DNA of 64,000 nt from Solirubrobacter pauli. Its GTDB lineage: Bacteria > Actinomycetota > Thermoleophilia > Solirubrobacterales > Solirubrobacteraceae. Position 1 is the first letter of the stretch. Each line of letters starts with the position of its first letter. The notes beneath the pieces were generated by a model, which did not search any database, had not been told where the DNA came from, and worked only from the letters and a program-made list of their open reading frames with translations. Location: the NCBI RefSeq assembly GCF_003633755.1, contig NZ_RBIL01000001.1:1163426-1227425 (forward strand), written 5' to 3'. Positions 1 through 64,000 of this stretch are shown piece after piece. The translations under genes were made by a program, and so were the position numbers.

Positions 1-2710
1 TCGCCGTGTAGTCGCGGTCGACGCCCGGCGTGAACGCGCCGAAGCTGGCCGGAGCGGACACGGTGAGCGCCAGCGTGGCCGGCACGGAGCCGCCGACGCC
101 GCCGGGCACGTCAACGGTGCCGAGGACCTTCGACGAGACCGCGGACATGTTGCCCTTGAAGTCCGTCGCGATCCACTTGAGCGTCTGACCGGCCGCGACG
201 TTCACGGGCAGCGGCAGCGCGCGGGCGCGCGGCGGCTTCCACTCGGTCGAGGCGGTCGTCGGCGTGGAGCCGTCGAGCGTGTAGTAGATCGACGACGCCT
301 CGTTGGACACGAAGCGCACCTGGTACTTGCCGTCGGCCAGGTCGGGCGCCTGGGTGATGGTGACCACCGGCGGCGTCACGTCCTTCGAGTAGTCGTAGGC
401 CGACTGCAGGAGGCCGTAGTTGCCGTCGGAGAACTCCTGGGCCTCCTCGAAGCCCTCGTTCTCCAGGCACGGGTTGGAGGACGCGCCGAACGGCGGCTGC
501 TGACCCGGGTTGCAGGTCGTCTCCTCACCCGTGGTCGGGTTCTTATAGTACGCGGTGTCACCGATCTCGAAGTCGTAGCCGATGATGCCGCGCGTGTAGT
601 ACGCCTCGTCCGCGGAGTTGCCGGCGGCCGAGTAGAGCACGTCGATGACCGGGCCGGTGCGCTGCGGGCGGATGGCCGTGCCGCGGTACTTCTTGATGCC
701 GTCCAGGACGTGGCGGGCGGCCTCGTCGAAGAAGTTCAGCGTGCCGTACGGCGGGTACGGGAGCGACTCGCGGTTGGGCTTGTACGCGCCGGGCGGCCAC
801 ATGAAGTAACCACCGGACGAGTGGATGTTGTTCGAGAACTTGATGTTCTTGTACTTGTTCTGAACGTAGATCTCGTTGCGGGTCTCCGGCTCGGAGAGCT
901 CGAACGGGCCGGCCGTGTTGCCGCCGGAGCAGCTCGAGTTCGCGCCGACGTAGCCGTCGAAGAACGAGCCGATCGAGAAGTTGCGGTTGATGTTGACGCC
1001 GTACGCGTTGCGGTTCGCCGGATCACCGAGGTTCTCGGTGTTGGACGGGTCGTAGCAGTACGGAGCCATGTTGGTGCGGCGCGGGGAGTCGTAGATCGAG
1101 TGGATCACGCCGTCGCCGTTGATCTGCGGGACGAGGAAGATCTCGAGGTTGTCCACGAGCGCGGTCGTCTGCGGATCGGTGCCGTAGTTGCGCACGAGGC
1201 GCTCCGCGGTCTCCAGGCAGACGCCGGAAGTGGCGATCTCGCCCGCGTGCTCCTGGCAGTACAGGTACACGCCGACCTTGGACCCGTCACGCACCTTGCC
1301 GATGCGCAGCAGCGGCTGCGAGAGCGGACCGCGCGGGACGAACGCCGGCGCGCGCAGCAGGTCGCTGAGCGGGGACGTGACGCCCGGCTGGACGATGCCC
1401 TCGCCCGTCGAGTTGCGGTACTTCGTCGCGCGGACGACGCGGTTGGCGTCCGGGTGCGCGTTGATGGCCGCGACCACCTGGTTGGCGGTGCTGGTGACCG
1501 CGCCGGCGGCGTTCGAGGCGAGGTTCACGCGCAGCGCGTTGCCGGTGAAGGTGACGCTGAGCGGCTGGTTCGGACCGGTCGGGGCGAGCAGGCGGGCGGT
1601 GAGCGAGTTGCCGCCCAGGTGGCCCATGACCTTGGACGTGATGACGACGACGCTCGGCGCCGAGGCCGCGGACGGCGTGTCGCCGGCGACCGGGAGGCCG
1701 TTGTCGTCGATGATCACGTACGGCGCCGTCGCGTTCGGGCGCGGGTTGGGCTGCTGCGTGGTCGGCGCGTTCTGGTAGCCGAGCATCGTCGCGGCCGGAC
1801 GCTGGTAGCCCCAGGTCTTCTCGGGCAGGTCCTCGACGGACGCGATGTTCGGGAACTCGGCCGCGAGCGACCGGACCTTCGCGTACGCGTCGGGCGAGTC
1901 GTAATAGCGGGTGACGAAGCCCGACTTGAAGCCGGCGGAGTTCGGCGGCGGGTTCTTGGAGATCCACTCCTTCGCGGCGCCCGTGTCGACGTCGCCGTTC
2001 GAAGAAGCGATCTTCACCGAGGCGGGATCGGCCTTGCCGTCGCCCTTGTTCCCGATCCGGAAGATCTGGTAGTGGTACTGGTAGTAGTCACCGACGACAT
2101 CGGGGTCGGTGTACGGCACCAGCGCGCCGCCACCGATGCGGTTGCCGGCGGCGTCGTAGACGTCGGCCATGAGCGTCGGGCCGACGTACAGGCAGGACTC
2201 CTGCCCGTTCGCGTTGGTCGTGCAGTTGTACGAGACCAGGGACGGGTCGACGTTCGCCTCGACCGAGACGAAGCGCCCCACGTTGTTCTCGTAGAAGTCG
2301 CCGCGCTGGAAGTGCACGGTGCCGGGCGCCGCGCTGGCGCCCTTCTTGCCCGCCGCGTTGGCCTCGAGCGCCTTCTTGGCGTCCATCTCGGCGAGCTTGT
2401 TCGTGAGGCTCTCCGCGCGGATCGCCGCGAAGTTCTCCTTGGTGTGGACGACGCCCACGTCCTCGAACCCGTGCGCACGCGCGAGCGCCAGCTGCGCGTC
2501 GTCGACCCAGGCGCTGACGATGATGTCGTCGCCCTCGCCGTTCTCGACGGCGTGGTCCATGTCGAACCCGAGGTTCTCGAAGTCGTCGTACAGGCTGCTG
2601 TTGTCCAGCTTGAACTTCAGCAGCGCCGGATCATCCGGACCTGCGAGCGCCGCGCTCGGCGCGACCAACATCGTTGCGGCAGCCGCAACGATCCCGACCC
2701 ATGGCTTCAC
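1..2710 (-). CDS. secreted M14-family zinc carboxypeptidase, 3' end outside window
   Basis: The open frame runs from a GTG at 2710 to the window edge (about 903 codons) without a stop. An AGGAGGGG ribosome site lies just upstream. Residues 1-23 form a signal peptide ending in Ala-Leu-Ala. The M14 metallopeptidase signature is complete: zinc ligands in EHAGE near residue 485, substrate-binding Asn-Arg in NINRNFS near 573, third zinc ligand in NIHSSGG near 628, and the catalytic Glu in YDFEIGD near 712. After this comes a chitobiase-type Ig segment (YYTLDGSTPT, near 813) and the beginning of a domain also found at the C-terminus of the divergent secreted protein at 2919. It should remove C-terminal residues from peptides outside the cell. 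The specificity cannot be read from the sequence. Confidence 0.9.
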   Translation of the reverse strand, partial: MKPWVGIVAAAATMLVAPSAALAGPDDPALLKFKLDNSSLYDDFENLGFDMDHAVENGEGDDIIVSAWVDDAQLALARAHGFEDVGVVHTKENFAAIRAESLTNKLAEMDAKKALEANAAGKKGASAAPGTVHFQRGDFYENNVGRFVSVEANVDPSLVSYNCTTNANGQESCLYVGPTLMADVYDAAGNRIGGGALVPYTDPDVVGDYYQYHYQIFRIGNKGDGKADPASVKIASSNGDVDTGAAKEWISKNPPPNSAGFKSGFVTRYYDSPDAYAKVRSLAAEFPNIASVEDLPEKTWGYQRPAATMLGYQNAPTTQQPNPRPNATAPYVIIDDNGLPVAGDTPSAASAPSVVVITSKVMGHLGGNSLTARLLAPTGPNQPLSVTFTGNALRVNLASNAAGAVTSTANQVVAAINAHPDANRVVRATKYRNSTGEGIVQPGVTSPLSDLLRAPAFVPRGPLSQPLLRIGKVRDGSKVGVYLYCQEHAGEIATSGVCLETAERLVRNYGTDPQTTALVDNLEIFLVPQINGDGVIHSIYDSPRRTNMAPYCYDPSNTENLGDPANRNAYGVNINRNFSIGSFFDGYVGANSSCSGGNTAGPFELSEPETRNEIYVQNKYKNIKFSNNIHSSGGYFMWPPGAYKPNRESLPYPPYGTLNFFDEAARHVLDGIKKYRGTAIRPQRTGPVIDVLYSAAGNSADEAYYTRGIIGYDFEIGDTAYYKNPTTGEETTCNPGQQPPFGASSNPCLENEGFEEAQEFSDGNYGLLQSAYDYSKDVTPPVVTITQAPDLADGKYQVRFVSNEASSIYYTLDGSTPTTASTEWKPPRARALPLPVNVAAGQTLKWIATDFKGNMSAVSSKVLGTVDVPGGVGGSVPATLALTVSAPASFGAFTPGVDRDYTA

Positions 2711-2846
2711 GAGCCAACCCCTCCTGTGGTGGAACCCTCCGAACTTCTGATTCTGAGCCAAACGTGAGCTTGTGCGCAACCGAACGAGCGTTGAGAGACC
2801 TCCACACACCGCAACTAGCACTTCCGTCCGGTTTTTGTGCCATCGG

Positions 2847-2876
2847 TTGACACTGGGAAGGCGCCACGACAAAGTA
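2847..2876 (+). promoter_or_regulatory. candidate sigma-70 type promoter for the secreted Ig-like protein
   Basis: TTGACA at 2847-2852 is a perfect -35 hexamer. At a spacing of 17-18 there is only a weak -10 (CAAAGT or AAAGTA, 2870-2876). It lies about 45 nt before the start at 2919. No comparable promoter was recognised for the divergent carboxypeptidase. Confidence 0.4.
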
Positions 2877-2918
2877 AGCGCGGGTCCCGGGGGGAGTCTT
2901 CAATTGCAGAGGGTGTTC

Positions 2919-3686
2919 ATGATCAGGCCATGGAAGGTGTTTGTCTCGGCGGCGGTGGGTGCGGCGATCTTGCCGTGCACCGCGTTCGCTGCACCGACGA
3001 TCACGATCACGACCCCTGAGAACGGCAAGGCCTACGCGAAGGGCTCCACGCTCACGCTCGCGTACACGTGCAGCGCCGACGCGGTGTCGTGCATGGCCAC
3101 GCGGGGCAGCGACCCGGCGGTGCTCGCCAGCGGCGCGGCCCTGGACACCTCCACGGTCGGCTCGAGCTACATCACCGTCACCGCGCGTGACGCCGGCGGC
3201 AGCACCGCCGTCTCGCAGTCGGCCTACAGCGTCACCGAGAGCGGCACCGACCCGGGCAACGTCCCCGCGACGCTGAACCTGAACCTCGGCACGCCGACCG
3301 CGTTCTCGCCGTTCCTCCCCGGTCTGACCAAGGACTACTTCGCGACGCTCAACGCGCAGATCGTCTCGACGGCCGGCGACCTCACGCTGACGGTCAACGA
3401 CGCGGCCACCACCAACGTCGGCAAGCTCGTCAACGGGCCCCACGCGCTCCCGCAGGCCGTCCAGGCCGGCGCGGTCAAGGTCCCGGCCACGGGCACGCCG
3501 CCCGCGCCGTCGTCCTACGCCCCGCTCGGCGGCGCCTCGAACCCGACCACGCTCCTGACGTACGACGGCCCGGTCTCCGGCAGCGCCGCGATCACGTTCA
3601 AGCAGCCGGTCGCCGAGACCGACGCGCTGCGCACGGGCTCCTACACCAAGACGCTGACCTTCACGATCTCGACGACGACGCCGTAG
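2919..3686 (+). CDS. secreted Ig-like protein, unknown function
   Basis: The ATG at 2919 gives a good signal peptide (MIRPWKVFVSAAVGAAI..., cleavage after Ala24). An in-frame GTG at 2913 is an alternative, and longer readings would bury the signal peptide. The mature protein of about 230 residues begins with an Ig-like beta module (near 25-110) holding two Cys that could form a disulfide. From about residue 118 it has a domain starting VPATLNLNLG and containing STAGDLTLTV. The same domain start is seen at the end of the carboxypeptidase encoded divergently at 2710. No catalytic motif is visible. A cell-surface or binding role is inferred from export and domain type only. Confidence 0.8.
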   Translation: MIRPWKVFVSAAVGAAILPCTAFAAPTITITTPENGKAYAKGSTLTLAYTCSADAVSCMATRGSDPAVLASGAALDTSTVGSSYITVTARDAGGSTAVSQSAYSVTESGTDPGNVPATLNLNLGTPTAFSPFLPGLTKDYFATLNAQIVSTAGDLTLTVNDAATTNVGKLVNGPHALPQAVQAGAVKVPATGTPPAPSSYAPLGGASNPTTLLTYDGPVSGSAAITFKQPVAETDALRTGSYTKTLTFTISTTTP

Positions 3687-3712
3687 TCGAGTCGCACACC
3701 GCGCTTCAGAAG

Positions 3713-3739
3713 AGCCCGCCTCCACGGCGGGCTTTTTTT
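3713..3739 (+). terminator. rho-independent terminator of the secreted Ig-like protein
   Basis: Perfect 8-bp stem AGCCCGCC / GGCGGGCT (3713-3720 with 3726-3733), a 5-nt loop and a run of seven T on the plus strand, 27 nt after the stop codon at 3686. Confidence 0.9.
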
Positions 3740-3770
3740 GTGCCCGCGCAGCCCGGCCCGGCGGCCGCGG

Positions 3771-3802
3771 GCAAAAAGAAAGCCCGCCGAAGGGCGGGCT
3801 TT
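3771..3802 (-). terminator. rho-independent terminator of the atp operon
   Basis: On the minus strand a perfect stem (3781-3788 with 3793-3800, extended by two A:T pairs) is followed by TTTCTTTTT. It lies just after the atpC stop at 3827 and uses the same 8-bp stem as the opposing terminator at 3713-3739. Confidence 0.9.
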
Positions 3803-3826
3803 CTCGGCGTTCGTATGCGGGACGCG

Positions 3827-4240
3827 CTACTTGCTCTCGGCCAGCTTGAGGAAGGCCTCGTAGCGGCGCTTGTCGCGCTCGGCGGCGCGGCGCTCCTCCG
3901 TGCCCTCCTCGGCGCTCGCCAGCTCGTCCTCGGCCCGCCGGAGGCGGTCCTGGAGGTCGGAGGCGTTGAGCTTGTCCACGCTGAAGACCTCGTCGACGAG
4001 GACCAGGGCGCGGTCGCCGGTCATCTGGAGGAAGCCCTCGCCCTGCGCGAAGCGGATGACCTCGGACTCCGACTTGTAGAGCCGCAGCTCGGTCGGGTTG
4101 AGCATCGCCAGCAGCGGCTGGTGGTTGGCGAGGATGCCGATGGACCCCACGCTGGTGCGCGTGGAGACCATCTCGACCTCGTCGTTGAAGACCTCACCCT
4201 CCGGGGTGAGGACCTCGACCTTGAAGGGCGTGCGCGCCAT
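3827..4240 (-). CDS. atpC: ATP synthase F1 subunit epsilon
   Basis: A protein of 137 aa with the epsilon layout: an N-terminal beta sandwich (KVEVLTPEGEVF..., with GSIGILANHQPLL near 35) and a C-terminal helical hairpin rich in Arg, Lys and Glu. It sits in the central stalk, contacts gamma and the c-ring, and can inhibit ATP hydrolysis. It is the last gene of the operon, 3 nt after atpD and followed by the operon terminator. Length is normal for the family. Confidence 0.97.
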   Translation of the reverse strand: MARTPFKVEVLTPEGEVFNDEVEMVSTRTSVGSIGILANHQPLLAMLNPTELRLYKSESEVIRFAQGEGFLQMTGDRALVLVDEVFSVDKLNASDLQDRLRRAEDELASAEEGTEERRAAERDKRRYEAFLKLAESK

Positions 4241-4243
4241 TGC

Positions 4244-5665
<1,422 letters not shown>

Positions 5666-6601
5666 TTAGACCAGCGACTCGGCGCCGGCGACAACTTCCA
5701 TGATTTCCTGCGTGATCGCGGCCTGGCGCTCGCGATTGAACTCCAGCGTGAGGTCCTTGATGATGTCGCCCGCGTTCTCGGAGGCGTTGCGCATGGCGGT
5801 CATGCGCGCGCCGTGCTCGGACGCGGTCGACTCCAGCAGCGCGCGGAAGATCGAGATCTCCACGTAGGCCGGGATCAGACGCTCGAGGATGACCTCGGGG
5901 TCGGGCTCGTACTCCACCAGCGCGTGGTGGTCGTGATCCTGGTCGAGCTTGCCGTCCTCTTTGACGGCGGCGCGCTCGCCGAGCGAGTCGACGGCGCCGT
6001 CGTCGCCCATGATCGTCGCCTGCTGCAGCGGCAGCAGCGTCTCACGCGTGACCTCCTGCGTGAGGGCCGAGACGTAGCGGTTGTAGACGATCTCGACGCG
6101 GTCGACCTCGCCGTCCACGTAGGCGGCGACGAGCTCGGACGCGATCTCGCGCGCGTTGGCGTACGACGGGCGGTCGGTGAAGCCGGTGTACGCGCCCTTG
6201 GCCTCACGGCCGCGGAACGCCAGCGACGACACGCCGCGACGGCCCGAGGCGAACCACACCGTGGTCTTGCCCTGGGACTCGTACTCGTTGCCGGCCCGCA
6301 GGCCCGCGCGCACGATCTGCGAGTTGAACGCGCCGGCCAGGCCACGGTCGCCCGTGACCAGCAGGATGCCGACCTTGTCCTCGGAGTCGTGCTCGTTGAG
6401 GATCGGGAAGTTCGGCACGTTCCCGGCCGCTTCCGCCGCCTGGCGGGTCATGCGCCGCACCGCGCCCGCGTACGGGCGCAGTGCTTCGATGCGCTGCTCG
6501 GCCCGACGCAGACGCGCCGCCGCGACCATCTCCATCGCGCGCGTGATCTTCTGGATGTTCTTGACCGACGCGATGCGGCTCTTGACGTCCTTGAGGGCCA
6601 T
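5666..6601 (-). CDS. atpG: ATP synthase F1 subunit gamma
   Basis: A protein of 311 aa with the two terminal helices that form the rotor shaft: an N-terminal helix with IQKITRAMEMVAAARL and a C-terminal helix with NRERQAAITQEIMEVV. It is somewhat longer than the roughly 287-aa enterobacterial protein. The extra length is an acidic, His-rich stretch around residues 195-235, placed between the Rossmann-like body and the C-terminal helix. Gamma carries rotation from the c-ring to the alpha/beta hexamer. It lies between atpA and atpD in the usual order. Confidence 0.98.
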   Translation of the reverse strand: MALKDVKSRIASVKNIQKITRAMEMVAAARLRRAEQRIEALRPYAGAVRRMTRQAAEAAGNVPNFPILNEHDSEDKVGILLVTGDRGLAGAFNSQIVRAGLRAGNEYESQGKTTVWFASGRRGVSSLAFRGREAKGAYTGFTDRPSYANAREIASELVAAYVDGEVDRVEIVYNRYVSALTQEVTRETLLPLQQATIMGDDGAVDSLGERAAVKEDGKLDQDHDHHALVEYEPDPEVILERLIPAYVEISIFRALLESTASEHGARMTAMRNASENAGDIIKDLTLEFNRERQAAITQEIMEVVAGAESLV

Positions 6602-6610
6602 GGCGCCTGC

Positions 6611-8215
<1,605 letters not shown>

Positions 8216-8237
8216 GCTTTAGCTCCTTAGCGCCGGG

Positions 8238-8768
8238 TCAGGCCCGTGCGACCTGCTTGCGAAGTTGTTCGAGGCGGTTCCGGATCGAGGCGTCGAGGAT
8301 CGAGTTCCCGACGCGGACGACGATGCCGCCGAGGATCTCCGGCTCGACCGAGGCGGAGAGATCGATCTTGCGGCCGGTCTGCTGGGCGATCCGGTCGCCG
8401 ATCTGGTCCACAGTGGCCTGATCGAGCGCGACCGCGGAGGTGACCTGGACCGGCAGGAGCTTGTTCTCCTCCTGCCAGAGGCGGTCGAACTCGCGCCGGA
8501 CGCGGAACACGGCCGGCGTGCGGTGGTTCTCGATCAGCAGCTTGAGGAAGTTGACGACGATCGGATCGGCGTCGGTGACCGCGCGGTCCAGCCCGTCCGC
8601 CTTCTCGACCGTGGAGAAATACGGCGAGAAGAAGAACGTCTGCAGCTCGCGGGATGAGTCGAGGGCGTCGGCGAACGCGCCGAGCTGGTCACGCACGGAG
8701 TCGAGCTTGGACTGCTCCTGCGCGACCTCGAACAGCGAGCGGGCGTAGACCGCGGCGATCTCTTCCAT
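8238..8768 (-). CDS. atpH: ATP synthase F1 subunit delta (OSCP)
   Basis: A protein of 176 aa, normal length. The N-terminal six-helix domain begins with IAAVYARSLFEVA and the C-terminal segment holds the conserved ILGGIVVRVGN, both typical of delta/OSCP. It joins the top of F1 to the peripheral b-stalk. It begins 3 nt after the atpF stop, so the two stator genes are probably translationally coupled. Confidence 0.97.
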   Translation of the reverse strand: MEEIAAVYARSLFEVAQEQSKLDSVRDQLGAFADALDSSRELQTFFFSPYFSTVEKADGLDRAVTDADPIVVNFLKLLIENHRTPAVFRVRREFDRLWQEENKLLPVQVTSAVALDQATVDQIGDRIAQQTGRKIDLSASVEPEILGGIVVRVGNSILDASIRNRLEQLRKQVARA

Positions 8769-8771
8769 CGC

Positions 8772-9329
8772 TTAGCGGCGCTCCTCGTTGGCGAGGGCGG
8801 CGAAGTCCAGCTCGGCGAGCGCCTCGTCGACCAGACGCTTCTGGTCGGAGGCGTCCAGCGTCTTGCGCGTGACCTTCTCGGTCGCGAGCACGGTGAGGTC
8901 GGCGACCTCGCTGCGGATCTGCTGGATGGCACGGCGCGTCTCGGCCTCGATGTCGCGACGCGTCTGGTCCATCATCTCCTCGCGCTTGGTGCGCGCGTCG
9001 GCCTGGCTCTCCTGCTCGTGCGCCTCCGCGGTGCGGCGGGCACGGGCAACGATCTCGTCGGCCTGTCCACGGGCGTCCGACAGACGCTCGCGGTACTCGC
9101 GCAGAAGCTCGTCGGCTTCGCGCTTGGTCTTCTCCGCCGTGTCGATCGAGTCCTCGATCATCCGCTGGCGCTTGTCGAGCGCCTCGGCGATCCGCGGGAA
9201 CGCGACCTTCCAGAGGACGAAGAGCGTGATGCCGAAGACGATCAGCGTCCAGAGCATCACCCCGATGACCGGGGAGACGAGGCCGGAGCCGCCCTCCTCG
9301 GTCGTCTCGGCTGCGAGCAGGAAGTTCAT
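8772..9329 (-). CDS. atpF: ATP synthase Fo subunit b
   Basis: A protein of 185 aa with one N-terminal membrane helix (VIGVMLWTLIVFGITLFVLW, near 21-41) followed by a long charged coiled coil, the standard b-subunit plan. The peripheral stalk dimer holds alpha/beta still while the rotor turns. Only one b-type gene is present. It lies 7 nt after atpE and 3 nt before atpH. Confidence 0.97.
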   Translation of the reverse strand: MNFLLAAETTEEGGSGLVSPVIGVMLWTLIVFGITLFVLWKVAFPRIAEALDKRQRMIEDSIDTAEKTKREADELLREYRERLSDARGQADEIVARARRTAEAHEQESQADARTKREEMMDQTRRDIEAETRRAIQQIRSEVADLTVLATEKVTRKTLDASDQKRLVDEALAELDFAALANEERR

Positions 9330-9336
9330 CGCGCTC

Positions 9337-9612
9337 CTACAGGAAGAAGGCGATCAGGCCCGCCACGAGGCCGTAGAAGAAGCACGCCTCGGTAAGGGCG
9401 AAGCCGAGCCACTGGATGGACGTGATCTCGTCGCGCATCTCGGGCTGGCGAGTAACGGACTCGATGACCTTGCCGAAGATGATGCCGATGCCGACGCCGG
9501 CGCCCACGGCGCCGAGGCCGCCGCCAACGCCGAGGGCGATCGCCTTACCGGCGTCGGCGCCGTCTTCAGCAGCGGCGAAGATGAACGCCAGGATCGTGCT
9601 CAGGGTGGTCAC
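9337..9612 (-). CDS. atpE: ATP synthase Fo subunit c
   Basis: A protein of 91 aa with two membrane helices. The first is Gly-rich (GVGGGLGAVGAGVGIG), the polar loop has the RQPE motif that touches gamma/epsilon, and the second helix has the ion-carrying Glu in FALTEACFF near residue 75. After this Glu comes Ala-Cys, not the Ser-Thr pair of sodium-type c-subunits, so proton coupling is inferred. An N-terminal extension of about 20 residues precedes the first helix, so removal of a leader is possible. Confidence 0.97.
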   Translation of the reverse strand: MTTLSTILAFIFAAAEDGADAGKAIALGVGGGLGAVGAGVGIGIIFGKVIESVTRQPEMRDEITSIQWLGFALTEACFFYGLVAGLIAFFL

Positions 9613-9624
9613 GGAAAGAGCTCC

Positions 9625-10509
9625 TTAGTGGGACTCGGCGACGGCGCCGCCGATGTAGATCGCGGACAGGGTGGCGAAGATGAAGGCCTGCAGGGTGGCC
9701 ACCAGGCCGACCTCGAACAGGTAGAGCGCGATGCCGATCGGCAGCAGGAAGACGCCGATGCCCGCAATGCCGAGCAGGATCGCCAGACCGCCGGCCATGA
9801 AGAGGATGATCAGGTGGCCCGCGAGCATGTTGGCGAACAGACGCACGGAGAGCGAGACGATCCGCATGATGTTCGAGAGCAGCTCGAGGACGAAGATGAA
9901 GCCCGCCATGGCGCCGGTGACGCCCGCCGGGATCAGGCTCTTGAGGTAGCCGCCGACACCCTTGGCGCGGATGCCTTCAGCCGTGTAGGAGAAGAACACG
10001 AGCAGCGACAGGACGAGCGGGACCGAGACGTTGGCCGTCGCGGCGTAGATGCCGAACGTCGGGATGCTGAGGCCGAACAGGTCGAAGTGGTGGTGACCGG
10101 TCGGCAGCGGGATGAAGCCGATCAGGTTGTTGAACCAGATGAACAGGAAGAGCGCCCCGATGAACGGGAACCACTTCGCGGCCATCTTGTCGTCCATGTT
10201 CCCGCGGGTGATGTTGTCCCGCATGACGCCGTACAGGACCTCGACGGCGGTCTGGACGCGGTTCGGCTTCGCCTCCATCTTGCGGGCGATCCAGACCATG
10301 GTGAAGCAGGTCAGGATTCCGGCCACGATCAGGTAGAAGACGGCCTTGTTGATGGTGAAGACGCCGAGACTGATCCAGTCCGGCAGCTCGAACTCCTCCT
10401 GCGGCACGAAGTCCTGGCGACCCGCGTTGCCGAACAGGATGAAGGCGAGGATCACCAGCACCAGGTAGGCACCACCGGCTCCCAGGAGGATCTTCCGGGA
10501 CTGGCTCAT
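9625..10509 (-). CDS. atpB: ATP synthase Fo subunit a
   Basis: A protein of 294 aa with five to six hydrophobic segments and the essential stator arginine in VRLFANMLAGHLI near residue 222, which faces the c-ring Glu. The C-terminal helix with LQAFIFATLSAIYI is typical. It forms the two proton half-channels. Its ATG overlaps the stop of the upstream atpI-like gene (ATGA at 10506-10509), which indicates translational coupling. Confidence 0.97.
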   Translation of the reverse strand: MSQSRKILLGAGGAYLVLVILAFILFGNAGRQDFVPQEEFELPDWISLGVFTINKAVFYLIVAGILTCFTMVWIARKMEAKPNRVQTAVEVLYGVMRDNITRGNMDDKMAAKWFPFIGALFLFIWFNNLIGFIPLPTGHHHFDLFGLSIPTFGIYAATANVSVPLVLSLLVFFSYTAEGIRAKGVGGYLKSLIPAGVTGAMAGFIFVLELLSNIMRIVSLSVRLFANMLAGHLIILFMAGGLAILLGIAGIGVFLLPIGIALYLFEVGLVATLQAFIFATLSAIYIGGAVAESH

Positions 10510-10904
10510 GAGCTTGGCTTGTTCCTCTCCGTCGGGCGAATGATCAGCGTGGTGGCCAGGTAGACCGAGAACACCACGAGCGCGAGCAGCGCCGCCATCA
10601 GACCGTCTTCCCGATCTCCGGCGAGGCCGACCACAAGGATGGCGATGCCCATGATCCAGGCGCGTCCCATGAACACGCCGAAGTTGATCCCGACCTGGGC
10701 CTTCGGCGACTTCGAGCGACGCGCGGAGCGCTCGATCGCCGCCGCGGTGAAGCGGGTGACGATCCAGACGCCGCCCGCGACCGCGAACCCGAGGACCGGC
10801 CCGCCCATCAGCAGCACGAACGGCGCCGCGAGGACGATCAACGCTACGTCGAGGTAGCGGACGAAGACCAGGGGGTCAGAATGGGACATTGTCGTAGAGC
10901 TCAT
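10506..10904 (-). CDS. AtpI-like small membrane protein, first gene of the atp operon
   Basis: A protein of 132 aa with about four hydrophobic segments and a positively charged loop (ERSARRSKSPKAQVG) near the middle. Position and size match AtpI, a poorly conserved helper for assembly of the c-ring. No catalytic motif is expected. It overlaps atpB by 4 nt and is the first gene after the promoter at 10994-11023. The family call rests mainly on position and topology. Confidence 0.7.
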   Translation of the reverse strand: MSSTTMSHSDPLVFVRYLDVALIVLAAPFVLLMGGPVLGFAVAGGVWIVTRFTAAAIERSARRSKSPKAQVGINFGVFMGRAWIMGIAILVVGLAGDREDGLMAALLALVVFSVYLATTLIIRPTERNKPSS

Positions 10905-10993
10905 GGCAGGCTGACGCGCCGTACCAGGCCATCCCCGCGCGGGCTCGCGCGGCGGGAGTGTTGACAGACTCCCCGGCCGGTTCGGCGGGGGCC

Positions 10994-11023
10994 AATATAG
11001 CGGCTTCTCCGAGTTTGTAACAA
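10994..11023 (-). promoter_or_regulatory. candidate promoter of the atp operon
   Basis: On the minus strand TTGTTA (11023-11018) and TATATT (10999-10994) are 18 nt apart, giving a predicted start point near 10987, about 80 nt before the first gene. This is the most A+T-rich patch of the 255-nt gap between the atp operon and the osmC-family gene. No separate promoter for the latter was recognised. Confidence 0.5.
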
Positions 11024-11159
11024 CTTTGTGACACCCGCCTCTAGCAGCAAAGCTTGAGGGGTGGGTGAACGCCGCGGCCGCGCTCCTCTGCGCGACACCG
11101 CCGGAAGGCTAGCCGTACAGTGCCGATCACGTAGTCCGACCCCCCTTCAGGAGGAATGC

Positions 11160-11591
11160 ATGCCGACACGTAGCGCGAAGGCTGACTGGCAAGGCGAGTT
11201 CAAGCGGGGCGGTGGTTCCGTTTCGACGGAGACCGGCGTGCTCGACGCGCAGTACAACTTCTCCGGTCGCTTCGAGAGCGGCTCGGGCACCAATCCCGAG
11301 GAGCTGCTGGCGGCCTCGCACGCGTCCTGCTTCACGATGGCGCTGAGCGTCGGGCTGACGCAGGCGGGCAACCCGCCGGAGTCCCTGGCGACCGAGGCGA
11401 AGGTCACCGTCGACCAGGTCGACGGCGGCTTCGGAATCACGAAGATCCACCTGAGCGTCACCGGCAAGGTGCCGGGCCTGGACGCCGCCGGCTTCGAGGA
11501 GGCCGCTCAGGGGGCGAAGGCCAACTGCCCGCTCTCCAAGGCGCTTGCGAGCGTCCCGGAGATCACGCTCGAGACCTCGTTCGAGGCCTAG
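11160..11591 (+). CDS. OsmC/Ohr family peroxidase
   Basis: A protein of 143 aa. Start ATG 11160 is chosen because an AGGAGGA ribosome site lies 5 nt upstream and the start matches the family's usual N-terminus. Both redox cysteines are present, in SHASCFTMAL near 58 and ANCPLSKAL near 122. The proteins reduce organic hydroperoxides as homodimers in the cytosol. The overall pattern is nearer OsmC than Ohr. The gene ends exactly where the convergent lipoprotein gene ends, with no bases between the two stop codons. Confidence 0.93.
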   Translation: MPTRSAKADWQGEFKRGGGSVSTETGVLDAQYNFSGRFESGSGTNPEELLAASHASCFTMALSVGLTQAGNPPESLATEAKVTVDQVDGGFGITKIHLSVTGKVPGLDAAGFEEAAQGAKANCPLSKALASVPEITLETSFEA

Positions 11592-12200
11592 TTACAGGTA
11601 GGCGTCGATGACGCGGGTGCGGTCGTTGCCGGCCGCGCCCGCGGTCTTGATCGCGGCGAGCACGGCGGCCATCGCCTTGTAGCCGTTCTCGGCGCTGCGG
11701 TCCGGCGCGCGGTCGAACTCGCGCTCGTAGCGGGCCGCGAAGTCCCCCGGCAGCGTGCCCTCGAGCCGGCCGACCGTGGACGTTCCGGACGGCAGCTCGT
11801 TCGGGTTGCTGATCAGCTTCGGGTCGCCGCTGGGGGCGACCTGCAGGATGCCCGCGGCGTTGAACAGCGGCACCGTCACGCGCGTCGCGTCGGCGATCGT
11901 GGCGATGATCTGCGGGTCATTGATCGCACGGCGAGACGTCTCGGCCTGCGCGTCCTCGTCCGTTCCGAGGTCGAGCGACGTGAAGTTGACGGCGAACTCG
12001 CCCGCCTTGCCGCCCGCGTCGGACAGCGCGAGCTTCTCGCCGTCGACGAAGGAGCGGCTCACGGCGCCGGGGTCGTTCGTCAGGGAATAGACCGTGACGG
12101 TGCGGCCGATGACCTTGCCGCCGCCGGCGATCCCCTCGTCCTTGCTCTGGCCGCAGCCCGCGAGCAGGAGCGTCGCGGCGAGCAGCGCGGCCCGCTTCAC
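11592..12200 (-). CDS. shortened periplasmic-binding-protein lipoprotein (branched-chain amino acid type)
   Basis: A protein of 202 aa with a clear lipobox (LLLAGC, Cys16), so it is exported and lipid-anchored. The N-terminal part (TVTVYS..., DGEKLALSDAGGKAG, the region near NDPQIIATIADA) and the C-terminal part (FDRAPDRSAENGYKAM) resemble the two ends of Leu/Ile/Val-type solute receptors, which are near 400 aa. The central ligand-clamp region seems to be missing. No ABC permease or ATPase gene is nearby. It overlaps the upstream cupin gene by 4 nt. Ligand binding is doubtful. It may be a derived sensor or a decaying gene. Confidence 0.65.
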   Translation of the reverse strand: MKRAALLAATLLLAGCGQSKDEGIAGGGKVIGRTVTVYSLTNDPGAVSRSFVDGEKLALSDAGGKAGEFAVNFTSLDLGTDEDAQAETSRRAINDPQIIATIADATRVTVPLFNAAGILQVAPSGDPKLISNPNELPSGTSTVGRLEGTLPGDFAARYEREFDRAPDRSAENGYKAMAAVLAAIKTAGAAGNDRTRVIDAYL

Positions 12201-12568
12201 TCCCCGCCCTCGAGCAGGACGGTGTCCTCGTGCGAGTACGCGGGCGAGCAGCAGCAGAGCAGGACGAGCGGCTCCGCGCCGGGATTCCAGAGCTTGTGCT
12301 TGACGCCGGGCGGGATGACGACGGTGTCGCCGGCGCGGACGTCGGCTTCCTCGTCACCGAGGCGCATGCGACCCGCGCCAGAAGTGAAGGAGTAGATCTC
12401 CTCGGAGACCCGGTGGAAGTGCTCGAACGTCTCGCCGCTGGGCGGGACGGTGGCCTCGGCCAGCGATTGGTTGACCGCGTTGCCGGACGGGATGCCGGCG
12501 AGCTCGCGGATGGACGAGCCGTCGGCGGTGATGAACGACTCGCGATGTTCGAGGCGGGTGATCTCCAC
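12197..12568 (-). CDS. small cupin-domain protein
   Basis: A protein of 123 aa forming a single cupin beta barrel. Motif 1 has FEHFHRVSEEIY with the metal-binding HxH...E pattern, motif 2 has GDTVVIPPGVKHKLWN with the third His. A metal ion is therefore likely bound, but the reaction cannot be told from sequence. It has an unusual CCC triplet near residue 107. It is the first gene of a two-gene unit, and its stop overlaps the lipoprotein start (ATGA). Confidence 0.85.
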   Translation of the reverse strand: MEITRLEHRESFITADGSSIRELAGIPSGNAVNQSLAEATVPPSGETFEHFHRVSEEIYSFTSGAGRMRLGDEEADVRAGDTVVIPPGVKHKLWNPGAEPLVLLCCCSPAYSHEDTVLLEGGE

Positions 12569-12608
12569 GGGGCACCGAGGGTACTCGGCGCCCCGCAGAT
12601 CTCATGTC

Positions 12609-12803
12609 CTAGATGACTGCGCGGCGGGCCATCTCACGGTCCAGGCGGCGCGCCAGGCGGCCCGTGGCGAAGGCCGCCCGGGCGCGCAAGGGCGCACTGG
12701 GCGGTCGCTCGGGTCGCTGCGGCTTGACCGCACGGATCCGGGCGCGGTCGGCGCGCTCTGCGGCGACGACGTGACCCAGGACGGCCTGATTGAGCGTATG
12801 CAT
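12609..12803 (-). CDS. small basic hypothetical protein
   Basis: A 64-residue reading frame from an ATG with a GGAG ribosome site 9 nt upstream. The product is Arg- and Ala-rich (about a quarter Arg) with no membrane segment or known motif. It lies alone in the 559-nt gap between the cupin gene and the WecA-like gene. Arg/Ala-rich frames arise easily in high-GC DNA, so only the ribosome site and the ATG support it. Confidence 0.35.
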   Translation of the reverse strand: MHTLNQAVLGHVVAAERADRARIRAVKPQRPERPPSAPLRARAAFATGRLARRLDREMARRAVI

Positions 12804-12858
12804 TTCGGTTGGCTCCAGTTGGTGTGAACGGAGCCGCCCGCACGCGGGGGCGCTGAAA

Positions 12859-12918
12859 GACCTCGGGCTATTGAGAGGAGGTCGCGGGCGGCAGGGTTAA
12901 CTGCCCGCGACCGAGGTC
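12859..12918 (-). other. nested inverted repeat (possible RNA hairpin)
   Basis: Outer arms GACCTCGG (12859-12866) and CCGAGGTC (12911-12918) enclose an inner perfect 10-bp stem (12880-12889 with 12903-12912, 13-nt loop). The two stems share two bases, so they may be alternative folds. It begins at the stop codon of the 33-residue frame at 12917-13018. On the minus strand the outer arm is followed only by TTTC, so it is at best a weak terminator. The loop side also contains CCTCCTC, which could pair with the strong ribosome site at 13027-13035. Confidence 0.5.
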
Positions 12919-13018
12919 AATCCTGGTGCGCGAGCAGGCCGGAGACGAGAGGGCACGCGTCTCCGAAGCCGGGCATGTAGGCCGGCTGCCTGAGGGAAAT
13001 CGCGTACGTCGTCTTCAC
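12917..13018 (-). CDS. putative 33-residue peptide with an exceptional ribosome-binding site
   Basis: A GTG at 13018 is preceded at 8 nt by AGGAGGTGA (13035-13027), a nine-base perfect complement of the 16S rRNA 3' end. The predicted peptide has a basic, hydrophobic N-terminus and a Pro/Gly-rich centre with one Cys (YMPGFGDACPLV). No family is recognised and no peptide-modifying enzyme lies nearby. It ends in an inverted repeat. It may be a leader peptide, a small protein, or an artefact of an RNA element. Confidence 0.4.
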   Translation of the reverse strand: MKTTYAISLRQPAYMPGFGDACPLVSGLLAHQD

Positions 13019-13086
13019 GGTCCTGCTCACCTCCTCACGGACGTAGGTCCGGGGGTTGATCTCGTCTCGAAGTAGGAAACCAGTCA

Positions 13087-13118
13087 GCGCGAGATCGCGC
13101 AAGTGCGGTTAGCCGCAC
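13087..13118 (-). terminator. possible terminator hairpins after the WecA-like gene
   Basis: Two short perfect stems follow the stop at 13128: GTGCGG/CCGCAC (13103-13108, 13113-13118) and GCGCGA/TCGCGC (13087-13092, 13095-13100). No T-run follows, so only the position supports a terminator. Confidence 0.3.
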
Positions 13119-13127
13119 AGTTCAGGT

Positions 13128-14294
13128 TCAAACCCTGCCGAACTCTCCGGTCTCGAACTCGTGGTCGACGGCTTCGTCGATGTCGTGCTCGGACGTGTCG
13201 GGGTCGGCGCGACGCAGCTGCCACTCGCGCAGGCGGCGCAGCTTGATGATCTCCAGCACCCAGATCAGGTAGAGGCTGACCGCCAGGCACAGCAGCAGGA
13301 GCGCGGCCATCAGCAGCGCCCAGCCGGGGATGAGCGTGCCGTCGCGCTCGGAGTACGGGATGAAGCGCAGCGCGACCGCGGTGCCGGCCATCAGCGCCGT
13401 CCACGCGTACAGCCACAGGATCGAGCGCCGGGTCGACCACTTCATCCGGTAGAAGCGGTGGTGGAAGTGGTTGGAGTCGCCGCGGTAGATCGGGCGCCGG
13501 TACTTCAAGCGCTTGAGCACGACGAAGCCGGTGTCCAGCAGCGGCACGGCCAGCACCACGAGCGGGCCGACGAGCGCGATCAACGCGTTCGTCTTGAGCG
13601 TGCCCTCGACGATCACCGCGCCGAGCAGCAGGCCGAGCAGGTTCGACCCGCAGTCGCCCATGAAGACCTTCGCGGGCGGGAAGTTCCACAGCAGGAAGCC
13701 GAGCGCGGCCCCGGCGGTGATCGCGGCGAGCGTTCCGGCCGTGCGGCGCTCGAGGTCGAAGGCGATGACGGCGAACGCGAGCGCGGCGATCGCGCACACG
13801 CCCGCGGCGAGCCCGTCCGCGCCGTCGCTGAAGTTGACGATGTTCATCAGCAGGACGAGCGCGAACACCGTCAGCGGCCCGCCGAAGCCGCCGAGCTCCA
13901 CGCGGTGCAGGAACGGGAACGTGAACGCGTCCACGACCACGCCCGAAGCCACGAGCACGACCGCCGCGGCGATCTGCCCGCCGAACTTCACGAACGGCGG
14001 TAGGTCGAACCGGTCGTCCAGCGCGCCGACGATGGTGATCAGCGCGGCGGCCGCAAGAATCCCTTCAGTCCGGTCGTTGTCGGGCAGGAACAGGACGCCC
14101 GCGACGAGCGCGCCGGCGAAGATCGCCAGGCCGCCGAGCAGCGGCGTCGCGTCCTTGGCCAGCCCGATGTCCTTCTGCTGGTCGACCGCGCCGATACGCC
14201 GCGCGAAGCGCGCTGCGAGGGGTGTGAGGGCGGCCGCCACGGCGAAGGCGACCAGCGCGGCGAGGACGGCCTTGGTGACCATGGTTGCGGCCAC
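13128..14294 (-). CDS. WecA/TagO-type polyprenyl-phosphate sugar-1-phosphate transferase
   Basis: A protein of 388 aa with about ten or eleven membrane helices. Motifs of the MraY/WecA superfamily are intact: GALDDRFDL near 90, NFSDGADGLAAG near 155, FMGDCGS near 212 and the cytosolic His cluster HFHHRF near 277. The enzyme joins a sugar-1-phosphate to undecaprenyl (or decaprenyl) phosphate, the first step of wall polymer or arabinogalactan-type linkage units. The absence of a mur/fts cluster around it argues for WecA/TagO rather than MraY. Start is GTG 14294, with an in-frame ATG at 14282 as an alternative. The C-terminal tail is charged and cytosolic. Confidence 0.93.
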   Translation of the reverse strand: MAATMVTKAVLAALVAFAVAAALTPLAARFARRIGAVDQQKDIGLAKDATPLLGGLAIFAGALVAGVLFLPDNDRTEGILAAAALITIVGALDDRFDLPPFVKFGGQIAAAVVLVASGVVVDAFTFPFLHRVELGGFGGPLTVFALVLLMNIVNFSDGADGLAAGVCAIAALAFAVIAFDLERRTAGTLAAITAGAALGFLLWNFPPAKVFMGDCGSNLLGLLLGAVIVEGTLKTNALIALVGPLVVLAVPLLDTGFVVLKRLKYRRPIYRGDSNHFHHRFYRMKWSTRRSILWLYAWTALMAGTAVALRFIPYSERDGTLIPGWALLMAALLLLCLAVSLYLIWVLEIIKLRRLREWQLRRADPDTSEHDIDEAVDHEFETGEFGRV

Positions 14295-14357
14295 AGGATC
14301 GCAGGGCGGGCCGACAAACCCACGTCAAGAGGTGTTGACGTTCCGTAAAGCGGGATT

Positions 14358-14642
14358 GTGGAGCGGCATCCATGGGCATGTTCCGCTCCGACGCCGCACG
14401 CCCCTCCGGCCGTCACCCGATCCCGCATGCCCCCACCGCTCGCCCACGCCTTCCTGGCCCTGGCCGACGACCCCGAGCCGGTCGACCAGCGCACGGTCCC
14501 CCGCGTCTTCGCGGCCGCCGTCGCCACCGTCGTCCTCGCGGTCGGCGCCCCGCTCGGCTTCCTCGTCGTGAACCCGGCCGACCACACGATCGGCCCGCTC
14601 GCCGGGTCGAAGTTCTCCCTCGCGCTGGACGACTCGGACTGA
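14358..14642 (+). CDS. small single-pass membrane protein coupled to a protein kinase gene
   Basis: A frame of up to 94 codons from GTG 14358. An internal ATG at 14427 would give 71 residues and may be the true start, and neither has a good ribosome site. After a charged N-terminal region it has one hydrophobic helix (AAAVATVVLAVGAPLGFLVV, near 51-70) and a short polar tail. Its stop overlaps the kinase start (TGATG at 14640-14644), so the two are probably translated together. No family is recognised. A membrane partner of the soluble kinase is a reasonable inference. Confidence 0.6.
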   Translation: MERHPWACSAPTPHAPPAVTRSRMPPPLAHAFLALADDPEPVDQRTVPRVFAAAVATVVLAVGAPLGFLVVNPADHTIGPLAGSKFSLALDDSD

Positions 14643-15607
14643 TGGACTCCACGGTCGCGTACACGCCGCCGTTCGTGCATGAGCAGCCGCGTGAGCGACC
14701 CACCTGGGGCTTCGCCGAGGGCGACGAGCTCGCTCCGGGCCGCACCGTGCTGCGCCGGATCGGCGGCGGACGCCGCTACGAGGCGCTGCTGGTGTGGGAC
14801 GAGCACCGGCTCGCCGTGCTCGTGGCCAAGGTGCTGCGTCCCGACCACGCGCAGGACCCGATCGCGTTGCACGACCTGCGCCGCGAGGCGACGCTGCTCG
14901 AGCGGCTCGCGCACCCGGTCGTCGTGCGTGGCTTCGGCGCCCACCTCGAGGAGGCAGGCGCGGGACGTTCTCGCCCCCTGGGCGATGACTCCCCGCCGAA
15001 CGAGCCCGCAGGGCGAGGCTCGGCCCGCTTCCCCCACCTCGTGCTCGAGCACCTGGACGGCCCGACGCTCGACGAGCTGCTCGCCCAGGGCGGTCCGCTC
15101 GCGATCGAGCAGTTGCTGCCGCTCGGCCTGCACGTCGCGAGCGCGCTCCACTACCTCGCGGGCGAGGGCATCGTGCACCTCGACGTCAAGCCGAGCAACA
15201 TCGTCATGGGCGGCCCGCCGCGGCTGATCGACCTCAGCGTCGCGCGCACGCTCCACCACGCCGCGGCGCTGCGCTCGCCGATCGGCACGGACGCGTTCAT
15301 GGCTCCCGAGCAGTGCGAGCCCGACGGCCGCCTCGGCCCGCCGGCCGACGTCTTCGGCCTCGCGGCGACGCTCTACACGGCCCTGACCGGTGCGCGGCCG
15401 TTCCCGCCCTGCGAGGACCGCTGGCCACAGCTCACGGCCCTGCCGGCGCCGCTGCCCCGCCGCACGCCGAAGGCGCTGGCCGCGATCCTCACGCGCGGCA
15501 TGGCACAGGACCCCGCCTCGCGCCCGACCGCGCGGGACTTCGCGGTGGCGCTCGAGCCGCTCGTCGCCGCGCTGCCGCGCCGGATGACGCTCGGCCGCCG
15601 CGGCTAG
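14642..15607 (+). CDS. Ser/Thr protein kinase, soluble
   Basis: A protein of 321 aa, almost only a kinase fold. The Lys of strand 3 is in VLVAKVL near 62, the catalytic loop is GIVHLDVKPSN near 180, the metal loop reads IDLSVAR instead of the usual DFG, and the APE motif is MAPEQ. The glycine loop (IGGGRRYEA) is also degenerate. The metal-binding Asp is kept, so activity is possible. A hydrophilic insertion (about residues 104-126) separates strands 4 and 5. There is no membrane helix or extracellular sensor, but the start overlaps an upstream membrane-protein gene. The stop codon lies inside the left arm of the palindrome at 15602-15771. Confidence 0.9.
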   Translation: MDSTVAYTPPFVHEQPRERPTWGFAEGDELAPGRTVLRRIGGGRRYEALLVWDEHRLAVLVAKVLRPDHAQDPIALHDLRREATLLERLAHPVVVRGFGAHLEEAGAGRSRPLGDDSPPNEPAGRGSARFPHLVLEHLDGPTLDELLAQGGPLAIEQLLPLGLHVASALHYLAGEGIVHLDVKPSNIVMGGPPRLIDLSVARTLHHAAALRSPIGTDAFMAPEQCEPDGRLGPPADVFGLAATLYTALTGARPFPPCEDRWPQLTALPAPLPRRTPKALAAILTRGMAQDPASRPTARDFAVALEPLVAALPRRMTLGRRG

Positions 15608-15771
15608 TACCGGTGAAGGCCGGTACGCGCGATCGCTGGGGGTCGCCGGCGCCGGCTGGGACCGCCTGGTGACCGGAAGTGTGCCGGGGCACATGACCGG
15701 TCGCCGGGTGGGTCCAGGCGGTGATCGGCGGCCGCCAGAATCGTGCGGACCGGCGTGAGCCGGTACTAGCC
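15602..15771. repeat. 170-bp imperfect palindrome with perfect 12-bp ends (MITE-like)
   Basis: Ends GGCTAGTACCGG (15602-15613) and CCGGTACTAGCC (15760-15771) are exact inverted copies. The centre GTGCCGGGGCAC (15681-15692) falls precisely at the midpoint, so the arms have equal length. By hand alignment without gaps about two thirds of the 85 positions pair. The left end holds the kinase stop codon and the right end directly precedes the GT39-like gene. No transposase is encoded. It looks like a decayed miniature inverted-repeat element, and a large hairpin with a regulatory role is the other option. Confidence 0.75.
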
Positions 15772-17039
15772 TCTCCCGCATCCTCCGCCTCGCACCACGA
15801 ACCGCGCTCGCCGCCGGCACGCTCCTCGGCGCCATCACCCTGGTCCTGCTCCACGAGTGGCGCGGCCTCGAGTACTGGAACTACAGCGAGGGCGTGTACG
15901 CGCTGACGTCCCGCCTGTGGCTCGACGGCGGCGACCTGTACGGGCACATCGTCGTCGCCCAGCCGCCGTGGCAGTTCTTCTACGGCGCCGGCGCGCTGGC
16001 GATCCACGACTCGATGACGTGGCTGCGGTTCACCGTCGGCCTCGCGCAGCTCGGCGCGGGCGTCCTGGCCGCGGTCGCGGTCCGGCGGCTCACGGACAAC
16101 CCGCTCGCGATCCTCGCCGCGCCCGCGCTCACGCTGCTCACCCCGTGGGCGGTGCGCGAGCACGGCGCGCTGACGCCCGAGCTGCTGGCGCCGCCGGTGC
16201 TGCTCGGCGCGGCGCTGCTCGCGTCGAAGCCGAAGACCGCGCTGGCGGCGGGAGCGCTCGCGTCGACGGCGGTGTTCCTGAAGTGGCCTTACGCGCTGCC
16301 GGTCGCGGCGCTGGTCTTCTTCAGCGCCGCGCCCAAGAAGGCGATCGTGGGGGCGGCGGTCGCCGGCGTCGTCCAGGCCGCGGTCTTCACCGCGATCTTC
16401 GGCTGGGGCCTGTGGGACGACAGCGTGATCGCCCAGATGGCCTCCGAGCGGCGCGGGTTCGACATCCTGCGCGGGGTCTGGGGCCAGGCGTTCTGGAGCC
16501 TGGTCGGCCTGGTCGCGCTCGCCGCCCTCGCCTGGCTCCACCGTGAGCGGGCGAAGGACCAGGCGCTGCTGAAGGTCCTCGCCGCGCTGGCCGTGGGCAT
16601 GCTGTTGACGCTCGCGTCGAACACCAAGGACGGCACCGGGCTGAACGTGATCGTCCCGATCGAGGCCGCGCTCGTGCCACTCGCGCTCGCGGGCGCCGCG
16701 CTGCACGGGCGCCGCCTCGTCCCCGCGCTGCTGCTGGCGTTCACGCTCGTGCAGTCGCTGTCGCTGATCACCACGCCGCGCACGGCGACGCCGTTCCTCT
16801 ACCCCACGTCCGAGCGCGGCGCCTGGGGCATCGCGGGCGACGAGCGGGCGGTCGACCAAGGCCTCGCCCAGGCTGCGGCCTGCCCGGCGGATGTGGCCTA
16901 CTCGGGCCCGCCGTACCTGGCGTTCCTCGCCGACCGCCCGATGCCGGACGGCCAGCCCGACCAGTTCCTCCCGCTGCACTCGAAGCACCTCGCCGACGTC
17001 GGCGACGCGATCAACCGCGTCACCGCGCGCTGCCCGTAG
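15759..17039 (+). CDS. GT39-like polytopic membrane glycosyltransferase, start codon not identifiable
   Basis: The frame is open from 15759 (just after an in-frame TGA at 15756-15758) to TAG at 17039. The protein has about ten membrane helices and the layout of dolichyl/undecaprenyl-linked sugar transferases: helix 1, then an acidic residue in YWNYSEGVYA, then QPPWQFFYG. The first usable start (GTG 15894) would remove helix 1 and that acidic residue. No ATG, GTG or TTG exists upstream in frame, so either a rare start is used (for example ATC 15780 or a CTG) or the original start was lost. The right end of the palindrome lies at 15771. It would use a lipid-linked sugar at the outer membrane face. 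The acceptor is unknown. The gene ends 1 nt before the convergent histidine kinase. Confidence 0.75.
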   Translation, partial: AGTSLSRILRLAPRTALAAGTLLGAITLVLLHEWRGLEYWNYSEGVYALTSRLWLDGGDLYGHIVVAQPPWQFFYGAGALAIHDSMTWLRFTVGLAQLGAGVLAAVAVRRLTDNPLAILAAPALTLLTPWAVREHGALTPELLAPPVLLGAALLASKPKTALAAGALASTAVFLKWPYALPVAALVFFSAAPKKAIVGAAVAGVVQAAVFTAIFGWGLWDDSVIAQMASERRGFDILRGVWGQAFWSLVGLVALAALAWLHRERAKDQALLKVLAALAVGMLLTLASNTKDGTGLNVIVPIEAALVPLALAGAALHGRRLVPALLLAFTLVQSLSLITTPRTATPFLYPTSERGAWGIAGDERAVDQGLAQAAACPADVAYSGPPYLAFLADRPMPDGQPDQFLPLHSKHLADVGDAINRVTARCP

Positions 17040-17040
17040 C

Positions 17041-19002
17041 TCAGGCGTCGAGCACTTCGCGGACCTTCGCCGTCAGCGCCCGCTCGGTGAACGGCTTCTC
17101 GATGAACGCGGCCCGCTCGGAGAGGATCCCGTGGCGATGCACGGCCTCGTCCGAGTAGCCGGACATGAACAGGATCCGCACGTCCGGGGCGACCTGGCCG
17201 ATCCGCTCCGCCAGCGCCTGGCCGCTCACCTCGGGCATCACCACGTCGGTCAGCAGCAGGTCCACGCCGAGCTCCGTGCACGCCCGCTCGGCCTCGTGGG
17301 CGTCCCGCACGGTCAGCACCGTGTAGCCGTTGTGCTCGAGCAGGAGGCGGACGAGGTCGCGCACGTTCGGGTCGTCCTCGACCACGAGCACGGTCTCGGT
17401 GCCGCGGACGGGCTCCGGCTCGACCGCCGTCTCCGGCCTGCGACCCTCGGGGCACGACGCGGCCGGAAGGTAGATCTTGAACGTCGTGCCGCTGCCGCGC
17501 TCGCTGTAGACGTAGATCCCGCCGCCGCTCTGCTTGACGACGCCGAACACGGTCGCCAGGCCCAGCCCGGTGCCCTCGCCGCCCTGCTTGGTGGTGAAGA
17601 ACGGCTCGAACAGGTGCGCGCGGACCTCCGCGTCCATGCCCACCCCGGTGTCGGAGACGGCGAGCAGCACGTGCGGCCCGTCGAGCGCGTCCTCGCCGTG
17701 CTGGGCGAGCTCGACGTTGCGCGTCTCGATCGTGAGCGCGCCGCCGCCCGGCATCGCGTCGCGGGCGTTGGCGGCGAGGTTGAGGATCACGCGCTCGAGC
17801 TGCGCCTGATCGGCCATGACCGGCGCGAGGTCGCCGGCCAGGCGCGTGCCGACGCTGACGTCGTCGCCGATGATCCGGTGCAGGATCGCCTCCATGCCGG
17901 CGACGATCTCGTTGAGGTCGAGCACCGTCGGGCGCAGGACCTGACGACGGCTGAACGCGAGCAGCTGGCGCGTGAGGCCCGCCGCCTGCCGGGCGGCGCG
18001 GGCGATCTCCTCGATCTCCTCTCCCCCGTCGCGGTCGCGCAGGATCTCGGCGTAGCCGGAGATGACCATCAGCAGGTTGTTGAAGTCGTGCGCGACGCCG
18101 CCGGCGAGCCGGCCGATCGCCTCCATCTTCTCCGCGTCCGCGAGCCGCCGCTCGAGGCGCTTGCGCTCGCTGACGTCGTGCGCGACGACCAGCACGGCGT
18201 GGCGGCCGGCGTAGTCGATCCGACCGGTCGTGACCTCGACGTCGAACACGGTGCCGTCGCGCCGGCAGTGGCGCCACTCCATCGGCCGGAGCTCACCCGC
18301 GCCCTGGCGCTCGGCGAGGACGGCCAGCAGCCGCGGGATCTCCTCCGGCGGGCGGATGTCCTTGATCGTCATCGCGAGCAGCTCGTCGCGGCTCCACCCG
18401 TAGCGCTCGACCGTGGCGTCGTTGACCTCGAGGAAGGCGAGCGTCTCGTGGTCGTGGACCCACATCGGCGTCGGGGACGCCTCGAACAGCATCTGCGTGC
18501 GCTCGCGGCTGCGGTCGGCCTCGATCGCGACCGCGGTGCGGCGTCCGATCTCGACCATCAGCTCGAGGTCGGCGCCGCCGTAGTGGCGGTGCGTGGCCAG
18601 CAGCGAGAGCGTCCCCAGCACGCGCGTCCCCGCGCTCAGCGGCACGCACATCGCCGACTTCAGGCCGAGCTCGCGCATCACCGCGAGCGCCGCCCAGTTG
18701 CCGCGCGCCGCGGCGAACAGCGCGTCCTCGGTGACCTCGCGCACCAGCTCGGGCTCGCCCGTGCGCATCACGATCGCGGGGCCGTGCGGCGCGTCGGGCG
18801 GGAGCGGCGGGAACGCCTTCGGCAGCGCGACGCGCCGCTCGAGCTCGCCGTTCTCTCCCTCCAGGTCGATCGCGCACCAGCCCGCGAAGGTGGGCACGAG
18901 CAGGTCCGCGACGCGTTCGAGCGTCTCCTGGCGCGGGAGGCCCGACCCAAGGATCGCGCCTACCCGCGCCAGCAGCGTCAGTTGCGCCGCTGGCCCGGGC
19001 AT
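17041..19002 (-). CDS. hybrid sensor histidine kinase (GAF-PAS-HisKA-HATPase-receiver)
   Basis: A protein of 653 aa, cytosolic. Order: GAF (about 1-165), PAS (about 170-285), dimerisation helix with the phospho-His in GGVAHDFNNLL near 304, ATPase domain with N box (LNLAANARDAM), G1 (DTGVGM) and G2 (GTGLGLA), then a receiver (about 535-650) with acidic pocket VEDDPN, phospho-Asp in LLTDVVMP near 583 and Lys in IEKPFT. It should pass phosphate internally to its own receiver. No separate output regulator is adjacent. Signal type is unknown, with small molecules or redox at GAF/PAS being common in such proteins. Confidence 0.93.
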   Translation of the reverse strand: MPGPAAQLTLLARVGAILGSGLPRQETLERVADLLVPTFAGWCAIDLEGENGELERRVALPKAFPPLPPDAPHGPAIVMRTGEPELVREVTEDALFAAARGNWAALAVMRELGLKSAMCVPLSAGTRVLGTLSLLATHRHYGGADLELMVEIGRRTAVAIEADRSRERTQMLFEASPTPMWVHDHETLAFLEVNDATVERYGWSRDELLAMTIKDIRPPEEIPRLLAVLAERQGAGELRPMEWRHCRRDGTVFDVEVTTGRIDYAGRHAVLVVAHDVSERKRLERRLADAEKMEAIGRLAGGVAHDFNNLLMVISGYAEILRDRDGGEEIEEIARAARQAAGLTRQLLAFSRRQVLRPTVLDLNEIVAGMEAILHRIIGDDVSVGTRLAGDLAPVMADQAQLERVILNLAANARDAMPGGGALTIETRNVELAQHGEDALDGPHVLLAVSDTGVGMDAEVRAHLFEPFFTTKQGGEGTGLGLATVFGVVKQSGGGIYVYSERGSGTTFKIYLPAASCPEGRRPETAVEPEPVRGTETVLVVEDDPNVRDLVRLLLEHNGYTVLTVRDAHEAERACTELGVDLLLTDVVMPEVSGQALAERIGQVAPDVRILFMSGYSDEAVHRHGILSERAAFIEKPFTERALTAKVREVLDA

Positions 19003-19017
19003 CCGCGTAAGTGTTGC

Positions 19018-20307
19018 TTAGACGGCAGTGGGCGTGCCGAGCTGCGCGTAGAGCGGGAACTTGTCGGCGATCGCGGTGACGCGCTCGGTCAGCTCCGCCT
19101 TGGCGGTCTCGAAGTCCGGCTGCAGCGCGCGGGCGATCAGCTTGCCGACCTCCTCGAAGTCCTCCTGCTGCAGGCCGCGCGTGGCCAGCGCGGGCGTGCC
19201 GACGCGCAGCCCGCTCGTGACCATCGGCGGGCGCGGGTCGAACGGCACCGCGTTGCGGTTGACGGTGATGCCGATCGAGTGCAGCCGGTCCTCCGCCTGC
19301 TGGCCGTCCAGCTCGGAGTCGCGCAGGTCGACGAGCACGAGGTGCACGTCGGTGCCGCCGGTCAGCACGTTGACCCCGCTGCCGGCCTGCAGCAGCTCGG
19401 CGGCGACGGCCTGGGCGCCCGCGACCGTGCGCTGCTGGCGCTCCTTGAAGAGGTCGCTCGCGGCGATCTTGAGCGCGACGGCCTTGGCGGCGATCGCGTG
19501 CTCGAGCGGGCCGCCCTGCTGGCCCGGGAAGACCGCGGAGTTGATCTTCTTCGCGTACTCCTCGCGGCTCAGGATGAGGCCGGAGCGCGGGCCGCCGAGG
19601 GTCTTGTGCACGGTCGTGGTGACGACGTCGGCGTGCGGCACGGGGCTCGGGTGCACGCCCGCGGCGACGAGCCCGGCGAAGTGCGCCATGTCGACCATCA
19701 GCAGCGCGCCGACCTCGTCGGCGATCTCGCGGAAGCGCGCGAAGTCCAGCACGCGCGGGTAGGCCGACCAGCCCGCGACCAGCAGCTTCGGGCGGTGCTC
19801 CTTGGCGAGGCGCTCGACCTCGTCCATGTCGATCCGGTGATCCTCCGGCGAGACCTCGTACGGGACGATGTCGTACAGCCGGCCGGACACGTTGAGCTTC
19901 ATGCCGTGGCTCAGGTGACCGCCGTGCGCGAGGCTCAGACCCATGATCCGGTCGCCCGGCTGCAGCAGCGCGTGGTAGACGGCCGTGTTGGCCTGCGCGC
20001 CCGCGTGCGGCTGGACGTTGGCGTGCTCGGCGCCGAACAGCGACTTCGCCCGGTCGATCGCGAGCTGCTCGATGATGTCGACGTACTCGCAGCCGCCGTA
20101 GTAGCGCTTGCCCGGGTACCCCTCGGCGTACTTGTTGGTCAGGACGGAGCCCTGACACTCGAGCACGGCCTGGGGCACGAAGTTCTCTGAAGCGATCATC
20201 TCCAGCGTGCGCTGCTGGCGCTCCAGCTCATGGCCGATGGCCTCGGCGACCTCGGGGTCGACCTCGGCGAGCGGCCGATCGAAGTAGTCGGGCTGCAGGG
20301 CGGTCAT
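19018..20307 (-). CDS. glyA: serine hydroxymethyltransferase
   Basis: A protein of 429 aa from ATG 20307, the start matching the family. The PLP-binding Lys is in [14 protein letters not shown] near 233, and the substrate and cofactor motifs [22 protein letters not shown] and [13 protein letters not shown] are intact. It converts serine and tetrahydrofolate to glycine and methylene-tetrahydrofolate in the cytosol. The ribosome site is weak. It is divergent from the ECF sigma gene with 51 nt between the starts, so promoters of the two probably overlap. Longer upstream readings in the same frame are antisense to the sigma gene and not real. Confidence 0.98.
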
Positions 20308-20358
20308 GGCAATTGACGGTAGCGCGTCACAAAGACGGTCTCCGCGTCCAGTTAAGGC

Positions 20359-20886
20359 GTGATGGACGACGACGAGCTCCTCGCCCGCAGCGTGCACGAT
20401 CCCGCGGCCTTCGGGACGTTCTACGAGCGCCACGAGCGGCTGGTGCTCGGCTACTTCGTGGGCCGCGTGCGGGACTCCGAGCTCGCGGCGGACCTGGCCG
20501 CCGAGACGTTCGCCACGGCGCTGCTGGCCGCCCGCAAGTACCGCGGCGACGGCGCGCCCGCGTCGGCCTGGCTGCTCGGCATCGCGCGGCACGTCCTGCT
20601 CGGGTCGGTGCGCAAGGCCCGCGTGCAGGACCGCGCGCGGCGGCGCCTGGGCATGGAGCCGATCGTGCTCGACGACGCGCTGCTGGAGCGGATCGCCCGG
20701 ATCGACATGGAGACGCTGCTCGCCCGGCTCGGCCCCGACCAGGCCGAGGCCGTGCGCGCCCGCGTCCTCGACGACGAGGACTACGGCGTGATCGCCGCGC
20801 GGCTGCGCTGCTCGGAGAGCGTCGTCCGCCAGCGCGTGAGCCGCGGGCTGGCCCGGCTGCGCACGATGGTCGAGGAGGAAGCCTGA
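20359..20886 (+). CDS. ECF-type RNA polymerase sigma factor
   Basis: A protein of 175 aa (GTG 20359, ATG 20362 equally possible). Region 2 begins [17 protein letters not shown] and has the -10 recognition part near [15 protein letters not shown]. Region 4 ends with a helix-turn-helix [28 protein letters not shown]. Regions 1 and 3 are absent, as in ECF factors. The stop overlaps the start of the downstream membrane protein gene (TGATG), typical of an ECF factor with its own regulator. The signal is not known. Confidence 0.93.
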
Positions 20887-21788
20887 TGCCCGAGATCCCC
20901 GCTCTTCGTGATGCGCTCGTGCGCGCGGGCGTGCGCCGGCGCCGGCGCCGGCGTGCGGTCGGCGCGGCCGTGCCGGCGTTCGCCGCGGTCGCGGCGGCCG
21001 TCGCCTTCGCGCTGCCACGGGCGGCGGACCCCGAGCGCGACGTGCCGCCCACGAGTGCGCCGCTTGTACAGGGGTTCTCGGTCTTCGCCCGCCCGCAGAC
21101 GGACAGGGACCGCGCGCTGCCCGCACGGCTCACCTGGTTCGCGGGACCTGACCTGGACCCGACGCTCACCCGGCGCGTCGGTGGCGCGTTCGTCCTGGCC
21201 ACCACCACCGGCTCGGTCTGCGTCGCGCAAGGGGACGGCGACCAGGTCACGGGCAGCTGCGCCCCCGCCGAGGAGGTCCGAGCCGGCGCGCGGGTCGCGG
21301 CCCGGACGGCCGACTCGCTCACGCTGCTCGTGCCGGACGGCGCGCACGACATCCGGACCGACTACCGCGACACGGGCTGGACGTTGTCCGCGGCGGCGCA
21401 GGACAACGTCATCGGCGTCGCCGACCCCGACAGGCTGGCGGCGCTGTCCTGGACCGACGCGAGCGGCGTCCGCCGGATCGAGCGCTTCGGCGAGCAGCGC
21501 CGGTGGGCGATGGCCAGGCGCTGCGCGGGCGTGTTCCCGTTCGACCCGCTTCCCGCCGACGCGCGCGCCCTCGCCACCCGCCAGGCCCTGATCGACGCGG
21601 TGCGGGTCGAGCCCGGCGTCACCACCGCCCGGGTGCTGGGCAGCACGGCCGCGCCGAAGACGAGCTGCTCCGCCGCGGTCTCCCGCCGGCTGGTGGCGGT
21701 GCAGCTGCAGCTCGGATCAGGGCGGCGGACCGTGTTCGTCGGCTGGGTCAAGGGGGAGGCGCAGACGTTCGTGCTGCCGTCGCGCTGA
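20886..21788 (+). CDS. membrane-anchored protein coupled to the ECF sigma factor (candidate anti-sigma or sensor)
   Basis: A protein of 300 aa. ATG 20886 overlaps the sigma stop, with a GGAGGA site inside the end of the sigma gene. A short Arg-rich cytosolic part (near 10-24), one membrane helix ([17 protein letters not shown], near 27-43), then a large outside domain of about 250 residues with four cysteines in two pairs. No zinc-type anti-sigma motif (HxxxCxxC) is seen and the cytosolic portion is very short for a classic anti-sigma domain. Role as sigma regulator is inferred from the gene overlap only. Confidence 0.7.
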
Positions 21789-21791
21789 CCC

Positions 21792-22331
21792 TCAGGAGAT
21801 CAGCGACCGGACGAGCCCCGCGGGCACGGCGCCCTCGCGCAGGATCACCCATTGGCCGTCGTCCTCGTACGTGCGCAGGTCGATCACCGTCGACGGCGTG
21901 CCCGGCAGCTCGCCGCCGTCGATCACGAGGTCGGCGGCGTCGCGAATGGCCTGCGGCACGTCGTCGAGCCGCCGCGCGTCGGGCCCGCCGCTGAAGTTCG
22001 CCGACGACTGCATGATCGGCCGGCCGACCGGCGCCAGGAACGGCACGCGCACGCCGAGCCCGCCGGGCAGGATGAGCGTCACGCCGCCGGGCAGCAACCG
22101 CCGCACGACCGCGTCCGTCCGCTCGCCCGCCGCGGGCACCGACTCGAGGTCGAAGTACATCGTCGCCGACGGCTTGTCCGGCGCCCGGCCCTTCAGCGCG
22201 TAGAGCTTGGCGATCGCGTCCGCGTCGTCGGGATCGCACGCGAGCCCGTACACGGTGTCGGCCGGGAAGACGGCGACGCCGCCCGCGGCGACGCACGCGC
22301 CCAGCGCGGCCGCTTCGGCGGGCGACATCAC
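21792..22331 (-). CDS. tsaC: L-threonylcarbamoyladenylate synthase (YrdC/Sua5 domain)
   Basis: A protein of 179 aa, a single YrdC domain without the extra Sua5 domain. Motifs: FPADTVYGLACDP near 22, the basic pocket KGRAPDKPS near 47, SSANFSGGPD near 108 and STVID near 146. It makes threonylcarbamoyl-AMP for the t6A base of ANN-decoding tRNAs. It overlaps the prmC stop by ATGA and is the last gene of a prfA-prmC-tsaC unit, an arrangement common in actinobacteria. Confidence 0.93.
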   Translation of the reverse strand: MMSPAEAAALGACVAAGGVAVFPADTVYGLACDPDDADAIAKLYALKGRAPDKPSATMYFDLESVPAAGERTDAVVRRLLPGGVTLILPGGLGVRVPFLAPVGRPIMQSSANFSGGPDARRLDDVPQAIRDAADLVIDGGELPGTPSTVIDLRTYEDDGQWVILREGAVPAGLVRSLIS

Positions 22332-23158
22332 GCCGCGCCGCCCAGGTCCGCGCGCCGCGCCACCGCGACGCGCTCGATGCCCGCGAGGTCGCGCACGCGC
22401 GACACGTCGCCGAAGCCCGCCTCACGCAGCAGCGCCTCGATCGCGTCCGCCTGCCCCTGGCCGTGCTCGAGCGCCAGGAAGCCGACCGGCGCGGTGACCA
22501 GACGGCGGATCACGTCGAGGCCGTCCCCGCCACCGAACAGGGCGCCGTGCGGCTCGAACTGCGCCACGTCCGGCATCAGCCGCGCGCCCGACTCCACGTA
22601 GGGCGGGTTGGAGACGATCGCGTCGGCTTCGAGGTCGCCCCACAGGTCGGCGTGGACGAACGTCACGTCGAGCCCGAGCCGGAGCGCGCTGCCCCGTGCC
22701 ACGTCGAGCGCGTCCGCGGACACGTCGGTGGCGACCACGTCCAGGTCCGGGCGCTCCTGCTTCAAGGCCAGCGCGATCGCGCCCGAGCCGGTCCCCACGT
22801 CGATCACGCGCGCGCCGGCGGGCAGGCTCAGGGCCGCCTCGACCACGAACTCGGTCTCGGGGCGCGGGATCAGCACCCGCCGGTCCACGGCCAGCTCGAT
22901 CCAGCGGAAGCCCTTGCGACCGGTGATGTACGCGACCGGCTCGCGGTTGCGCCGGCGGCGCACGAAGTCCATGAACACACGCGCCTGCGCGCCGCTGATC
23001 TCGCGCCGCGAGTCGACCACCAGCTCCAGCCGGTCGATGCCCATCGCCGCCGCCAGCAGCACCTCGGCGTCCAGCCGCGGGTTCTCGCAGCCCGCCGCGG
23101 TCAGGGGGATCGTCGCGGAGTCCAGCGCGTCGCGGACCGAAGTGGCCGCGAGCGGCAC
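22328..23158 (-). CDS. prmC: release factor glutamine methyltransferase
   Basis: A protein of 276 aa from GTG 23158. The GTG overlaps the prfA stop by one base (TAGTG), which decides the start. The N-terminal five-helix substrate domain (about 1-95) precedes a class I methyltransferase domain with VIDVGTGSGAIALAL near 125 and the catalytic SNPPYVES near 190. It methylates the Gln of the GGQ motif in peptide release factors, and the target gene prfA is directly upstream. Confidence 0.96.
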   Translation of the reverse strand: MPLAATSVRDALDSATIPLTAAGCENPRLDAEVLLAAAMGIDRLELVVDSRREISGAQARVFMDFVRRRRNREPVAYITGRKGFRWIELAVDRRVLIPRPETEFVVEAALSLPAGARVIDVGTGSGAIALALKQERPDLDVVATDVSADALDVARGSALRLGLDVTFVHADLWGDLEADAIVSNPPYVESGARLMPDVAQFEPHGALFGGGDGLDVIRRLVTAPVGFLALEHGQGQADAIEALLREAGFGDVSRVRDLAGIERVAVARRADLGGAA

Positions 23159-24204
23159 TACGAGACCGCTTGCTCTTCGAGCCGGCGCCGCTTCTCGGCG
23201 TCCTGCAGCGCGGAGCTGATCTCGTCCAGCTCGCCGCCGAGCACGGCTTCGAGGTTGTGGACGGTGAGGTTGATGCGGTGGTCGGTGATCCGGCGCTGCG
23301 GATAGTTGTACGTGCGGATCTTCTCCGCGCGGTCGCCCGTGCCGACCTGCGACTTGCGCTCGGCCGACAACGCGTCCTGCTGCTTCTGCAGCTCGGCCTC
23401 GTAGAGCTTCGCGCGCAGGATCTTCATCGCCCGCTCGCGGTTCTGCAGCTGGGACTTCTCGTCCTGCATCGAGATCACGATCCCGGACGGCTTGTGCGTG
23501 ATGCGCACGGCCGAGTCCGTCGTGTTCACCGACTGGCCGCCGGGCCCACTCGACCGGTACACGTCGATCTGCAGGTCGTTCTGGTTGATCTCGACCTCGA
23601 CGTCCTCGACCTCGGGCAGCACCGCGACCGTCGCCGTGGACGTGTGGATGCGGCCCTGGGACTCGGTCTCGGGCACGCGCTGCACGCGGTGCGTGCCGCC
23701 CTCGTACTTGAAGATCGAGTACGCGGCGTCGCCCTTGATCTCGAACGTGTACGCGCCGTCCGACGCGTCCATCGTCTCGAACTTGTAGCCGAGCCGGTCG
23801 GCGTAGCGCTGGTACATGCGGTACAGGTCGCCCGCCCAGATGCCGGCCTCGTCGCCGCCGGCGCCGCCGCGGATCTCGACGATCACGTTCTTGTCGTCGT
23901 TGGGGTCCCGCTCGACCATCGCGAGCCGGATCTCCTCTTCCAGACGCTCGATGCGCGCCCGCGCGTCCTCGAGCTCGGCGCGCAGATCGGGGTCCTCTTC
24001 CTCCTCGAGCAGCTCCTTCGCGCCCTCGAAGTCCGACTGCGCGAGCCGCCACTCCCCCGCCAGCTTGTACGCGGGCGCGAGGCGGTTGTAGACGCGCCCG
24101 GCCTCGGCGAAGCGCTCCCGGTCCCCGATCACCTCGGGGAGGGACATCGACGCCTCAGCTTCGGTGAAGCGCGCTTCGATCTGCTCGACGAGGGACTCGA
24201 TCAC
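23158..24204 (-). CDS. prfA: peptide chain release factor 1
   Basis: A protein of 348 aa. The peptidyl-hydrolysis motif is in [16 protein letters not shown] near 220. The context [19 protein letters not shown] is typical of the RF1/RF2 core. Pairing with prmC and absence of the programmed frameshift found in many RF2 genes fit RF1, which reads UAA and UAG. It starts 11 nt after the DUF1385 gene, so a rpmE-DUF1385-prfA-prmC-tsaC run on the minus strand is likely. Confidence 0.97.
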
Positions 24205-24215
24205 AACGCCTTATG

Positions 24216-25148
24216 TTAGGCCGCGACCTCGACCCCCACACGCGCGTCGTCGGAAGCCGCGCGCGGATCCTCGACCGCCAGCACCGCTTCCAGCGCCGTG
24301 ATGGCGACGACGACCTGGTCATCCTCGGGTTCGCGCGTCGTCAGCTTCTGCAGCTGCATGCCGGGCCAGATGATCAGCTGGACCCACGCACGCCCGCGGT
24401 TGCGCCCGGCGAACTTGATCAGCTCGAACGCGATCCCGGCGACCAGCGGCACGCCGACGATCCGCGTGAGCAGCAGGATCCACCACGCCGGCAGGCCGAC
24501 GGGCGCGAAGACGAAGATCGCGACGACCATCACCACGAGCAGGAACGACGTGCCGCAGCGCGGGTGCAGGCGCCCGAAGCGCTGCACGTGCTCCACCGTC
24601 AGCGGCTGCCCCGCCTCGTAGCAGGAGATCGTCTTGTGCTCGGCGCCGTGGTACTGGAAGAGCCGGAACAGGTCCTTGGCGCGCGCGAGCAGCCAGATGT
24701 AGCCGAGGAAGATGACCGTGCGGACGACGCCCTCGACGAGCCAGAACAGCCAGGCGGAGCCGAGCTGCTCCTTGATCAGGCTGGTCAGCAGCACCGGGAC
24801 GGCGAAGAACAGGCCGGTGGCCAGGGCCAGCGCGGCGACGATCGTGAACGCCCACGTGCCCTTGCCGATCGGCGGGGCGTCCGGGTCCTCCTGCGCGTTG
24901 GCGCTGATCTCGAGCGCCTTGAAGCCGATCGACATCGACTGCGCGAGCGCGACCACGCCGCGGATCACCGGCCAGCGGAGGGCGCGCGAGCGCGTCACCC
25001 AGGACACGACCGGATGGGTCTCGACGGCGATCTCGCCGTCCTTGCCGCGGGTCGCCACCGACCAGGTGGAGACGCCACGCATCATCACGCCCTCGAGGAC
25101 GGCCTGGCCGCCGACGGGCGCATCGCGCTGCTCCGGGCTATTGCTCAC
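24216..25148 (-). CDS. DUF1385 (YqhQ-like) membrane protein
   Basis: A protein of 310 aa. The N-terminal GGQAVLEGVMMRG and the middle motif FQYHGAEHKTISCYEAG are the marks of the DUF1385 family. About five membrane helices are seen. The function is not established. The gene is often found between rpmE and prfA in Gram-positive bacteria, as here. The C-terminal 40 residues are acidic and less conserved. Confidence 0.9.
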   Translation of the reverse strand: MSNSPEQRDAPVGGQAVLEGVMMRGVSTWSVATRGKDGEIAVETHPVVSWVTRSRALRWPVIRGVVALAQSMSIGFKALEISANAQEDPDAPPIGKGTWAFTIVAALALATGLFFAVPVLLTSLIKEQLGSAWLFWLVEGVVRTVIFLGYIWLLARAKDLFRLFQYHGAEHKTISCYEAGQPLTVEHVQRFGRLHPRCGTSFLLVVMVVAIFVFAPVGLPAWWILLLTRIVGVPLVAGIAFELIKFAGRNRGRAWVQLIIWPGMQLQKLTTREPEDDQVVVAITALEAVLAVEDPRAASDDARVGVEVAA

Positions 25149-25199
25149 ATACGTGTGATCGACAACCCGGAGCGCGCATTGAGCGCCAAGGGCGCCTGC

Positions 25200-25421
25200 T
25201 TACTTCTTCGCGCGGGCCGAGCCGCTCTTCGCCAGCTTGCGCTGGAAGCGCTCGACGCGCCCACCCGTGTCGACAAGCTTCTGCTTGCCGGTGTAGAACG
25301 GATGGCAGTTGGAGCAGATCTCCACGTGCATGTCGCCCTTGGTGGAACGCGTAACGAACTCGTTCCCGCAAGTGCAGCGCACGGTGGCCTCTGCGTATTC
25401 GGGGTGGATCTCGGTCTTCAT
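25200..25421 (-). CDS. rpmE: 50S ribosomal protein L31, zinc-binding type
   Basis: A protein of 73 aa with all four zinc cysteines: CTC at 16 and 18 and CSNC at 36 and 39. This is the zinc-containing paralogue, usually made when zinc is plentiful. [20 protein letters not shown] is the family core. The C-terminus is basic. A 51-nt gap with no obvious terminator leads to the DUF1385 gene. Confidence 0.98.
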
Positions 25422-25452
25422 GGCTCTTACCAGTGTAGGCCGGGCTTCAAGG

Positions 25453-26172
25453 TCAGCAGGAGGCCGTGAGCGAGTCGTTCTCCTCGCTGGACTCGTCCAC
25501 TTCCGAGCGCGGATCGACGACCGCTTCGAGCGCCTCCCCGTCCCGGCACGGCGCTCCCGGCATGAAGACGTCGATCGACTCGCCGGGCGCCAACCCGGCG
25601 ACCCGCGCGGAGCCCAGCGGCACGCCGCCGACGATGAAGGCGACGTCGAACGGGCCGGCCGCCGAGCGCCCGCGGTTGACGACCTCCGCGACGTAGCCGG
25701 CGGAATCGTCGGCGACGGTGCGCAGCACGAGGTCCGGCCGTGCGTCGGGGACCTTGCAGACCGGCGACGTGGCCCGCTCGCTGCGCACGGTCTTGCCCTT
25801 GGCCGTGCGCCAGCGGAAGTTCACGACGGCGCGGTAGTTCGATCCCGGCAGCAGCCCTTCGACCGTCTTGTCGTACGTGTACTTGCCGTAGCCGGCCGGG
25901 ACGGTGATCCACTCGCCGAAGCCGTCCGCCGCGACCGCACGCCAGCGCGCCCGGCGGTCCGACACCTGCAGCGTGAACCGCAGCTGCATCCGGGTGTCGC
26001 GCAGCGCGGACATCCGCCCCTGGAAGACGGCTTCCCCCGCCTTGGGATCGCAGCTGCCGAGCGTGGCCTTGCCGAGCCCCGCGGCGTCCGCCGCCGGTAC
26101 GACCAGGACGAGCAGGGCAGCGCAGAGCCCGATGATGCGCCTCCAGCGAATCATGCGAGCCACAAAACCCAC
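25453..26172 (-). CDS. secreted protein with a C-terminal CARDB-like Ig domain
   Basis: Up to 239 aa from GTG 26172. ATG 26154 ([15 protein letters not shown]) starts at the signal peptide and may be the true start. After the signal peptide comes a first module with a Cys pair and fibronectin-like features (near 32-140), then a CARDB-like module with RPDLVLRTV and the acidic ending [17 protein letters not shown] modules are adhesion or spacer domains in surface proteins. No wall anchor is present. It is divergent to the carbamoyl-amidohydrolase gene with 22 nt between the outer start codons. Confidence 0.8.
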
Positions 26173-26194
26173 GAACGTCGCGTAAGTTGCGCGT

Positions 26195-27424
26195 ATGCCC
26201 TCCTACGACTGGGAACGTCCGCTCGCAGACCTCAAGGAGCTCGCGGCGTTGACCGGCGGCCCCGACGGCGCGCGCCGGCTGGCGTGGAGCGACGACTGGC
26301 GCACCGCGCGCGAGTGGCTGCTGAAGAAGCTCGACGAGACCGACGCCTCGGTCGAGCGTGACGTCGCCGGCAACCTGTGGGCGACGATCCCGGGCCAGAG
26401 CGAGCAGGTCGTCGTGGTCGGCTCGCACATCGACGCGGTGCCGCATGGCGGCTGGCTCGACGGCTGCCTGGGCGTGTGCGCCGCGCTCGAGGTGCTGCGC
26501 GCCCACAAGGGCGAGACGCCGCAGGTCACGCTCAAGCTCGTCGACTGGGCCGACGAGGAGGGCGCGCGCTTCGGCCGCAGCCTCCTCGGCTCCTCCGCCG
26601 CCGCGGGCACGCTCGTCCCCGACGACGTGCGCCACCTCAAGGACGCCGCCGGCGTCACGCTCCCGGACGCGCTCGCCGAGAACGGCATCGACCTCGACAC
26701 CATGGGCCAGGCGGAGCTCCCGCCGATCGCCGCCTACCTGGAGCTGCACATCGAGCAGGGCCCGAGCCTGGAGGAGGCCGGTAAGCCCGCCGCGGCGGTG
26801 ATCGGCTGCTTCGGCGTCGAGCGCCACAGCATCACCTTCAGCGGCAAGGCCAGCCACGCCGGCTCGACGCCGATGAACCTGCGCCGCGACGCGTTCCTCG
26901 CCGCGGCCCGCTTCGGCCTCGCGGCCCGGGAGTCGGCGATCGACCGCGGCGGCGTCGCCACGATCGGCACGGTCACCGCCGAGCCCGGCATCCCGACGAT
27001 CATCAACCAGCGCTGCGAGGTGACGCTCGACCAGCGCGCGTTCACGCGCGAGCAGCTGCGCGACATGCTGGCCGACGTGAAGTCCGCCGCGGACCGGATC
27101 GCGGACGAGGACGGCGTGACCGTCGAGTGGAAGCGCATCTGGCAGATCGACCCGATCCCGTTCGACGAGACGCTGGTGGACCTCGCCGCGCAGGCCGTCG
27201 GCGAGGTCACGGGCGACGAGGACCCGCCGCGGCTGCCGTCGGGCGCGCTGCACGACGCCGCCGAGGTCGCCCGCCGCTACCCGACCGTGATGGTGTTCAG
27301 CTCCAGCATCGACGGCGTCAGCCACAACCCGACCGAGGACACCGCCGAGGACGACCTGCGCGTCGCGCTGCAGGCGTTCGGGCGCCTCTACGACTTGAGC
27401 GCGGGGATGATCTCCGCGCCGTAG
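26195..27424 (+). CDS. M20-family N-carbamoyl-amino-acid hydrolase / beta-ureidopropionase type
   Basis: A protein of 409 aa. Metal ligands of the hydantoinase/carbamoylase branch of M20 are all visible: GSHIDAVPHGGWLDG (His and Asp), DEEGARFG (paired Glu), ELHIEQGP (His), and SHNPTEDT (final His). A dimerisation insert lies in the centre (about 210-330). Such enzymes split the carbamoyl group from N-carbamoyl amino acids, ureidopropionate or allantoate. The dihydropyrimidinase gene at 31166 would supply a matching substrate. The 3' end overlaps the convergent LLM gene by 37 bp. Confidence 0.9.
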   Translation: MPSYDWERPLADLKELAALTGGPDGARRLAWSDDWRTAREWLLKKLDETDASVERDVAGNLWATIPGQSEQVVVVGSHIDAVPHGGWLDGCLGVCAALEVLRAHKGETPQVTLKLVDWADEEGARFGRSLLGSSAAAGTLVPDDVRHLKDAAGVTLPDALAENGIDLDTMGQAELPPIAAYLELHIEQGPSLEEAGKPAAAVIGCFGVERHSITFSGKASHAGSTPMNLRRDAFLAAARFGLAARESAIDRGGVATIGTVTAEPGIPTIINQRCEVTLDQRAFTREQLRDMLADVKSAADRIADEDGVTVEWKRIWQIDPIPFDETLVDLAAQAVGEVTGDEDPPRLPSGALHDAAEVARRYPTVMVFSSSIDGVSHNPTEDTAEDDLRVALQAFGRLYDLSAGMISAP

Positions 27425-28392
27425 GCCTCGAGCGTCTCGTCCTGGCCCTCGGTCATCAGGTAGACGATCCACTCGTCCACGCCGATCGCCTCCAGGCCTC
27501 TCAGGCGCTCCACGACCTGGGAGGCCGAGCCGATCACCGTGAACCGGTCGCAGATCTCGTCGGAGACGAACGAGCCGTGCGCCGCGCCCACGCGCGAGTG
27601 GTCCTTGTAGTCGTAGGCGTCGCGCTGCTTGATGTAGTCGGTCAGCTCGCGCGGGATGTCGGACGTCTCGCCGTGCACGCGGATGATGTCCGCGACGTGG
27701 TTGCCGACCATCGCGGGGAACCAGCGCACCTCGTCGCGCGCCTGCGCGAGGTCGTCGGTGACCTTCGACGGCGCGCACACGAGGCAGCGCAGCGCGGCGG
27801 GATCGCGTCCCGCCTCCTCGGCCGCCCGGCGCGCCGTGGCCATCGTCCACTCGATGATCGCCGGGTCGGCGAGCTGGATGATCACGCCGTCCGCCACGCG
27901 CCCGGCGACGCCGAGCGCGCGCGGCCCGTAGGCGGCGACGTAGAGCGGGATCTCGGGTTTGCCCTGCGCCCACTGCAGCTGGATCTCGGTGCCTTCCCAG
28001 TCCACCGCCCGCCCGTTCATGAAGTCCCGGATCATCGCGCAGCGCTGCTCGAAGATCGCGATCGGCGTGGGCTTGCGCCCCATCACGCGCACGGCGCTGT
28101 CCCCGCGGCCGATCCCCATCACCATGCGGCCGCCGGAGATGTCCTGCAGCGTGGCGTGGGCGCTCGCGGTCACCGCCGGCTCGCGCGTGACCGGGTTGGT
28201 CACGCACATGCCGATCCGCATCGTCGACGTGCGGTCGGCGAGCAGCGTGATCAGCGGGTACGGCTCCTGCCAGAGGATCGGCGAGTCGTACGTCCAGCCG
28301 CTGTCGAAGCCCAGCGACTCGGCCTTGACGACCAGGTCCACGAGCCGCTGGTACGGAGGATCGGGCAGCACCGTGACGCCGAAGTCGAGCAC
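27388..28392 (-). CDS. LLM-class flavin oxidoreductase (probably F420-dependent)
   Basis: A protein of 334 aa from GTG 28392, which overlaps the permease stop (TAGTG). The TIM-barrel pattern of the luciferase-like family is clear: DFGVTVLPDPPY at the N-terminus, IGMCVTNPVTREP near 72, MGIGRGDSAVRVMG near 106 and YVAAYGPRAL near 158. The sequence resembles methylene-tetrahydromethanopterin reductase-like proteins, which bind F420 in actinobacteria, and F420 use is inferred. Coupling to the permease suggests that it acts on the imported compound. Confidence 0.85.
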   Translation of the reverse strand: MLDFGVTVLPDPPYQRLVDLVVKAESLGFDSGWTYDSPILWQEPYPLITLLADRTSTMRIGMCVTNPVTREPAVTASAHATLQDISGGRMVMGIGRGDSAVRVMGRKPTPIAIFEQRCAMIRDFMNGRAVDWEGTEIQLQWAQGKPEIPLYVAAYGPRALGVAGRVADGVIIQLADPAIIEWTMATARRAAEEAGRDPAALRCLVCAPSKVTDDLAQARDEVRWFPAMVGNHVADIIRVHGETSDIPRELTDYIKQRDAYDYKDHSRVGAAHGSFVSDEICDRFTVIGSASQVVERLRGLEAIGVDEWIVYLMTEGQDETLEAYGAEIIPALKS

Positions 28393-30041
28393 TAAGCGGA
28401 AGGTACTCGATCGATCAACGCGCGGATCTTCTCCTCGGGCAGCGCCACGCGCAGCGCCCACGAGTAGATGCCCGCGCTGAAGATGATCACCGCGGCCATG
28501 TCCCACCACAGCGGGAAGATCGGGTGCTCGAGCGGCCCGAAGTCGCTCAGGTAGACGATCAGCCCGAGGCCGACCAGGTAGACCGGCAACCACGGCGCCG
28601 AGCGCAGCTCGAACTCCGGTCGCACCGGGTTCAGCCGCAGCACGTGGTTGAGCGTGAGGATCACGTAGCCGAGCAGGATCGCGACGCCCAACTTCCAGTC
28701 GGTGGTCCAGCCCGACCACAGGATCAGCAGGTTGGCGACCGCGAACGCCGCCGGGCCGAGCACCCGCGCGGCGGGCAGCCGGTACGGCCGCTCGGCGTCG
28801 GGCACCTTGGCGCGGAGCACGCCGAGCGCGAGCGGCGCGCCCGCGTACATCAGCACGCTGGCGCTGGTGATCAGGCCGACGAGCGAGCGCCACGACGGGA
28901 ACGGGAGGAAGCACACGCAGCCGACGACGAACGCGGTGAGCAGCCCGACCCACGGCACGCCGCGGCGGTCGGTGGTCTCGTACGCGCTCGGGATGTACCC
29001 GTTGCGGCTCAGCCCGTAGGACACGCGCGACGCGCCCGTCGTGTAGATCAGGCCGGTGCCGCCCGGGGAGACGACCGCGTCGATGTAGAGGATCGTCGCC
29101 AGCCAGCCGAGCCCGGCGAGCGTCGCCAGCTCGGCGAACGGGCCGCTGAAGGTCGTGAACGGCGAGCTCGCCCAGCTGATGCCGATCTGCGAGGCCGGCA
29201 GCGCGAGCAGGAACACGAGCTGCAGCAGGATGTAGATGACCGCGCCGATCGCGATCGCGCCGATCACGGCGCGCGGGATGTCGCGCTTGGGGTTGTGGCT
29301 CTCGCCCGCGAGCTGGTCGGCCTGCTCGAAGCCCAGCAGGGCGAACACGATGCCGCCGGTGGACACCGCGGCGAGCACGCCCGCGGCACCGCCGGGCGCG
29401 AAGCCGTCGGCCGCGTGGAAGTTGCCGAAGTGCAGCCCGGCGAACGCCAGCGCGATGATCGTCAGGACGGGCACGCCGACCTTCCACCACGTCGCCGCGC
29501 TGTTGGTGTTGGCGAGCTTGCGGACGCCGAGGAAGTTGATGGCCGTCAGCGCCGCCATCAGCAGCACGGCGACGACGATCCCGGTGGCGGTCAGCACGTT
29601 CTGCCCGTTTTTCACGTGCATCCAGTCGTGCGCGAACGAGTAGTGCTGGCTGTACTGGATGACCGCCATCACCTCGATCGGCGCGACCGTCGCGGCCTGC
29701 AACCACGAGAACCAGCCGAACGACGCGCCCACCGCGCCGCCGAACGTGTAGTGCGGGAACCGCGCCGTGCCGCCCGCCACCGGGTACATCGCGCCGAGCT
29801 CCGCGTGCACCAGCGCCAGCAGCAGGATCGCGATCGCCCCGATGCCCCAGGAGATGACCGCGGCGGGGCCGGCGATCGACAGCGCGCCCTGCGCGCCGAA
29901 CAGCCACCCCGATCCGATGATCGAGCCGCCGGACGCCCACAGCAGGCCGATGAACCCGATCTCGCGTCGCAGCCCGGGACGGCCGGGCCGCTCGCGGGAC
30001 GACGGGAAGGGTGCCTGGTGGGTGGTGATCGTCTCGGCCAT
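28392..30041 (-). CDS. APC-superfamily permease
   Basis: A protein of 549 aa with about twelve membrane helices. Helix 1 carries the APC motif GGSIIGSGWLFGA, helix 6 region has GFEQADQLAGESHNPKRDIPRA, the usual loop after helix 6. It is a secondary carrier for amino acids or related nitrogen compounds. The neighbours suggest a hydantoin, pyrimidine or N-carbamoyl compound as cargo, which is inference. ATG 30041 is chosen because it directly precedes the first helix region. A perfect GCAGCC/GGCTGC hairpin lies at 30042-30055, just upstream of the start. Confidence 0.88.
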   Translation of the reverse strand: MAETITTHQAPFPSSRERPGRPGLRREIGFIGLLWASGGSIIGSGWLFGAQGALSIAGPAAVISWGIGAIAILLLALVHAELGAMYPVAGGTARFPHYTFGGAVGASFGWFSWLQAATVAPIEVMAVIQYSQHYSFAHDWMHVKNGQNVLTATGIVVAVLLMAALTAINFLGVRKLANTNSAATWWKVGVPVLTIIALAFAGLHFGNFHAADGFAPGGAAGVLAAVSTGGIVFALLGFEQADQLAGESHNPKRDIPRAVIGAIAIGAVIYILLQLVFLLALPASQIGISWASSPFTTFSGPFAELATLAGLGWLATILYIDAVVSPGGTGLIYTTGASRVSYGLSRNGYIPSAYETTDRRGVPWVGLLTAFVVGCVCFLPFPSWRSLVGLITSASVLMYAGAPLALGVLRAKVPDAERPYRLPAARVLGPAAFAVANLLILWSGWTTDWKLGVAILLGYVILTLNHVLRLNPVRPEFELRSAPWLPVYLVGLGLIVYLSDFGPLEHPIFPLWWDMAAVIIFSAGIYSWALRVALPEEKIRALIDRVPSA

Positions 30042-30132
30042 GCAGCCAAGGCTGCGGCGACCGATGATGAGCCCGCATCCGCCGATCGGATGATCGAGCG
30101 AAGCGTTCATCTGCGCGCGGCATCTTCGAACC

Positions 30133-30621
30133 ATGAGCTCGCTCGCCGCCTGGCTGCACGACGGACCGGTGCAGAACCTGATCGTGGCCGACCAGGAGCT
30201 GGCGGCCGGGGACGTCGAGCGGGCGCGCACGATCCTGCGCGCCACGATCGCCGACCTGCGCGGCGCGCTCGCGGACGGTCCGCGCGAGCCGGTTCCGGCC
30301 GGCGACGACGTGCTGCTCAGCGTCGCGCGCGAGCTGCTGACCAACGTCACCCGGCACGCGGAGGCGCACCGCGTGGTGCTCGAGGTCACCGACGACGGCC
30401 GCGGCTTCGCGGGGGCGCCCGCGGCCGGGCACCTCGGGCTGGCGCTGGTGGCCGAGCGCGTCCGCAGCGCGGGCGGTCAGCTGCGGATCGACTCCGCGCC
30501 GGGCGCGGGGACGCGCGTGCGGGTCGTCATTCCAACAGGCCGCGCCGCATCGCCTCCGCGACGGCCGCCGCGCGGTCGCCGACGCCCAGCTTCTCGTACA
30601 GGTGCGCGAGGTGCGTCTTGA
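30133..30621 (+). CDS. miniature NarL-type histidine kinase
   Basis: Only 162 aa. It begins directly at the phospho-acceptor helix (AAWLHDGPVQNLIVA, His9) and goes on to a short ATPase domain with N box RELLTNVTRHA near 74, G1 DDGRGF near 98 and G2 GHLGLALVAERV near 109. The kinase fold ends near residue 135. The last 26 residues are Arg/Pro-rich and lie antisense to the end of the response regulator gene. No sensor, membrane helix or full dimerisation domain exists, so signal input must come from a partner or another kinase. It faces tail-to-tail its likely partner regulator at 30527. Confidence 0.85.
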   Translation: MSSLAAWLHDGPVQNLIVADQELAAGDVERARTILRATIADLRGALADGPREPVPAGDDVLLSVARELLTNVTRHAEAHRVVLEVTDDGRGFAGAPAAGHLGLALVAERVRSAGGQLRIDSAPGAGTRVRVVIPTGRAASPPRRPPRGRRRPASRTGARGAS

Positions 30622-31135
30622 CCGTCGCCGTGCTCAAGTACAGCTCCTGGGCGATCGCGGGCGCGGTCTTGCCCGCCGCGATCCGGTCGAGGATCTCGCG
30701 CTCGCGGTCGCTGAGCAGCGGACGCTCACCGTCGAGCTCACGGCCTTGGATCTCGCCGAACAGCCCCGCCTGCAGGCTCGGGTCGAGCACGTGCTCTCCG
30801 CGCCCCACGGCGGCGATGGCGTCGCAGATCGCGTCACGCCCGGCGTCCTTGGAGAAGTAGCCGGCCGCGCCGGCCGCGACCGCCGCGTACACGAGCGCGC
30901 TGTCCGTCGCTGCCGACAGCACCAGCACCGGCACCGAGGAGCGGCCGATCACCTCGAGCCCGGAGAGCCCGGGCATCCGCAGGTCCACCACGGCGACGTC
31001 CGGCGCGTGGCGGCGGATCCCCGCGAGCGCCTCCCGCCCGTCCGCGGCCTGCCCGACCAGCTCGAAGCGCGCGTTCACCGCGCGTGCGAGCCCATCTCGG
31101 AACAGCGGATGGTCGTCCGCGATCAGCACTCGCAT
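30527..31135 (-). CDS. NarL/FixJ-type response regulator
   Basis: A protein of 202 aa. Receiver: acidic pair ADDHP at 6-10, phospho-Asp in VVDLRMPG near 51, Lys in YFSKDAG near 95. Output: LuxR-type helix-turn-helix LSDREREILDRIAAG...TVKTHLAHLYEKLGV. The likely partner kinase is encoded convergently and the two genes overlap by 95 bp. It may control the surrounding permease and dihydropyrimidinase genes, but no binding site was identified. Confidence 0.93.
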   Translation of the reverse strand: MRVLIADDHPLFRDGLARAVNARFELVGQAADGREALAGIRRHAPDVAVVDLRMPGLSGLEVIGRSSVPVLVLSAATDSALVYAAVAAGAAGYFSKDAGRDAICDAIAAVGRGEHVLDPSLQAGLFGEIQGRELDGERPLLSDREREILDRIAAGKTAPAIAQELYLSTATVKTHLAHLYEKLGVGDRAAAVAEAMRRGLLE

Positions 31136-31165
31136 GCGTACGAGGCTGACCGCGGAAGATGAGGC

Positions 31166-32545
31166 TCAGCCCAGCGCCGGCTCGAACAGCGACCGCTTGA
31201 GGAAGCGCCCGCGGCCGGGCTCGGAGACGACCTGGCCGTCGGCGTAGACCGTGTCGCCGCGGGAGAAGACGAAGCGGGGCTTGCCCTGCACCTCCCAGCC
31301 CTCGAACGGGTCGTAGTCGACGTTCATGACGTGCGTCTCCGCGCTGATCGTGTGCTTGACCTCGGGGTCGAAGACGACGATGTCCGCGTCGAAGCCCGGG
31401 GCGATCGCGCCCTTCTTGTCGAGGCCGAAGATCCGCGCCGGGCCCCAGCTGCCGTGGCGGACGACGTCGACGATGTCCATGTGGCCCTCGCGGACGCTGC
31501 GGTCGTAGAGCAGGGTCAGCCGGTGCTCGATCGCGGGGAGCCCGTTCGGGATCTTCGTGAAGTCGCCGAGGCCGAGCTCCTTCTGCTCCTTGAAGTTGAA
31601 GGGGCAGTGGTCGGTGCTGATGCCCTGGAGCGCGCCCTGGCGCAGCGCCTGGTAGAGCACGTGCTGGTTGTAGGCCTCGCGCAGCGGCGGGGAGCAGACG
31701 TACTTGGCCCCTTCGAAGCCGGGGCGGTCCAGGTCCTCGACGGTCAGGTAGAGGTACTGGATGCAGGTCTCGCCGAAGATCGGCAGCCCGCGGTCACGCG
31801 CGGCCTGGATCTCCTTGACCGCCTCCTCGCAGGTGACGTGCACGACGAACAGCGGCCGGCCCGTCCACTCCGCCAGCCGGATCGCGCGCGACGTCGCCTC
31901 GCCCTCCACCTCGGGCGGCCGCGTGGACGCGTGGAACTTCGGGTCGGTGTCCCCGCGCTCGAGCGCTTCCTTCTGGTAGCGGACGACCGCGTCGCCGTTC
32001 TCGCAGTGCACCATCACGAGCCCGCCGGTCTTGCCCGTCTGCTCGAGCACGGCGATGAACTGCTCGTCGTCGACCATCAGCGCGCCCTTGTAGGCCATGA
32101 AGACCTTGAACGAGGTCACGCCCTCGGCGACGCACTGCTCCATCTCGGCCACGACCTCGGGCCGCGCGTCGGTGATCGCGCAGTGGAAGCCGTAGTCGAT
32201 GTGCGCCGCGCCGTCGGCGCGGCCGTGCCACTCGGCCAGCGCGTCCTTCAAGGACCCACCGACGTACTGGATGCAGAAGTCGACGATCGACGTCGTGCCG
32301 CCCGCGGCGGCGGCCGCCGTGCCGGTGTCGTAGTCGTCGCAGCTCCAGGTGCCGCCGAACGGCATCGAGAGGTGCGTGTGGTTGTCCACCAGGCCCGGCA
32401 GGACCAGGCAGCCAGAGGCGTCGATCTCCTCGTCGCCGGACAGGCCGGTGCCGACCGCGACGATCGCCTCGCCGTCGATGAGCACGTCCGCGTCGAACGC
32501 GTCGGTGGCGGTGACGACCCGCCCACCCCGGATGAGCCGTGTCAT
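31166..32545 (-). CDS. dihydropyrimidinase / D-hydantoinase
   Basis: A protein of 459 aa of the cyclic amidohydrolase superfamily. The dinuclear metal site is complete: HTHLSMPF near 57 (HxH), the carboxylated Lys in SFKVFMAYKGALM near 147, His in MVHCENG near 180, His in FVVHVTCEEA near 236, and Asp in STDHCPF near 312. It opens the ring of dihydrouracil, dihydrothymine or 5-substituted hydantoins. The product would be a substrate for the M20 enzyme at 26195. The start codon lies 23 nt from that of the divergent DUF427 gene. Confidence 0.95.
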   Translation of the reverse strand: MTRLIRGGRVVTATDAFDADVLIDGEAIVAVGTGLSGDEEIDASGCLVLPGLVDNHTHLSMPFGGTWSCDDYDTGTAAAAAGGTTSIVDFCIQYVGGSLKDALAEWHGRADGAAHIDYGFHCAITDARPEVVAEMEQCVAEGVTSFKVFMAYKGALMVDDEQFIAVLEQTGKTGGLVMVHCENGDAVVRYQKEALERGDTDPKFHASTRPPEVEGEATSRAIRLAEWTGRPLFVVHVTCEEAVKEIQAARDRGLPIFGETCIQYLYLTVEDLDRPGFEGAKYVCSPPLREAYNQHVLYQALRQGALQGISTDHCPFNFKEQKELGLGDFTKIPNGLPAIEHRLTLLYDRSVREGHMDIVDVVRHGSWGPARIFGLDKKGAIAPGFDADIVVFDPEVKHTISAETHVMNVDYDPFEGWEVQGKPRFVFSRGDTVYADGQVVSEPGRGRFLKRSLFEPALG

Positions 32546-32568
32546 CCCCGGAAGCGTACTGGTGATGT

Positions 32569-33030
32569 ATGGAACGTGTTTGGGACTACCCGCGGCCGCC
32601 GGCGGTCGTGCCGTGCGAGCGGCGCGTCCGGGTCGAGCTGGACGGCGAGGTCGTGGCCGACTCCACCCGTGCGCTGCGCGTGCTGGAGACGAGCCACCCG
32701 CCGGTGATCTACATCCCGCCCCACGACGTCGTGGACGGGTGGCTCGTGCCGAGCCGCAAGCGCACCAGCTGGTGTGAGTTCAAGGGCCGCGCGCACTACT
32801 TCTACGCCGCGACCCGCTCGGACGAGCGCCCGGTCGCCTGGACCTACCACGACCCCTCGCCGGGCTACGAGGCCCTCAAGGGCCACATCGCCTTCTACCC
32901 GGCCCGGGTCGACGCCGCCTACCTCGACGACGAGCGCGTCGAGGCCCAGGACAGCGACTTCTACGGCGGCTGGATCACCAGCGACCTGGTGGGCCCGTTC
33001 AAGGGCCCAGCAGGCACGCTCGGCTGGTGA
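32569..33030 (+). CDS. DUF427 family protein
   Basis: A protein of 153 aa with the DUF427 beta fold: RVRVELDGEVVADSTRALRVLE near the N-terminus, PVIYIPPHDV, SRKRTSWCEFKGRAHYF and VAWTYHDPSPGYEALKGHIAFYP. The biochemical role is unknown. The family is small, cytosolic and common in actinobacteria. Its TGA is followed with no gap by the stop codon of the convergent secreted-protein gene. A second in-frame-unrelated ATG at 32565 shows how little leader exists. Confidence 0.9.
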   Translation: MERVWDYPRPPAVVPCERRVRVELDGEVVADSTRALRVLETSHPPVIYIPPHDVVDGWLVPSRKRTSWCEFKGRAHYFYAATRSDERPVAWTYHDPSPGYEALKGHIAFYPARVDAAYLDDERVEAQDSDFYGGWITSDLVGPFKGPAGTLGW

Positions 33031-33429
33031 CTAGCGCGCGAAGGTCAGCGTACCCGTGACGGGACCGAACTTCGTGACCTCGTAGCCGTCGACGTAGACG
33101 CGCGTGACGGTGGAGCCGGCGTAGAGCGCGATCGTCTTCGCCGGCACGCCGGCGGACGGCTGCTTGTACCAGTCGGTGGCCTTGCCGTCGTTCATGCGCA
33201 GCTTGACCTTCGAGCCCGCCAGGCCGCCGGAGATCTCGCCCTTGTACTGGTTCTTGCAGCCGTTCTCGTACAGGTGCAGCGTCGACGCGCCGATCTTCTT
33301 CGTCGCGACCTGCATGAAGACGGTGGTCGAGCAGGCGGCGTTGGACGCCGGAGCCGCGAGCGTCGAACCCGCGGCGACGGCCAGCACCGTCGTCGCAGCG
33401 GCCAGGGACCGCCGAAGCGTGAACTGCAT
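33031..33429 (-). CDS. small secreted protein, unknown function
   Basis: A protein of 132 aa from ATG 33429 with a GGAGGGGAGA ribosome site. The N-terminal signal peptide (MQFTLRRSLAAATTVLAVAAG, cleavage near Ala31) precedes a mature part of about 100 residues with two Cys that may pair. The pattern GASTLHLYENGCKNQYKG slightly recalls DUF2690 exported proteins, but the match is too weak to name. No catalytic motif. Confidence 0.75.
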   Translation of the reverse strand: MQFTLRRSLAAATTVLAVAAGSTLAAPASNAACSTTVFMQVATKKIGASTLHLYENGCKNQYKGEISGGLAGSKVKLRMNDGKATDWYKQPSAGVPAKTIALYAGSTVTRVYVDGYEVTKFGPVTGTLTFAR

Positions 33430-33521
33430 GGGTGTCTCCCCTCCGAGCCGGCGCGGCCCCCTGCCGCGCCGAAGGAGGCGGCATCCTCCCAGATCCGGAG
33501 GACGAGACCGCGCCAGGCTCG

Positions 33522-35219
33522 CTAAGTGATCTGGTAGACCGGTCCGTCTCCGCCTTCGGGCGGGGTGAGCCGGCCGCCCTTGGCGGTGATCGCGCCGCAC
33601 TGGACGCAGTTGGAGGGGTTGACGATCAGGTCGACCATCCCTTCAGCCGGCGCGTCCTCGGGCACCTCGTAGACGCCGGCCGGGCACATGTAGGTCCACG
33701 CGTCGGCGACCTCCCGCGGGACGCGCTGCTGGATCTTGATGTGCGACGGCGCGTCGTCGCGGGTCGCGTTGCCGGTCAGGAAGACGCCGCTCAGCTTGTC
33801 GAACGTGTACTTGCCGTCCGGCTTCGGATAGCGCTCCTCGCGGCCCGAGTAGCGCAGTGGCGCCTCGGCGTCGCGGTGCGTCGGCCAGTGCCCGCCCGGG
33901 AAACGGCCCTTGGTGAGGACCATCGCGTTCGTCAGCGCGCCGCCGACGACGAGGCCCTTGCCGAACGGCTGCTTCATGTTGCGCGACTCGTAGAGCTCCT
34001 GGCCCATCTTGGACTTGTAGACCGCGTCCTCGTAGCCCTTGAAGTCGGACGAGCCGGCCTTGAGCTGCTGGTAGATGGTCTCGGCGGCGAGCCGGCCCGA
34101 CTCGATCGCGTAGTGGATGCCCTTGAGCTTGGGCACGTTGACCATCCCGCCCGCGTCGCCGGCGATGACCATGCCCGGCGCGTGCAGCTTGGGCATCGCC
34201 CAGTAGCCGCCCTCGGGGATCGCCTTCGCGCCCCAGGCGACGCGCTTGCCATCGCCGAGGATCTTCTTGACGAGCGGGTGCAGCTTGAACTCCTGCAGCA
34301 CGTCGTGGACGGAGAAGCGCGCGTCGGTCCAGTCGAGGCCGGTGACGAAGCCGATCGAGACCTTCGGCGTCTCGCCCTCGCGGTTCATGCCGTAGATCCA
34401 CGAGCCGCCGAACTCCTGCCACTTCGCACCGGCGCGCAGCGGCCAGCCGAGCGTGTGGACGACCTTGTCGAACGGCTGCTCGACCTCCCACACCTCCTTG
34501 ACGCCGAGCGCCCACACCTGCGGGTCCTTCGGCGCGAGGTCGAGCGCTTTCAGGGCGGCGCCGGTGAGGTGCCCCCAGCAGCCCTCGGCGAGCACGGTGG
34601 CCTGGGCCATCACGTCGCTGCCGGGCTCGAAGTTGCCCTTCTCGCCGCCGGACTTGTCGCGACCCTTGTCGCCCGTGCGGACGCCGACGACCTTGCCCTC
34701 CTCGACCAGGAGCTTGTCGCCCGTGGTCTCGGTGAGGATGTAGGCGCCCAGCTCCTCCGCCTTCTCGCCCAGCCAGCGGTTGAGCTCGGCGACGGAGACG
34801 ACGTAGTTGCCGTGGTTCCTGAAGGGCGGCGGCGTCGGCTTCAAGGGAACCGCGCGCTTGCGGTTCGGCATGAAGTACACCGTCTCGCGCTTGACCTCGC
34901 CGTAGTGCGGCCACGAGTCGTCGTCCGGGAGCAGCTCCCGGATCGCGCTCGGGTTCATGACCCCGCCCGAGAGCTGATGCGCCCCCGCGACCCGGCCCTT
35001 CTCGATCACGGCCACGGGCACCTCGCCGAGGCGCTCGGTGAGCTCCTCGTCGTCGGCCAGCAGCTGCAGCAGGCGGATGGCGCAGGCCAGCCCGGCCTGC
35101 CCGCCGCCGACGATCGCGACGCCGACCTCGATCCGCTCGTCCGGATCGTCCGTCGGCGGGCCGACGAACTCCGCCGCCGAGTCGACCGGCGGCGGGAACT
35201 CGCTGGGGGCGCGGTTCAC
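33522..35219 (-). CDS. electron-transfer flavoprotein dehydrogenase (ETF:quinone oxidoreductase)
   Basis: A protein of 565 aa from GTG 35219. FAD site VAIVGGGQAGLACAIRL near 35; family blocks HQLSGGVMNP, IAGDAGGMVNVPKLKG and HIKIQQRVPREVADAW are intact. It takes electrons from reduced ETF and passes them to membrane quinone. The C-terminal ferredoxin-like part has CPAGVYE and NCVQC, but where the animal and proteobacterial enzymes have the fourth cluster cysteine (CxxCxxC) this protein reads CVQCGAIT. Only three of four Fe-S ligands are cysteine. It follows etfA after 1 nt. Confidence 0.93.
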   Translation of the reverse strand: MNRAPSEFPPPVDSAAEFVGPPTDDPDERIEVGVAIVGGGQAGLACAIRLLQLLADDEELTERLGEVPVAVIEKGRVAGAHQLSGGVMNPSAIRELLPDDDSWPHYGEVKRETVYFMPNRKRAVPLKPTPPPFRNHGNYVVSVAELNRWLGEKAEELGAYILTETTGDKLLVEEGKVVGVRTGDKGRDKSGGEKGNFEPGSDVMAQATVLAEGCWGHLTGAALKALDLAPKDPQVWALGVKEVWEVEQPFDKVVHTLGWPLRAGAKWQEFGGSWIYGMNREGETPKVSIGFVTGLDWTDARFSVHDVLQEFKLHPLVKKILGDGKRVAWGAKAIPEGGYWAMPKLHAPGMVIAGDAGGMVNVPKLKGIHYAIESGRLAAETIYQQLKAGSSDFKGYEDAVYKSKMGQELYESRNMKQPFGKGLVVGGALTNAMVLTKGRFPGGHWPTHRDAEAPLRYSGREERYPKPDGKYTFDKLSGVFLTGNATRDDAPSHIKIQQRVPREVADAWTYMCPAGVYEVPEDAPAEGMVDLIVNPSNCVQCGAITAKGGRLTPPEGGDGPVYQIT

Positions 35220-35220
35220 G

Positions 35221-36192
35221 CTACGCGCCCTTCTTCGCCTTCACGGCCTCGGTGAGCTTGGGCACGATCTTGTTCAGGTCGCCGACGATGCCGAGGTCGG
35301 AGAACTCGAAGATCGGCGCGTTGGAGTCCTTGTTGATGGCGACGATGTTCTCGCTCGCCTGCATGCCGACCTTGTGCTGGATGGCGCCGGAGATGCCCGC
35401 CGCCAGGTAGAGCTTGGGCGACACGGTCTTCCCCGTCTGGCCGATCTGCGCCGAGTACGAGTACCAGCCCGCGTCGACCACCGCACGCGTCGCCGCGACG
35501 GCACCGCCGAGCGCGCCGGCGAGCTCCTCGAGCGCGTCGAAGCCCTCCTTCTTGCCGAGGCCGCGACCCCCGGCGACGAGGACGTCGGCGTCCTCGATGT
35601 TGACGTCCGCGCCGCGCTGCTCGCCGCGCTGGACCATCTTCGCCTTCAGGCTGTGCGCCTTGAACTCGACCGGCAGGTCCTCGACGGTGGCCGTGCCGCC
35701 GGTCTCGGCGACCTCGAACGCGTTCAGGCGGCCGATGATCACGCCGACGCCCGAGCGGTAGTGCACCGAGGAGATCTGCGAGTCCTGCAGGATCGGGCGC
35801 TCGGCGACGAGCTTGCCCTCCTCCACGCGCACGCTGGTGACCTCCATGCACACGCCGGCGTCCAGGCGCGCGGCGAGGCCGGCGCCGATCTCGAAGCCGA
35901 GCAGGCCGCCGCCGAACAGCGCGTACTCGTGGCCACCGGCGGCGATGGCCGCCTCCATGGCGTCCACGACCGGCTGCGCGAGGCCCTCGGGCCCCTCGAC
36001 GCGGTAGACCTTCGAGGCGCCGTAGTTGCCCAGCTGCCCCGCGAGGTCGTCCGACACGCCCTCGCCGATGACGATCGCGTGGCACTCGGTGCCGAGCTGC
36101 TGCGCCAGGCGCGCGCCCTCGGAGACCGCGCCGAGCGAGTTCTTGTTGAACGCGCCCTCGTAGTGCAGCGCGTAGACCAGGATGCCGCTCAT
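35221..36192 (-). CDS. etfA: electron-transfer flavoprotein subunit alpha
   Basis: A protein of 323 aa. ATG 36192 overlaps the etfB stop by ATGA and has an AGGA site upstream, so this start is preferred to the one 27 nt earlier. The C-terminal FAD-binding domain shows VAGGRGLGKKEGF, SYSAQIGQTGKTVSPKLY and AAGISGAIQHKVGMQ. With EtfB it forms the soluble dimer that collects electrons from acyl-CoA dehydrogenases. Confidence 0.97.
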   Translation of the reverse strand: MSGILVYALHYEGAFNKNSLGAVSEGARLAQQLGTECHAIVIGEGVSDDLAGQLGNYGASKVYRVEGPEGLAQPVVDAMEAAIAAGGHEYALFGGGLLGFEIGAGLAARLDAGVCMEVTSVRVEEGKLVAERPILQDSQISSVHYRSGVGVIIGRLNAFEVAETGGTATVEDLPVEFKAHSLKAKMVQRGEQRGADVNIEDADVLVAGGRGLGKKEGFDALEELAGALGGAVAATRAVVDAGWYSYSAQIGQTGKTVSPKLYLAAGISGAIQHKVGMQASENIVAINKDSNAPIFEFSDLGIVGDLNKIVPKLTEAVKAKKGA

Positions 36193-36983
36193 GCCAGGAG
36201 CTTCCTCTCGTCCAGCCACGCGACGATCTTCTCGACCGTCTCGTTCGTGTCCTCGTCCTCGATGATCTGGCCGGCGGCCTTGGCGGGCGGCGCGGCGAAC
36301 TCGCTGCAGTGGGCGCGCGCGTTGTCGTAGCCGACGCGACCGGCCTCGATGCCGACGTCGCCGGCGGCCTTGGTCTCCAGCGGCTTCTTCTTGGCGCCCA
36401 TGATCGCCTTCAGCGACGGGTAGCGCGGCTCGTTGATCGCGTCACCGACGGAGATCACGGCCGGCAGCTCCACCTGGACGGTGTCGTAGCCGTACTCGGC
36501 CTGGCGCTCGCAACGCAGCGCGCCGCCCTCGACGTCGATCTTGATGACCTGCGTAAGCGACGGCATCTGCAGGTGGTCGGCGACCACGGCGCCGATCGTG
36601 TAGCACTCGCCATCGTCGGACTGCTGGCCCAGCAGCACGAGATCCGGGTTCTCGGAGGCGAGCACCTGCGCGAGCGCGTAGCCCGTGCCGTTCACGTCCG
36701 AGCCCGCGAGCGCGTCGTCGCTCAGGTGCACCGAGCGGTCGGCGCCGAGCGAGACCGCCTTGGTGAGCGCGCGCTTGGCGCTCTCGGGCCCCATCGTGAC
36801 GGCGACCACCTCGTCGATCGAGAGGGCGCCGCCCTCCTTGAGCTGCATGGCCGCCTCGATGGCGTGCGTGTCGAACGGGTTGAGGTTCTTCTCCCCGCCT
36901 CGGTCCAGCCGCCCCGTCGAGGGGTTGATGCGCTTCTCGACGGCGGCGTCCGGCACCTCTTTGACCAGGACGCAGATCTTCAC
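36189..36983 (-). CDS. etfB: electron-transfer flavoprotein subunit beta
   Basis: A protein of 264 aa from GTG 36983, chosen because GAGGAG lies 9 nt upstream and the family begins with KICVLVKEVPD. The ETF beta signature region with VELPAVISVGDAINEPRYPSLKAIMGAKKKP is present. It holds AMP and shares the fold of EtfA. First gene of etfB-etfA-ETF dehydrogenase. A 16-bp perfect palindrome overlaps the probable promoter at 37031-37046. Confidence 0.97.
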   Translation of the reverse strand: MKICVLVKEVPDAAVEKRINPSTGRLDRGGEKNLNPFDTHAIEAAMQLKEGGALSIDEVVAVTMGPESAKRALTKAVSLGADRSVHLSDDALAGSDVNGTGYALAQVLASENPDLVLLGQQSDDGECYTIGAVVADHLQMPSLTQVIKIDVEGGALRCERQAEYGYDTVQVELPAVISVGDAINEPRYPSLKAIMGAKKKPLETKAAGDVGIEAGRVGYDNARAHCSEFAAPPAKAAGQIIEDEDTNETVEKIVAWLDERKLLA

Positions 36984-37030
36984 AGGCTCAACTCCTCGGA
37001 ACTCAGACTTTCTGACGCCATCGTAGCCGG

Positions 37031-37046
37031 TTGACTCGCGAGTCAA
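37031..37046. promoter_or_regulatory. perfect 16-bp palindrome, candidate operator of the etf operon
   Basis: TTGACTCGCGAGTCAA lies between the tetR 3' end (it covers the tetR stop codon) and etfB. Read toward etfB its first half TTGACT resembles a -35 hexamer, and TACGAT follows after 15 nt. A repressor bound here would cover the promoter. Confidence 0.6.
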
Positions 37047-37552
37047 TCGTGCGGTTCGGCCAGGTCCAACAGACGTTCGAGTACCCGCTCTCGCAGCTCA
37101 CCGGTCGGCGGCCCCATGCCGAGGAGCTCAGCCAGCCAGAGCCCGTCCGCGGCGAGCCGCGCGACGGTGGCGTCGACTGGGTCGCGGCCTTCGCGCTGGA
37201 CGCGATCCTGCCAGATGCCGTACTGCTCGCGCACCGCGACCAGCAGGGAGGGATCGGCGACCAGCGCGGCGAGCATCCCGAGCTCGTGCTCATCGGGCGT
37301 GCTCGCCTTGACGTAGCCGCGGACGAAGGCCGAGTCGGCCGCCTCCATCTCGGCGCCGAACTGGCTCAGCCAGCGATCGACCATCGCCTGGACGAGGTCG
37401 GCCTTGGACTTGAAGTGGTAGAGGAGGCCGCCCTTGGACACGGCCGCCTCCTTGGCGACCGCGTCGAGCGTCAGCGCCTGCGCACCGTCGCGATGGACGA
37501 CGGTGCCGGCGGCGTCGAGGAGGCGGTCTCTAGTTCCGGTCGTGGGAGTCAT
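37043..37552 (-). CDS. TetR-family transcriptional regulator
   Basis: A protein of 169 aa. The N-terminal helix-turn-helix is LTLDAVAKEAAVSKGGLLYHFKSKADLVQAM, canonical for TetR. The C-terminal ligand domain is divergent, as usual. It is encoded directly upstream of the etf operon on the same strand, with palindromes at its own start (37544-37560), further upstream (37629-37654) and before etfB (37031-37046). A role as repressor of electron-transfer and acyl-CoA genes is inferred from position. A CoA thioester is a plausible ligand. Confidence 0.92.
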   Translation of the reverse strand: MTPTTGTRDRLLDAAGTVVHRDGAQALTLDAVAKEAAVSKGGLLYHFKSKADLVQAMVDRWLSQFGAEMEAADSAFVRGYVKASTPDEHELGMLAALVADPSLLVAVREQYGIWQDRVQREGRDPVDATVARLAADGLWLAELLGMGPPTGELRERVLERLLDLAEPHD

Positions 37553-37622
37553 TGACTCCCAGCAAGGCTAAGGAGCCGACGATGGAGGAGAAGGCGGCAG
37601 CAGCGATCTTGATGGTCTTCAT
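37530..37622 (-). CDS. putative 30-residue hydrophobic peptide before tetR
   Basis: ATG 37622 to TAG at 37530, overlapping the tetR start by 23 nt. The peptide has a basic start (MKTIK) and one hydrophobic stretch (AAAAFSSIVGSLALLGV). No good ribosome site is present, but the predicted transcription start (near 37623) lies at the ATG, so a leaderless transcript is possible. It may be a leader or chance frame. Confidence 0.35.
   Translation of the reverse strand: MKTIKIAAAAFSSIVGSLALLGVNDSHDRN
37544..37560. promoter_or_regulatory. 17-bp palindrome over the tetR start codon
   Basis: GGGAGTCA-T-TGACTCCC, perfect 8-bp arms around one base. It covers the tetR ATG and contains the hexamers GAGTCA and TGACTC also seen in the palindrome at 37031, in reversed order. 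It may be an operator or an RNA hairpin at the start codon. Confidence 0.45.
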
Positions 37623-37628
37623 GCCACC

Positions 37629-37657
37629 AACTGTACCGTCTGGACGGTACAGTTCAA
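37629..37657 (-). promoter_or_regulatory. perfect 26-bp TetR-type operator with embedded promoter
   Basis: AACTGTACCGTC-TG-GACGGTACAGTT (37629-37654) has perfect 12-bp arms, with the ACCGTC/GACGGT core common in TetR-family sites. On the minus strand TTGAAC (37657-37652) and TACAGT (37635-37630) lie 16 nt apart, so the -10 and part of the -35 fall inside the palindrome. This is what autorepression by the TetR protein would look like. Confidence 0.75.
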
Positions 37658-38055
37658 GTGCGGTCGGTCACTGAGCCCTCGATGAAGTCGATGATCGCCT
37701 GCGTGGGCGCCCCGGGCGTGAAGACCTCGGCGACGCCGAGCGCCTTGAGCTCCGGGATGTCCTGGCTGGGGATCGTCCCCCCGACGGTGACCACGACGTC
37801 GCCGGCATCCTGCTCGCGCAGCAGCTCGATCACGCGCGGGACGAGCGTCATGTGCGCGCCCGAGAGGATCGAGAGCCCCACGGCGTCCGCGTCCTCCTGC
37901 AGGACCGTCTCGACGATCTGCTCAGGGGTCTGGTGGAGGCCGGTGTAGATGACCTCCATGCCGGCGTCTCGTAACGCGCGCGCGATGATCTTCGCGCCGC
38001 GATCGTGGCCGTCGAGACCGGGCTTGGCCACGACGACGCGAATCTTGCGTGCCAT
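37654..38055 (-). CDS. cobalamin-binding domain protein (methylmalonyl-CoA mutase small-domain type)
   Basis: A protein of 133 aa from ATG 38055. It is a stand-alone B12-binding Rossmann domain: [19 protein letters not shown] holds the DxHxxG motif whose His binds cobalt from below, then GLSILSGAH and [11 protein letters not shown]. Such proteins pair with a separate large subunit to form methylmalonyl- or isobutyryl/ethylmalonyl-CoA mutase. No large subunit lies in this window. The mutase chaperone meaB is at 56532. A perfect palindrome lies 14 nt upstream of the start. Confidence 0.93.
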
Positions 38056-38068
38056 GGGCGCAAGCGTA

Positions 38069-38088
38069 ATACGAGGAAGTCCTCGTAT
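38069..38088. promoter_or_regulatory. perfect 20-bp palindrome, candidate operator
   Basis: ATACGAGGA-AG-TCCTCGTAT, arms of 9 bp. It lies 14 nt upstream of the B12-domain gene and within 61-80 nt of the probable start of the divergent kinase gene, so it could control one or both. It differs from the palindromes near tetR. Confidence 0.6.
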
Positions 38089-38148
38089 GCGTCGCGGAGC
38101 GCCGCAGTTGCCCCGGACACCGCGAATGCGACAGACTCGTCGGCGCAC

Positions 38149-39669
38149 GTGCCCGCTCACGAGTCACTCGACGCTGCGCATTTGCTCCGCACGGGGCATG
38201 CGGTCGTGCGCGCGCTCGCGGCCGCCGACAACGAGTCCGACGCGTACCCGGCGCTGCTCGCGACGCTCGGCGAGTCGCTCGGCGCGACCGGCGGCGGGAT
38301 GTGGCTGCCCGTGGCCCGGGCGACGCTCCGGCGCGCCTACGCGTGGGGCACGCCGCCCGAGACGCCCGGCGACGGCGTGAGCTTCGAGGTGCCGCGGATC
38401 GGTGTCATGAGCTTCGCCGCGGACCTGGAGCCGGACGAGTCGCTGCGGGCGACGCTGGACAGCCTCGGGCTGCTGATGTCGCACTTCGCCGAGCGCTGCC
38501 GCGCCCAGCACGCGGTGGCCGCGAACGTCGCCGAGGCCGAGGAGCGTGAGCGCGTACTGCGCCACCTGGCGACCGAGCAGGCGGCGCTCCGCCGGGTCGC
38601 GACGGCGATCGCCACCGAGAGCGACCCGCGGGACGCGTTCTCGGTCGTCACCGAGGAGGTCGGCCGGCTGCTGCGCGCGCCCAGCGCGAACATGATCCGC
38701 TTCAACGACGACGAGACCGCGACCGTGCTCGCCCGCTGGCACGACACGGACATCGCCGTGCACGAGGTGGGCGCGACCGTCTCGCTCGGGGGCGACAGCG
38801 TGTCGGCCCGCGTCTACCGCTCCGGCGCGCCCGCCCGCGTCGACAGCTACGACGACCTCGAGGGCGAGCTGGCCGCGAGCCTGCGCGCGCTCGGGCATCA
38901 CTCCGCGGTCGCCGGGCCGATCTTCCTGGAGGGCCGGCTGTGGGGCGCCGTCATCGTCTCCGGCGGGGCGGGCGAGCCGTTCGCGGCCGGCGCCGAGCGG
39001 CGGATCACCAACTTCGCCGAGCTCGCCGGCCAGGCGCTCGCCAACGCGCAGGCGCGGGAGGACCTGGCGGCGTCGCGCGCCCGCATCGTCCAGGCCGGCG
39101 ACGCCGAGCGCCGCCGCCTCGAGCGCAACCTGCACGACGGCGCGCAGCAGCGGCTCGTCTCGCTCGCGCTGATGCTGCGCCTGGCCGCTCGCCGGCACCC
39201 GGAGGACATCGACCTGGTCCGCGCGGGCGAGGAGCTCGGCCACGCGCTGACCGAGCTGCGCGAGCTCGCGCGCGGCATCCACCCGGCGGTCCTGAGCGAG
39301 CGCGGGCTCGAGCCGGCCGTCCGGGCCGTCGCCGACCGCGCGCCGATCCCGGTCGCGCTGAGCGTGGACCTGGAGGAGCGTCTCCCGGACCCGGTCGAGG
39401 CGGCCGCCTACTACGTCGTCGCCGAGGCGCTGACGAACGTCGCCAAGTACGCGCACGCGACCGGGGTGACGGTCGGCGTGGAGCGTGCGGACGGGCTCGC
39501 GCTGATCGTCGTGCGCGACGACGGCGTCGGCGGCGCGGCGGCCGGGCGCGGCAGCGGCCTGCGGGGGCTCGCGGACCGCGTCGAGGCGCTCGGCGGCCGG
39601 CTGGAGATCGACAGCCCGCTCGGCGCCGGGACGACGGTGCGCGCGGAGATCCCGGTTGCGGCCGGCTGA
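38149..39669 (+). CDS. GAF-domain NarL-type sensor histidine kinase
   Basis: About 506 aa from GTG 38149; the start is uncertain, because the frame is open further upstream without a ribosome site. Order: a first GAF-like segment (about 15-125), a short helical linker, a complete GAF domain (about 150-300), dimerisation helix with phospho-His in [11 protein letters not shown] near 328, and ATPase domain with [18 protein letters not shown] and [11 protein letters not shown]. Soluble, no membrane helix. The next gene is a tandem paralogue that overlaps it by 14 nt. Regulators follow at 41477 and 41821. Confidence 0.88.
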
Positions 39670-41434
39670 GCTGCTGCGCGCCGTCACGGCCGCGCTCGCC
39701 TCACCCGACGAGGAGACCGCGTTCGCGCGGCTGCCGGGCACGCTGCACCGCAGCCTCGACGGCCACAAGCTGCGCTGGGACGGGGCGACGCTGGCGATCC
39801 CGATCGCGGGCGTGGGCGAGCTGCTCGTGCCGACGCCACCGCCCGACGACGACCTGCTGGCGGCGGCGGAGAGCGTCGGCGTGCAGGTCGCGCAGTTCGT
39901 CGAGCGCTGCAAGGCCCAGCGAGGGATGCGCGAGTTCGAGGCGCGCCGCCAGGCGATGCTCGACGTCGCCTTCGACTCGGTGTTCACGATGGACGACGAC
40001 GGCTTCGTGCTGTCGGCCAACCGCGCCGCCGAGCGCACGTTCGGCTACAAGGCGGAGGAGATCCTCGGCCAGGAGCTGGCCGCGCTGATCATCCCGGAGA
40101 CGCTGCGCGACGCGCACCGCGACGGGCTCGTGCGCTACCTGAAGACCGGGCGCGGGCCGATCGTCGGCCGGCGTGTGGAGCTGACCGCGATGCGCCGCGA
40201 CGGCACGGAGTTCCCCGTCGAGCTGGTGGTCACGCGGCCGGAGATCCCCGGCGAGCGCGTCTTCTACGGCTACCTGCGCGACCTCACCGCGCGCAACGTG
40301 GCCGAGGCGGCGCTGCACCGGCTCGCCGACGAGCAGGCGGCGCTGCGGCGGGTGGCCACCGCGGTGGCCGCGTTCAGCGACCCGGCGCAGCTGTTCGACC
40401 TGCTCAGCGAGGAGGTCGGCAAGCTGCTGGAAGCGGAGACCGCGCACATGTTCCGGTTCGACCCCGACGGCCGTGCCGGCGAGATCGTCGGCGGCTGGGC
40501 GCAACGGCCCGAGCACGTGCTCGGCCACGGGACGCGGATGCCGCTCGACGGCGACACGGCGGTCACGCGCGTGTGGCGCACCGGCCAGGCCGCGCGGATG
40601 GACTCCTACGCGCGCGCCGAGGGCAACCTCGCGCAGATCATGCGCGACTACGGCGTCCAGGCCGTCGTCGCCGCGCCGGTGTTCCTCGGCGGCTCGCTGT
40701 GGGGCGCGGTGATCGTCTCCGCGATGAGCGCCGGGCCGTTCCCGGAGAGCGCCGAGCAGCGGATCGCGTACTTCGCCGAGCTGGCCGCGCAGGCGCTCGC
40801 GAACGCGCAGGCGCGGGAGGACCTCGCGGCGTCGCGCGCCCGCATCGTCCAGGCCGGCGACGCCGAGCGCCGCCGCCTGGAGCGCAACCTGCACGACGGC
40901 GCGCAGCAGCGGCTCGTCTCGCTCGCGCTGATGCTGCGGATGGCCGCGCGCCGGCATCCGGACGACGACGACCTCGCCCGTGCCGGCGAGGAGTTGTCGC
41001 ACGCGCTGCAGGAGCTGCGCGAGCTGGCCCGCGGCATCCACCCCGCCGTGCTCACCGAGCGCGGGCTCGAGCCGGCGGTGCGGGCCGTCGCCGACCGCGC
41101 GCCGGTGCCCGTGGAGCTCACGGTGGAGCTGGAGGAGCGGCTGCCCGGCCCGGTCGAGGCGGCGGCGTACTACGTCGTCAGCGAGGCGCTGACGAACGTC
41201 GCCAAGTACGCGCGGGCGACGCTCGTGCGCGTCAGCATCACGCGCACCGACGAGCACGCGCTGATCGAGGTCGCCGACGACGGCCTCGGCGGTGCCGACC
41301 CCGGCGGCGGAAGCGGCCTGCGCGGCCTCGCCGACCGCGTCGAGGCCTTCGGCGGCCGGCTCGACATCGACTCCCCGCCGGGGCTGGGCACCACGCTGCG
41401 CGCCGACCTGCCCCTCACCGCAAGTCTCCGGTAA
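39656..41434 (+). CDS. PAS-GAF NarL-type sensor histidine kinase
   Basis: A protein of 592 aa from TTG 39656, inside the end of the previous gene. No better start exists before the conserved part. Order: short N-terminal region, PAS domain (about 100-220; [20 protein letters not shown]), GAF domain (about 235-390), dimerisation helix with His near 411 and ATPase domain with [18 protein letters not shown] and [11 protein letters not shown]. From the end of GAF onward it is nearly identical to the preceding kinase, also at DNA level. It differs by having the PAS domain in place of the first GAF-like segment. Confidence 0.9.
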
Positions 41435-41448
41435 ACCCCCCGAACTTG

Positions 41449-41463
41449 AACGTCCTGGACGTT
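41449..41463. promoter_or_regulatory. 15-bp palindrome before the receiver-only gene
   Basis: AACGTCC-T-GGACGTT, perfect 7-bp arms, lies 13 nt upstream of the ATG at 41477 and 14 nt after the kinase stop. It may be an operator or a small RNA hairpin. No T-run follows. Confidence 0.35.
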
Positions 41464-41476
41464 TAACTTCCACGGC

Positions 41477-41824
41477 ATGCCGCGCTCCGTCCTCGTCGTC
41501 GACGACTCCGCCGCCTTCCGGGCGACGGCCCGGGTGCTGCTCAGCGCCCGCGGCTATGAGGTCGTCGGCGTGGCCGACAGCGTCGCCGGCGGGTTGGCCG
41601 CGGCGCGCGAGCTGCGCCCGGACTGCGTGCTGCTGGACGTCAACCTCCCCGACGGCGACGGCCTGTCGGCCGCGGGGGCGTTCGGCGACGCCGCCGTGGT
41701 CGTCGTCTCCACGCTGGACGCCGACGAGCTCGGCGACGCACTGGCGGGTTCGGGGGCGCGTGGCTTCGTCGGCAAGGCCGAGTTAGCATCGCCGCGTCTC
41801 GTCGAGCTGCTGGGGCCACCTTGA
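41477..41824 (+). CDS. single-domain response regulator (receiver only)
   Basis: A protein of 115 aa, only a receiver: acidic pair VVDDSAA near 8, phospho-Asp in VLLDVNLPDGDG near 54, Thr/Ser in VVVSTLD near 79 and Lys in FVGKAEL near 99. No DNA-binding output. The stop overlaps the TTG start of the following regulator (TTGA at 41821-41824), so the two are made together. It may act as a phosphate sink or shuttle between the three nearby kinases. Confidence 0.9.
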   Translation: MPRSVLVVDDSAAFRATARVLLSARGYEVVGVADSVAGGLAAARELRPDCVLLDVNLPDGDGLSAAGAFGDAAVVVVSTLDADELGDALAGSGARGFVGKAELASPRLVELLGPP

Positions 41825-42468
41825 GGATCGTCATCGGAGAAGATCAGGCGCTGCTGCGCCAGGGGATCGTGAGCCTGCTGGGCACGGCGGGCTTCGAGGT
41901 CGTGGCCGAGGCCGCCGACGCGCCGGACCTGCTGCGCAAGGTGTCCGCGCACAAGCCGGACGTCGCGATCGTCGACGTGCAGATGCCGCCCGACCACACC
42001 GACGACGGCCTGCGGGCGGCGCTGGAGATCCGCGCGTCCCAGCCCGCGGTCGGCGTGCTGGTGCTCTCGCAGTACGCCGAGGAGCGCTACGCCGTCGACC
42101 TGATCGGCGACAACGCCGAGGGTGTCGGCTACCTGCTCAAGGACCGCGTCACCGACTTCGCGGGCTTCGCCGAGGCCGTCCGCCGCGTGGCCGCGGGCGG
42201 GTCCGTGCTCGACCCGACGGTCGTCGCGCACATGCTCGGCCGGCGCCGTCGCGACGACCCTGTCGACTCGCTGACGCCGCGCGAGCGCGAGGTGCTGGAG
42301 CTGATGGCGGAGGGTCGCTCGAACAAGGGCATCGCGGAGAAGCTCGTCGTCACCCCGCACGCCGTCGAGAAGCACGTCACCTCGATCTTCACCAAGCTCG
42401 GCGTGGCCTCGGGCACCGAGGACCACCGCCGCGTGCTGGCCGTGCTCGAGTTCCTTCGCCGAGCCTGA
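41821..42468 (+). CDS. NarL/FixJ-type response regulator
   Basis: A protein of 215 aa from TTG 41821, coupled to the receiver-only gene. Receiver with GEDQALL, phospho-Asp in AIVDVQMPPDHTDDG near 54 (with the insert after the Asp that is typical for this branch) and Lys in YLLKDRV near 106. The LuxR-type output is LTPREREVLELMAEGRSN...AVEKHVTSIFTKLGV. Likely partner of the two kinases upstream and perhaps of the convergent kinase at 42504. Its stop codon lies in the left arm of a REP-like palindrome. Confidence 0.93.
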   Translation: MRIVIGEDQALLRQGIVSLLGTAGFEVVAEAADAPDLLRKVSAHKPDVAIVDVQMPPDHTDDGLRAALEIRASQPAVGVLVLSQYAEERYAVDLIGDNAEGVGYLLKDRVTDFAGFAEAVRRVAAGGSVLDPTVVAHMLGRRRRDDPVDSLTPREREVLELMAEGRSNKGIAEKLVVTPHAVEKHVTSIFTKLGVASGTEDHRRVLAVLEFLRRA

Positions 42469-42508
42469 AGAAAGATAAAGGGGTCAGACCCCTTTAGGTT
42501 GCTTTAGG
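42464..42508. repeat. 45-bp REP-like palindrome, copy 1, between convergent genes
   Basis: Core AAAGGGG-TCAGA-CCCCTTT (42477-42483 and 42489-42495) with a weaker outer arm CCTGAAG.../...GCTTTAGG. It covers the stop codons of the response regulator (plus) and of the kinase (minus). Almost the same 45-bp unit occurs at 48794-48838. Each side ends in T-rich sequence on its strand, so it may serve as a two-way terminator. Confidence 0.75.
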
Positions 42509-44198
42509 TGGGGATGCGGGCCCGGATGAGCGTGCCGGCGCCGGGCGGGCTGGTGATCTCCAGGGCGCCGTCGAGGGCGCCGACACGGTCGCCGAGGCCG
42601 CGCAGCCCGGAGCCGGTGGCGACATCGGCGCCGCCGACGCCGTCGTCGCGGATGTCGATCACGGCGTGGCCGTTCTCGCGCCGGACGTCGACCTGGGCGT
42701 GGGTGGCGTTCGCGTACTTGGCGACGTTGGTGAGCGCCTCCGCGACGACGAAGTAGGCGGCGGTCTCGACCGGGCTGGGCAGTCGCTCGGTGAGGGCGGA
42801 GCGCAGCTCCACCGGCACCGTCGAGCGACTGGCGAGCGACTCGAGCGCGGCGTCCAGGCCGCGCTGGCTGAGCACCGCGGGGTGGATGCCGGCCGCCAGG
42901 TCGCGCAGCTCGTGCACCGCCTCCTGCGCGTTGGCGAACGCGCTGTCGATCAGTCCCTTCGCGGTGTCGGGCTCGCGGTCGAACTGCTCGCGCGCGAGCT
43001 GCAGCTCGATCATCAGCGCGACGAGCCGCTGCTGCGCGCCGTCGTGCAGGTCCCGGCCGAGCCGCCGGCGCTCGGCGTCGCCGGCCTCGACGAGCCGGGC
43101 GCGCGACGCGCGGAGCGCCTCCAGCCGGGCGCGCAGCTCGACCTCGAGCCGCTGGTTCTCGAGCGCGAGCGCTGCCGCCGCCGCGGCTTCCCGCAGCAGG
43201 TCCGGCTCCTCGGCGAGCGCGGGGCCGTGGGTCAGCGCGCCGACGCGGCGACCTTCGTGGTCGATCTCGGTGAGCGGCTGGTCCGGGGTGGCGGGGCGGC
43301 CGTCCCGGTGGACGTAGCCGCCGTCGACCCAGTAGAGGACGTCGAGCGTCGGGTCGCCGAGCTCGGTCGCGAGCGCGTCGCGCACCCCGCGCGGGTCGAG
43401 GCTGAGGCGCTCGATCACGCGGCCGACCGCGGCCGTGCGGAAGAACCGCGTGCGGACGAGGCCGAGCAGGAACGCGGCGGGGACGAGCGCGAAGGCCGAG
43501 AAGGCGGCGATCTGCAGCGCCTGCGTCAGGTCGGACTCGAAGGTGATCGAGAACACGGTCGCGACGCCGAGCACGAGGATCACCGCGCCGAGCAGCAGCA
43601 CCGGCTCCAGGCCGCGGCGCAGCAGCGGGCCCGCGGTCTGACGGCGACCGATCAGCACGAGCAGCGTCGTGACGAGCATGAACAGCAGCAGCGACACCTG
43701 CGGGACCGAGAACAGCGTCGACAGGACGTGGCTGTCGACGACGACCCACGGATTGCCGGACGGGCAGTCGTCGCACGTCGTCACGAGCAGCTGCGGGAGC
43801 TGCAGCACCGCGGCGGCGTAGGCGGCGCCGACCGCGCGGCGCGGCCACTTCCCCTCCACCCGTCCGGACGGGAACGCGATCAGCAGGTGCACCAGCGCGG
43901 AGATCGAGACCGTGTCGAACAGCGCGCCGATCGCGAACGGCAGCGGCGCGTCGAAGAACTGCAGGCCCGTCAGCGCGACGAACGTCCCGGTCATCACCAT
44001 CAGCCGGCCCGTGTGGTTCTCCGGGCGGCGCGCGTGCGCGTACGCGCCGACCGCGACGAAGCCCCACGCGATCGCCACGCCGAGGTAGAGCACCGCGACA
44101 CCGCCCGGCGGCAGCCGCGTCACGTCCGGCGCCTGGAACAGCAGCGCGACGCCGATCGTCGCGGCGATCAGGCAGGCGGTGACGATGGCCCAGCGCAT
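42504..44198 (-). CDS. membrane-bound NarL-type sensor histidine kinase
   Basis: A protein of 564 aa. The N-terminal half (about 1-240) has seven to eight membrane helices, with a short outer loop holding a Cys pair (TTCDDCPSG). A GAF-like remnant and coiled coil follow, then the phospho-His in [12 protein letters not shown] near 383 and ATPase motifs [18 protein letters not shown] and GSGLRGLGDRV. The signal is probably sensed in or at the membrane. It is convergent with the regulator at 41821, a plausible partner. Confidence 0.9.
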   Translation of the reverse strand: MRWAIVTACLIAATIGVALLFQAPDVTRLPPGGVAVLYLGVAIAWGFVAVGAYAHARRPENHTGRLMVMTGTFVALTGLQFFDAPLPFAIGALFDTVSISALVHLLIAFPSGRVEGKWPRRAVGAAYAAAVLQLPQLLVTTCDDCPSGNPWVVVDSHVLSTLFSVPQVSLLLFMLVTTLLVLIGRRQTAGPLLRRGLEPVLLLGAVILVLGVATVFSITFESDLTQALQIAAFSAFALVPAAFLLGLVRTRFFRTAAVGRVIERLSLDPRGVRDALATELGDPTLDVLYWVDGGYVHRDGRPATPDQPLTEIDHEGRRVGALTHGPALAEEPDLLREAAAAAALALENQRLEVELRARLEALRASRARLVEAGDAERRRLGRDLHDGAQQRLVALMIELQLAREQFDREPDTAKGLIDSAFANAQEAVHELRDLAAGIHPAVLSQRGLDAALESLASRSTVPVELRSALTERLPSPVETAAYFVVAEALTNVAKYANATHAQVDVRRENGHAVIDIRDDGVGGADVATGSGLRGLGDRVGALDGALEITSPPGAGTLIRARIPT

Positions 44199-44267
44199 GT
44201 GAGCGCGAGCCTATGCCTCAGCGTCGCGTCTGGGGGTAGGAGAAACCCCACAGGACGGCGTGCCGCG

Positions 44268-45389
44268 TCAGTCGCGCATGGCTTCGCCGAGGATGGCGCG
44301 GGCGATGACGAGCTTCTGGATCTCGCTCGTGCCCTCGTAGATCTCGGTGACCTTGGCGTCGCGGTAGTAGCGCTCGGCCGGGAACTCCTTGGTGTAGCCG
44401 TAGCCGCCGAGGATCTGGATCGCCTCGCCCGTCTGGTGGCGGGCGACGCGGGAGGCGAACAGCTTCGCTTGCGCGCCCTCGACGGTGTGCGGCTTGCCGG
44501 CCTCCTTCAGGCGCGCGGCGCGCCAGACGAGCGCGCGGGCGGCCTCGATCTCGGTCTGCATGTCCGCGAGCTTGTGCTGGATGGCCTGGAAGCGCGCGAT
44601 CGGCCCGCCGAACGCGTTGCGCTCCTTGGCGTAGGCGGTGCCGGTGTCGAACGCGGCCTGGGCGATGCCGACGGCCTGCGCGGCGATCCCGATCCGGCCG
44701 CCGTCGAGCGTGCGCAGCGCGACGCGCATGCCGTTGCCGGGCTCCCCCAGGCGCTCGGCGGGCGTGTCCTCGAACGCGAGGTCCGCCGTGGAGCTCGAGT
44801 TGAGCCCCAGCTTCTCCTCCTCACGCGTGACCGCGAAGCCGTCGGCGCCGGCGCGGACGAGGAACGACGACGCGCGGTCGCCCTCCTTCGCGAACACGAT
44901 GAAGGTGCTCGCGAAGCTGCCGTTGGTGATCCACTGCTTGGCGCCGGAGATCCGGTCGTCGGCGACCCGGGTGCGCATGGCGCTCGCGTCGGACCCCGAG
45001 CCGGACTCGGTGAGCGCGAACGCGGCCAGCTCCTCGCCGCTGGCGAGCGGCGGGACGAGCCGCGCGATCTGCTCCTCCGAGCCGTGGTTGAGGATCGGCA
45101 GCGTGCCCGCGCTGGTGTGCACGGCGACGGTCACGCCGACGCCGGCGTCGGCGCGCGAGAGCTCCTCGAGCACGAGCATGTAGGTGAGGAAGTCGGCGCC
45201 CGCGCCCCCGTGCTCCTCGGGCACGCACACGCCCATCAGGCCGAGCTCGCCCAGCTCGGCGAACAGCTCGCGCGGGAAGTGGTGCTCGCGATCCCACCGG
45301 GCCGCGTGCGGCGCGACCTGCTCGTCCGCGAAGCGCTTGGCCAGCTCGCGGATCTCGCGCTGGTCGTCGGTGAGCTCGTGCAGGCTCAT
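44268..45389 (-). CDS. acyl-CoA dehydrogenase
   Basis: A protein of 373 aa from ATG 45389 (ATGA overlap with the upstream HAD gene). FAD and substrate motifs: ALTESGSGSDASAMRT near 128, GAKQWITNGSFA near 150, and QILGGYGYTKEFPAERYYRDAKV near 325 with the catalytic Glu in IYEGTSEIQ near 353. It oxidises an acyl-CoA to the enoyl-CoA and reduces ETF (genes at 35221-36983). The Glu position fits short/medium-chain enzymes. Chain length cannot be settled. Confidence 0.96.
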   Translation of the reverse strand: MSLHELTDDQREIRELAKRFADEQVAPHAARWDREHHFPRELFAELGELGLMGVCVPEEHGGAGADFLTYMLVLEELSRADAGVGVTVAVHTSAGTLPILNHGSEEQIARLVPPLASGEELAAFALTESGSGSDASAMRTRVADDRISGAKQWITNGSFASTFIVFAKEGDRASSFLVRAGADGFAVTREEEKLGLNSSSTADLAFEDTPAERLGEPGNGMRVALRTLDGGRIGIAAQAVGIAQAAFDTGTAYAKERNAFGGPIARFQAIQHKLADMQTEIEAARALVWRAARLKEAGKPHTVEGAQAKLFASRVARHQTGEAIQILGGYGYTKEFPAERYYRDAKVTEIYEGTSEIQKLVIARAILGEAMRD

Positions 45390-46189
45390 CGGACCGCCAC
45401 CCGTGCCGCCGCGGCACCGCCGGCCACCGCCGCGGCGGCGCCGAGTACTCGAAGCTTGCGGCCCAGTCGTTCGAAGCGCATGATCTCCCACTCCTCCTCG
45501 CGCGCGACCCGCGCGAGCTCCTTGTCGGGATTGACCGCCACAGGATGGCCGACGAGCCGCAGCATCGGCAGGTCGGACTCGCTGTCGCTGTACGCGTAGC
45601 TCGCGGCGAGGTCGATGGCCTCGCGCTCGGCGAGCTCCCGGAGCGCCTGCGCCTTGCCCTCACGGTAGTTGAACGGCCCGCCCTCGCGGCCCGTGTACAC
45701 GCCGTCGACCACCTCGGCCACCGAGCCGACCGCGCCGTCGAACGTGAGCACGATCGCGAGCAGCTCGGCCATCTCCTGCGCCGCGGCGGTGCAGATGAAG
45801 ATCGGGCGGCCCGCGTCCTGGTGCTCGTACGCCAGCTCGAGCATGCGCGGGTACAGGCGCGGGAGCACGCCGGCCAGGACCGGTCCGGAGAGCCGCTGCA
45901 GGTCGCGCACCTTCGCGCCCTCGAGCATCTTCCCGACCCGTTCGCGCACCAGGTCGGTGCTGGCGTCCGTCGAGCCCTGCAGGCGGAACTTGAGGTTCTC
46001 GTAGGCGTCGCGCGCGAGGTCCCGGCGCGAGAGCATCCCGGCCTTGTACGCGACGCGGCCGAACTGGAACGAGGACGAGCCGGCGATCAGCGTCCGGTCC
46101 AGGTCGAAGAACGCGGCGCCGCGCTCACCCTCGCGCTTGATCGCTCCCCCGCCGGGCGGCGGGGGAAGGATGTGTGGCCGCTCCGTCAA
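45386..46189 (-). CDS. HAD-superfamily phosphatase (subclass IB, SerB-like)
   Basis: About 267 aa from TTG 46189, placed directly after the thiolase stop. No ATG or GTG exists between there and the first motif. HAD motifs: AAFFDLDRTLI (nucleophile and general acid Asp), FICTAAAQEMAELL (Thr), and YAYSDSESDLPML (Asp pair). A four-helix cap sits between motifs. The C-terminus has a hydrophobic helix (VLGAAAAVAGGAAAARVAV) that may anchor it. A GC-perfect hairpin (46146-46165) lies near the start. Related proteins remove phosphate from serine, lysophospholipids or other small esters, and the substrate here is unknown. Confidence 0.82.
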   Translation of the reverse strand: MTERPHILPPPPGGGAIKREGERGAAFFDLDRTLIAGSSSFQFGRVAYKAGMLSRRDLARDAYENLKFRLQGSTDASTDLVRERVGKMLEGAKVRDLQRLSGPVLAGVLPRLYPRMLELAYEHQDAGRPIFICTAAAQEMAELLAIVLTFDGAVGSVAEVVDGVYTGREGGPFNYREGKAQALRELAEREAIDLAASYAYSDSESDLPMLRLVGHPVAVNPDKELARVAREEEWEIMRFERLGRKLRVLGAAAAVAGGAAAARVAVR

Positions 46190-46190
46190 G

Positions 46191-47363
46191 TCAGACCTGC
46201 ACGATGATGGCGTCGCCCTGGCCACCGCCGGAGCAGATCGCCGCGCAGCCGTAGCCGCCGCCACGCCGGCGCAGCTCGAGCACGAGCGCGCCGATGATCC
46301 GCGCGCCGGACGCGCCGATCGGGTGCCCGAGCGCGACCGCGCCGCCGTTGACGTTCACGCGCGCCTCGTCGATGCCGAGCATGCGGGTGCTGTTGAGGGC
46401 GACCGACGAGAACGCCTCGTTGATCTCCCACAGGTCGATGTCGCCGGGCTGCAGGCCCGCCTTGTCGAGCGCCTTGATCGCCGCGTTGGCGGGCGTGCGG
46501 GCGAGCCACGCGAACTCGTCGGCCACGGCCGCCTGGGCGATGATCGTGCCGAGGATGTCCTTGCCGTTGCGCTCGGCCCAGTCCTCCGACGCCAGCACGA
46601 GCGCGCCGGCGCCGTCGTTGACGCCCGGCGAGTTGCCGGCCGTGTGCGAGCCACCCTTGGTCAGGCCGGGAAGCTTGGCCAGCGCCTCCAGGGTCGAGCC
46701 GCGGCGCGGCGCCTCGTCGGTGTCCACCACGGTGTCGCCCTTGCGGCCGCGCACCGTGACGGCGACGATCTCGTCCGCGAGACGGCCCTCGTCGGTGGCC
46801 GCGATCGCGCGCTCGTGGCTGCGCAGCGCCCACTTGTCGAGGTCGGCGCGGGTCATCTCGAGCTCGTCGCCGATCTCGGTCGCCTCTTCGAACATCTGCT
46901 TGCCCGTGAACGGGTTGCGCAGGCCGTCCTGGACCATCGCGTCGAGCGCCTGCACGTCGCCCATGCGGAAGCCGCCGCGGGCGCCCGGCAGCAGGTACGG
47001 CGCCTGCGACATCGACTCCATGCCGCCACCGACCGCGACGTCGAGGTCACCGGCCCGCACGGCCTGGTCGATCATGCCCACGGCGCGCACGCTGCTGGCG
47101 CACACCTTGTTGATGGTCTCGGAGGTGACCTCGATCGGGATGCCGGCCTCGATCTGCGCCTGGCGACTCGGGATCTGCCCCTGGCCGGCCTGGAGCACCG
47201 TGCCCATGACCACGTGCTGCACCTGCTCGGGCGCGACGTCCGCGCGGTCCAGCGCCTCGCGGATCGCGACACCGCCGAGGTGGGTGGCGGGAAGGGTGGA
47301 CAGACCGCCGCCGAGCTTGCCGATCGGCGTGCGAGCACTGCTCAGGATCACGGTTCGGGCCAT
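46191..47363 (-). CDS. acetyl-CoA acetyltransferase (thiolase)
   Basis: A protein of 390 aa. Active-site Cys in NKVCASSVRAV near 88, the GGMESMS loop near 113, NVNGGAVALGHPIGASGAR with the catalytic His near 347, and the second Cys in CSGGGQGDA near 377. It joins or splits acetyl-CoA units (acetoacetyl-CoA formation or the last step of beta-oxidation). It starts 28 nt from the divergent pepA start and is followed by HAD and acyl-CoA dehydrogenase genes in one tight unit. Confidence 0.96.
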   Translation of the reverse strand: MARTVILSSARTPIGKLGGGLSTLPATHLGGVAIREALDRADVAPEQVQHVVMGTVLQAGQGQIPSRQAQIEAGIPIEVTSETINKVCASSVRAVGMIDQAVRAGDLDVAVGGGMESMSQAPYLLPGARGGFRMGDVQALDAMVQDGLRNPFTGKQMFEEATEIGDELEMTRADLDKWALRSHERAIAATDEGRLADEIVAVTVRGRKGDTVVDTDEAPRRGSTLEALAKLPGLTKGGSHTAGNSPGVNDGAGALVLASEDWAERNGKDILGTIIAQAAVADEFAWLARTPANAAIKALDKAGLQPGDIDLWEINEAFSSVALNSTRMLGIDEARVNVNGGAVALGHPIGASGARIIGALVLELRRRGGGYGCAAICSGGGQGDAIIVQV

Positions 47364-47391
47364 GGAGCGAGTCTATTAACGTGCGCGTTCT

Positions 47392-48798
47392 ATGCGCGTG
47401 ACATCCACCACTGACGCACCCACCGCCACCGATGCCGACACGATCGTCGTCGGCGTCTTCGAGGACGAGGGGATCGCGCATGACCACGGGGGCGGCCTGC
47501 AGGCGCTCGTGGACAGCGGCGAGGCCAAGCGCGGGCTGCGCAAGCTCGCGGTGACGCACGCCGAAGGGCGGCGGTACGTGATCGTCGGCCTCGGCGGACG
47601 GTCCGACTTCGACCCGGAGCGGGCGCGCGTCGCGGCCGCGGCGGTCGTCGGGCGCGCGAAGGAGCTCGGCACCAAGACGCTCTGCTGGGAGGTTCCGCAC
47701 CACGTCGGCGACGCCCACGTCGCCGGCCTCGTCGAGGGCACCCTGCTCGCGGCCTACACCTACCGCGAGTTCAAGGAGCCCGAGTCCGACGGGATCGAGG
47801 CGCTGATCCTGTCCGCGCACCATGCGCTCGACGCGACGGCCGCCGCGACCGTGGCGGGCTTCGTCAACCGCGCGCGGGACCTGCAGAACAGGCCGGCCAA
47901 CGTCCTCACGCCGACGGCGCTCGCGGAGCGCGCCTCCGAGCTGGAGGGCGTGAGCGTCGAGGTGCTCGACGGGGCCGGCATCCGCGCGGCGGGGATGGGC
48001 GCCTTCGCCGCGGTCGCGCAGGGCTCCTACGAGGACGCGCGGCTGATCACCGTCCGCTACGACGGCGAGGGCGCCACGGGCCCGGTCCTCGGCTACGTCG
48101 GCAAGGCCGTGACCTTCGACTCCGGCGGGATCTCGATCAAGCCCGCGGCGAAGATGCACGAGATGAAGTTCGACATGTCCGGCGGCGCGGCCGTGCTGGA
48201 GGCGGTCGGCGCGATCGCGGCGTTGAAGCTGCCCGTGCGCGTCGCGGGCGTGATCGGCGCGACCGAGAACCTGCCGTCAGGTCGCTCGATGAAGCCCGGC
48301 GACATCGTGCGCTCCAAGTCCGGCGTGTCGATCGAGATCAACAACACGGACGCCGAGGGCCGGCTCGTCCTGGCCGACTGCCTGACGCACGCGATCGAGC
48401 TGGGCGCGGAGCGCCTGATCGACCTCGCGACGCTGACGGGCGCGATGGTCGTCGCGCTCGGCAAGACCTACGCGGGCCTGTTGGCGAGCGACGACGCCTG
48501 GGCCGCCGCGGTCGAGTCGGCGGGTCAGCGCGCCGGTGAGCTCAACTGGCGGCTGCCGCTGCACGTCGAGTACGACGAGCAGATCAAGGGCCGCTACGCG
48601 GACATCGTCAACTCGCCGGCGGACCGCGGCGCGGGCGGCATCACCGCCGCGCAGTTCCTCAAGCGCTTCGCCGGGGACACGCCGTGGGCGCACCTGGACA
48701 TCGCGGGCACCGCGTACGACAACAAGAAGCCGTATACGCCCAACGGCGGCGCCGGGTTCGGCGTGCGCACGCTGGTCGAGCTCGCCCGCGGCGCCTAA
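47392..48798 (+). CDS. pepA: leucyl aminopeptidase (M17)
   Basis: A protein of 468 aa. The C-terminal catalytic domain has the metal/catalytic motifs GKAVTFDSGGISIKP near 237, MKFDMSGGAAVL near 258 and the family signature NNTDAEGRLVLADCL near 318. It is a cytosolic hexameric di-metal enzyme releasing N-terminal residues from peptides. The N-terminal macro-like domain is shorter than in E. coli PepA. Its TAA stop lies in the left arm of the REP-like palindrome at 48794-48838. Confidence 0.96.
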   Translation: MRVTSTTDAPTATDADTIVVGVFEDEGIAHDHGGGLQALVDSGEAKRGLRKLAVTHAEGRRYVIVGLGGRSDFDPERARVAAAAVVGRAKELGTKTLCWEVPHHVGDAHVAGLVEGTLLAAYTYREFKEPESDGIEALILSAHHALDATAAATVAGFVNRARDLQNRPANVLTPTALAERASELEGVSVEVLDGAGIRAAGMGAFAAVAQGSYEDARLITVRYDGEGATGPVLGYVGKAVTFDSGGISIKPAAKMHEMKFDMSGGAAVLEAVGAIAALKLPVRVAGVIGATENLPSGRSMKPGDIVRSKSGVSIEINNTDAEGRLVLADCLTHAIELGAERLIDLATLTGAMVVALGKTYAGLLASDDAWAAAVESAGQRAGELNWRLPLHVEYDEQIKGRYADIVNSPADRGAGGITAAQFLKRFAGDTPWAHLDIAGTAYDNKKPYTPNGGAGFGVRTLVELARGA

Positions 48799-48838
48799 AG
48801 CGAGTTAAAGGGGTCAGCCCCCTTTAGGTCGCTTTAGG
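48794..48838. repeat. 45-bp REP-like palindrome, copy 2, between convergent genes
   Basis: Nested arms: outer CCTAAAGCGA (48794-48803) with TCGCTTTAGG (48829-48838), inner AAAGGGG (48807-48813) with CCCCTTT (48819-48825). It is the better preserved of two copies. The left outer arm contains the pepA TAA stop, and the right outer arm contains the TAA of the chemoreceptor gene. A two-way terminator effect is plausible. Confidence 0.8.
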
Positions 48839-50639
48839 TTCGGAAGGTCGCGACTAGGCCGTCCAGGCGCTGCGCGGTGACCGCCAGCTCCTGGGCGGAG
48901 GCCGCCATCTCCTGGGTGGACGCGGAGGTCTCCTGCGTGGAGGCGGAGACCTCCTCGGCGCTGGCCGAGGACTGCTCGGCGACGGCGGCGACCTCGACGA
49001 CGTCGGCCTGGATGCGGCCCGTGCCGGCGGAGATCCGCTCGACCGCGGCGGCGATCTCGCTCACGCGGCGGTTGACGTCGACGACGGCGTGCTCGATCGC
49101 GGTGAAGGCCGCGCGGGAGCGCTCGACCGTGCGCGCGCCGGCCTCGGTGCGCTCGGCGCCGGCCTCGACGACGTCGACCACGCGGTCGGTCTCCGCGCGG
49201 ATCTGCGAGATCAGCGTGGCGATCGAGCCGGCGGCGGTGGAGGAGCCCTCGGCGAGCTTGCGGACCTCCTCCGCGACGACCGCGAAGCCCCTGCCCTGCT
49301 CGCCCGCGCGGGCGGCCTCGATGGCGGCGTTGAGCGCGAGCAGGTTCGTCTGCTCGGCGAGCGCGGAGATCGTCCCGACGATGCCCTGGATCTCCTCGGA
49401 GCGCGCGGCGAGGTCGCGGATCGCGGCGGTCACGTCCTGGGTCGAGGACTGCACGCCGGACATGGCGTCGTAGGCGTCCTGGGCGGTGCGCGCGCCGTCA
49501 CGGGCGACGTCGCGGGCCTCGTCGGCGGCGCGGGCGGCCGCGTGGGCGCGCTCGACGCTCTCGCGCGCGACGGCCGCGGCCTCCTCGGCGGTGGCGCGGA
49601 CCAGCTCGACGCTGCGCGTCTGGCGCTCGGCGCCGTGGGCGACCTCGCTGACGGCGCTCGCGATCTCGCTCGCGGCGGCGCCCGTCTCCTGGGAGCTGGC
49701 GGCCATGTGGCGTGAGGTCTCGGCGACCGAGCTGGAGGAGCCGGCGACCTCGCCGATCAGCGTCGAGAGCCGGCCGCGCATGCCGTTGTAGCTGTCGACC
49801 GAGGCGTGCAGGCGGGTGCGGATGCCGTTGGTGGCGCGCGCGATGTCGCCGATCTCGTCCGTGCCCGGGTTGGCGATCGCCGGCGTGTCGGCGTGGACCG
49901 ACTGCGTGAGGTCACCCGCCGCGACGGCGTCCAGCGCGCGCTGCAGCTCGGCGGCGTCCTGCGTCTCGAGGCTGGAGAGGCGGTCGAGCACGTCGGTCGC
50001 GGAGCGGCGGATGCCGCGGCTGACGACGAGCACGACGGCGCCGGCGAGCAGCGTCGCCAGCAGCGCGGCGAGGATGCCGAAGCGGCGCGCGGACGCGGAC
50101 GCCGCCTTGGCCGCGGCCACGTCCTCCCTCTGGCGGTTGCTGACGTAGGCCTCGATCTTCTCCTGCGCCTGGAGCGGGATCCGCACGAAGCGGTCGGCGC
50201 GGGCGAGCGCGGCGTGCGCGGCGGCGCTGTCGCCGCGTGCCATCGCCGGGAAGAGCTCCTCGTTGACGGCGGCGTCGTGCTTGCGGTCGGCGTCGGTCGC
50301 GGTCTGCGCGATCTGGGTGACGGTCGGGTCGTTGAGCTTCTCGACCGCGGCGGCGTTGCGCTCGGCGATCTTGACGCCCTGCTCCCACTCGGCCTTGTAG
50401 CGGTCGTCGCCGGTGGCGACGTAGAGGGCCTGCGCGGCCTGCTGCTGGCGCGTGCCGGCGGCCTGGTGGGCGGCGCCGGCGATCGCTTCCTGCCAGCCGA
50501 TCGCGCGCTCGTACGCGTCGTCCGCGTGCGCGGCCTTCACGAGGACCAGCGCGATCGAGCCGAGCATCACGACGAGGACGGCGGTGAACGCGAGGCCGAG
50601 CTTGAGCCCGAGCGTGCGGCGGAGGCGAAGAGTGGGCAT
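48834..50639 (-). CDS. methyl-accepting chemotaxis protein
   Basis: A protein of 601 aa: membrane helix 1 (about 12-34), an outer four-helix-bundle sensor (about 36-180), membrane helix 2 (about 185-208), HAMP (about 210-265) and a long cytosolic signalling hairpin. The kinase-contact tip reads [36 protein letters not shown] near 440, a nearly perfect MCP signature. No che or flagellar genes are in this window. It ends without a C-terminal receptor-methylase tether. Confidence 0.96.
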
Positions 50640-50712
50640 GTGCCAACGTCATCGGGCGGGCTTAGGAATCCTTGAGGTCTTCCGCGCCGCGCCACCGCCA
50701 TCATGGGTGCGT

Positions 50713-52104
50713 GTGAGGTTCGTAGGGTTGTGGATTCTGCTGGTCGCCGTCTACGCGGCGACCCTCGGAGTTCCGGCGCAGCCGGGGCTCGACTACGCGG
50801 GCAACGAGCCGCACCATCTGCTCGCGGCCGAGTCGCTCGTGTCCGACCGGGACGTCGACCTCACCGACGAGTACGCCGCGCGCTCCTACGCCGCCTGGTA
50901 CCCGCAGAACCTGACCACCGACGGGCGGGTCGTGGGCGGGCGGCTCGTGGAGCCGCACGGCGTCGGCTTCGCAGTGCTGATCACGCCCGCGTACGCGCTC
51001 GGCGGCGCCCGCGCCGTCCAGTGGCAGATGATCGCGATGCTCGCCCTCGCCTTCGTGCTGGCCGCCGCGCTCGCGCGGCGGATGGTGCCTGAGCCGTGGG
51101 CGACCGTCGGCGTCGGCCTCGTCGCACTCTCACCCCCCGCCGTGGCCGCCTCCACGACGGTCACGCCCGGCGTCGCGGCCGCGGTCCTGCTGTCGGGGGC
51201 GGCGCTCTGCGCGCTGGCGGTGCGAGAACGGCCGCGCCGCCGCTACGTGGCGATCGGCGCGCTGCTGCTCGCCGGGCTGCCCTGGCTCGGCTGGAGCTAT
51301 CTCGCGCCGGGCGTCGTGGTGGCCTGGGCGCTGGTGGTGTGGACGCTGCGCGAGCGCCGCCGCTTCGCCGCGCTCGTGGCCGGCGAGGCGCTCGCGGGCT
51401 CTCTCGTCTTCTACGCCACCGTCAACGACCGCTTCTACGGCGGCATCACCCCGCGGTCGGCGAGCACCGCCGCGCTGCCGGACACGCCGCTGGAGTACCT
51501 CGAGCGCGTCCCGCGGGTCGTCGGCGTCTGGCTCGACCGTGACGTCGGCCTGCTGCGCTGGGCGCCGCTGATCGCGCTGGCGTTCTTCGCCGCCTGGCTG
51601 CTGTACCGCTCACGACGCGACCAGCTCGCGCGCGTCGCCCCGGCGCGCCGCGAGGCCGAGGCGACCGCGGGCCTGCTGCTGGCGATGATCGGCGCGCAGC
51701 TCGTCGTGACCGCCCTGCTGGCCGCCGGTCCGCTGCGGGCCGGGAACGCGTTCGCGGGCGTGTCGATGGTCGCCGTGCTGCCGGCGTTGGCCGCGCTGTC
51801 GGCGTGGGGCGTCCGGCACGTGCCGCGCCCTGTCGCGGCCGTCCTCGCGCTGCTGACGCTCGGCGGCACCGCGTGGCTGCTCTGGCTGACCGACATCCCC
51901 GGCTGGCTGGAGGTCGACAGCGACGCACCCTGGGGCCCCGTCGTCGGGGTGTTCCCGGCGTTCGTCACCTTCAACTGGTGGGCGCTGGTGGCGTGCGCGC
52001 TGCTGGCGGTCGGCGTGGGCGTGCTGGTCTGGCGCGAGCGGCGCGCCGCGGGTGAGTGGCGCCGGGCGGCCGCGGCGTCGAGGACGTCCAAGGCGCTGCA
52101 CTGA
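50713..52104 (+). CDS. polytopic membrane protein, GT-C-like, unknown
   Basis: About 463 aa from GTG 50713 (GTG 50707 is equally possible). About eleven membrane helices. After helix 1 the outer loop has an acidic run (GNEPHHLLAAESLVSDRDVDLTDEY) placed as in GT-C glycosyltransferases, where the first loop carries the catalytic acid. No other family mark was recognised, so a sugar transferase role is only a possibility. The C-terminus is basic and cytosolic. It stands alone between the chemoreceptor and the PLP decarboxylase. Confidence 0.72.
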   Translation: MRFVGLWILLVAVYAATLGVPAQPGLDYAGNEPHHLLAAESLVSDRDVDLTDEYAARSYAAWYPQNLTTDGRVVGGRLVEPHGVGFAVLITPAYALGGARAVQWQMIAMLALAFVLAAALARRMVPEPWATVGVGLVALSPPAVAASTTVTPGVAAAVLLSGAALCALAVRERPRRRYVAIGALLLAGLPWLGWSYLAPGVVVAWALVVWTLRERRRFAALVAGEALAGSLVFYATVNDRFYGGITPRSASTAALPDTPLEYLERVPRVVGVWLDRDVGLLRWAPLIALAFFAAWLLYRSRRDQLARVAPARREAEATAGLLLAMIGAQLVVTALLAAGPLRAGNAFAGVSMVAVLPALAALSAWGVRHVPRPVAAVLALLTLGGTAWLLWLTDIPGWLEVDSDAPWGPVVGVFPAFVTFNWWALVACALLAVGVGVLVWRERRAAGEWRRAAAASRTSKALH

Positions 52105-52167
52105 CCGCCCCGGCCGTCCGTCACTTGATGTCGCTATTCGACAGCAACTGACGACTCGCTCGCGCGG

Positions 52168-53577
52168 GTGCGCTCCACGCCCACCGTCACACTTCTGCAA
52201 CGCATGTTCGTCACACCCGACCCGAGGACCCACGCCGACCTTCGCCACGCCAGCATCGCGATGACCGAGGCGGTCATCCGCGCGCTGAGCGCCCCCGGGC
52301 CGCGCAGCCCGCTCGACCCGACAGAGCTGGCGAGCCAGGTCGCCGCGATCGACCCGCTGCCCGAGGACGGCGCCTCGCTCGACGCCGTGTTGAACGAGCT
52401 CGCGCCGATCCTGGAGGGCGGGATCCGGCTCGGGGACCCGAACTGCGTCGCCCACCTGCATCCCGCGCCGTTGATCGAGGCGGCGGTGGCGGAGCTGGCG
52501 GTCGGCGTGACGAACCAGTCGATGGACGCGTTCGACGCGTCGCCGGCGGCGACGTTCGTGGAGGACGCGCTGGTGTCGCGGCTGGCGGAGCTGCACGGCT
52601 TCCCGGGCGGGTCGGGCGTGATGACGATGGGCGGGACGGCGTCGAACCTGCTCGGGCTGCTGCTCGCGCGGGACCGGGCGGGCGACGACGTACGTACCCA
52701 CGGGGTGCCGCAGAACCGGTGGCGGATCGCGGCGAGCGCGACGTCGCACGACAGCATCCGCCGCTCGGCCGCGCTGCTCGGGCTCGGCACCGACGCCGTG
52801 ATCGCGGTGCCCACCGAGCCGGACGGACGGATGTCGGTCGAGGCGCTGCGGGACCTCACGGACGGCCAGGACGTGATCGCGATCGTCGGCACGGCGGGCA
52901 CGACGGACCTGGGCGCGATCGACCCGCTCGACGCGCTCGCGGACCGGGCGCAGGAGCTCGGCGCGTGGCTGCACGTGGACGCGGCCGTCGGCTCCGGGCT
53001 CACGCTCAGCGACACGCATCGCGGGCGGCTGCGGGGGATCGAGCGCGCGCACTCGATCACCGCGGACCTGCACAAGCTGTGGTGGATGCCGTTCGGGGCG
53101 AGCGCGCTGCTGGTGCCGGACGTCGCCGAGCTGCGCGCCGTGCACCACGCGTCGGTCTATCTGAACCGGCCGGAGGACGAGGCCGAGGGCCAGCTGAACC
53201 TGGTCGGCCGGTCGCTCGACACGTCGCGGCGGTTCGACGCCTTCAAGGTCCTGGTGGCGCTGCGCACGCGGGGCCGCAAGCAGCTCGGCGGAATGGTGGA
53301 CGCGGTGCTCGACCTCACGCAGTACGCGGGCGAGGCGATCGAGCGCCACCCGGAGCTGGAGCTGGTGGCGCCGCCGCACACCGTGATGGTCGCGTTCCGC
53401 CGCGTCGGCGACGACGCCCGCAACGTCGCCATCCACCGCGACCTGTTCGCGTCCGGCGAAGCCGTGATCGGCCGCACGACCGTCGACGGGCGGGTCGCGC
53501 TCAAGCTCACCCTGCTCAACCCGAGCACGACGCGCGCCCAGGTCGACGCGCTGCTGGACCTGATCAGCGCAGCTTGA
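52168..53577 (+). CDS. PLP-dependent decarboxylase (aromatic-amino-acid / diaminobutyrate decarboxylase family)
   Basis: A protein of 469 aa from GTG 52168, with ATG 52204 as another possible start. Group II decarboxylase features: MTMGGTASNLLGLLLAR, SATSHDSIRRSAALLGLG, AGTTDLGAIDPL, LHVDAAVGSG (Asp to the pyridine N) and the PLP Lys in TADLHKLWWMPFGA near 301. It makes an amine from an amino acid. Which one cannot be told. The Trp pair after the Lys is unusual for the classic aromatic enzymes. Its end overlaps the convergent propeller gene by 14 bp. Confidence 0.9.
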   Translation: MRSTPTVTLLQRMFVTPDPRTHADLRHASIAMTEAVIRALSAPGPRSPLDPTELASQVAAIDPLPEDGASLDAVLNELAPILEGGIRLGDPNCVAHLHPAPLIEAAVAELAVGVTNQSMDAFDASPAATFVEDALVSRLAELHGFPGGSGVMTMGGTASNLLGLLLARDRAGDDVRTHGVPQNRWRIAASATSHDSIRRSAALLGLGTDAVIAVPTEPDGRMSVEALRDLTDGQDVIAIVGTAGTTDLGAIDPLDALADRAQELGAWLHVDAAVGSGLTLSDTHRGRLRGIERAHSITADLHKLWWMPFGASALLVPDVAELRAVHHASVYLNRPEDEAEGQLNLVGRSLDTSRRFDAFKVLVALRTRGRKQLGGMVDAVLDLTQYAGEAIERHPELELVAPPHTVMVAFRRVGDDARNVAIHRDLFASGEAVIGRTTVDGRVALKLTLLNPSTTRAQVDALLDLISAA

Positions 53578-55021
53578 TCAGCACGGCCCGCGAACGCCCG
53601 TCCGCGCCGACCGCCTTGCCGCTCACGCGGACCCAGGCGACCTTGCGCCGCGGCGGAAGCGCGCCGCGCCGCAGCTTGAGCTTGACGGCGCCGCCCGCGG
53701 CGGCCTGGGCGCGCACGCGCCGCCCGGAGATCACGCGCCCGCTCGTGAGCTTCACCCGCACGCGCAGCGACACGATGCACGCACGGTCGCACGTGCCGCG
53801 CACGGTCACCCGCCCGCGCTTGTCGAGCCTGAGCTTCCCGCCCGTCAAGGTCAGCCGCGGTGCCGCGGGGCGCGGCGCGCGTGCGACGACGTCCACGGTC
53901 ACGCGCACCGGCGCGGACACGCCGCCGCTGCGCGACACGGCCCGGAACGTGAAGGTGTCCGGGCCGACGTACCCGGCGGCGGACCGGTAGGTCAGCGCCC
54001 GGCGACCGCCCGCCCCGATCGTCACGGCGCCGTGCGCCGGCGCCTCGACGAGCTCCATGCGCGCCACCCCGGCCGAGCACGAGTACGCGACCGACGACGC
54101 GCGGTCGGTCGTGACCGTCAGCGGCGTGGCCGCCGGCAGCAGGCGGCACTCCGGCCCGGGGCGCGCCGGCACCGGCGTCGTCGAATGGCAGGACGCCTGT
54201 GTGAGGAGCTCCACGCAGGGCTGCCAGTCCGGCTCGGTCTGGCCGCCGCCGAACGTCGACAGATCCTTGCCGGTCGCCCCGAGCAGCCCGAGCTGCGTCT
54301 GGCCGCCGACCGTCCGCGTGAAGATGATCCGCCCGGTCGGCGAGATGTCGGGATCGGTGTCGGCCGCGCCCGGCTCGTCGGTCACGCGCGCGTCCTCGGA
54401 GTCCTCGTCGTCCGCCATGCGGAACAGCGACGTGCTCGTGCCCACCCGGCGCGGGTAGACGACCGAGCCGTCCTCTCCCAGCGCGAGCGGCCCGGCGACG
54501 CCGTCGAGCACGTTGCCCTGGTCGGCCGCCGGCACGATGAACGCGTCGACGCGGTCACCGATCAGCAGCGTCAGGACCTCACCCGCCGGGACCCAGGCGA
54601 GGTCGGTCGCGCCCGTGCCGTCGGCGCCTTCGAGCACGGTCTCGGCGCCCGCGAACGTGCGCGTGATGACCTGGGCGCCGCGCACGAACGTCACGCCCGC
54701 GCCGTCGTCGGTCCACGTCGCCGCGCTGCCGGCCACGACGTCCGCGACCTGGCCGGACACCGCCGAGTAGACCTTGATCGTCCCGCCCTCGGCGAACAGG
54801 ATCCGGTTGCCGTCCGGCGACCACTGCGGCGCGCTGAGATCACCGCCCGCGTAGACCTCGTGCCGGCCCGACAGCGGCACGTTGTAGGTGACGAGCGCCT
54901 CGCCGCCCCCGGGCCGCTTCTCGATCGTGACGATCTGGCCGTCCGTGGTCGCCGCCGTGGCCGTGCCCGGGACGGCTGCGAGCAGCGCTCCGGCGACCGC
55001 CGCCCACCGACGCCTGATCAC
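53564..55021 (-). CDS. secreted beta-propeller/Ig protein, second of a tandem pair
   Basis: A protein of 485 aa from GTG 55021, whose GTGA overlaps the stop of the preceding paralogue. Signal peptide (about 1-23), a TolB/WD40-like propeller (about 28-265; SAPQWSPDGNRILFAEGG, DPDISPTGRIIFTR), a Cys-rich link, a cadherin/Big-like Ig domain (near 350-400; YVGPDTFTFRAVS) and a C-terminal domain with a close Cys pair (GTCDRACIV). It acts outside the cell, perhaps in binding. No enzyme residues are visible. Confidence 0.85.
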   Translation of the reverse strand: MIRRRWAAVAGALLAAVPGTATAATTDGQIVTIEKRPGGGEALVTYNVPLSGRHEVYAGGDLSAPQWSPDGNRILFAEGGTIKVYSAVSGQVADVVAGSAATWTDDGAGVTFVRGAQVITRTFAGAETVLEGADGTGATDLAWVPAGEVLTLLIGDRVDAFIVPAADQGNVLDGVAGPLALGEDGSVVYPRRVGTSTSLFRMADDEDSEDARVTDEPGAADTDPDISPTGRIIFTRTVGGQTQLGLLGATGKDLSTFGGGQTEPDWQPCVELLTQASCHSTTPVPARPGPECRLLPAATPLTVTTDRASSVAYSCSAGVARMELVEAPAHGAVTIGAGGRRALTYRSAAGYVGPDTFTFRAVSRSGGVSAPVRVTVDVVARAPRPAAPRLTLTGGKLRLDKRGRVTVRGTCDRACIVSLRVRVKLTSGRVISGRRVRAQAAAGGAVKLKLRRGALPPRRKVAWVRVSGKAVGADGRSRAVLIKLR

Positions 55022-56478
55022 CGGACCGTCACCGGGAGCTTCACGGCCCGCGCGACGCCCGTCGCACCCCGGACCGTGCCGGTGATCCACACCGTCCGGA
55101 CCTTGCCGACCGGCTTCTTCGGCAGCTTGAGCTTGAGCGCCAGCACGCGACCCGGTGCCAATGACCGCCGCAGCGCCGGCCCCTTGAGCGTCCTCGCCTT
55201 CTTCTTCACGCGCACGCTGCCCTCCAGCCGGACCGTGAACGCGCACGGCTGGTCGCAGGTGAGCCGCGCCGTGGTCGTGCGCTTGCGGTCCAGCCGCGGC
55301 TTCACGCTCAACGCCAGGAACGGCGCGGCGGGGACCGACGGGTTCGGCGTCGCGACCGGCGGACCGGCTCCCGGGGCCGGGCGCGGCACGACGAAGATCG
55401 TGACCTTGATCACCTCGGACTCGCTGTAGCCGTTGCTGACCTTGTAGGTCACCGTGTCCTGGCCGGCGAAGTACGGGTTGGGCGTGTAGACGGTGCCGGC
55501 GAGCGTGCCGTTGTCCGGGCCCTTGACGAGCACGAACGAGAGCGGCAGCGAGGACGGGTCGGTGCACGGCGCGGCGGGCAGCTGCACCGGCTGGTCGGCC
55601 CGGGTGCTGACCTGCGCGACGTTGGTCGTGCACGTCGGCGGCACGCTCGAGTAGCAGGAGACGGTCGTGGCCGCGCACGGCTGCCAGTCGACCGCGGTCA
55701 CGCCGACGAGGCCCGGGACCGGCGTCGACGCGGCGCGCTCGGCCACCGGCACGATCCGCGCCTGGCCGTTCGCGTGATAGACGATCGCCGTGCCGTCGGG
55801 TGCGAACCGCGGCGCCGCGACCGGCCCGTCGGTGATGTCGAGCTTGGTCGTCGGCGCGACGCCCGGGCTGACGGCCACGCGCAGGCCGCCGTCGTGCACG
55901 TAGGCGAGCTGCGCGTCCTCGGGCTGCAGGCGGACCGGGGACCACGCGGGTGCGCCGGTGACGCCGGTCTCGACCTCGAGCAGGTGGTTCGAGACGTACA
56001 ACGTGTCTCCGAGCGTGTAGGCCCAGCGCTCGAACGTCGGCCCGTACGCGAACTGCGTCGGCGGGAGGGCGAAGGTGCCCAACGTCGCCTCGCTGCCGCC
56101 GAGCGTCAGCCGCACCCGCCGGTGCTCGCCGTCGGCGATGCGCCGGAAGCCGATGTTGGTGCCGTCGCGCGACCACGCCGGGTCGACGTCGCGGACGCCC
56201 GCGGGCGACCGGAACGCCGAGACCTCCCGCGTGGCGAAGTCGTAGATGGAGATGTTGCCCGCGTACGAGAAGGCGACCTTGTTGCCGTCCGGCGAGACGG
56301 CCAGCCCGGTGATCTCGCCGGTCGGCGACCACAGCGTGCGCAGGCCGGTGCCGTCGGGGTTGACGGCGACGAGCTTGCCGCCGGCGACGGCCACGAGCTG
56401 CCCGTTGTCCGCGAGGGCAGGGGCAGGCGACGCCATGGCGAGCACGGCGCAGGCGAACGCTACGACCGCCGCACGCAT
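55018..56478 (-). CDS. secreted beta-propeller/Ig protein, first of a tandem pair
   Basis: A protein of 486 aa from ATG 56478. It has the same plan as the next gene: signal peptide (MRAAVVAFACAVLAMAS..., to about 23), propeller blades (VSPDGNKVAFSYAG, AWSRDGTNIGFRR, FAPDGTAIVYHANG), a Cys-containing link, an Ig/cadherin-like module (NPYFAGQDTVTYKVSN) and a C-terminal basic domain with a Cys pair (LTCDQPCAF). The two genes arose by duplication and are co-translated. Sequence similarity is moderate, so the event is old. Confidence 0.85.
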   Translation of the reverse strand: MRAAVVAFACAVLAMASPAPALADNGQLVAVAGGKLVAVNPDGTGLRTLWSPTGEITGLAVSPDGNKVAFSYAGNISIYDFATREVSAFRSPAGVRDVDPAWSRDGTNIGFRRIADGEHRRVRLTLGGSEATLGTFALPPTQFAYGPTFERWAYTLGDTLYVSNHLLEVETGVTGAPAWSPVRLQPEDAQLAYVHDGGLRVAVSPGVAPTTKLDITDGPVAAPRFAPDGTAIVYHANGQARIVPVAERAASTPVPGLVGVTAVDWQPCAATTVSCYSSVPPTCTTNVAQVSTRADQPVQLPAAPCTDPSSLPLSFVLVKGPDNGTLAGTVYTPNPYFAGQDTVTYKVSNGYSESEVIKVTIFVVPRPAPGAGPPVATPNPSVPAAPFLALSVKPRLDRKRTTTARLTCDQPCAFTVRLEGSVRVKKKARTLKGPALRRSLAPGRVLALKLKLPKKPVGKVRTVWITGTVRGATGVARAVKLPVTVR

Positions 56479-56531
56479 GCCGAGAATGTAGGGGCGTCGG
56501 CCCGGTTGTGGACGGGCACTGGACGAATGAG

Positions 56532-57506
56532 TTACCCGCTCAGGTCGTCCCGGGCGGCGGCGCCGGGATCGATCGCGCCGCGGGCGAGGATGGCGCTGGC
56601 CGCGCTGGCCGGATCCAGCCGGCGCGCGACGACCTCGTCGAGCAGCGACTGGACCTCCGCGTCCTCGCGCAGGGACGCCTCCAGCGCGCGGCGCAGGCGC
56701 ATCGTCGCGATGCCCAGGACCTCGCTCATGAGGTTCCGGCGGCGGCGCTCGGACAGCGTGCCCTCGGCCTCCACGTACGCCCGGTGCTCGGACAGCTTGG
56801 AGGCCAGCTCGGCCACGCCCTCGCCGCGCGCGGCCTCGGTCTTGAGGATCGGGACCTTCCAGCCCTCGTGCGGCGCGAGGGCGAGCACGCCGCGGATCTC
56901 GCGCACCATCGTGTCGGCGAGCGGGTGGTCGGCCTTGTTGACGACGATGATGTCCGGGATCTCCATCACGCCCGCCTTCAGCGCCTGGATCGAGTCGCCG
57001 GAGCCGGGGATGAGCACGAGCACGACCGAGTCGGCGTGGTCGATCACGTCGACCTCCGCCTGCCCCACGCCGACCGTCTCCAGGAACACGTCGTCCTTGC
57101 CGGCCGCGTCCATCAACAGCGCCGCCTGCAGCGACGCCTCGGCCAGGCCGCCGAGCGCGCCGCGCGTCGCCATCGACCGGATGAACACGCCCGGGTCGAG
57201 GAAGTGCTCGGTCAGGCGGATCCGGTCGCCCAGCAGCGCGCCGCCACGGAACGGTGACGACGGGTCGATCGACAGCACCGCGACCTGCCGGTCGGCTGCC
57301 CGCTGGACGCGGATCAACGCCCCGATCAGCGTCGACTTGCCGGCGCCGGGCGGGCCGGTGAAGCCGACCACGGACGCGTTGCCGGTCCTCGGGTAGACGG
57401 CCTTGACGAGCTCCCAGCCGGCGGGATCGTCGTCCTCGACCAGCGAGATCCCGCGCGCCAGCGCCCGCTTGTCGCCGTTCAGCAGCCGCTCGGAGAGATC
57501 CGACAT
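56532..57506 (-). CDS. meaB: MeaB/ArgK-type GTPase, chaperone of B12-dependent mutases
   Basis: A protein of 324 aa. G1 GFTGPPGAGKST near 48, switch region FLETVGVGQAEVD near 142, G4 VVNKADHPLAD near 189, and the C-terminal dimerisation arm. It loads and protects the cobalamin cofactor of methylmalonyl-CoA mutase and its relatives in the cytosol. No mutase large subunit adjoins it. A matching small B12 domain lies at 37654-38055. It is divergent from the acyltransferase at 57536 with 29 nt between. Confidence 0.95.
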   Translation of the reverse strand: MSDLSERLLNGDKRALARGISLVEDDDPAGWELVKAVYPRTGNASVVGFTGPPGAGKSTLIGALIRVQRAADRQVAVLSIDPSSPFRGGALLGDRIRLTEHFLDPGVFIRSMATRGALGGLAEASLQAALLMDAAGKDDVFLETVGVGQAEVDVIDHADSVVLVLIPGSGDSIQALKAGVMEIPDIIVVNKADHPLADTMVREIRGVLALAPHEGWKVPILKTEAARGEGVAELASKLSEHRAYVEAEGTLSERRRRNLMSEVLGIATMRLRRALEASLREDAEVQSLLDEVVARRLDPASAASAILARGAIDPGAAARDDLSG

Positions 57507-57535
57507 CGAGCGCCGCAGAATATCCTCGGAGGAAG

Positions 57536-58138
57536 ATGGCGCCGTTGACGCTCCTGCGCTTCATGGCGCGCAACCGCATGCTCAACCCCAAGTACGCGCG
57601 GCTGATCGCGCGCTGGGCGTGGCTGAAGCTGCGCTGGGGCAAGCGGCTGCAGACCGACGGGCTGTGCTTCGTCAGCCCGAACGTCACCTTCGAGATCGGC
57701 AAGGACGCGGTGTTGCGACTCGGCCGCTGGTCGTGGATCGGCCACGGCACGAAGATCCGCATCCACGAGGGCGTCTGCGAGATCGGCGCGAAGACCGTGC
57801 TCGGCCAGGAGTGCACGATCTCGGCCTTCCAGCACGTCTCGATCGGCCGTGAGTGCGTGATCGCCGACCGCGTGATGCTGATCGACTTCGACCACGGCGT
57901 GACCGAGGTCGAGCGCCCGATCCGCGCGCAGGGCATCTACAAGCGCGACGTGCGGGTCGGCTCGAACAACTGGATCGGCTACGGCGCGTGCATCCTGCGC
58001 GGCGTGACCGTCGGCGACAACTGCGTGATCGGCTCGAACACGGTCGTCACGAAGGACGTCAAGTCCAACGCGGTGGTCGCCGGCGCGCCCGCGAAGCTGC
58101 TGCGGATGCGGGAGACCCCGAAGACGCTCAGATGGTGA
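57536..58138 (+). CDS. hexapeptide-repeat acyltransferase
   Basis: A protein of 200 aa with a GGAGGAAG ribosome site. An N-terminal basic helical part (about 1-45) is followed by left-handed beta-helix repeats (VTFEIGKDAVLRLG, CEIGAKTVLGQECTIS, VRVGSNNWIGYGACIL, VTVGDNCVIGSNTVVTKD) and the C-terminal cap AVVAGAPAKLLR. The catalytic His is probably in FDHGV near 122. Such enzymes acetylate sugars or related polymers. An envelope glycan acceptor is likely but not shown. Its stop overlaps the next gene start. Confidence 0.9.
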   Translation: MAPLTLLRFMARNRMLNPKYARLIARWAWLKLRWGKRLQTDGLCFVSPNVTFEIGKDAVLRLGRWSWIGHGTKIRIHEGVCEIGAKTVLGQECTISAFQHVSIGRECVIADRVMLIDFDHGVTEVERPIRAQGIYKRDVRVGSNNWIGYGACILRGVTVGDNCVIGSNTVVTKDVKSNAVVAGAPAKLLRMRETPKTLRW

Positions 58139-58371
58139 GCGACGACGACATCGAGCGCACGATCCTCGAGCTGCTCGCCCAGCGCGACGAGGGCAAGACG
58201 ATCTGCCCGTCAGAGGCGGCACGTGCGCTGGCGGACGACTTCCGGCCGCTGATGGACGACGTGCGGCGCGTGGCCGACGGGATGGCGCAGGTCGAGATCA
58301 CGCAGAAAGGCCGCGTCGTGGAAGACCTCGACGCGGCCCGTGGCCCGATCCGGCTGCGTTTGAAGCGCTAG
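58132..58371 (+). CDS. DUF3253 small winged-helix protein
   Basis: A protein of 79 aa from ATG 58132, which overlaps the end of the acyltransferase gene. The pattern DIERTILELLAQRDEGKTICPSEAARAL and VEITQKGRVVED is that of the DUF3253 family, predicted winged helix. Function unknown. Its 3' end overlaps the convergent Rpf gene by 4 bp. Confidence 0.85.
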   Translation: MVSDDDIERTILELLAQRDEGKTICPSEAARALADDFRPLMDDVRRVADGMAQVEITQKGRVVEDLDAARGPIRLRLKR

Positions 58372-58991
58372 GACGCGTCTTCGTCGAGGCCGAGCTGCTC
58401 GGAGCAGGACGGCCACGGCGCGGTGCCGCGCGCCTGGAAGAGCTTGTAGGCGAGCTGGTCCTGCGTGGCCTCGTCGGCCTCCGCGGGGCTGCCCGTGCCG
58501 CCCATGGCCTCCCAGGTGGGCTGGGAGAACTGGTACTTGCCGAAGTAGCGGCCGTTGGACGACTCGGCCGCGATGTTCCCGCCGGACTCGCACTGGGCGA
58601 TCTGATCGAGGATCGCCTTGTGCTCGGCCGGGATCGGCGTCGCGGCGAGCGGGGCGGAGTTCTGCGGCTGGCCGAGGAGGCCGAGCGAGCGCAGCGTGGC
58701 CGTGTCGGCCTTGCCGGTGACCTTCAGGCCGTTGCGGCGCTGGTAGGTCTTCAGCGCGCGCTTGGTCTTCGGGCCGAAGACGCCGTCGGCCTTGATGCCG
58801 AGCGCCTTCTGGATCTGCTTCGTCGTCGGCTTCTTGGGCTTCGCCGGAGCGGTCTGCGCGGGCGCCTGCGCGGCCGGCTGCGACTCCGCGCCGCCCGTCT
58901 GGGCGAACGCGGGCGCGCTCAGCGCGAGCGTGCCGGCCACGACAAGCGCGGCCAAGCGGCGTAACGACGACGAATCAACTGCTGTGGGCAC
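58368..58991 (-). CDS. Rpf-like transglycosylase with peptidoglycan-binding domain
   Basis: A protein of 207 aa from GTG 58991, AAGGAG 9 nt upstream. Signal peptide (cleavage after Ala30), an Ala/Pro linker, a PG_binding_1 domain (about 57-105; ALGIKADGVFGPKTKRALKTYQ) and an Rpf-type domain with the catalytic Glu in IAQCESGGNIAAE near 133 and FGKYQFSQPTWEAMGG. Secreted. It cuts glycan strands of the wall, and Rpf proteins wake dormant cells. The long leader carries a c-di-AMP riboswitch (59005-59152), a known control of rpf genes in actinobacteria. Confidence 0.95.
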   Translation of the reverse strand: MPTAVDSSSLRRLAALVVAGTLALSAPAFAQTGGAESQPAAQAPAQTAPAKPKKPTTKQIQKALGIKADGVFGPKTKRALKTYQRRNGLKVTGKADTATLRSLGLLGQPQNSAPLAATPIPAEHKAILDQIAQCESGGNIAAESSNGRYFGKYQFSQPTWEAMGGTGSPAEADEATQDQLAYKLFQARGTAPWPSCSEQLGLDEDAS

Positions 58992-59004
58992 GTCTGGTGA
59001 CTCC

Positions 59005-59152
59005 TTGGTCTCATCGCGCCTACGGGGTTAGCTGTCGGGCTCGCGCGTAGACCTGCGCTACGCCGTCACTGACGGCGATTCGCCCCGGGAGCGTGACCAA
59101 CGCTCCATCGGTTCCCCCGCTCCCACCCAGACAGACCAGGCGGGACTCGGCT
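59005..59152 (-). ncRNA. ydaO-type cyclic di-AMP riboswitch
   Basis: The minus strand before the rpf gene shows the conserved blocks of the ydaO/yuaA class in the right order: GGGGGAACCGAUGG (near 59118-59105), GGGGCGAAUCGCC (59086-59074), a variable hairpin GCCGUCAGUGACGGC, and GACAGCUAACCCCGUAGG (near 59036-59019). The 3' closing stem meets GAGACC and the ribosome site AAGGAG (59006-59001). High c-di-AMP normally turns the downstream wall-lytic gene off. Whether this acts at transcription or at ribosome binding is not clear, since no U-run was found. Exact ends are approximate. Confidence 0.88.
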
Positions 59153-59220
59153 CTTATGCGGGCGACACTCTACACATCGCCTCATCCGAATGATCGACCG
59201 GCGGGCCTTGAGACTTGAGG

Positions 59221-60495
59221 CTAGGGCTGGACGAATGCCCAGTCCGCGAGGTTCGGCGCGAGGTTGCGAAGCTCGTCGGACGACCCGTCCACGAGCGCCG
59301 CCTCGAACGCCGCCCGGTGCGCCTCCGCACGCTCGCGGGGGTACTCGCCCGCGCTGGCGTTGGCGATCTGGAAGGCCCAGTCCGAGCTCTGCAGCGCGAG
59401 CAGCTCGCGCAGCGCACGCGGGCCGGCCTCCGTGCCGAGCGCGGTCAACTCCGCACGACGCTGCGCCCACGCGATGCCGCCCGCCCGGGGCGCGCTCCAC
59501 GTGCGCAGGTCCCGTCCCTCGCCCCAGCTCGTCGGCGGCACCTCCGCCGGCGCGGGCGCCGGGTCGTCGACCGCGACGGGCACCACGTGGGCCAGCTCGA
59601 GCACGCGCTCGAGGAACGTCACGCCCTCGTGCCAGTGGTGGCCGAACAGCTCGGTGTCGAAGGCCACGACGGCGCCCTCTGTGAGATCCCGCACGAAGCG
59701 CTCCGCGTCCACGCGCGCGCGGGCGTGACCGCGCTCCGGGTCGTACGCGGTGCCGTCGACCGCCCACGCCTGGTGCGCGTGCGCGGTCAGCCGGTTCGTG
59801 TCGCGGTAATCGCCGTGCGACGGGTAGCCGCGGTGGTCCCAGACGAGGTCGATGCCGTGCCGGTCGAGCGGGACGAGCGCGATGCCGGCCTCGGTCCGGC
59901 GCGGATCGCCGACGCCCACGTTGGTCCAGTCGACGCAGGTGACGTGGACGCCGGCCTCCTCGAGCAGATGGTCGATCCACGGCGCGTGCGCGCACTCGGG
60001 CAGCCAGAAGCCGCCGTGCCAGGCGCCGAAGCGCTCGCGGTGCGAGGCGATCCCGGTCTCCACCTGCAAGCGCAAGCCGGCGTCGGTCGCGAGCAGCGGC
60101 AGGACGGCGTGCGTGGCCGCCGACGTCCACTGCACGTGCGGGCGGAAGGCGGCGATCAGGTCGCCGCGGCGCTCGAGCGCGTCCGCGGCCTGCTCGTAGC
60201 GGTGGGCGCTGTACTCGAGCTGCGGGTGGTCCGGGAGGTCGAGGGCGTGCGAGGCGGGCCGGATCTCACGCAGGAAGCGCAGGCAGCGGTCGAGCGCGCC
60301 CGGCGCCTCCAGCTGGTCGGCCAGCACGGGCGTGATCGACAGCGTGACCTTGCCCGGGTGGCGGTCGAGCACGTCCAGCAGCGGCAGGTAGCTGGTGGCG
60401 ACCGCCTCCCACAGCCACTCCTCGCCGAACGGCCACGTCCCGAAGCCCTCGACGTAGGGCATGTGCGTGTGCAGGACGATCGAGCAGCGCTTCAC
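59221..60495 (-). CDS. GH57 1,4-alpha-glucan branching enzyme type
   Basis: A protein of 424 aa from GTG 60495, overlapping the methyltransferase stop (GTGA). Family 57 marks: HTHMPYVEGFGTWPFGEEWL at the N-terminus, nucleophile Glu in GFWLPECAH near 163, acid/base Asp in FDTELFGHHWHEG near 278. A C-terminal helical domain follows. It makes alpha-1,6 branches in alpha-glucans. Pairing with a methyltransferase gene resembles the mycobacterial Rv3030-Rv3031 pair of methylglucose lipopolysaccharide synthesis. The partner glucosyltransferase is not adjacent. Confidence 0.92.
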   Translation of the reverse strand: MKRCSIVLHTHMPYVEGFGTWPFGEEWLWEAVATSYLPLLDVLDRHPGKVTLSITPVLADQLEAPGALDRCLRFLREIRPASHALDLPDHPQLEYSAHRYEQAADALERRGDLIAAFRPHVQWTSAATHAVLPLLATDAGLRLQVETGIASHRERFGAWHGGFWLPECAHAPWIDHLLEEAGVHVTCVDWTNVGVGDPRRTEAGIALVPLDRHGIDLVWDHRGYPSHGDYRDTNRLTAHAHQAWAVDGTAYDPERGHARARVDAERFVRDLTEGAVVAFDTELFGHHWHEGVTFLERVLELAHVVPVAVDDPAPAPAEVPPTSWGEGRDLRTWSAPRAGGIAWAQRRAELTALGTEAGPRALRELLALQSSDWAFQIANASAGEYPRERAEAHRAAFEAALVDGSSDELRNLAPNLADWAFVQP

Positions 60496-61256
60496 GGGCG
60501 CAGCACCGCCAGCAGGTCCAGGCTGCGGTCGAGCGCGCCCGCGCGCAGCGTGAAGTCGCGGGCGCTGATGGCCGGGTTGAAGCGCTCGTAGAACGGGCGC
60601 GTGAGGTGCAGCGACTGATGCACCCGGTCCCAGCCCAGGTGCTCGATCGCCACCTGATGCGCGCGCAGCTTGCGCGCGTGGAACAGCCCGAGCAGCTCGA
60701 CGCGCGAGAAGTGACGCTCGCACAGCTCCCGGTACTCGTCCGGCTTGTACTCGCGGACGTGCCACGGGTTGCCCGAGCGCTCCTCGCCCTTGGGCGCGAG
60801 CGTGAGCACGTTCGGCGTGGAGACGTAGGCGACGCCGTCCGGCTCGATCAGCGACCGGATGTGGGCGAGCATCGCGTCCGGGTCCTGGATGTGCTCGATC
60901 GTCTGCAGGAACACGACGCAGTCGACGTCGCCCTGCCAGATCTCCACCATCGTGCGCTCGAACTCGACCCGCTTGTACTTGGCCTTGGCGTGCTCGAAGG
61001 CCTCCGGGTTCGCGTCGACGCCGATCACGTGCGCGGCGGTGTTGGCCAGCACGTCGGCGCCGTAGCCCTCACCGCTCGCCAGGTCCACCACCCGGCGGCC
61101 GTGCACGCGGTCGGCGATCCACTCGTAGACCACCAGATGCCGGCGGAACCAGTAGTTCTCCTCCGGGACGTCGGGGAGCGTGCGCTCGCCGGTGAGGTGC
61201 AGCGGCGGGACGCCCTCGGGCTGGTCGCGCTGGACGTAGAGCTGTTGTTCGGGCAC
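60492..61256 (-). CDS. SAM-dependent methyltransferase
   Basis: A protein of 254 aa, class I fold: VVDLASGEGYGADVLA near 57 (SAM loop), VIGVDANPEA near 78, and VVFLQTIEHIQDPDAML near 114. The N-terminus LTGERTLPDVPEENYWFRRHLVVYEW and the position before GH57 match the Rv3030-like methyltransferases thought to act in polymethylated polysaccharide synthesis. The true acceptor is not known. It begins 13 nt after the photolyase stop, so all three minus-strand genes may share a transcript. Confidence 0.88.
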   Translation of the reverse strand: MPEQQLYVQRDQPEGVPPLHLTGERTLPDVPEENYWFRRHLVVYEWIADRVHGRRVVDLASGEGYGADVLANTAAHVIGVDANPEAFEHAKAKYKRVEFERTMVEIWQGDVDCVVFLQTIEHIQDPDAMLAHIRSLIEPDGVAYVSTPNVLTLAPKGEERSGNPWHVREYKPDEYRELCERHFSRVELLGLFHARKLRAHQVAIEHLGWDRVHQSLHLTRPFYERFNPAISARDFTLRAGALDRSLDLLAVLRP

Positions 61257-61269
61257 TCAGCGCGGCAGC

Positions 61270-62529
61270 TTACGTGCCGCGGGCACGCCCGTACGCCTCC
61301 ATCGTCCGCTTGCGCTCCACCGCATGGTCGACGATCGGCGTGATCGTCTGGCTGTCCGGCGCCCAACGCGCCACGTAGTCGCCGTCGGGGTCGTGCCGCT
61401 GGAGCTGCAACGTGGGGTTGTAGAAGCGCCGGTAGAGCGGCGCGGGATCGACGCCGACGGACGAGATCCACTGCCAGTTGCCGTTGTTCTGGGCGACGTC
61501 GCCGTCGATCAGGTAGCGCATGAAGTGCTGCTCGCCGCGCCGCCAGTCGATGTGCAGGTCCTTGACCAGGAAGCTCGCCGTGATCAGCCGGGCGCGGTTG
61601 TGCATCCAGCCCGTCTGCGCGAGCTGGCGCATACCCGCGTCGACCGCGGGATAGCCCGTGCGGCCCTCGCACCACGCGTGGAAGTGCTCGTCCTCGCCCT
61701 CCCACTCGATCGCGTCCATCTCCGCCTGGTGGGCGTGGCGGGTGTTGCGCGGGTGCTTGAGCAGGACGTGCGCGTAGAAGTCGCGCCACGCGAGCTGGCG
61801 GGCGAACTTGCCGCTCGAGCGGGTCTCCAGCTCGCGGGCGCTGACGCAGCCGAAGTGCAGGTAGGCGGACAGGCGCGAGGTCTGCAGCGCCATGTTCACC
61901 CGCGCGTCGTCGTAGGTCGCCGGGTCGAACGCGAGCATCTGCCTGCGGCCGGCCGCCTCTCCCCCGTGCTGGTCGCCGCGCTTGCCGGGCGCCGGGATCG
62001 TGCCGACCGCGAGGTTCGACGGCACCGTGACCGTGCGCGGCGCGCCGAGCACGTCCCGCCGCGGCAGCTCGCGCCACGCGCGCCAGAACGGGGAGAAGAC
62101 GCTGTAGGGCTTGACCTTGCCGATGTCGGCGATGAAGTTGCCGGGCGTGCGGCGCGGCTCGACGCCGGCCTCGGTCAGCGCCGCCTCGACCCGCTGGTCG
62201 CGCCCCATCGCGAACGGCGAGACGTCGGACGCGAAGTACGTGGCGGTGGCTCCGTGCTCACGCGCCAACCGCGGCAGCTCCTGCTCCGGCGTGCCGCGCA
62301 CCACCACCAGGTTGCCGCCGCGCTCTTGCAGCGCCTTGCGCAGGTCCTTCAGGCAGTCGAGCAGGAACGCCGCGCGGTACTCGCTCTCGAACCGTCCTTC
62401 CAGCAGCCGCGGGTCCAGCACGAACACCGGCACGACGCGCTCGAACGCGTCCAGCGCGGCCCGCAGCGGCGGGTGGTCGTGCACGCGCAGATCGCGCCGG
62501 AACCAGACGAGGGCGGTCGTGGCCATCAT
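61270..62529 (-). CDS. phr: deoxyribodipyrimidine photo-lyase
   Basis: A protein of 419 aa from ATG 62529 (ATG 62526 also possible). N-terminal antenna-cofactor domain begins ALVWFRRDLRVHDHP. The C-terminal FAD domain has WMHNRARLITASFLVKDL and DGDVAQNNGNWQWISSVGVDPAPLYRRFYNP, with the Trp/Asn/Asp positions of class I CPD photolyases. It uses blue light to split pyrimidine dimers. The distance between the antenna and FAD domains includes a hydrophilic linker. The start lies 34 nt from the divergent LON gene. Confidence 0.95.
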   Translation of the reverse strand: MMATTALVWFRRDLRVHDHPPLRAALDAFERVVPVFVLDPRLLEGRFESEYRAAFLLDCLKDLRKALQERGGNLVVVRGTPEQELPRLAREHGATATYFASDVSPFAMGRDQRVEAALTEAGVEPRRTPGNFIADIGKVKPYSVFSPFWRAWRELPRRDVLGAPRTVTVPSNLAVGTIPAPGKRGDQHGGEAAGRRQMLAFDPATYDDARVNMALQTSRLSAYLHFGCVSARELETRSSGKFARQLAWRDFYAHVLLKHPRNTRHAHQAEMDAIEWEGEDEHFHAWCEGRTGYPAVDAGMRQLAQTGWMHNRARLITASFLVKDLHIDWRRGEQHFMRYLIDGDVAQNNGNWQWISSVGVDPAPLYRRFYNPTLQLQRHDPDGDYVARWAPDSQTITPIVDHAVERKRTMEAYGRARGT

Positions 62530-62563
62530 CCGCTTTACGGGGTGAGCCGTAGACTGGATCGTC

Positions 62564-63187
62564 GTGGAGACGGTGCGCGATTTCCCGCTGTTCCCGCTCG
62601 GCTTGGTCGCCCTGCCGAGCGAGCTGATCCCGCTCCACATCTTCGAGGAGCGCTACAAGGCGATGGTCGCGCGCTGCCTGGAGGAGGAGTCCGAGTTCGG
62701 CATCGTCTGGCTCGCCGACGACGGGCTGCGGCCGATCGGCTGCGCCTGCGAGATCGCCGAGGTGCTCGAGCGGATGCCCGACGGGCGCATCAACCTCCTC
62801 GCGCGCGGGACGCGGCCGTTCCGGATCGACTCGCGCCAGGATGAGCTCGCGTACCCGGCGGGCGTCGTGGAGTTCCTCGACGACCGCGACGAGCCGCTCG
62901 ACGAGGACGCCGCCGCGGCCGCCCACGGCGCCTACGCCGAGCTCGTGCTGCAGGCCACGGACAAGACGCCGGACCCGGACGAGATCGCCGCGATGAGCGC
63001 CTACGCGATGGCCGCGACCGTCGAGTTCGGGCTGGACGCCAAGCAGGGCCTGCTCGACCTGCGCTCGGAGACCGCGCGCATGAAGCTCGTCGCGCGGCTG
63101 TGCCGCGCCGCGATCAAGCGGCTCGACTTCATCGACCGCGCGCAGGCCCGCGCGCGGTCGAACGGCAAGGTCCACTTCACGGGTTGA
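62564..63187 (+). CDS. LON substrate-binding-domain protein without protease
   Basis: A protein of 207 aa. It begins RDFPLFPLGLVALPSELIPLHIFEERYKAMV, the classic N-terminal domain of Lon, but there is no AAA+ or Ser-Lys protease part. Stand-alone LON proteins are common in actinobacteria and their work is not settled. They may bind unfolded proteins. The C-terminal helix bundle is complete. The end overlaps the convergent ankyrin gene by 11 bp. Confidence 0.92.
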   Translation: METVRDFPLFPLGLVALPSELIPLHIFEERYKAMVARCLEEESEFGIVWLADDGLRPIGCACEIAEVLERMPDGRINLLARGTRPFRIDSRQDELAYPAGVVEFLDDRDEPLDEDAAAAAHGAYAELVLQATDKTPDPDEIAAMSAYAMAATVEFGLDAKQGLLDLRSETARMKLVARLCRAAIKRLDFIDRAQARARSNGKVHFTG

Positions 63188-63782
63188 ACAGCGCGCGGAC
63201 GTCCTCGTCCGTCGCCATGTCCCGTGGCATGACGCCCTCGTCGTCGGCGAGCGCGGGGTTCGCGCCGTGGCGCAGCAGCAGCTCGACCAGCTCGCGCGAG
63301 TTGGTGTGCGCGGCGGTGTGCAGCGGCGTGTAGCCGCCCTCCTGCTGGACGTTGGGATTGGCGCCCGCCTCCAGCAGCGCCGCGACGGACTCGATGTCGC
63401 CCGCCGCGGCGGCGCCGTGGATCGGGCGGCCCTTGAAGCGGTTGACCGCGTCGGCGTCGGCCGGGGCGCCGGCGGCGAGGATGGCCCTGACCGTCTCCGG
63501 GCCGGCGAAGAACGCCGCCAGGTGCAGCGGCGTGAAGCCGTCGCCGCTGCGGACGGACAGGTCCGCGCCCTCCAACAGCGCCGTCTCGCCGAGCGCGGCC
63601 GCTTCCAGCGGCGTGATGGGCGCGCCGGCGGCGATCAGCGCGGCGGTCGCCTCCGCGTTGCGGTGATAGCGGGCGAGCAGCAGGATCGAGACGCCGTTGG
63701 CGTCCTTCGCCGCCGCCAGCTCGGGCTGCTCGCGGAGCAGCCACGGGAGACGACCGGACGCGATGGCCGCTTGCGGATCCAT
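63177..63782 (-). CDS. ankyrin-repeat protein
   Basis: A protein of 201 aa from ATG 63782, one base after the stop of the upstream gene. Five or so ankyrin repeats of about 33 residues cover nearly the whole protein, the best being DGFTPLHLAAFFAGPETVRAIL, KGRPIHGAAAAGDIESVAALLEAGANPN and GGYTPLHTAAHTNSRELVELLLRHGANP. Soluble, no signal peptide. It should bind another protein. The coupled upstream gene product is the first candidate. Confidence 0.93.
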   Translation of the reverse strand: MDPQAAIASGRLPWLLREQPELAAAKDANGVSILLLARYHRNAEATAALIAAGAPITPLEAAALGETALLEGADLSVRSGDGFTPLHLAAFFAGPETVRAILAAGAPADADAVNRFKGRPIHGAAAAGDIESVAALLEAGANPNVQQEGGYTPLHTAAHTNSRELVELLLRHGANPALADDEGVMPRDMATDEDVRALFNP

Positions 63783-63783
63783 G

Positions 63784-64000
63784 TCAGCGCCGCACGATCC
63801 CGCAGACGTCCTCGCCCACGTCCTTGGTGAAGGCCATGAGCCGCGCGAACGGCGCGGGCATCGGGCGGGAGGTGTCGGCGAAGGAGAGGGTCCCGGCTTC
63901 CATGCGTACACCGTAGGTGAGCACGGAATCCCGAGCGGGTTCGAGCACGAGGTGCAATTCCGCCTGCTCGGACAGGTCGCGCTCGAGCTCCCGCGCGCGC
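63784..64000 (-). CDS. partial CDS upstream of the ankyrin gene, unknown
   Basis: The last 71 codons of a gene that enters from the right edge, ending with TGA at 63784-63786. The visible part (RELERDLSEQAELHL..., then YGVRMEAGTLSFADTSRPMP and FTKDVGEDVCGIVRR) is not recognised. It is soluble in character. It is coupled to the ankyrin-repeat gene (1-nt gap). Confidence 0.7.
   Translation of the reverse strand, partial: RARELERDLSEQAELHLVLEPARDSVLTYGVRMEAGTLSFADTSRPMPAPFARLMAFTKDVGEDVCGIVRR

What the first reader, a model, noticed from the sequence alone, without database searches (positions are those of the whole stretch)
15602..15771. 170-bp palindrome with perfect 12-bp ends between a kinase gene and a glycosyltransferase gene
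The ends GGCTAGTACCGG and CCGGTACTAGCC are exact inverted copies and the symmetric centre GTGCCGGGGCAC is precisely at the midpoint (15686.5). By hand, without gaps, about two thirds of the positions between the arms pair. Such symmetry across 170 bp is far beyond chance. It encodes nothing, and the kinase stop codon lies inside one end. It resembles a decayed MITE, perhaps inserted at a TA or CTAG target, or a large structural hairpin.
Basis: partly seen in the sequence, partly recalled or inferred. Interest (0 to 1): 0.65.

Follow-up and report, generated by a model that had tools for sequence, protein, structure and literature searches.

The report
IS630-type mobile hairpin at stop codons
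The 170-base palindrome is one copy of a small non-coding jumping element of soil bacteria (Solirubrobacter and relatives), apparently moved by IS630-type transposases into the letters CTAG, often at gene stop codons; unusually, evolution keeps its hairpin fold on one strand only.

Summary
In detail: this is the most symmetric 170-bp stretch of the window, RNA fold z = -9.7. A covariance model of the element matches 26 of 146 family genomes.

It is mobile. Solirubrobacter phytolaccae has the same kinase gene ending CGGCTAGCC without it; here 162 bp are inserted and CTAG stands on both sides. Twelve of 16 tested sites lack a full element in some relative. A neighbour's stop codon lies at an element end in 67 of 86 copies, in 45 as TAG of CTAG.

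Likely parents were found on re-checking: IS630-type insertion sequences in G070, G072 and G011 with CTAG-bounded ends resembling those of element subfamilies. None was found in G000 itself.

It is not decayed. The same strand folds better in 94 of 94 matches; Watson-Crick pairs change to G-U 121 times against 25 to A-C, and compensated double changes number 96 against 22 expected. Orientation to genes is not sense-biased, so this constraint probably serves the element itself; its use is unknown. Verdict: a new IS630-type MITE family with an unexplained one-strand structural constraint.

The parts
   Evidence: copies
15604..15607 (.). left CTAG (one copy of the target); contains the kinase stop TAG 15605-15607
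   Evidence: the empty site in G003 has a single CTAG
15608..15765 (+). sequence between the two CTAG copies (158 bp; net insertion 162 bp counting one CTAG)
   Evidence: covariance-model match 15604-15769, + strand 156.8 bits, minus strand 79.7 bits
15766..15769 (.). right CTAG (second copy of the target)
15681..15692 (+). apical stem GTGCC/GGCAC with 2-base centre
15715..15730 (+). highly conserved core stretch CAGGCGGTGATCGGCG
   Evidence: alignment A2; exact in the own genome only at the two full copies
14639..15607 (+). protein kinase gene (coding by codon model; start codon not determined), ends on the left CTAG
15780..17039 (+). downstream gene without a Pfam match; frame open from 15759, no ATG/GTG/TTG until 15894; ATC at 15780 lines up by eye with GTG of the G005 orthologue

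Best explanation
A miniature inverted-repeat element (MITE) of IS630-type (Tc1/mariner-like) insertion sequences. Shown: it inserts at CTAG, leaves CTAG on both sides (equally readable as duplication of the TA core), is dispersed in several copies per genome in many Solirubrobacteraceae, and often lies on TAG stop codons, where the repeated CTAG restores the stop. Shown: in three relatives IS630-type elements end in CTAG-bounded sequences that resemble the ends of particular element subfamilies. Inferred: such transposases move the element in trans; in the window's own genome no such gene was found, so its copies may be old or moved by something not recognised. Shown as an evolutionary fact: the hairpin fold of one defined strand is kept by compensatory and G-U-preserving changes. 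Inferred: that fold serves the element itself, as RNA or single-stranded DNA, rather than the neighbouring gene, since copies lie in either orientation. The stop-codon habit is inferred to follow from the CTAG target (rare elsewhere) plus loss of insertions that break genes.
For: Copies: own genome 2 full and 1 degenerate; 26 of 146 family genomes at E<=1e-3; 24 of 232 order genomes at E<=1e-4, 23 of them in the family. Recent movement: L076 and L077 identical at different loci of G011; full copies 93-98% identical in G072. Empty sites: exact for the window copy in G003; bare CTAG/TTAG at the L057 site in G000, G001, G004 and at the L181 site in G004; 12 of 16 sites. Parents: five near-identical IS (99.5-100%) in G070, each from CTAG to CTAG, 1244-1248 bp, begin CTAGTGGACCCATCCGCAAGTTCG, against CTAGTGGCCCATCCCGCAAGTCCG at the 3' end of L079; the G072 locus L286 ends CTAGTGGGTCGTCCAGGA, identical over 18 nt to L191; the G011 locus L288 (1152 bp, CTAG to CTAG) begins CTAGTGCTCCGTCTCG against CTAGTGGTCCGTCTCG of L163. 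Start-anchored scores: L286 15 and G070 ends 13 and 11; among 351 YTAR-following stretches from 55 loci taken as element-free plus the window (mean 4.3) the top one is the L286 IS end itself, and one other reaches 11. Target: 67 of 86 copies, 45 as TAG of CTAG. Structure: 26 of 66 pairs with changes on both sides, 130 cells against 43.5 shuffled; same strand better in 94 of 94; 42 disjoint pairs: G-U 121, A-C 25, compensated 96 against mean 22, maximum 36.
Against: No IS630-type (PF13358) match in G000, G003, G071 or G023, which carry copies. Of the other IS630-type loci, L284, L285 and L291 showed no such ends; the left end of the L286 element was not found; the L288 right end scores only 7. 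A looser unanchored comparison of the G070 ends did not stand out: random window 30-mers reached 15 and 18 against 13 and 11. Only PF13358 was searched among DDE families. What the fold does is not shown. In one search, 98 one-sided and 14 two-sided changes also broke pairs. Stop-codon association may need nothing beyond CTAG (5 of 12 CTAG in the window are called TAG stops). Copies share ancestry, so 94 of 94 is not 94 independent trials.
Confidence: 0.8

Rival explanations
1. Movement depends on the whole folded strand (RNA or ssDNA), not only on the terminal repeats recognised by an IS630-type transposase.
For: One-strand G-U retention and compensation; narrow length, 69 of 94 matches 166-168 bp; conserved core.
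Against: Similar CTAG-bounded ends on IS630-type elements and the TA/CTAG target explain movement without the fold; short derivatives keep both ends and one 33-bp form occurs at three loci, at two of them with one end frayed.
Confidence: 0.12
2. A fixed regulatory hairpin or terminator belonging to the kinase operon.
For: Very stable hairpin directly after the kinase stop codon; fold kept at some orthologous sites.
Against: Absent at the same kinase junction in G003; copies beside unrelated genes; both neighbours antisense in 36 of 86, sense in 21.
Confidence: 0.02
3. A REP/REPIN-type element moved by a RAYT (Y1, HUH) transposase.
For: One-strand fold; Y1 genes exist in G000, G001, G003, G005.
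Against: No PF01797 match in G011, G071, G072, G023, which carry copies; palindromes seen in the loci of two Y1 genes are different.
Confidence: 0.02
4. The symmetry is maintained mechanically: template switching copies one arm onto the other, giving apparent compensation without selection.
For: Palindromes are prone to it (general knowledge); at one orthologous site 6 pairs changed on both sides and none on one side only (L020/L060); internal-deletion derivatives are common.
Against: Arm correction makes Watson-Crick palindromes; it does not favour G-U over A-C on one strand (121:25; 35 pairs against 2, 5 ties), seen in A-U pairs too (68:28).
Confidence: 0.08

Closest known systems
RUP of Streptococcus pneumoniae (107 bp, proposed to be moved by IS630-Spn1), PMC2229807
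   Same: TA target, terminal inverted repeats, non-coding, ends like those of an IS630-type element
   Different: Other phylum and sequence; about 70% G+C; hairpin fold kept on one strand, which was not tested for RUP
ERIC/IRU (127 bp) and YPAL/RU-2 (about 168 bp) of enterobacteria, PMC2229807
   Same: Small non-coding palindromic mobile repeats between genes with long RNA stem-loops; YPAL has the same length and known empty/filled sites
   Different: No Rfam match for this element; YPAL lacks TA ends and has 3-26 bp duplications
Correia/NEMIS elements of Neisseria, PMC2229807
   Same: Stem-loop transcript, TA ends, size class, size variants
   Different: Different host and sequence; IHF site not tested here
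REP/REPIN with RAYT (PMC3733652, abstract and outline seen)
   Same: Palindromic, intergenic, near gene 3' ends, proposed RNA role
   Different: REPs are 20-40 bp with GTAG/CGTC tags; no RAYT match in four copy-bearing genomes

Membership tests
IS630-type MITE | multiple dispersed non-coding copies under 200 bp | tested here: met
   no gene called inside it
IS630-type MITE | terminal inverted repeats | tested here: met
   12 bp exact here; of 74 matches 166-171 bp long, 36 start and 31 end with CTAG
IS630-type MITE | TA (CTAG) target repeated on both sides, with empty site | tested here: met
   exact at the window, L057 and L181 sites
IS630-type MITE | ends shared with an IS630-type element | tested here: met
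   resemblance for subfamilies seen in G011, G069 and G072, with IS630-type elements of G070, G072 and G011; not shown for the window's own subfamily or genome
IS630-type MITE | movement by that transposase | not testable with these tools
   needs a transposition assay
REP/REPIN-RAYT | RAYT (Y1_Tnp) gene in genomes that carry the repeats | tested here: not met
   no match in G011, G071, G072, G023; matches in G000, G001, G003, G005
REP/REPIN-RAYT | 20-40 bp unit with GTAG or CGTC foot | tested here: not met
   usual unit 166-168 bp with CTAG ends
Known structured RNA family (Rfam 15) | score over a gathering threshold | tested here: not met
   window stretch: lowest E 0.093, all below threshold; four other loci with copies: none
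Conserved structured nucleic acid | covariation beyond shuffles and slid controls | tested here: met
   0 of 500 shuffles reach any of five measures; slid partners 33-47% paired against 95.8%

The most novel reading that the evidence does not exclude
A transposase-moved MITE whose one strand is at the same time a selected single-strand hairpin (RNA or ssDNA) that serves the element itself, whatever the direction of the genes beside it: a DNA element with a second, strand-specific life.
Probability: 0.35. Interest if true: 0.7.

Novelty: new member of a known kind. Interest (0 to 1): 0.45.

Why it matters
The review read here (PMC2229807, 2007) says that movement of bacterial MITEs by transposases had no experimental support. 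This family offers empty and filled sites, candidate IS630-type parents with similar ends, a four-letter target and a measurable one-strand constraint, so it can separate 'only the ends matter' from 'the folded strand matters too'. It also shows how a repeat can enter operons, even a ribosomal-protein operon, without breaking genes: the stop codon is its target and is restored on insertion.

Tried and rejected
Rfam: nothing over threshold. Plasmids, blastn: no match. Viral contigs, one exact pattern of the broader subfamily: none. End-only BLAST matches were fetched and read: deleted or truncated hairpins, as far as I could see; the scan for paired ends at 300-4000 bp is too loose to be evidence. 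RAYT: rejected. Operon terminator: rejected. Weak model matches elsewhere in the window (19.2 bits and less) were not followed. First reading was wrong: I took the IS630-type loci to have different ends because my repeat finder needed 10-base exact seeds; the end positions printed in the same call bracket the G070 genes, which the re-check showed. The odds for an IS630-type origin were raised, and the novelty class and interest lowered, for that reason.

Literature: seven searches listed no paper that I recognised as describing this element; only the held PMC library is covered. Papers: PMC2229807, parts 1 and 2 of 3; PMC2170065, passages (with the reference-list title of Tenzen and Ohtsubo 1991 on IS630 and CTAG); PMC3733652, abstract and outline; all others, listings only.

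Rows left out: one search used 90 of 94 matches (three under 150 nt, one identical), 84 of them in 42 pairs; one search used 86 of 94 (short flanks); one search used 92 distinct rows. One search counts each pair in both directions, so its p-values are too small. The 94 include weak matches such as L145 and L200 that may not be true copies. Control loci were chosen by me as element-free without a separate test; a wider control set still held element relatives (48 of 634 reached the left-end score, those I looked at being such relatives), which is why one search was run.

Full report
Observation. The stretch is real and exceptional: 56 of 85 opposed positions Watson-Crick plus 10 G-T without gaps, the maximum over all 170-bp stretches of the window (mean 25.3, sd 5.2), RNA fold z = -9.7. 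The fold is one hairpin, essentially from CTAG to CTAG (15604-15769). The kinase stop TAG is part of the left CTAG.

Other copies. G000 has a second full copy (80% identical) at C1:1338164-1338331 and a degenerate one on C2. A covariance model built from 24 copies matches 26 of 146 genomes of the family at E<=1e-3. Over the order it matches 24 of 232 at E<=1e-4, 23 in the family and one (G210) in a sister family. Row counts there include both strands of one copy. G011 (Ca. Siliceabacter maunaloa), G071 and G072 are rich in copies. Of 94 matches taken further, 69 are 166-168 bp long, although stems differ much between subfamilies (output partly cut).

Movement. In G003 the orthologous kinase gene ends CGCCGCGGCTAGCCTCAACC; the window reads CGCCGCGG-CTAG-[element]-CTAG-CCTCTCCC. 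The net insertion is 162 bp; because CTAG is a palindrome the duplication may be called CTAG or TA. Fifteen further filled sites were sought with joined flanks in six Solirubrobacter genomes and read out with the window site. For 12 of the 16 sites at least one relative lacks a full-length element; for the other four (L024, L054, L182, L183) no locus held, other than the filled one, had both flanks. A bare CTAG or TTAG is seen at the L057 site in three species and at the L181 site in G004. Two sites look like remnants (L025 and L063 sites in G001), and the L058 site in G000 reads CTAGCTAG, which could be an excision footprint. L076 and L077 in G011 are identical at different loci. At the CcmE / cytochrome-c-assembly junction, copies of different subfamilies lie in opposite orientations in G011/G071 and G107/G114, so the same junction was probably hit more than once.

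Target and context. With a codon-usage gene caller, 86 of 94 matches had enough flank; in 76 a gene's 3' end faces the element, in 67 a stop codon lies within -6..+24 nt of an element end, and in 45 of these it is the TAG of a CTAG. CTAG is strongly depleted in the window (12 against 164 expected from base composition); 5 of the 12 are called TAG stops and 1 lies inside a called gene (two of the 12 are the element's own ends). CTAG targeting plus loss of harmful insertions may therefore explain the habit. Orientation to neighbours: both genes antisense 36, both sense 21, convergent 19, divergent 9, one unresolved (36 against 21, p = 0.06). In G023 three copies sit in a ribosomal-protein operon, before L16, between L14 and L24 and between L24 and L5; the L14/L24 copy runs from the L14 stop (CTAG) to the L24 start (CTAATG).

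Parents. PF13358 (IS630-type DDE) matches lie in G011, G072, G069 and G070, none in G000, G003, G071 or G023. Five loci of G070 hold near-identical insertion sequences of 1244-1248 bp that run from CTAG to CTAG in different surroundings; they begin CTAGTGGACCCATCCGCAAGTTCG and, from the other side, CTAGTGGACGTGTCCGTTAGTTCG. The first resembles the 3' end of the L079 element, CTAGTGGCCCATCCCGCAAGTCCG. In the one examined fully (L287) helix-turn-helix and DDE_3 matches lie in separate frames. In G072 the end behind the transposase gene (L286) is identical to the L191 element end for 18 nt, CTAGTGGGTCGTCCAGGA. In G011 the L288 element (1152 bp, CTAG to CTAG) begins CTAGTGCTCCGTCTCG against CTAGTGGTCCGTCTCG of L163. 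In a start-anchored comparison with 351 YTAR-following stretches from 55 loci taken as element-free and the window, the L286 end scores highest (15), the G070 ends reach 13 and 11, and only one other control reaches 11. Against this: an unanchored comparison of the G070 ends did not exceed random window pieces, the right end of L288 scores only 7, the left end of L286 was not found, paired end motifs at 900-1500 bp occur in 6 of 198 other held loci, and L284, L285 and L291 showed no such ends. That IS630 prefers TA in CTAG is known to me from recall and from a title in the reference list of PMC2170065.

Structure. In the 24-copy alignment 95.8% of cells pair, 26 of 66 pairs have changes on both sides, and no shuffle of 500 reaches any of the five measures. 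The constraint is on one strand: the + strand folds better in 94 of 94 matches, by 32.5 kcal/mol on average, with roughly 10 against 2 G-U pairs. In 42 disjoint nearest pairs of copies, with the fold taken from one member only, Watson-Crick pairs became G-U 121 times and A-C 25 times (35 pairs with more G-U, 2 with more A-C, 5 ties); compensated double changes were 96 against a mean of 22 and a maximum of 36 in 200 shuffles; 98 one-sided and 14 two-sided changes broke pairs in other ways. The excess holds for G-C pairs (C>T 146, G>A 23) and A-U pairs (A>G 68, T>C 28), while unpaired positions show a mild bias (63:43 and 64:48, both directions counted). At orthologous sites the fold of one copy projected on another gave compensated / one-sided kept / A-C / broken pairs of 6/0/0/3 (L020-L060, 5 gaps), 3/4/1/3 (L020-L062), 2/8/2/3 (L189-L199) and 0/1/0/2 (L137-L142).

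Reading. That this is a mobile element is shown. That IS630-type transposases move it is the best-supported inference, strongest for subfamilies in G011, G069 and G072 and not shown for the window's own subfamily. The strand-specific fold is an evolutionary fact whose use is unknown; because neighbours are not preferentially sense, a role for the element itself fits better than one in host mRNA. PMC2229807 (parts 1 and 2 read) describes bacterial MITEs of about 100-200 bp with TA ends, target duplications and long stem-loop transcripts, RUP with a proposed IS630 parent among them. This family meets those features, hence 'new member of a known kind'; the one-strand constraint has not been tested here for the older families and may set it apart.

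Noticed in passing
15759-15894: The gene downstream of the element has no ATG/GTG/TTG start before 15894 although conserved protein sequence begins by about 15801; an ATC at 15780 lines up by eye with an ATC in G003 and GTG in G005, so an unusual AUC start is possible.
   Followed up: partly
42476-42496 and 48806-48826: Two copies of a different short palindrome (TAAAGGGGTCAGACCCCTTTA and a variant); similar ones lie in the loci of two Y1 transposase genes (L264, L266) and at an empty site in G000 (L298), suggesting REP/RAYT repeats in Solirubrobacter.
   Followed up: partly
L090, L101, L103, L227, L230, L271-L276, L281-L283 (G011): Many very short hairpins (about 28-75 bp) with the same ends; three loci carry the same mini-hairpin core, so short forms may also move.
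   Followed up: partly
L189:98-265, 1786-1953, 2264-2431: Three copies inside one ribosomal-protein operon of G023, all antisense to it.
   Followed up: yes
L287, L289, L290, L292, L293 (G070): Five near-identical IS630-type elements from CTAG to CTAG; in L287 the transposase is read in separate frames, so a frameshift may be needed.
   Followed up: partly
L254 (G002), site of L056: At the orthologous site a different CTAG-flanked palindrome (GAGCCCGTTGAACTT...AAGTTCAACAGGGTC) is present, possibly another family with the same target.
   Followed up: no
whole window: CTAG occurs 12 times where about 164 are expected from base composition.
   Followed up: partly
L161, L165 (G072), L179 (G071): Copies of 219-222 bp with an extra insert near the hairpin tip, apparently a size variant that has itself spread.
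   Followed up: no
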